From Candidatus Poribacteria bacterium (GTDB lineage: Bacteria > Poribacteria > DTPJ01 > WJIO01): 9,303 bases of DNA. Positions 1 to 9,303 of the stretch are shown here, one piece after another (position 1 is the stretch's first letter; the number at the start of each line of letters is the position of its first letter). A program made the translations under genes and the position numbers. The notes below the pieces were generated by a model. That model was not told the origin of the DNA and made no database searches. It saw only the letters and a list, made by a program, of their open reading frames with translations. The stretch lies in the NCBI GenBank assembly GCA_014730235.1, contig WJIO01000391.1, positions 1 through 9,303 of the forward strand, given 5' to 3'.

Positions 1-542
1 AGAATGCCCATATTGGTGAGAATTGCGTGATCAGTAAGGGTGTATATATTGATCACGACATCAAGATCGGAAATAATGTTAAAATACAGAATGGTGTATC
101 AGTTTATTATGGTACAACCGTTGAAGATGATGTTATCCTGGCCCCAAATGCTACTTTAACGAATGATTTATACCCAAGGTCTTTTTCAGATAATTGGGAA
201 ATAGTTCCTACTCTTATAAAAAAAGGTGCATCCGTTGGTGCAAATGCAACAGTAGTGTGTGGGGTTACATTAGATGAATATTGTATGATAGCCGCCGGTT
301 CTGTTGTCACAAAAAGCGTTCCTGCTCATGGTCTTGTAATGGGCAATCCGGGAAGACTTAAGGGCTTTGTATGTAAATGCGGTCGAAAGCTGGGATGCCG
401 AGAATCCAATTCCAATATAATGGGTAAAGACAAGGTCGAGTTAATTTGCAAGCATTGTGAAGAAATTGTAAAAATTAATCTGGAGCTTTACCGATTGGTA
501 TTTAAAGATTTAGAAGGTTTTGAAGTTTCTGAAATCCTGTAA
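1..542 (+). CDS. Sugar-nucleotide N-acetyltransferase, hexapeptide-repeat (WbpD-like), 5'-partial
   Basis: The gene runs in from outside the window. The reading frame is open from base 3 and encodes NAHIGENC before the GTG at 27, continuing the hexapeptide pattern, so that GTG is an internal Val and not the start. The visible 180 residues form left-handed beta-helix coils (IGENC, IGNNVKI, VEDDVILAP), then the TNDLYPR motif (about 162-182) seen in WbpD/WlbB-type acetyltransferases, then further coils and a GNPGR turn. These enzymes use acetyl-CoA to acetylate the 3-amino group of a UDP-amino sugar in the cytoplasm. After the helix comes a Cys-rich tail (C at codons 372, 378 and 396, then CxxC at 447-456) that looks like a zinc knuckle. 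The next gene, an NAD-dependent sugar-nucleotide dehydrogenase 56 bp downstream, supports a role in diacetamido-sugar synthesis. The fold is certain; the exact substrate is inferred. Confidence 0.87.
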   Translation, partial: NAHIGENCVISKGVYIDHDIKIGNNVKIQNGVSVYYGTTVEDDVILAPNATLTNDLYPRSFSDNWEIVPTLIKKGASVGANATVVCGVTLDEYCMIAAGSVVTKSVPAHGLVMGNPGRLKGFVCKCGRKLGCRESNSNIMGKDKVELICKHCEEIVKINLELYRLVFKDLEGFEVSEIL

Positions 543-585
543 AAACAAAAAACGATATAGTGTTGTATATAAAAGAATTGAAGCC

Positions 586-591
586 AAGGAG
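586..591 (+). promoter_or_regulatory. Shine-Dalgarno AAGGAG fixing the start of the dehydrogenase
   Basis: AAGGAG lies 7 bases before the ATG at 599. It favours that ATG over an in-frame GTG at 560, which has no comparable site. The ATG also puts the Rossmann strand (KLKVGVIGAGSMG) right at the N-terminus, as is usual in this family. Confidence 0.8.
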
Positions 592-598
592 TTTGAAT

Positions 599-1564
599 AT
601 GAAACTCAAAGTTGGTGTTATCGGTGCTGGTTCAATGGGGATAAATCATGTCCGGGTTTTATCCCATATGCAAGAAGCATCGCTGGTAGGAGTTGCTGAT
701 ATTGATGATAAAGCTTTAAAGAAAATCCATAAGATATATGAAGTTCCTGTGTTCAAAAATATAGAAGAACTTCTAAATCAGGATATTGATGCTGTTACCA
801 TAGCCGTACCAACAAGCTTACATCGGAATATAGCTCTTTTGGTTATTAAACATGGTCTACACCTTCTGGTTGAAAAACCTATTGCTGGGAATATACCTGA
901 TGCCGAAGAAATAATAGCAGCGGCGGATAAAAATGGTGTTAAGCTAATGGTGGGACATATAGAACGCTTTAATCCTATTATTCCTACAATTAGAAACGCA
1001 ATTTCAGGTGAGAGGATAATATCAATTGATATAACAAGGGTTGGCCCTTATCCGCCCAGAATTAAAGATGTGGGTGTAATTATTGATCTTGGAGTTCATG
1101 ATATTGACTTAATATGTTTTCTAACAAACTCAGATTTTGTGGATATAGATTGCCATATATCCAACAATTTTACTGAATTTGAAGATACGGCCATGCTTAC
1201 ATTTAGAATGAGCAATGGAACTCTGGCTCATGTCACAACCAACTGGATAACACCTTTTAAACGTCGTATGATACAGATTGCAACTCCAGATAAGTTTATA
1301 GAGGGTAATTTTATAACCATGCAAGCTATTGAATATAGCGGATTCAGAGAAAATCACGGTAGTCACGTTGTCAGTCCTCTAAGAACCCAGATTGGAGAGC
1401 CATTAAAACTTGAATTAAAGGCCTTTATTGATAGTGTCAGTAATAATATAGAGCTACCTATTACTGGTGAAGATGGTTTAAAAGCTTTGACTATCGCCAC
1501 TGAATGTCTAAAAATTGGACATAATAGCTATTTTACTGATATAAAACAAAGAAATCTGGTATGA
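599..1564 (+). CDS. Gfo/Idh/MocA oxidoreductase, probable UDP-GlcNAc 3-dehydrogenase
   Basis: A 321-residue NAD(P)-dependent sugar or sugar-nucleotide dehydrogenase. The N-terminal Rossmann fold has GAGSMG at residues 9-14 and the family signature EKP at 92-94. GHIERFNP (119-126) and DLGVHDIDL (163-171, with the likely catalytic His167 and Asp163) belong to the C-terminal catalytic domain. The runs RVGPYPPRIKDVG and GHIERFNP recall enzymes annotated as UDP-N-acetylglucosamine 3-dehydrogenase, which oxidise C3 of UDP-GlcNAc before amination. The N-acetyltransferase just upstream would act two steps later in the same route, which supports this; the PLP aminotransferase in between is not in the window. 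The family is certain. The exact substrate is inferred from motif resemblance and neighbours; another UDP-sugar or a plain sugar is possible. The gene ends in an ATGA overlap with the next one. Confidence 0.88.
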   Translation: MKLKVGVIGAGSMGINHVRVLSHMQEASLVGVADIDDKALKKIHKIYEVPVFKNIEELLNQDIDAVTIAVPTSLHRNIALLVIKHGLHLLVEKPIAGNIPDAEEIIAAADKNGVKLMVGHIERFNPIIPTIRNAISGERIISIDITRVGPYPPRIKDVGVIIDLGVHDIDLICFLTNSDFVDIDCHISNNFTEFEDTAMLTFRMSNGTLAHVTTNWITPFKRRMIQIATPDKFIEGNFITMQAIEYSGFRENHGSHVVSPLRTQIGEPLKLELKAFIDSVSNNIELPITGEDGLKALTIATECLKIGHNSYFTDIKQRNLV

Positions 1565-3198
1565 AATTAGTTTTGGCTATACTTATTCTGCTTTTCCTGC
1601 CCTGTATATCTTTCTCTTCCTCCCTGGTCAATGTTCCTCTGGATCATTGGTCATATAATTTTATAGCAAGACTTCAGGCGAAGGGTTTACTTACTGAGTA
1701 TCTCAGGAGTTCTGTACCGTATTCTCGGGGTGAAATGGCTGATATGGCCTATTCTCTCTCAAATTTTTATAAGGATGGGAGAATTAAACTCAACCCTCTG
1801 GAATTGGAACTCTTGGAAGAAATGAAAAATGAATTTACCTTTGAATTAACCCGTAAATATCCGGAGTATTCTACTAAAGAGGGAAATAAACATATACTTG
1901 ATTGGGTTGATGAGGACAGGTATATTACCGCAAGTCTTGCTCTATCTCAACAGGCATCCCTTGTTGGTAATGACAAATCTTACCTAAGTAAGCTGGAAGT
2001 CCTGACCTATGGTAATATTTCGAACAATCTGTCTTTTTATAACCACAGCGAAGCATCATATGAAGCAATAAAGGAATTGCCTTTATGGAAGCTGGATGGT
2101 AATGATCCAAGATATAAACGCTATCCCTGGTCTGCTTTAAGTAACTCATATGTTGTTCTGGGGAATTCAAAAATAAATCTGTTGGTGGGAAAAGATGAAA
2201 TAAGATGGGGCCCTGGCTATCATGGGACTATTGGTTTATCTGGGGTAAATCCGGCTTTTGACAGCATAAAAATTCGGACTAAATTGTGGAAATTTAACTT
2301 TACAAGTCTTTTAGGGTTTCTTAGAGATGATCTTACCAAGAAATACAGGAGTGATTTACCCAGCAAATATCTTGCAGCCCATCGTGTGGATATAATGATC
2401 CATCCAGGTATTACATTGGCGTGGCAAGAAGCATATATATTTACCGAAAAGCTGCATATAGAACTTGTGAATCCCTTTATGCCATATCAGATGGCAGAAG
2501 ATTACCTGGGAGAAATAGGCAATAACACCATGGAGGGGGATATTGAAATAACCCTCATACCCAATGTTGAGCTATACGCATCTCTGTTTCTGGATGATTT
2601 TCATACGGATAAGAACCCATTTAAATATACCGGTTTCGGTTGGGCGGGATTGGCTGGTTTTTTCTGGACAGATCCATTTAGTCTTGATAATACCAACCTG
2701 ATTATGGAATACGCAAGGGTAGAGCCCTGGACATATACTCATAAAGGCACTCGTCAAGCTCCTCCCATTCCAACATCATACAAGCATTTTGATGTACCTT
2801 TAGGACACTGGATGGGACCAAATGCAGATGATCTTTATATCAATGCTGGTTGGTGGATAAATAAGAATTTATCGACAAATTTTATATACAATAGAATAAG
2901 ACGGGGAGAAGAAGGTAGTAATATAAATATTTCACCGCTATATTCAAGTTATTACGACGGAACGAAAAAGGAATTTCTCGGAGGAATTGTCGAGGAAACC
3001 AATTCTATCGGTTTAACCCTGGAATATAGAGTGTTTGAGAGATTTAATCTGAATTTAGGATATAAATATACAAAAATTAACAACAGACAAAAGGAAGAAG
3101 TAGATCTTCCGGAAAACGACAAAAATAAATTAGAGTGGAAGGAAGGTTGGAATACAAATGAGAATGAATTTTATTTATCACTTAGGTTTGTATACTAA
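1561..3198 (+). CDS. Wzi-family capsule-assembly-like outer-membrane protein
   Basis: A 545-residue secreted protein. A hydrophobic signal peptide (about 1-20) ends near SFSS. Cys15 follows Pro, so it is a poor lipobox and signal peptidase I is more likely. Residues 24-70 (VPLDHWSYNFIARLQAKGLL, then PYSRGEMADM) resemble the short SLH-like helical segment often found at the front of Wzi-type proteins. The core block VGKDEIRWGPGYHG (209-222), followed by LS and an NPAFD turn, matches the characteristic R/K-W-GPG region of the Caps_assemb_Wzi family. The rest is rich in alternating aromatic strands and ends EFYLSLRFVY, a C-terminal beta-signal expected for a barrel inserted by BAM. Wzi binds capsular polysaccharide at the outer membrane, and the two sugar-nucleotide genes upstream fit that. 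The start overlaps the previous stop (ATGA) with little Shine-Dalgarno, so coupling is likely. It could instead be a general barrel of unknown role. Confidence 0.82.
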   Translation: MKLVLAILILLFLPCISFSSSLVNVPLDHWSYNFIARLQAKGLLTEYLRSSVPYSRGEMADMAYSLSNFYKDGRIKLNPLELELLEEMKNEFTFELTRKYPEYSTKEGNKHILDWVDEDRYITASLALSQQASLVGNDKSYLSKLEVLTYGNISNNLSFYNHSEASYEAIKELPLWKLDGNDPRYKRYPWSALSNSYVVLGNSKINLLVGKDEIRWGPGYHGTIGLSGVNPAFDSIKIRTKLWKFNFTSLLGFLRDDLTKKYRSDLPSKYLAAHRVDIMIHPGITLAWQEAYIFTEKLHIELVNPFMPYQMAEDYLGEIGNNTMEGDIEITLIPNVELYASLFLDDFHTDKNPFKYTGFGWAGLAGFFWTDPFSLDNTNLIMEYARVEPWTYTHKGTRQAPPIPTSYKHFDVPLGHWMGPNADDLYINAGWWINKNLSTNFIYNRIRRGEEGSNINISPLYSSYYDGTKKEFLGGIVEETNSIGLTLEYRVFERFNLNLGYKYTKINNRQKEEVDLPENDKNKLEWKEGWNTNENEFYLSLRFVY

Positions 3199-3841
3199 AA
3201 GTGCAAATACTTGATATTCTACAATCCGAACATAAAGGTTTCTTTTTACAGAAATTTTTGCAATGCACAACAATAAGAGCATGGTATTCGTTATATATAT
3301 TTACATCTGAAGGTATTTCCCACATAAAGAAATTTTGTATTTCTTTATAACTAACCTCTCCCATCCAACTATAACCCAACCTGTTGAATAATCTCCTGGT
3401 ATAAGCATCTACCACAAAAATTAGACGGTTAAAAGCATACAGTAAAATACTGTCAGCCGTCTCTGGCCCAATCCCGTTGATTTCCAGAAGTTCCCCCCTC
3501 AACCGAGTCAAAGGTAATACACTGAATCTATTCATATTTGATTCATGTAGTTTAAAATATTCCAGCAGGTTTATTAACCTTTTGTATTTTACATTAAAGA
3601 AACCGACAGGTTTGATTAATAATTTTACATAATCGGGCTTTGCATTCAATAACTTTAATAAATCCAAAAGCTCTGACTTTTTTAGATTATCAATAGCTCT
3701 GGCAACATTAGTCCAGGATGTATTTTGTGTAAGAACCGCACCCAGGGATATCTCAAGCCATCCATCACCGGGCCACCAGTTCTGACTGCCGTATATTTCA
3801 TATAGAGCTTTATAAATGGATAACACTGAAGGAAGTTTCAT
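3182..3841 (-). CDS. Endonuclease III-family DNA glycosylase, MagIII-like (HhH-GPD, 4Fe-4S)
   Basis: A 219-residue base-excision-repair glycosylase. The NWWPGDGWLEISLGAVLTQN block (21-40) is the N-terminal signature of MagIII/EndoIII-like enzymes. The helix-hairpin-helix is at 119-135 (LEINGIGPETAD) and the catalytic Asp is Asp145 in VVDAYTRR. Cys198, 204, 207 and 213 give C-x5-C-x2-C-x5-C, a standard [4Fe-4S] arrangement in this superfamily. The HhH position that carries Lys in bifunctional EndoIII is Glu127 here, so a monofunctional glycosylase without AP-lyase activity, such as a 3-methyladenine type, is more likely. It is the last gene of the minus-strand run, 19 bp after the dehydrogenase. 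No clear Shine-Dalgarno precedes the ATG, but no alternative start looks better. Its 3' end overlaps the convergent wzi-like gene by 17 bp. Substrate range is inferred. Confidence 0.87.
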   Translation of the reverse strand: MKLPSVLSIYKALYEIYGSQNWWPGDGWLEISLGAVLTQNTSWTNVARAIDNLKKSELLDLLKLLNAKPDYVKLLIKPVGFFNVKYKRLINLLEYFKLHESNMNRFSVLPLTRLRGELLEINGIGPETADSILLYAFNRLIFVVDAYTRRLFNRLGYSWMGEVSYKEIQNFFMWEIPSDVNIYNEYHALIVVHCKNFCKKKPLCSDCRISSICTFSIQT

Positions 3842-3860
3842 ATTTTTCAGCAGGAAAATT

Positions 3861-4850
3861 CTATTGAATTAATAAGACTTTACCTTCTAAACCACTGGAG
3901 AAACGACGATATGCTTCATTAGCTTCTTTCAGGGGGAATTGATTTGTGATAATTCTGGTAACCTGAAGACCGTTTCTCACCATGTTTAACATTCCCACAT
4001 AATCGCTGAAATGGCAAACCCAATTTCCCATAACCCTCAAGTTTTTACGATAAATCAAACGCTGTGGATCCATAGTCTGCTTTCCGCTGCCTATTATCAT
4101 GACTATGCCTTCAGGCTTTGTAATATCTAGTGCCATGTCCAGGGTTTCCTGCTGACCACAGCATTCAAAACATCTATCCGGGCCCAGACCACCTGTTAAG
4201 TCCAGCAATACATCCCTGAGATTATCTACTTCATTTGGATTGATTACCTTCCATGCTCCAAGACCTTTAGCCAGTTCCAGTCGATGGGTATTCATATCTA
4301 CAGCAATAATCTGAGCACCTAAAAAAGTCTGGACAAGGACAAATCCCAGTCCTACAGGACCAACCCCAAAAACACAGTTGACGTCACCAGCTTTTGTACC
4401 TGACCGCATACTTGCGCCATACGGAACCCCCAGACCATCTCCAGATAATAAAACCCCAGTGGCATCGTCAATATCATCAGCCAGATGATGAAGCCATATA
4501 TCCTTTGACACAACATATTCACTATGGGTATTATTTAACCCCTGAGCTTCTTTGCAAAAATCGGGTTTTCCTTGTAAGCACCAGAAACAATTCCCACATC
4601 CCTGTATTGTGGAGACTCCAACCCGGTCACCTTCTTTAACTTTTCTTGAGCCGTTGGTATCGTATACAATTCCCATTACCTCATGACCGGGATTTCCATC
4701 CATAGGTTCAGGACTTCTATATCTACCCATTTCACTCCCGCATATTGCACTTATACCAACTTTTACCAGAACTTCACCGTCTCCGGGTTCAGGATCATCT
4801 AATTCCGTAACTTCAATTCTGCTATTACCCAAAAACTTTACCCCGCGCAT
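3861..4850 (-). CDS. Zinc-dependent alcohol/polyol dehydrogenase (MDR family)
   Basis: A 329-residue medium-chain dehydrogenase/reductase. Catalytic zinc ligands are visible at Cys37 and in GHE (His56, Glu57), with Asp138 in SGDGLGVPYG a possible further ligand. The structural zinc lobe is complete: Cys85, 88, 91 and 99 in GCGNCFWCLQGKPDFC. The cofactor fold has GVGPVG (162-167), and an acidic Asp185 at the end of the second strand predicts NAD over NADP. It would oxidise an alcohol, sugar alcohol or threonine-like substrate; nothing in the sequence or neighbourhood fixes which. GGAGG at 4857-4861 lies 6 bases before the ATG. The gene starts 21 bp after the MscS-like gene and ends 19 bp before the glycosylase gene. 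Length is slightly below the usual 340-350, without a missing domain. Confidence 0.9.
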   Translation of the reverse strand: MRGVKFLGNSRIEVTELDDPEPGDGEVLVKVGISAICGSEMGRYRSPEPMDGNPGHEVMGIVYDTNGSRKVKEGDRVGVSTIQGCGNCFWCLQGKPDFCKEAQGLNNTHSEYVVSKDIWLHHLADDIDDATGVLLSGDGLGVPYGASMRSGTKAGDVNCVFGVGPVGLGFVLVQTFLGAQIIAVDMNTHRLELAKGLGAWKVINPNEVDNLRDVLLDLTGGLGPDRCFECCGQQETLDMALDITKPEGIVMIIGSGKQTMDPQRLIYRKNLRVMGNWVCHFSDYVGMLNMVRNGLQVTRIITNQFPLKEANEAYRRFSSGLEGKVLLIQ

Positions 4851-4871
4851 ATTTTACCTCCAAAATATTAA

Positions 4872-5726
4872 TTATTCCCGAAAGAAATGCACATCTCTTT
4901 GAGGGAAAGGAATAGTAACATCATGATCCCTGAAAGCCTTATCAATGGCATAATTTAAGTCGCTGGTGATAGGCAACTTTCTTCGGGGACTGATAATCCA
5001 GGTCCTCAGGATGAAATTCAGGGAAGAATCACCAAATTCGCTAAACAATACATCAGGTTTAGGATTATCCAGCACCTCTGTATGTTTTTCAGCAACTTCA
5101 AGGAGTAATTTTGTTACCAATTCTGTATCTGAACCATAAGCAACTCCCACAGGTATTTTTATCCTGACTTTTGGATCACCAACTGACCAATTGGTTACAG
5201 TGTCCTCAATGAATTTGGAATTTGGCACTATAAGTGTAATATTATCGAGAGTTATAATGGTAGTAGATCTCATGTCTATAGATTCAACAACACCGCTTGT
5301 ATCTCCTACATCAATATAATCTCCTACACTTACAGGACGCTCAAAGAGAAGTATTATACCCGAAACAAAATTTGATGTGATATTCTGTAATCCAAAGGCA
5401 ATACCTACACCAACAAGACCGAATATTACCGTAAGACTGTTTAACTGTATACCTACAAGGTTGATCGCAAAAAGAAAGCCTATCACCATTAGAATATAAT
5501 GTATTATACGCTGTATAACAAATTGGGCACCATCGGCCATCTTAAAGCGAGGTAGTATGCGTTTTTTTAGTATCCTTCTGACTAACTTGGATATCAATAA
5601 AAAACCAAGCAGAACAAGAATTAACTCTATTATTATAGCAAGAGTTATAGGCTTTTCTCCTAATGGAAACAGCTTAATCTCAAATATTTCCCTGAATCTA
5701 GATATTAACTCTTTAAATCTTTCCAT
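4872..5726 (-). CDS. MscS-family mechanosensitive ion channel
   Basis: A 284-residue inner-membrane channel of minimal MscS size. Three transmembrane segments are visible: about 27-48, 75-93, and the pore helix at 97-128. The last has the Gly/Ala-rich pattern GLVGVGIAFGLQN followed by SNFVSGIILLFERPV, the MscS hallmark. A beta domain follows (VGDYIDVGDTSGVVESIDMRST, then VPNSKF), and the protein ends near IPFPQRDVHF, as in typical members. Such channels open under membrane tension and release solutes during hypo-osmotic shock. The ATG directly abuts the TAG of the nuclease gene, and AAAGGAAA (5732-5739) inside the end of that gene is the probable ribosome binding site, so translation is likely coupled. 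No functional link to the neighbouring repair genes is evident. Confidence 0.95.
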   Translation of the reverse strand: MERFKELISRFREIFEIKLFPLGEKPITLAIIIELILVLLGFLLISKLVRRILKKRILPRFKMADGAQFVIQRIIHYILMVIGFLFAINLVGIQLNSLTVIFGLVGVGIAFGLQNITSNFVSGIILLFERPVSVGDYIDVGDTSGVVESIDMRSTTIITLDNITLIVPNSKFIEDTVTNWSVGDPKVRIKIPVGVAYGSDTELVTKLLLEVAEKHTEVLDNPKPDVLFSEFGDSSLNFILRTWIISPRRKLPITSDLNYAIDKAFRDHDVTIPFPQRDVHFFRE

Positions 5727-6818
5727 CTAACTTTCCTTTTGATTAATCAATTCTAATCGCTTTTTGCGTATTTGTTTTAAGACCCGGATAACGCGATTTT
5801 TGTCAATAATACAAACCGAGACATCATTGGTATCAGGTTTAAATTTACAATCTTCCACAGTTGCCAATATTCCCCGGATTGGTATTCCTCTTTCAAGAAA
5901 AGAATAAAGGATTTTTGATTTAGGTGCATTATCCAGATATCGCCGCAGTTGATTATAATGTTCTCTATTTAACTTCCCACGTTTGAGTTCCACAAGAATT
6001 AACTCTTCAGATTCAGGATCAAAGAATACCATATCAACTATATGCTTATCCTTTTCTTCTGTGAAAATATGATGCTGACGGTCGACTAATTCAACAGGTT
6101 GTTTAAACAACAGATCATAGGATTCCTCTATGGCATCTTCCAGGTTTTTCTCAGTATCAACAGCTTCATATTCCGCATTTAAAACATGGTGTATTTCAGA
6201 TGCCTTTTTCTTTCCTATACCTCTCATACAAAGAAGATCATCCTCATTAGCATTTATTATATCCCTGACATTTCCGAAATGCTGAAGTAAATCTCTGGCC
6301 ATTATCCTTCCACATCCAGGAAGCATTTCAATAATACGCCGCTGCATATCTGGTAAATCCGTAGCCTTTCGCTTTGGGACAAGGGATATTTCAGGTATAC
6401 CCACTTGCTCATGACGGGTCATCATTGTTATAAGGCTTATTGTATCCTCTAAATTTGCAGTAGATAGGACATTTATACCATACTGGATCATCATGGACGA
6501 AAGCGCACCTCGAACAGCCTGGGGATCAAACATGGTGTATTCATAATTTATCTCACCTTCTACTATCAATACAGGGATATGAAAATGCTCTCGAAGGTAG
6601 ATAGCACTGGTAAAGAGTGTTTTATCCATAATACCCCGCAGAAAGCCGCTGCCGGTTCTGCGTTCTATAGCCAATCTTTGACTGATAATATAGCGATCCA
6701 CATTCCCCTCATCTTCTTCAATGGGTACTATGTTTATACCAAGTTCTGCCAGTTTTTTAGCCGGTTTACCATCTGGTTTTGTGGTTGATATATTTAAAAC
6801 TGATAGATCTATGTCCAT
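5727..6818 (-). CDS. Composite nuclease: ERCC4/XPF-like domain, HhH pair, NucS-like PD-(D/E)XK domain
   Basis: A 363-residue DNA-processing protein with three parts. Residues 1-148 match an XPF/Hef-type ERCC4 nuclease fold: YIISQRLAIERRTG (43-56), then LFTSAIYLREHFHIPVLIVEG (68-88). The canonical VDxRE, GDY and ERKxxxD residues are altered: no RE pair, DRY in place of GDY, ERR in place of ERK, Gly58 near the last Asp. This domain may be weak or inactive. Residues 160-215 hold two helix-hairpin-helix units (LPGCGRIMARDLL and MRGIGKKKASEI) for DNA binding. Residues 240-350 resemble the C-terminal catalytic domain of NucS/EndoMS: Asp262, Glu277-Leu-Lys279 in VELKRG, Gln290 and Tyr294, then RGILAT. 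That site looks intact. The start overlaps the gltX stop (TAATG). The role is inferred as structure- or mismatch-specific DNA cleavage in repair; the target is unknown. Confidence 0.82.
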   Translation of the reverse strand: MDIDLSVLNISTTKPDGKPAKKLAELGINIVPIEEDEGNVDRYIISQRLAIERRTGSGFLRGIMDKTLFTSAIYLREHFHIPVLIVEGEINYEYTMFDPQAVRGALSSMMIQYGINVLSTANLEDTISLITMMTRHEQVGIPEISLVPKRKATDLPDMQRRIIEMLPGCGRIMARDLLQHFGNVRDIINANEDDLLCMRGIGKKKASEIHHVLNAEYEAVDTEKNLEDAIEESYDLLFKQPVELVDRQHHIFTEEKDKHIVDMVFFDPESEELILVELKRGKLNREHYNQLRRYLDNAPKSKILYSFLERGIPIRGILATVEDCKFKPDTNDVSVCIIDKNRVIRVLKQIRKKRLELINQKES

Positions 6819-8284
6819 TATTGTGCCTTTGCTATCTCTATAGCTTTATCAAGCCTCTCTATAACCCGTTCACGACCTACGAGATATATTGTTTCAAATA
6901 TCCCGGGCCCTACTGCCTTACCTGTAAGACTAACTCGCAGAGGATGTATTATCTTGCTTCCGCTCAAACCTGTTTCTTCTGAATAATACCTCACAAGCTT
7001 TTCCAGATTTTCCTCATTAAATGGATCAGCATTGCCCAGTATATCTTTAAGCTGTTCCAGCATTTCAGGAACGTAATCCTTTTTCAGTCGTTTATTTACT
7101 GCTTTTTCATCATATTCCAATTCGTCAACAAAGAAAGCTTCAGCATAGTCTACAATTTGAGCTAAAGTTTTAAGTCTATCACCAACGGCTTTTACAATTT
7201 CTTTTATCCATTCAAATTTCTCTGGTGGTATATCATCACCAACAAGACCGGCTTCCTGTAAAAATGGGATCACAGCTTTTGCGCGTTCATCCAGATCCAT
7301 TTTTGCTATATATTCACCGTTGAGCCATAAAAGTTTTTGCTGATCAAATACACTTCCGCTTTTACCAACTCTATCGATGGTGAAATTCTCTATAAGTTCA
7401 TCTATGGTGAATATCTCTTCCTGGTCATCCAGAGACCAGCCGAGTCTTACAAGGTAATTTATCATGGCTTCCGGGAGATAGCCCTGTTTACGGTATTCCT
7501 CAGCAGATGTAGCACCGTGACGCTTGCTGAGTTTTTCACCCTTACTGCCCAGGACAAGAGGAACATGGGCAAATTCAGGTAATGGACACTTCAGGGCTTC
7601 ATAAATTATTATCTGTTTTGGGGTGTTGGATAGATGCTCATCAGCCCTTATAATATGGCTTGTTTTCATGGTAATATCATCAACGGAGGAGGCGAAATTA
7701 TACATGGGCATGCCGTTCGGTCTTACAATTATAAAATCACCCAGCAAACCCGTTCTGAATTCAGTATCACCTTTTACAAGGTCATTGACTACAATGGTCT
7801 TACCATTAACTTTAAGTCGTATGGATGGTTTTCTGCCTTCTTCATGAAACTTTTTCTTATCATCAGGAGTAAGATTTCTGCATTTACCACTATATATAAA
7901 AGGTTTTTTCTGGGCTTTGGCCTGTTCTCTTTCAGCGTCCAGTTCCTCTTTTGTGCAATAGCAGTAATATGCGAATTCTGAATCCAAAAGCTTTTGTGTA
8001 TATTCTTTGTATATATCAAGTCTTTCTGATTGTTTGTAGGGCCCGTAATTACCACCGATCCCATAACCTTCGTCAAATTCTATACCTAACCATCTGAATG
8101 ATTCGATAATATTTTCAAGAGACTCTTCTGTAGACCGCTCCACATCAGTATCATCAACTCTCAAAATAAAAGTACCTTTATGGTGTTTTGCGAATAGCCA
8201 GTTAAACAATGCAGTCCGGGCCAGGCCCAGGTGCAGATAACCGGTTGGTGATGGGGCGATCCTTACTCTTACATCCGTTGGCAT
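6818..8284 (-). CDS. gltX: Glutamyl-tRNA synthetase
   Basis: A full-length 488-residue class I aminoacyl-tRNA synthetase that charges tRNA-Glu (and possibly tRNA-Gln) with glutamate in the cytoplasm. The HIGH-equivalent is PSPTGYLHLG (11-20) and the KMSKS-equivalent is KLSKRHG (251-257). Other family blocks are VDDTDVERS (43-51), IIRADEHLSNTPKQ (211-224), and the helical anticodon-binding region to the end, including a GKAVGPG turn. The zinc-knuckle region has Cys108, Cys110 and Cys135, but the position usually occupied by His two residues after the last Cys is Asn137, so zinc binding is doubtful. AGGAGA at 8291-8296 lies 6 bases before the ATG and fixes the start. It is the first gene of the five-gene minus-strand run, and a LamG-gene terminator sits just upstream. 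GluRS or a non-discriminating form cannot be told apart from this window. Confidence 0.97.
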   Translation of the reverse strand: MPTDVRVRIAPSPTGYLHLGLARTALFNWLFAKHHKGTFILRVDDTDVERSTEESLENIIESFRWLGIEFDEGYGIGGNYGPYKQSERLDIYKEYTQKLLDSEFAYYCYCTKEELDAEREQAKAQKKPFIYSGKCRNLTPDDKKKFHEEGRKPSIRLKVNGKTIVVNDLVKGDTEFRTGLLGDFIIVRPNGMPMYNFASSVDDITMKTSHIIRADEHLSNTPKQIIIYEALKCPLPEFAHVPLVLGSKGEKLSKRHGATSAEEYRKQGYLPEAMINYLVRLGWSLDDQEEIFTIDELIENFTIDRVGKSGSVFDQQKLLWLNGEYIAKMDLDERAKAVIPFLQEAGLVGDDIPPEKFEWIKEIVKAVGDRLKTLAQIVDYAEAFFVDELEYDEKAVNKRLKKDYVPEMLEQLKDILGNADPFNEENLEKLVRYYSEETGLSGSKIIHPLRVSLTGKAVGPGIFETIYLVGRERVIERLDKAIEIAKAQ

Positions 8285-8302
8285 TTATCTTCTCCTAAAG
8301 GG

Positions 8303-8332
8303 TTTAAAAATCGGGCACGCAATAGCGTGCCC
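8303..8332 (-). terminator. Rho-independent terminator of the LamG gene, upstream of gltX
   Basis: A perfect 8-bp GC-rich stem, GGGCACGC paired with GCGTGCCC (8313-8320 and 8325-8332), encloses a 4-base loop. Read on the minus strand it is followed by GATTTTTAAA, a short T tract. It lies 17 bp after the LamG stop and ends 18 bp before the gltX start, so it should separate the two transcripts. The plus-strand side is also AT-rich (TTTATAATTATA), but no plus-strand gene reads into it within the window. Confidence 0.8.
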
Positions 8333-8338
8333 TTTATA

Positions 8339-8344
8339 ATTATA
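8339..8344 (-). promoter_or_regulatory. Candidate -10 element (TATAAT) for gltX
   Basis: An exact TATAAT on the minus strand lies between the LamG stop and the terminator hairpin. A start about 7 bases downstream would begin the gltX transcript at the hairpin itself. There is no convincing -35 at 16-18 bp, and AT-rich sequence gives such hexamers by chance. It is listed because gltX needs a promoter and little other space is available. Confidence 0.25.
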
Positions 8345-8349
8345 TTGAG

Positions 8350-9102
8350 CTATTTGATCTCCGCCCAGGTAGTTGTTATTTTATCCCTGGCTTCAACAAC
8401 CGTTGATGCCTGTAGACCTTTATTCATAATAGAGTTTATGTCAGCTTCACTCAAAGGTTCGGCAAATATGGCAAGTTCGTCAACTGCTCCGGTATAAGAT
8501 TCCCCACCAGCATAGCCACCAATCATGAATTCCTGGTTGTTACCTCTTGTCTGCTGGAAATTTGATTCCTGTACCATTTCCCCGTTGTGATATACCTGGA
8601 AGTTAGTTCCATCACTCACAACAGCTACATGAGTCCATTCACCAGCCTGCACCAGACCAGCCGCTGTTTCACACATACCCCCACCCCATGCAGCACCTAC
8701 CCAGCCACGCCAGGATAAAGTACCATTTACGTTGAGGAATAAAGTATCATTTGGATCAGGACCAGCCCGGAATACCTGCTGCCAGGCATTTCCAGCCAGT
8801 GGAGCATTTATCCATAGAACCAGAGTAAAACTACCATCAGCGAATAGTTCTGAATGAAGTGAATCAGAGGCCAGGATTTTTACGCGACTATTCTGGAATT
8901 CCAGGGCATCACCATATTGACCATCAATAACCTGAGGCTCTCCCTCAAGTTCCCCGTCATTACCATTACCTGATAAATCCTGGACAATATCATCTACGTT
9001 ATCAAAGGTAAATGATAATACAGGATCAGGAACAGCCAGAGAGACAGAAGGGATTAAAAGATAAACAAAAAACAATAAAAATATTAAGCAGTGTTTAGGC
9101 AT
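8350..9102 (-). CDS. Secreted LamG-domain (concanavalin A-like) protein
   Basis: A 250-residue exported protein. The N-terminus is a classic signal peptide (hydrophobic 5-19, cleavage likely after SLA at 21-23). The mature part is a single LamG/ConA-like jelly-roll domain of about 200 residues, with the family pattern DLSGNGNDG (42-50), GDALEF (64-69), FTLVLWINAP (92-101), EWTHVAVVSDG (155-165) and GAVDELAIFAEPLSEADI (205-222). Such domains bind carbohydrate or protein ligands outside the cell. No glycosidase residues can be assigned, so an enzymatic role is not supported. The last residues, ITTTWAEIK, form a short tail beyond the domain, which I associate with many LamG proteins of Poribacteria-like genomes. 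AAAGGAGGT at 9107-9115 fixes the ATG. Its own promoter and terminator make it a monocistronic unit. The ligand is unknown. Confidence 0.87.
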   Translation of the reverse strand: MPKHCLIFLLFFVYLLIPSVSLAVPDPVLSFTFDNVDDIVQDLSGNGNDGELEGEPQVIDGQYGDALEFQNSRVKILASDSLHSELFADGSFTLVLWINAPLAGNAWQQVFRAGPDPNDTLFLNVNGTLSWRGWVGAAWGGGMCETAAGLVQAGEWTHVAVVSDGTNFQVYHNGEMVQESNFQQTRGNNQEFMIGGYAGGESYTGAVDELAIFAEPLSEADINSIMNKGLQASTVVEARDKITTTWAEIK

Positions 9103-9159
9103 TTATACCTCCTTTATTTCTTATAAATCAACCCAAAAATGAATAAAATTATTAACCAT

Positions 9160-9188
9160 ATTGTAAATTTTATTACCTGATATGTCAA
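9160..9188 (-). promoter_or_regulatory. Sigma70-type promoter of the LamG gene
   Basis: On the minus strand TTGACA (9188-9183) and TACAAT (9165-9160) are separated by exactly 17 bp: a perfect -35 and a 5-of-6 -10. A start near 9153 would leave a leader of about 50 bases ending in the strong Shine-Dalgarno before the ATG. Strong initiation and a strong ribosome binding site together suggest abundant expression. Confidence 0.75.
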
Positions 9189-9291
9189 TACTTGAATTAG
9201 AGTGCGATTCAAAATTGTGAAAAGCGAAAAAAGGTTGACCAGATAAAGAAAAAGGGATACCCTCAAAGAAAATCAAAAAACATCAAACCAT

Positions 9292-9297
9292 AGGAGG
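9292..9297 (+). promoter_or_regulatory. Shine-Dalgarno AGGAGG of a gene starting beyond the window
   Basis: AGGAGG sits 6 bases before the right edge on the plus strand, at the correct distance for a start codon at or just past the edge. It implies a gene divergent from the LamG gene. The rest of the gap (9116-9291) is A-rich and holds the LamG promoter. I see no convincing plus-strand promoter; TTGACC at 9235-9240 has only a poor -10 partner. Confidence 0.5.
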
Positions 9298-9303
9298 ATA
9301 TCC

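Follow-up and report, generated by a model that had tools for sequence, protein, structure and literature searches.

A conserved bacterial fusion of a predicted inactive ERCC4 domain, tandem helix-hairpin-helix motifs and a NucS-type nuclease domain

The window, i.e. the whole 9,303-nucleotide stretch of Candidatus Poribacteria DNA analyzed here, encodes a genuine three-domain protein of 363 residues, in which an ERCC4 domain of the XPF/Hef type is followed by tandem helix-hairpin-helix (HhH) motifs and a NucS/EndoMS-type PD-(D/E)XK domain. This combination of domains is real and conserved and, as far as our searches reached, undescribed: no account of an ERCC4-HhH-NucS architecture was found in the literature searched, in which subscription journals are thinly covered. 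The individual parts all come from known fold families, and the novelty lies in how they are combined and in the apparent shift of the active site. We favor, at a probability of about 0.6, a repair endonuclease of XPF/Hef-like layout in which the cutting role has shifted between domains, comprising a pseudo-XPF platform and a NucS-type cutter.

The open reading frame runs on the minus strand from 6818 to 5727, within a 5.5 Mb assembly estimated to be 92% complete. The original prediction had located the gene correctly at 5727-6818; a plus-strand reading of the same interval was rejected, its frame being full of stops. The gene abuts both of its neighbors:

6818..8284, minus strand: gltX-like glutamyl/glutaminyl-tRNA synthetase, whose TAA stop overlaps the nuclease ATG by one base (TAATG)
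5727..6818, minus strand: pseudo-ERCC4/(HhH)2/NucS-type nuclease fusion gene, from the ORF call, Pfam, an AF2 model, structure matches and three orthologues
4872..5726, minus strand: MscS-type mechanosensitive channel, whose ATG directly follows the nuclease stop (TAG-ATG)

The overlap with gltX and the immediate start of mscS make it probable that the fused gene lies in an operon with housekeeping genes. On the same strand, approximately 1.9 kb away (3182-3841), the window also carries an HhH-GPD DNA glycosylase, which has its closest match in 3-methyladenine DNA glycosylase (PRK13913 at E 3.8e-28, under the cut-off) and features a four-cysteine cluster at its C terminus.

Four orthologous fused proteins were identified, the window's own among them: two in Poribacteria and two in a second class, one of the latter in a Lentisphaerae metagenome-assembled genome. 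Two of the relatives are 71% and 61% identical to the window protein and the fourth member matches at E 1e-141; the finding of three orthologues indicates a conserved gene rather than an assembly artefact. In the phylogenetic tree the four fused proteins group together with full support (100/100), and a long stem leads to their clade, a topology that fits a single origin of the fusion followed by renewed constraint.

The domain boundaries, as placed by Pfam, structure comparison and alignment, are as follows:

6396..6803, minus strand: ERCC4 (XPF/Hef) nuclease-fold domain, residues 6-141, predicted inactive (PF02732; 1j22; lost catalytic residues)
6357..6395, minus strand: basic linker EISLVPKRKATDL, about residues 142-154, between the ERCC4 and HhH domains, conserved in the four orthologues
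6165..6356, minus strand: tandem helix-hairpin-helix, residues 155-218, with the hairpins PGCG and RGIG retained (PF12826; 1x2i)
5784..6164, minus strand: NucS/EndoMS-type PD-(D/E)XK domain, residues 219-345 (2vld, 5gke; alignment to 2vld at E 0.001)

Pfam detects ERCC4 (PF02732) at residues 22-133 with E 1.6e-14 and a score of 54.4 bits (cut-off 24), and HHH_2 (PF12826) at residues 167-214 with E 1.3e-6. The C-terminal domain matches two Pfam families under their cut-offs, YhcG_C (E 2.3e-6, 27.9 against 32.5 bits) and NucS_C (PF01939; E 0.005, 17.3 against 24 bits), and the better E-value of the former makes a sister relation to the YhcG (DUF1016) nucleases possible, judging by these profile scores. 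The same domain resembles the HSDR_N_2 and PADLOC PDC-S02 models, the PADLOC matches being limited to it. Among the NCBIfam models, the one for Hef gives E 8.8e-47 and the one for NucS E 2.1e-6, each under its whole-protein cut-off, and PRK04247 reaches 27 bits against a cut-off of 216.

The AF2 model, built from an alignment that included 17 phage ERCC4 proteins, has a mean pLDDT of 86 but a pTM of only 0.52, so that it is no guide to how the domains sit with respect to one another. Structure comparison matches residues 6-140 to the nuclease domain of Hef (1j22; Z 19.3, rmsd 1.9 over 131 residues), residues 151-221 to the Hef (HhH)2 (1x2i; Z 12.8, rmsd 1.8 over 68), and residues 222-341 to NucS (2vld; Z 13.9, rmsd 2.3 over 105), while 2bgw covers residues 6-216 in a single match. 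The linker EISLVPKRKATDL is modeled at low confidence, yet no other part of the protein is as conserved, 62% of its columns being invariant across the four orthologues. Pfam and the AF2 structure matches thus bear out all three domain calls of the original prediction (ERCC4, HhH and NucS-like PD-(D/E)XK), and the structure prediction it had proposed places the terminal domains in the ERCC4 (1j22) and NucS-type PD-(D/E)XK (2vld) folds.

The catalytic residues of the C-terminal domain were assigned by alignment to Pyrococcus abyssi NucS (2vld), of which D160, E174 and K176 are catalytic residues. All of the following are invariant in the four fused proteins:

6033..6035, minus strand: D262, aligned with NucS D160
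5982..5990, minus strand: E277-L-K279, aligned with NucS E174-L-K176
5937..5951, minus strand: Q290-x3-Y294, aligned with NucS Q187-x3-Y191

Inspection by eye of the four-orthologue alignment found no conserved C-terminal motif for sliding-clamp interaction. The possession of the same catalytic set, together with the match of this domain to the EndoMS-dsDNA complex (5gke; Z 13.6 on the AF2 model), is what speaks for a mismatch-directed endonuclease that would stand in for mismatch repair as an EndoMS/NucS substitute. We regard this as unlikely. The N-terminal domains of NucS, which dimerize and hold the flipped mismatched bases (Pubmed Central PMC8228993), are absent from the fused protein, whose residues 1-218 are instead ERCC4-HhH; moreover, MutS is present in all four genomes with the fused nuclease, and NucS and MutS hardly ever occur together (PMC8228993). 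The presence of MutS and the absence of the NucS N-terminal domains make a mismatch role less likely than a structure-directed one, so that of the "structure- or mismatch-directed" enzyme originally proposed the first half is preferred and the second is weakened. None of the four genomes contains a NucS_C match above cut-off; below it, the matches are the fused protein and two further proteins in one genome (G004). In a separate poribacterial family of about 330 residues (L016 1438-2433 and L019 1441-2427), a domain close to the N terminus also resembles NucS_C, at an E-value of 1.5e-4 to 2.5e-4 that is again under the cut-off, and an uncharacterized domain follows it.

The ERCC4 domain presents the opposite picture to the C-terminal domain, with catalytic residues replaced in three motifs in all four orthologues:

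6774..6782, minus strand: T-K-P, residues 13-15, at the position of the acidic D-x-R-E motif (alignment with ordinary members)
6690..6701, minus strand: V-D-R-Y, residues 40-43, at the GD motif (HMMER to 2bhn and 1j22; alignment)
6645..6665, minus strand: E-R-R-T-G-S-G, residues 52-58, in place of E-R-K-x3-D (alignments)

As a comparison set we used 30 ordinary ERCC4-HhH proteins, 13 from genomes of a second phylum and 17 from viral contigs. ERK-x3-D is present in every one of these bacterial and phage proteins, and GD in 28, the exceptions being one GE and one AD. All four fused proteins, by comparison, feature V-D-R-Y and an ERR without the x3-D aspartate (ERR-x3-[GSR] in the window protein, L022 and L023; ERRTATS in the fourth), and have lost the D-x-R-E motif. 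HMMER alignments to 2bhn and 1j22 place Arg42 on the Mg2+-binding aspartate of XPF/Hef. Lacking the catalytic GDXnERKX3D signature of the XPF/Hef family, the fused proteins are at most non-catalytic members of it. In ApXPF, Mg2+ is bound by the GD aspartate (Asp52) and the ERK glutamate, and no nuclease activity is detectable in FANCM, whose motif reads CDXnERRX3E (PMC3905867). Given the metal-binding role of these residues in XPF and the inactivity of FANCM with milder changes, the ERCC4 site of the fused protein is predicted to be catalytically dead. The domain may nevertheless hold an altered metal site, given that D36, D41, E52 and R53 are invariant in the four orthologues and that the three acidic residues among them lie close to the former site. 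Outside the 30 proteins counted, a group of phage ERCC4-like proteins (L055, L056 and L057, around 2885-3550) carries QRK for ERK and no clear GD, and is thus another possibly altered ERCC4 group.

These substitutions bear directly on whether the protein could be a structure-specific enzyme cutting with both of its active sites. The presence of both folds, the retention of E52 and R53 and the invariance of D36 and D41 would be compatible with such an enzyme, but the Mg2+-binding aspartate, the ERK lysine, the x3-D aspartate and the D-x-R-E acids are replaced in four of four orthologues, and FANCM is inactive with fewer changes (PMC3905867), which renders two cutting sites improbable. With the ERCC4 residues lost and the NucS set intact in all four orthologues, the protein probably contains one working nuclease rather than two. 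The claim of one polypeptide with both nuclease folds is therefore upheld for the folds, but two active nucleases are unlikely. Despite its lost residues the ERCC4 domain has diverged less than the nuclease domain (76, 71 and 59% identity between the window protein and its three orthologues, as against 67, 51 and 41%), which suggests that it probably has an essential, non-catalytic job. The window's genome contains no second ERCC4 protein and hence offers no obvious active partner.

The fusion is uncommon where we searched, as had been anticipated, occurring in 2 of 84 genomes of the window's own phylum and in 2 of 197 of the second class. A pattern scan of 84,980 species, using two patterns of seven to eight residues, returned two fused loci, a figure from which absence elsewhere does not follow, as the scan missed the orthologue in G480. 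No full-length relatives were found by tblastn in the phage and plasmid collections, nor did the fused-protein patterns match any viral sequence. Plain ERCC4-HhH proteins, conversely, were found on 155 plasmids (mostly of Pseudomonas) and 24 viral contigs, and in the second phylum 30 of the 387 genomes contain an ERCC4 match at 1e-8, nearly all in proteins of about 220 residues. The view that XPF/Hef proteins are known mainly from archaea and eukaryotes is thus outdated, plain ERCC4-HhH proteins being common on bacterial chromosomes, plasmids and phages. Direct descent from archaeal Hef was also considered and is unsupported, plain bacterial members scoring equally high against Hef.

The neighborhood of one orthologue points to a helicase partner. 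In G480 there is an overlap between the fused gene and the start of a gene for an MrfA/Hrq1-type helicase, whose domains are DEAD, HRQ1 winged-helix and MrfA zinc-binding. In G084 the gene ahead of the orthologous helicase (69% identical), and overlapping it likewise, is MrfB (RNase_H_2 at 4.3e-37 in Pfam):

L089, 4557-8554: overlapping genes for MrfB and the MrfA-type helicase in G084
L052, 540-4207: overlapping genes for the fused nuclease and the orthologous helicase in G480

In Bacillus subtilis, MrfA and MrfB act together in repairing mitomycin adducts, independently of UvrABC (PMC11194089). The fused nuclease thus probably partners an MrfA/Hrq1-type helicase in at least one lineage, although the overlap occurs in one of four neighborhoods and is a lead, not proof, of a helicase link; the remaining neighbors are gltX and mscS (window), a GNAT acetyltransferase (L022) and a DUF5591 protein (L023). 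The last, encoded directly upstream of the Lentisphaerae orthologue (L023 5029-5955, plus strand), is similar to a portion of archaeosine synthase alpha, with an E-value of 2.4e-13 that is under the cut-off. Homologues of MrfB are present elsewhere in all four genomes with the fused nuclease; MrfB has therefore not simply been replaced, and the strong form of that proposal was rejected.

That the protein is instead an anti-foreign-DNA nuclease (defensive or restriction-like), its HhH and ERCC4 parts finding branched or invading DNA, is quite improbable: the nuclease domain does resemble YhcG_C, HSDR_N_2 and PADLOC PDC-S02, and the helicase partner falls in the wider YprA family, which includes defense helicases (PMC12458937), but the PADLOC matches are confined to the nuclease domain, the neighbors are gltX and mscS with no recognized defense genes in the window, and no full-length relative occurs in the phage and plasmid collections.

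For the favored repair endonuclease with a pseudo-XPF platform, we propose the following mechanism. The ERCC4-(HhH)2 part, having lost its own metal site, would serve as a platform in the manner of FANCM, ERCC1 or Eme1, forming a dimer (presumably a homodimer) and binding branched or partly opened DNA, with a presumed preference for structure. The C-terminal NucS-type PD-(D/E)XK domain, with its full catalytic set, would make the cut, and in at least one lineage an MrfA/Hrq1-type helicase would open the DNA beside it. The likely pathway would be the repair of bulky adducts or stalled forks. A bolder extension, which we put forward only tentatively and consider rather less likely than not to hold, is that these components make up a bacterial counterpart of Hef/FANCM in separate parts, whereby the helicase opens the lesion or fork, the pseudo-XPF reads the junction, and the NucS-type domain incises. 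If true, a catalytic centre would have moved between domains within a structure-specific nuclease family.

In eukaryotes, inactive ERCC4 proteins are helpers of an active partner. The bacterial inactive ERCC4 described here seems to have gained an unrelated active site on the same chain, such that recognition and cutting are separable and can be tested domain by domain. Moreover, the MrfA-type repair helicases, whose only characterized partner in the literature consulted is the exonuclease MrfB, would gain a possible endonuclease partner.

Among known systems, the fused protein shares with Hef and archaeal XPF the order of ERCC4 followed by (HhH)2, and differs from both in lacking GDXnERKX3D and in its additional C-terminal NucS-type domain; unlike Hef, its 363 residues include no SF2 helicase. 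The plain ERCC4-HhH proteins of bacteria and phages, of about 220 residues, likewise pair ERCC4 with tandem HhH and score similarly against Hef, but their catalytic motifs are retained and no nuclease domain follows the HhH. With FANCM-FAAP24, ERCC1 and Eme1 the fused protein has in common a degenerate ERCC4 site with the fold and HhH kept, extending in FANCM to the same ERK to ERR change (PMC3905867), whereas those proteins form heterodimers without a NucS-type domain and the fused protein is bacterial, from a genome with a single ERCC4 gene. NucS/EndoMS has the same C-terminal catalytic fold and D-E-x-K-Q-Y set, but the fused protein possesses ERCC4-(HhH)2 in place of the N-terminal half beta-barrel and coexists with MutS in its genome. 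Finally, in relation to MrfAB (YprAB), the fused gene of G480 overlaps an MrfA-type helicase gene where G084 has MrfB; MrfB is a DEDDh exonuclease, whereas the fused protein is an ERCC4-HhH-PD-(D/E)XK protein in which Pfam detects no RNase_H_2.
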